From Chloroflexota bacterium (GTDB lineage: Bacteria; Chloroflexota; UBA6077; CF-72): a DNA stretch of 9,358 nucleotides. The notes below the pieces were generated by a model. It saw nothing but the letters and a program-made list of their open reading frames with translations. It was not told where the DNA came from and ran no database searches. Below, piece after piece: positions 1 to 9,358 of this stretch; positions within the stretch are counted from its first letter, which is position 1, and the number at the start of each line of letters is the position of its first letter. The stretch covers positions 1 through 9,358 of the forward strand of contig JAFAWJ010000615.1 in the NCBI GenBank assembly GCA_019242065.1, given 5' to 3'. The position numbers and the translations under genes were made by a program.

Positions 1-1
1 G

Positions 2-877
2 CACCATCCCGACGTCAACCCCGGCGACAAAAAGTCTGAAGAGCTGTTCAAGGAGATCGGCGAGGCCTACTCGGTCCTCTCCGACGCCGACAAACGCAAA
101 AAATATGACCGCTGGGGCTACGACTGGGAAAAGATCGAGCAGGCGCAGGCGGCCGGCGCCAATTTCCGCTCGCGACCGGGCAGCAGCACCCAGTACACCT
201 ACACCACCGGGCCCAACGGCGGCCCGGCTTCGAGCACCAGCTACAACTTCGAGTCCGAAGACCTGGGCGGCTTGTTCGAGCAGTTGTTTGGGCGTGCCTC
301 GGGTGGCCGACAGCGCGTGCGCGCCACACCGCGCCGCGGTAACGACATCGACCAACCGGTCGAGATCAGCCTCGAAGAAGCCTTCAACGGCACGCAGCGC
401 ACCTACACGCTGAGCGACGCCCAGACGGGCGAGACGCGCACGGTGGAGGTCAAGATTCCCGCCGGCGCGACCGACGGGCTGCGCGTGCGCGTGGCTGGCA
501 AAGGTGACCCGGGCGCGAGCGGCGGCACCGCCGGCGACCTGTTCCTGATCGTCAGCATCAAACCCCACGCCGTCTTCGAACGTGAGGGTGATGACCTGCG
601 GGTCAAGGTCGCCACGCCGCTGTACACCGCCATCCTGGGCGGCGAAGTCCGCGTGCCGACACCCAAAGGCACCCACCTGGCGCTCAAGGTGCCGCCCGAG
701 ACCGCCAACGGTCAGCGCATGCGTCTGACGGGCCAGGGCATGCCGCACCTGAACGGCTCGGGGCGCGGCGACCTCTTTGCCGAGATCAACGTGCAGCTGC
801 CCAAGAATCTGTCGCCGCACGAAAAGGACGTCTTCGCCGAGCTGGCCCGCCTGCGCGACGGCGCATCGGTGGCGTAG
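2..877 (+). CDS. dnaJ: DnaJ/CbpA-type class B Hsp40 co-chaperone, 5'-truncated by window edge
   Basis: This Hsp40 co-chaperone stimulates the DnaK ATPase and delivers unfolded clients. The frame is open from the window edge to a TAG at 875-877, giving 291 residues. It begins inside the J domain: the invariant HPD triad is residues 2-4 (bases 5-13), followed by helices III/IV ending in KKYDRWG. About 30 N-terminal residues are missing. A Gly/Ser/Thr-rich linker follows (about residues 45-110, with a phenylalanine-containing GGLFEQLFG segment). Next come the two beta-rich client-binding domains: CTD-I starts at PVEISLEEAFNG, and CTD-II contains the GDLFAEINVQLP-type strand. There are no CxxCxGxG zinc-finger repeats, so it is a class B (CbpA-like) rather than canonical class A DnaJ; the inferred full length of about 325 aa fits that class. 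It is followed 4 bp later by hspR and then clpB, so it is co-transcribed with its regulator and disaggregase partner. dnaK/grpE probably lie just upstream, outside the window (inference). Confidence 0.95.
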   Translation, partial: HHPDVNPGDKKSEELFKEIGEAYSVLSDADKRKKYDRWGYDWEKIEQAQAAGANFRSRPGSSTQYTYTTGPNGGPASSTSYNFESEDLGGLFEQLFGRASGGRQRVRATPRRGNDIDQPVEISLEEAFNGTQRTYTLSDAQTGETRTVEVKIPAGATDGLRVRVAGKGDPGASGGTAGDLFLIVSIKPHAVFEREGDDLRVKVATPLYTAILGGEVRVPTPKGTHLALKVPPETANGQRMRLTGQGMPHLNGSGRGDLFAEINVQLPKNLSPHEKDVFAELARLRDGASVA

Positions 878-881
878 TCGC

Positions 882-1273
882 ATGCGTGAGAGTGCAGATT
901 CCATGGCGGCCGGCGAGCCGCTGGGAACGGACTTCGAGACGACGTCACTGCCGTCCAACGCGGCGTTTGTGATCAGTGTGGCCGCCCGACTTGTCGGCGT
1001 CCACGAGCAGACGCTGCGCTATTACGAGCGGGCCGGGCTGGTGGAGCCAGCGCGCTCGAAGGGCCGCATCCGACTGTATTCGCTGCACGACCTGGAGCGC
1101 GTGCGGCAAATCCGGCGATTGACGGACGACATGGGCGTCAACCTGGCCGGGGTCGAGGTCATCATGCGGTTGACCGACCGCATTCGTGAGCTCGAACACA
1201 CGATTGACGAATTACAGGCTGAAGTGCGGCGTCTGGACGCCCACTCGCCCGGAGGAACACACGGAGCTGAAGG

Positions 1274-1283
<10 letters not shown>
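882..1283 (+). CDS. hspR: HspR-like MerR-family heat-shock repressor
   Basis: This is a DNA-binding regulator of 133 aa. The winged helix-turn-helix covers about residues 29-70. It contains the MerR signature around [14 protein letters not shown] (residues 43-56) and a wing around SKGRIRLYS. The recognition region [17 protein letters not shown] closely resembles actinobacterial HspR. HspR represses dnaK/clpB operons by binding HAIR inverted repeats and is thought to use DnaK as co-repressor (family knowledge). A leucine/heptad coiled coil follows at about residues 93-119, the usual MerR dimerisation helix. There is no C-terminal effector domain and no metal-binding cysteine, again as in HspR. 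The start is uncertain: ATG 882 sits 4 bp after the dnaJ stop without a clear Shine-Dalgarno, and ATG 903 lies behind a weak GAGAG. Both precede the conserved domain. The gene end overlaps clpB by 10 bp, implying translational coupling. I see no HAIR-type (CTTGAGT/ACTCAAG) repeat in the window; the operator is expected upstream of it. Confidence 0.9.
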
Positions 1284-3856
<2,573 letters not shown>

Positions 3857-3857
3857 C

Positions 3858-3904
3858 TGTGACGCGCTGACCGTCACACGGGGCGTCCTGCGTGACGCCT
3901 CGTG
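3858..3904 (+). terminator. Tandem, partly overlapping hairpins after clpB (possible U-less terminator/attenuator)
   Basis: Two inverted repeats begin one base after the clpB stop codon. The first is TGTGACG (3858-3864) facing CGTCACA (3872-3878), a perfect 7 bp with a 7-nt loop. The second is an 11-bp stem with one G-U: 3877-3887 pairs with 3894-3904 around a 6-nt loop. The two stems share bases 3877-3878, so both cannot form completely. No T-run follows, so this is not a canonical intrinsic terminator. In GC-rich bacteria such structures may still end transcription or protect a 3' end (inference). The second stem covers GTG 3902-3904, the only far-upstream start codon available to the next gene. 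Confidence 0.45.
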
Positions 3905-4597
3905 CCTACACTGGCGGGCGGCGGCGGGAGATGGTGGGCCCCGGCGGCGAGGAGGCCACAATGGGCGCAACGCCCCGTGGTCACCCTCGCCCTGGTCGTC
4001 GCTAACGTCGTCCTGTTCGTGGTCGAGCTGTCCCAGGGCGGCGAAATCGACGGCTTGGTGCGGCGGTGGGGCCTGGTGCCCGCCGACTTTCGCGATGGAC
4101 CCGCCGCCAGCATCACCCTGCTCACCAGCACCTTTCTCCACGCCGGCTGGTTCCACCTGGCGGCCAACATGGTCTATCTCGCGGTCTTCGGACCACCCGT
4201 AGAACGCCGCCTCGGTCCGGTCCGTTTCCTGGTGCTGTACGTCGCCAGCGGACTGCTCGGCAGCCTCGCCTACGTCCTGGTCCAGCCGCTGTCGACGGCG
4301 CCCGCGGTCGGCGCTAGCGGCGCCATCGCCGGAGTGATGGCCGCCAACCTGGTGCTGTTTCCGGGCGCCACGCTGGGCTCCGTGGCCCCCGTGCTATTCT
4401 TGCACGGGGTCGAGAGCACACCTACACTGCTGCTCCTTCTTCTATGGTTGGCCACGCAGGTCTTCAGCGGTGTCGCGTCGCTCACGACCGCGACCGGCGT
4501 CGTGTGGTGGGCTCATCTGGGTGGCTTCGCGAGCGGACTGATCCTGGCGCCCCTCCTGCGCCCGCGTCGAAGTTTGAGAAACACAAGAGGCAGATAG
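3902..4597 (+). CDS. Rhomboid-family intramembrane serine protease
   Basis: This integral membrane protease cuts substrates within or near their transmembrane helices. The 231-aa frame from GTG 3902 carries the family hallmarks. The L1/TM2 signature is HAGWFHLAANM (residues 80-90). The catalytic serine lies in GASG (Ser139). The catalytic histidine is His205 in WWAHLGGFASG. Together they form the Ser-His dyad, so the enzyme looks active. About six hydrophobic segments are visible: 26-43, 84-97, 106-128, 138-156, 172-192 and 200-219. The start is doubtful. GTG 3902 has no Shine-Dalgarno and lies in a hairpin stem. GTG 3977 begins almost at TM1. The excellent Shine-Dalgarno/ATG at 3949-3963 is out of frame. 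Residues 1-24 are therefore the least certain. The gene heads a tight cluster, with the BON-domain gene starting 1 bp after its TAG. Natural substrates cannot be read from the sequence. Confidence 0.88.
   Translation: MPTLAGGGGRWWAPAARRPQWAQRPVVTLALVVANVVLFVVELSQGGEIDGLVRRWGLVPADFRDGPAASITLLTSTFLHAGWFHLAANMVYLAVFGPPVERRLGPVRFLVLYVASGLLGSLAYVLVQPLSTAPAVGASGAIAGVMAANLVLFPGATLGSVAPVLFLHGVESTPTLLLLLLWLATQVFSGVASLTTATGVVWWAHLGGFASGLILAPLLRPRRSLRNTRGR
3949..3963 (+). promoter_or_regulatory. Strong Shine-Dalgarno plus ATG in the wrong frame for the rhomboid gene
   Basis: GAGGAGG at 3949-3955 is followed, after 5 nt, by ATG 3961. This is the best ribosome-binding site in the inter-operon region. Read in its own frame, that ATG meets TAA at 4003-4005 after only 14 codons. 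The rhomboid frame lies +1 relative to it. Removing one base between the ATG and 3976 (for example one C of the CCCC run 3973-3976) would put this ATG in frame with the first transmembrane segment. The site therefore either marks the true start, with an indel in this copy, or translates a tiny overlapping ORF. Confidence 0.5.
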
Positions 4598-4598
4598 G

Positions 4599-5138
4599 TT
4601 GAGCTGGGTTGTTCGTGCACCTGATCGACCGCTCGAGCGAGCGGAAAAGAAGACCTACACGCGCGTGCGTCGCGTGTTGTGGGACTACGAGCCGCTTCGG
4701 GCATCCCACGCCGAGATCTTCATCGACATCGATGGCGATCAGGTCCTCCTGCGAGGTCGCGTGCGGACAATGCCCCAGAAGTTGATCGCCAGCGGGATCG
4801 TCGCCCGCATGCCCGAGGTCGGCGAGGTCATCAACGAACTGATCGCCGATCCGGAAGTCGTCCGTTCGGTCGCAGACGCCCTGGCTCAGGACGAGCGAAC
4901 TGCCGCATACGTGCTGCGCGTCGAGGCGCGGCATGGCGTGGTGACACTGCGCGGCGAGGTTCCCTCACAGGCGGTCCAGGACGCGGCAATGGCCACCGCG
5001 GCGAGCCTACCGCTGGTCGCCACCGTCCGCAATCTCACCACCATTGGCGGCGATCCGCGGCCGTCAGTGGCACTCGCCCGCCCGACGGCGCTCGCCGACG
5101 TGCCCGATCCCGCCGCCGTCTCAGACGCCCGTCCGTGA
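4599..5138 (+). CDS. Double BON-domain protein without visible signal peptide
   Basis: This 179-aa protein has two consecutive BON-like alpha/beta modules. The first is at about residues 22-84, with strand IFIDIDGDQVLLRGRV. The second is at about residues 85-149, with strand VEARHGVVTLRGEV and the closing helix/strand LVATVRNLTTI. BON domains (OsmY, secretin and mechanosensitive-channel partners) are mostly linked to phospholipid or ligand binding at membranes, usually in the periplasm. No hydrophobic signal peptide or transmembrane helix is visible here; the N-terminus is charged (ERAEKK). This copy should therefore be cytosolic unless it is carried by a partner. The C-terminal 25-30 residues are Ala/Pro/Asp-rich and probably disordered. 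TTG 4599 is chosen because AAGAGG at 4585-4590 lies 8 nt upstream and the rhomboid stop ends at 4597. The stop overlaps the next start in a GTGA junction, so this is one operon. The precise function is unknown. Confidence 0.85.
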   Translation: MSWVVRAPDRPLERAEKKTYTRVRRVLWDYEPLRASHAEIFIDIDGDQVLLRGRVRTMPQKLIASGIVARMPEVGEVINELIADPEVVRSVADALAQDERTAAYVLRVEARHGVVTLRGEVPSQAVQDAAMATAASLPLVATVRNLTTIGGDPRPSVALARPTALADVPDPAAVSDARP

Positions 5139-5776
5139 CGCAGACGTCTCCTCAGCCGACCGAGCGGACCAGCTCACGCCAGCGGCGAATCCAGGAGCAG
5201 CGCCGCAAGATCGACGTGGCGCGCGGAGAGCAGCGCCGCAAGCGGCTCACCTGGCTGGTGGGCATCATCGTCGTCGTCGCATTGGCCGTCGTCGTTCTGA
5301 TTCTGATGATGCCGCACTCCGCCTCGGCGGCCGAGATGCGCCAGGTGACGACCGAGCCGGGCACCCATGTGGACGAAGGTTCGCCGCTGACGTACGGGCA
5401 TCGACCGCCGTCGTCAGGCATGCACTACGGCACGCTGCCCGAGCCGCAGGAATACCGCATGTACGACACGCCGCTGACGCCGGGACGCTGGGTGCACATG
5501 CTCGAGCACGGCGCGATCGTGGTGCTGTATCGGCAAGACCTGTGCGACGACGCTTGTGTGCAACAACTGGGTCAGTTCTATGACAGCGCACCGCGATCGA
5601 CGTTAGTCGGCGTTCGGCATCTGACGATCACGCCGTATCAGGACATGGATCACGCGATCGCGGTGCTCGCCTGGGGATACATCGACGAAATGGACCAGGT
5701 CGACCTGAACCGGATCATGGCCGACTTCAAGTCGAAAGTCGATGCGCCGTCCGCGCCCGAGCGCGGCGCAATGTAG
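5135..5776 (+). CDS. DUF3105 single-pass membrane protein
   Basis: This 213-aa protein has a strongly basic, coiled N-terminal tail (residues 12-37, many Arg/Lys/Gln). One long hydrophobic helix follows at about 39-60. An external domain carries the DUF3105 signature: HRPPSSGMHY at 89-98 and WVHMLEHGAIVVLY at 119-132. A CDDAC pair (Cys137/Cys141) could form a disulfide outside the cell. By the positive-inside rule the basic tail is cytoplasmic and the domain extracytoplasmic. DUF3105 is common in Actinomycetota and Chloroflexota and has no established biochemical role that I know of. The conserved His residues suggest metal or ligand binding, but that is only inference. The start is GTG 5135, overlapping the TGA of the BON gene (5136-5138). 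No Shine-Dalgarno is visible, so translational coupling is likely. The frame stays open further upstream, but only as the shadow of the BON gene. Just after the helix, HSASAAE resembles a signal-peptidase AxA site, so release of the domain is possible. Confidence 0.87.
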   Translation: MTQTSPQPTERTSSRQRRIQEQRRKIDVARGEQRRKRLTWLVGIIVVVALAVVVLILMMPHSASAAEMRQVTTEPGTHVDEGSPLTYGHRPPSSGMHYGTLPEPQEYRMYDTPLTPGRWVHMLEHGAIVVLYRQDLCDDACVQQLGQFYDSAPRSTLVGVRHLTITPYQDMDHAIAVLAWGYIDEMDQVDLNRIMADFKSKVDAPSAPERGAM

Positions 5777-5811
5777 GTCCGTCACTGAGTCTGCAACTGA
5801 CGGCATCCGTC

Positions 5812-6252
5812 GTGGTGAAGGCGCCCGCGGCACGCGTCTTCAGCGTGATCTGTGCGCCCGAGCGGCTGCCCGAGTGGAACGTCTCAGTGGAAAAAGCAAG
5901 CCGCGTGAAGCCCGAGGAGCCGGTCGGCCTCGGCTCGCGGGCGATCATGAGCGGTCGGTTGCTGGGCCAGTCCCTCGAGAGTGAGACGGTTGTCGTCGAA
6001 ATCGACGAGCCAACAGTGTTCGTCACCCGCGCGATCCGCGGGCCACGCCTGACGACACGCTTTTCCCTCGAACCACAGGCAGACGAAGGGGCGGCCGACG
6101 GAACACTGGTACGGGTGGAGGTCACTGGCGACGTGCCAGGCGGCGTGATCGGCGAGCGGCTGGCTGAGGGCTTCCTGCGACGTGAGCTGACCAGCTCGTT
6201 GCAACGGTTGCAAACGCTGGTGGAGGCGGACGGCTCCGAAGCCATCGCTTAA
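5812..6252 (+). CDS. SRPBCC (START/Bet v1-fold) family protein; N-terminus probably extends upstream
   Basis: From GTG 5812 this is a 146-aa soluble protein. It shows the polyketide-cyclase/SRPBCC pattern: a first strand running into KAPAARVFSVICAPERLPEWN, a central antiparallel sheet (residues about 38-105 with GLGSRAIM and FVTRAIRG), and a long C-terminal helix (about 116-140). The fold has a hydrophobic cavity that binds lipids, polyketides or other hydrophobic ligands; the ligand here is unknown. With GTG 5812 the first beta strand is cut short. The frame remains open upstream of it, and the codons from CTG 5791 read MQLTASVVV if CTG initiates. That completes the strand and gives 153 aa. 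No ATG, GTG or TTG occurs in frame in that stretch, so the start is either a rare CTG or the short form. It lies 14-35 bp after the DUF3105 stop and 10 bp before the kinase gene. Confidence 0.8.
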   Translation: MVKAPAARVFSVICAPERLPEWNVSVEKASRVKPEEPVGLGSRAIMSGRLLGQSLESETVVVEIDEPTVFVTRAIRGPRLTTRFSLEPQADEGAADGTLVRVEVTGDVPGGVIGERLAEGFLRRELTSSLQRLQTLVEADGSEAIA

Positions 6253-6262
6253 GCTGAATGAA

Positions 6263-7492
6263 ATGGTGGAAGGCGAGCTGGTCGCCGAGTCGGGGATCTC
6301 CCTGGCGGCGTCCCCGCGTGTCCTGGTCGTCGACGACGAAGAACCGGTCGTGGTCACCGTCGGCGGCATCCTCGAGCTGGACGGCTACGAGGTCATTACC
6401 ACGACGTCCGTCACGCGGGCGCTCGAATTGATCCAGGCCCAGCACTTCGACGTGGTCCTGACCGACCTGCGGATGGACGACGCCGACGGCAGCGACGTCC
6501 TCAAGCACCTGCGCGAGGTGGCCTCCGACGAGACGGCGGCGATCGTGCTGACTGGCTACGCGTCGCTCGACTCCGCGATTCGGGTCCTGCGCCAGGGGGC
6601 GTACGACTATCTGGTAAAGCCGTGCGACGTGCTCGAGCTGCGCGCGACCGTCGCTCGCGCCGTGGAGCGCAGCCGACTGGCCATTCAGCTGCACCACCGC
6701 GTGCGCGACCTGGAGCAGGCGAACGAAACGATTCGTGCCCTGAACCTGGAGCTCGAGGTGCGAGTCGAGCGGGCAACGGCCGAGCTTCGCGAGCAGCTGA
6801 CCGCACGGGACGAGTTCATGTCCACGGTGTCGCACGATCTGAAGACGCCGCTTACCTTTATCAAAGGCATGGCCAGTCTGCGTCGGCGGCGGACGGTTGT
6901 CACACCCGAGAACGAGGCCCTGGTGGATGCGTTTGCGCAGATCGAAGCCAGCGCCGGGCGCATGGCTCAACAGCTCGACGAGCTTGTTGATGCGAGCCGA
7001 CTCGAGGCCGGTCGTGCAATCGAGCTAAGGCGTGTCCCCACCGACCTGATCGAGCTGGCGCGCAACGCCGTGGATCAGCATCAGCAGGCGACCAATCGCC
7101 ACGCGCTGTATGTCTCGACGCAGCTGACTGAACTGGTGGGGACCTGGGATAGCGTGCGTCTGGCGCGTGTGCTCGACAATTTGCTCGACAACGCCGTGAA
7201 GTACAGCCCGCGCGGCGGCACGGTGGAGGTCTGTGTCTGGACCCAGGCGGCCGACGCGACGCTGAGCGTGGCCGACCACGGCGTGGGGATTCCGGAGGCG
7301 GACCTGCCGCACATCTTCGAGCGATTTCGGCGCGGGCGAAACGTCGAGGGCCGCATTCCAGGCTCAGGCATCGGACTGGCGGGCGTGCAGCGGATCGTCG
7401 AGCTGCACGGTGGGACGATGGCGGTCGAGTCTCAGGTCGGCGAGGGGACGAAGTTCACGCTGCGCCTGCCGCTGTCTGGGCGCCCGGCCTGA
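6263..7492 (+). CDS. Soluble hybrid response-regulator receiver/histidine kinase
   Basis: This 409-aa cytosolic signalling protein has no transmembrane segment. The N-terminal receiver domain (about 18-135) has the acidic pair Asp24/Asp25, phospho-acceptor Asp68 in LTDLRM, Thr97 and Lys119 (LVKP). A signalling coiled coil spans about 140-182. The HisKA domain has the phospho-accepting His191 in SHDLKTP. The HATPase_c domain has N-box DNLLDNAVKYS (about 305-315), G1 box DHGVGIP (338-344), an F-box around IFERFRRG and G2 GSGIGL (367-372). All catalytic residues are present, so it should autophosphorylate. The receiver-first order means that another kinase, or its own His191, can probably control it. 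No cognate DNA-binding regulator is adjacent. ATG 6263 follows the SRPBCC stop by 10 bp; no convincing Shine-Dalgarno is seen. It is the last gene of the rhomboid cluster, and the next promoter lies in its last bases and just beyond. Confidence 0.95.
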   Translation: MVEGELVAESGISLAASPRVLVVDDEEPVVVTVGGILELDGYEVITTTSVTRALELIQAQHFDVVLTDLRMDDADGSDVLKHLREVASDETAAIVLTGYASLDSAIRVLRQGAYDYLVKPCDVLELRATVARAVERSRLAIQLHHRVRDLEQANETIRALNLELEVRVERATAELREQLTARDEFMSTVSHDLKTPLTFIKGMASLRRRRTVVTPENEALVDAFAQIEASAGRMAQQLDELVDASRLEAGRAIELRRVPTDLIELARNAVDQHQQATNRHALYVSTQLTELVGTWDSVRLARVLDNLLDNAVKYSPRGGTVEVCVWTQAADATLSVADHGVGIPEADLPHIFERFRRGRNVEGRIPGSGIGLAGVQRIVELHGGTMAVESQVGEGTKFTLRLPLSGRPA

Positions 7493-7498
7493 GCTCGA

Positions 7499-7507
7499 TG
7501 CTATAGT
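7499..7507 (+). promoter_or_regulatory. Extended -10 promoter of the metG leader / small RNA
   Basis: TGC TATAGT at 7499-7507 is a very good extended -10 element (TGn plus TATAGT). It begins 6 bp after the kinase stop. No -35 hexamer is recognisable at 16-18 bp spacing, as is common with extended -10 promoters. The expected transcription start is about 7513-7515, only 3-5 nt before ATG 7518. Confidence 0.6.
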
Positions 7508-7517
7508 TTTGGTCACC

Positions 7518-7589
7518 ATGACAGACGGATTGCGCCACACGACCATGTCGATGCCTCGCGCTCGTCTGTCGCCCTGGACGAACGGCTAA
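7518..7589 (+). CDS. Candidate 23-aa leader peptide with three Met codons
   Basis: ATG 7518 to TAA 7587-7589 encodes 23 residues with Met at positions 1, 10 and 12 (MSM). It starts about 10 nt after a TATAGT -10 box and has no Shine-Dalgarno, so it would be translated as a leaderless or near-leaderless mRNA. Its position ahead of a terminator and the methionyl-tRNA synthetase gene suggests a leader peptide that senses charged tRNA-Met (inference). The other residues (Arg/Thr/Pro mix) match no family. It may also be a chance ORF within a structured RNA, since the same bases form the RNA helices. Confidence 0.3.
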   Translation: MTDGLRHTTMSMPRARLSPWTNG

Positions 7590-7620
7590 GCCGCCCGCGT
7601 CCACACCAGCCGGACGAGCT

Positions 7621-7645
7621 GCCCCGCCTGCGCGGGGCTTTTTGT
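7621..7645 (+). terminator. Intrinsic (Rho-independent) terminator 47 nt before metG
   Basis: The perfect stem GCCCCGC (7621-7627) / GCGGGGC (7632-7638) has a CTGC loop and is followed at once by TTTTT (7639-7643) and GTT. It has the right polarity for + strand transcription. It would end the leader/sRNA and any readthrough from the kinase operon. Because metG has no obvious separate promoter between here and 7692, it may act as a conditional terminator. Confidence 0.85.
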
Positions 7646-7691
7646 TGCCTTCTTTTGCTCGCCATGGCTTCGCCCAGGGAGATCGTCACCC

Positions 7692-9146
7692 GTGTCCTTC
7701 TATCTCACGACACCCATCTACTACGCCAACGACGTGCCGCACATCGGCCACGCGTATGCCACCATCGCCGCCGACGCCATCGCCCGTTATCAGCGGCTCA
7801 AAGGTCAGGACGTGTTCCTGCTGACCGGCACCGACGAGCACGGCATCAATATCGAACGCGTTGCCGCCAGCCACGGCGTCACGCCAGGCGAGCATGTCGA
7901 CCGTGTCGCCGCGCAGTTCCGCGACCTGTGGTCTCGGCTCGACATCAGCTACGACCGCTTCATTCGCACCACCGAACCGGCCCACCATCGCGCGGTATTG
8001 GCGCTGTGGCAGCGGCTGCAGGCCAGCGGCGACCTGTACCGAGACACGTACACGGGCGCGTACTGCGCGAGATGCGAGGCCTACTACCAACCTGACGAGC
8101 TCGACCGTGGCGCGTGTCCGGTGCACGGCCTGGCTTGTGAGACCGTCACGGAGCAGAACTGGTTCTTCCGCCTGTCGCGGTACCAGGATGCGTTGGAACG
8201 ACTGGTGGGCGAGACCGACTTTGTACGGCCCATCGCGCGGCGCAACGAGATCCTGGCCGTCATCCGCGCCGGGCTGCGCGATTTCTCGGTCAGTCGCCGA
8301 CAGGTGCGCTGGGGCGTGCCCGTCCCAGACACCGCCGACGAGGTGATCTACGTGTGGGTGGACGCGCTGGCCAATTACCTGACGGGCGTCGGCTACCCGG
8401 ACGAGCCGGCCACCTTCGACCGCTACTGGCCGGCTGAGCTGCACGTGGTGGGCAAGGAGATCATTCGCTTCCACTGTCTGTACTGGCCGGCGTTGCTGCT
8501 GAGCGCCGGCTTGCCGCTACCGAAGCAGGTCTTCGCCCACGGCTGGCTAACCAAAGACGGCAAGAAAATTTCCAAGACGACGGGCAACACGGTGGATCCC
8601 GGGGAGCTCGCGGCCGAGTTCGGCTCGGACGCCCTGCGCTACCACTTGCTGCGCGCGACGCCCTTCGGTCAGGACAGCGACTACACGCGCGATGCGTTCA
8701 TCAGGCTGTACAACGCGGAGCTGGCCAACGCCTTCGGTAATCTCGTGCAACGAGCGACGGCCCTGGCGAATCGGCACGCCTGTGCGCTGAGCGTCGAAGG
8801 GGTCGAGTCTGCCCCTGAACTCGATCTGCGCGTGCGGTCCTGGCAGGTCGAGTCGTGCGTGACGGCGGCGTTCGAGACGCTGGCGCTGCAGGACGCCGTC
8901 ACAGCCGTCGGCGGTTTTGTGCGTGACGCCAATCGCTACCTGCAGGTGACGGCGCCGTGGGACCTGGCCAGAGCTGGCGATGCGTCACGGCTGGGTGTCG
9001 TGCTGCGTCACGCCCTCGAAGCCGCGCGTCTTGCCGCACGCTGGTACTCGCCAATCATCCCGCGGGCGGCTGCCGAAGCGTCACGGCGCCTGGGCGCGAC
9101 ACCGGTCGAAACCGGGCTGCCGTTGTTCCCGCGCTATTCCTGTTGA
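7692..9146 (+). CDS. metG: Methionyl-tRNA synthetase
   Basis: This class I aminoacyl-tRNA synthetase charges tRNA-Met, including the initiator, in the cytosol. It has 484 aa. The Rossmann fold opens with YLTTPIYYANDVPHIGHAY, with the HIGH motif at 17-20. A single zinc knuckle in the connective domain uses Cys125, Cys128, Cys142 and His145, as in the Thermus-type (one-knuckle) enzymes. VGKEIIRFHCLYWPALL follows at about 253-269. The KMSKS loop appears as KISKT (292-296). The C-terminal anticodon-binding helical domain (about 335-470) has NAELANAFGNLVQR and WDLA. The C-terminal tRNA-binding/dimerisation (Arc1p-like) domain found in longer MetRS is absent, as in the mycobacterial enzyme, so it is probably monomeric. 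GTG 7692 is supported by AGGGAG at 7676-7681 and by the exact family N-terminus. The ATG at 7664 is in another frame. Expression is likely linked to the leader and terminator upstream. Confidence 0.97.
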   Translation: MSFYLTTPIYYANDVPHIGHAYATIAADAIARYQRLKGQDVFLLTGTDEHGINIERVAASHGVTPGEHVDRVAAQFRDLWSRLDISYDRFIRTTEPAHHRAVLALWQRLQASGDLYRDTYTGAYCARCEAYYQPDELDRGACPVHGLACETVTEQNWFFRLSRYQDALERLVGETDFVRPIARRNEILAVIRAGLRDFSVSRRQVRWGVPVPDTADEVIYVWVDALANYLTGVGYPDEPATFDRYWPAELHVVGKEIIRFHCLYWPALLLSAGLPLPKQVFAHGWLTKDGKKISKTTGNTVDPGELAAEFGSDALRYHLLRATPFGQDSDYTRDAFIRLYNAELANAFGNLVQRATALANRHACALSVEGVESAPELDLRVRSWQVESCVTAAFETLALQDAVTAVGGFVRDANRYLQVTAPWDLARAGDASRLGVVLRHALEAARLAARWYSPIIPRAAAEASRRLGATPVETGLPLFPRYSC

Positions 9147-9169
9147 CGTGACCGATCGTCATCTAGGAT
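9143..9169 (+). promoter_or_regulatory. Leaderless-style promoter of the SGNH lipoprotein gene
   Basis: TTGACG (9143-9148) and TAGGAT (9164-9169) form a promoter with a short 15-bp spacer. It starts at the end of metG (stop 9144-9146). The expected start site, about 9176, is only about 3 nt before ATG 9179, so the mRNA would be essentially leaderless. No Shine-Dalgarno is present. TGACG at 9144-9148 and CGTCA at 9157-9161 form a 5-bp inverted repeat over the spacer, a possible operator. Confidence 0.5.
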
Positions 9170-9178
9170 TTCGCCACG

Positions 9179-9358
9179 ATGCGCATCCTGATCCGGCTGG
9201 TGGCGGCGACGCTGGCGCTGGCGACCGTTGCCTGCAGTCCTCCAGCAGCGGCGCGGCCCATCACCTACGTGGCGATCGGCGCCTCGGACGCGGTGGGCGT
9301 CGGCGCGGCCGATCCCGAGAAGGACGGCTGGGTACCCCAGTTTGGTGCCCGGCTGGGT
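9179..9358 (+). CDS. SGNH/GDSL-family hydrolase, probable lipoprotein, 3'-truncated by window end
   Basis: Sixty codons are visible, without a stop. Residues 1-18 form a signal peptide (basic MRILIR, then an Ala/Leu-rich core). It ends in LATVAC, a somewhat non-standard lipobox with Cys19 as the probable lipidated residue. The mature part soon shows ITYVAIGASDAVGVGAADP (residues 28-46). This is block I of the SGNH hydrolase fold, with Ser36 as the expected nucleophile and Ala where classical GDSL enzymes have Asp. GWVPQFGARLG follows, as in secreted esterases/acylhydrolases of this family. It is likely a membrane-anchored, outward-facing esterase, but the substrate is unknown and the catalytic Asp/His block V lies outside the window. 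ATG 9179 is chosen from the promoter position and the signal peptide. Confidence 0.8.
   Translation, partial: MRILIRLVAATLALATVACSPPAAARPITYVAIGASDAVGVGAADPEKDGWVPQFGARLG

Follow-up and report, generated by a model that had tools for sequence, protein, structure and literature searches.

Leader-peptide attenuators of aminoacyl-tRNA synthetase genes are known for pheST in γ-proteobacteria and for trpS and leuS in Streptomyces, as given in PMC1262725, which for the methionine operons of Actinobacteria reports no conserved RNA structure. In the known logic of attenuation, starvation leads to readthrough (PMC1183508 and PMC13236596).

The leader of a methionyl-tRNA synthetase (MetRS) gene, metG, from a Chloroflexota bacterium resembles these three systems as described in PMC1262725, with a short ORF carrying codons for the amino acid of its own synthetase, competing hairpins and an intrinsic terminator. 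It differs from them in the combination of Met codons with metG, in an ORF that appears to be near-leaderless, in its occurrence in another phylum, and in a candidate antiterminator that mostly abuts the terminator instead of overlapping it. The leader is probably a ribosome-mediated, Met-codon leader-peptide transcription attenuator of metG, a reading well supported by comparison, with the direction of the response and the last mechanical step unproven.

As in T-box leaders, a synthetase gene would here be controlled through tRNA charging; unlike in T-box leaders, there is no T-box match at metG and the translated ORF is the likely sensor. Among the titles and opening lines of abstracts of open-access literature on methionine or Chloroflexota cases, a coverage outside which most subscription journals lie, no Met-codon attenuator of metG was found. 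The kind of attenuator is already known, and a methionine/metG case would be added to it. Mycobacterial leaderless short polycysteine ORFs, reportedly described by Canestrari in 2020, are said to act as attenuators, and the metG leader is partly akin to them, in that its ORF lies at or close to the 5′ end and contains codons for the sensed amino acid. Those ORFs are reported to exert translation attenuation on cysteine genes (PMC13236596), and unlike them the metG leader has an intrinsic terminator and precedes a synthetase gene.

The window, which is the whole stretch of 9,358 nucleotides that was analysed, contains a response-regulator/histidine-kinase gene at 6263–7492 (Response_reg, HisKA and HATPase_c domain matches) and metG at 7692–9146 on the forward strand, which starts with GTG and matches TIGR00398 with 443.5 bits (cut-off 336.35). 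The product of 5812–6252, a small protein, matches the polyketide-cyclase fold (PF10604) and, below threshold, the Rv0910 toxin family (27.6 bits against a cut-off of 100).

The −10 box of the leader, TATAGT, lies at 7502–7507 on the forward strand and is preceded by TG at 7499–7500, which makes up the extended −10 sequence TGCTATAGT (7499–7507) already recognized in the original prediction. No good −35 was found, because a two-hexamer promoter scan returned nothing, and the transcription start is predicted at about 7513–7516. The leader ORF (7518–7589, forward strand) begins 10 nt downstream of the −10 box and has 23 codons followed by TAA, with the product MTDGLRHTTMSMPRARLSPWTNG. Of the 22 codons that follow the start just two are Met, a point against the attenuator, and these are the presumed regulatory codons ATG-TCG-ATG (Met10 and Met12) at 7545–7553 on the same strand, 15 and 9 nt upstream of region 2.

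Three segments of the leader can enter alternative helices, all on the forward strand. Region 1, ACAGACGG (7521–7528), pairs with region 2, GCTCGTCTG (7560–7568, within the leader ORF), to form the protector helix 1:2, and region 2 can instead pair with region 3, CGGACGAGC (7611–7619), to form helix 2:3, the candidate antiterminator. Helices 1:2 and 2:3 are mutually exclusive. An inner hairpin at 7574–7603, with the stop codon of the ORF in its loop region, is enclosed by helix 2:3; nested helices of this kind had been foreseen. The intrinsic terminator (7621–7646) consists of a perfect 7-bp GC stem at 7621–7638 and a U tract, as had also been predicted, and the sequence directly 3′ of its hairpin is TTTTTGTT. 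Two terminator-like sites were found in 6800–8200, as opposed to 0.5 expected from shuffles. As read from the sequence, the terminator appears to stand between the leader ORF and metG with no recognizable promoter in between.

The same leader is found ahead of metG in three close relatives, at loci L001, L119 and L002, whose MetG proteins are 84, 73 and 71% identical to that of the window. A covariance model, R1, built from these three leaders and that of the window, was searched against 400 relatives of genome G001 with stricter filters that may lose weak matches, and it matched four genomes: the three training genomes and G231. The G231 match (45.9 bits, with an E value of 2.4e-7 calculated for a single genome; L393 289–450) lies directly upstream of a metG starting at 538, whose product is 45% identical to that of the window over 444 aligned positions. 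In all four further leaders, each directly upstream of a metG, the ORF and its Met codons are preserved along with helix 2:3 and the terminator. L393 has a TANNNT box 9 nt ahead of its first ATG and a 12-bp helix, CTCGTCTGCCGG/CCGGCAGACGAG, separated by one base from a terminator whose stem has 9 bp and is followed by a U tract.

TANNNT boxes are present 7–10 nt upstream of the leader ATG in all five leaders, with the TG missing in L002 and L119, and the interval between terminator and metG has no such box in any of the five, which agrees with the earlier statement that a clear second promoter is lacking. The metG start is GTG in the window, L001, L002 and L119. Because the −10 box, the ORF, the alternative helices and the terminator recur before metG in five leaders, though the upstream neighbour gene of L119 is unlike that of the window (sub-threshold family match only), the attenuator that the original prediction had proposed from the layout is supported; the leader ORF and helix 2:3 had been missed. 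Its view that any mechanism would have to differ from the known one need not hold, as a Met-codon leader peptide fits the known ribosome-mediated kind.

The counterparts of the leader peptide are MTDEVRYLAMSMRCARLSSWTTG in L001, MTDELRVQAMAMPLARLLSA in L002, MSGGSRRVMRMCCARLSVRAADG in L119 and MVAMANRSSRAAMMMRPPRLPVRLTGG in L393, each followed by a stop codon, and the last has M-M-M instead of M-x-M. The internal Met codons are 15 and 9 nt ahead of GCTCGTCTG in the window, L001, L002 and L119, and the distance from the last Met to CTCGTCTG in L393 equals that in the window. The six columns of the Met codons are invariant both in the alignment of four leaders and in that of five. In the stretch from region 1 to region 2, four leaders have 10 invariant columns out of 30, among them all six of the Met codons (P 3.5e-4), and with five leaders the count is 8 of 30, with the Met columns still 6/6 (P 4.7e-5); both P values take columns as independent, and each has one alignment behind it. 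The three start codon columns are likewise invariant in the four leaders. Elsewhere in the four-leader alignment, invariant columns are concentrated in region 2 plus one base (10/10), region 3 (7/8), the terminator (16/18) and the U tract with GCC (9/11), as opposed to 0/10 between the −10 box and ATG, 4/42 between regions 2 and 3 and 6/42 in the spacer before metG. Adding L393 gives 8/10 for region 2, 6/8 for region 3, 12/18 for the terminator and 1/9 for region 1. The TTGCC right after the U tract (7645–7649 in the window) is identical in the four leaders and differs in L393.

Helix 1:2 is paired in 31 of 32 cells in the four leaders, and region 1 is absent from L393. Helix 2:3 and the terminator together are paired in 64 of 64 cells in four leaders and 79 of 80 in five, and the pairing drops to 50% or less when the partners are slid by 1–3 columns. 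There is no double change in helix 2:3 and one in the terminator, which indicates conservation rather than covariation; the covariation score of the five leaders was reached by 108 of 500 shuffles. Both the lack of double changes in helix 2:3 and the absence of region 1 from L393 count against the attenuator. The domain comprising regions 2 and 3 was more stable than nearly all shuffles in all five leaders: of 300 shuffles, 0, 0, 0 and 1 equalled it for the window, L001, L002 and L119, and 1 of 300 did so for L393. The inner hairpin alone was weakly better than shuffles, 15 (window), 29, 11 and 24 of 300 being as stable, and the whole 188-nt stretch was not unusually stable (z −1.06; 27 of 200 shuffles as stable).

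According to the proposed mechanism, RNA polymerase would start a few nucleotides upstream of the leader ATG and a ribosome would translate the 23-codon ORF. When charged Met-tRNA is plentiful, the ribosome would reach the stop codon, region 2 would be covered or back on region 1, and with region 3 free the terminator would end transcription. When charged Met-tRNA is short, the ribosome would stall at Met10, its front edge just short of region 2 and part of region 1 beneath it, which would allow region 2 to pair with region 3. Helix 2:3 would then abut the terminator stem and remove bases able to extend this stem into the U tract, less termination would occur and metG would be made. The direction of this response, from starvation to readthrough, is suggested by the presence of Met codons ahead of a MetRS gene together with the known attenuator logic. 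Shortage of Met-tRNA would also impair initiation at the leader's own ATG, which counts against the attenuator.

Modelled ribosome positions, with transcripts ending in the U tract, gave a probability of helix 2:3 of 0.96, 1.00, 1.00 and 1.00 (window, L001, L002 and L119, in this order throughout) for a ribosome at the first internal Met, 0.03, 0.27, 0.98 and 1.00 without a ribosome, and 0.04, 0.48, 0.00 and 1.00 for a ribosome at the stop codon. The dominance of helix 2:3 without a ribosome in L002 and L119 speaks against the attenuator. By these values the window switches clearly and L001 in part, and the equilibrium folds of L119 show no switch. Longer transcripts with a stalled ribosome kept helix 2:3 in the window (0.82) and L119 (1.00), and the values were 0.01 for L001 and 0.14 for L002. 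With the stalled ribosome placed at the second Met instead, the model gave 0.00 in all four leaders, because the modelled footprint then covers the start of region 2.

In all four leaders the stalled state left the terminator at a probability of 1.00. Its core folds beside helix 2:3 and classical exclusion is therefore not seen; loss of the terminator in this state costs 7.0, 11.1, 8.7 and 11.7 kcal/mol, as compared to 7.2, 6.0, 0.0 and 7.3 kcal/mol once the ribosome is at the stop codon. Helix 2:3 closes 0–1 nt ahead of the terminator stem in all five leaders (1 nt in the window), and it takes two bases of the terminator arm in two of them, the window and L393. The original prediction, which found no antiterminator capturing the GCCCCGC arm, was largely right here, and this is the weak spot of the attenuator. 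A 9-bp helix 7553–7561/7630–7638, which would capture the 3′ arm of the terminator, was seen in the window only, ranking outside the 12 best helices in each of the other three leaders; it was rejected. When free, region 3 is predicted to pair with the U tract in the window and in L001, and in L393 a 13-pair helix joins the two. The abutting helix 2:3 may hinder zipping of the terminator stem in the polymerase exit channel and remove the extension into the U tract. Because helix 2:3 is compatible with the terminator core in the predicted folds and disappears when the stall is modelled at the second Met, antitermination by this helix is unproven.

The full version of the mechanism, in which a Met-codon attenuator senses charged Met-tRNA to switch on a back-up MetRS and antitermination occurs by an abutting helix (0–1 nt) that blocks stem zipping in the exit channel with no terminator arm captured, is possible though doubtful. 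If the attenuator reading is right, leader-peptide attenuation extends to methionine as a sensed amino acid, one enzyme charges the tRNA for the start codon of the leader and for its regulatory codons alike, bacteria with T-boxes at other synthetase genes use the ribosome as the sensor for this MetRS, and the leader is a compact case of antitermination by an abutting helix.

The anatomy would be the same in a leader that senses translation itself through an arrest peptide, with the nascent peptide, a drug or general stalling as the signal and not Met-tRNA, and the peptide pattern M-x-M-x-x-[AP]-R-L is kept in 5/5 leaders. The A/P-R-L part, however, falls on region 2, whose conservation is that of an RNA and extends to third codon positions; outside region 2 it is mainly the Met codons that are conserved, and the gene codes for MetRS, all of which makes an arrest peptide unlikely. 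The invariant start and Met codons also bear on the constitutive small RNA kept as a real alternative in the original prediction, a transcript some 130 nt long, with a promoter and terminator of its own, whose place before metG would be incidental. Its own −10 box, the stable region 2–3 domain beside the terminator and the retention of the terminator in nearly all folded states are what such an RNA would have. It would not explain the invariant codons, all five leaders found precede metG, and none of the five has another −10 box ahead of that gene, which leaves the small RNA with a small chance of being correct.

The leader might alternatively bind a ligand or protein in the manner of a riboswitch (methionine, S-adenosylmethionine or MetRS itself), with a fortuitous ORF. 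Conserved nucleotides in region 2, in region 3 and after the U tract would suit this, but of the 42 columns that separate regions 2 and 3 most are variable (4/42 being invariant), which leaves no conserved ligand pocket in view, and there is no Rfam match, so that this reading is very improbable. The Rfam scan of the window gave no family at gathering score, with nine sub-threshold matches of E 0.56 or worse to unrelated families; the T-box family RF00230 was unmatched, in agreement with the original prediction. L393 likewise had no match at gathering score, and L081, L082 and L119 had none up to E 1. Translational control, by which the leader would hide the Shine–Dalgarno sequence of metG in the read-through mRNA, has in its favour a 10-bp perfect complement in L002 that only 2 of 500 shuffled leaders equal. 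Among the window, L001, L002 and L119 such sequestration is clear in L002 only, as 80 (L001), 139 (window) and 460 (L119) of 500 shuffles do as well, and it is the sort of explanation that would be a surprise here.

Models R1 and R2 run over other metG loci gave weak matches only; the two best (E 0.12 and 0.13) were to the leaders read on the opposite strand, and the next had E 0.15. A search of six genomes for the pattern CTCGTCTG...AGACGAG gave the three metG leaders and three other places. The pattern ACAGACG...ATGNCNATG was discarded, having matches in 47 of 201 genomes, hitting the leader only on the metG contigs of G001 and G002 and missing G003. The ATGNNNATGNNNNNNGCTCGTCTG pattern is present in 88 of 400 genomes with up to one mismatch; four matches are exact, three of them in metG leaders, and the fourth, in G364, spans a long coding frame and was taken as chance. 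On a 36-row MetG tree, two changes are required to account for the five rows that bear the leader, of which four make up one clade and L393 groups with L143; the distribution may reflect descent with losses, leader transfer or convergence.

L143 (1283–1393, genome G052), the sister of L393 in the MetG tree, has upstream of metG an ORF, MTRHAPCAGFVRLSLAAPRTLSPMAMPCPWRLSRAG, which ends in SPMAMPCPWRLSRAG before its stop, together with a TGCCCCTGG/CCAGGGGCA pair and without a U tract. By its sequence this may be a diverged form of the leader, and it is a lead only. In another Chloroflexota MetG group (L140, L142, L141/L342 and L343), regions with no evident leader ORF carry a −10-like box upstream of metG and, within a few tens of nucleotides, a terminator-like hairpin with U's just before the gene.

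The genomes G001, G002 and G003 each also encode another type of MetRS, which shares 100, 89 and 88% identity, in that order, with the query from G001 and has PRK00133 as its best model on the part tested, below the cut-off. Among 61 genomes (G001 and 60 relatives), the window-type MetRS was found in 30 (E 1e-80) and the other type in 34 (E 1e-60); five have both (G001, G002, G003, G049, and G052 with a partial match) and two have neither. Since both types are present in G001–G003 and the next 13 genomes, G004–G016, have the other type alone, the leader-controlled metG looks like an additional synthetase in this clade, within the limits set by gaps in the metagenome-assembled genomes and by the thresholds. 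G001–G003 have 13 T-box matches at E 0.001, one of them above gathering score, and none is on a metG contig. Five of the T-box matches are on contigs adjoining PF00587 or PF00579 synthetase matches, and others, as read from translations, precede acetolactate synthase and an Asp/Asn-type synthetase.
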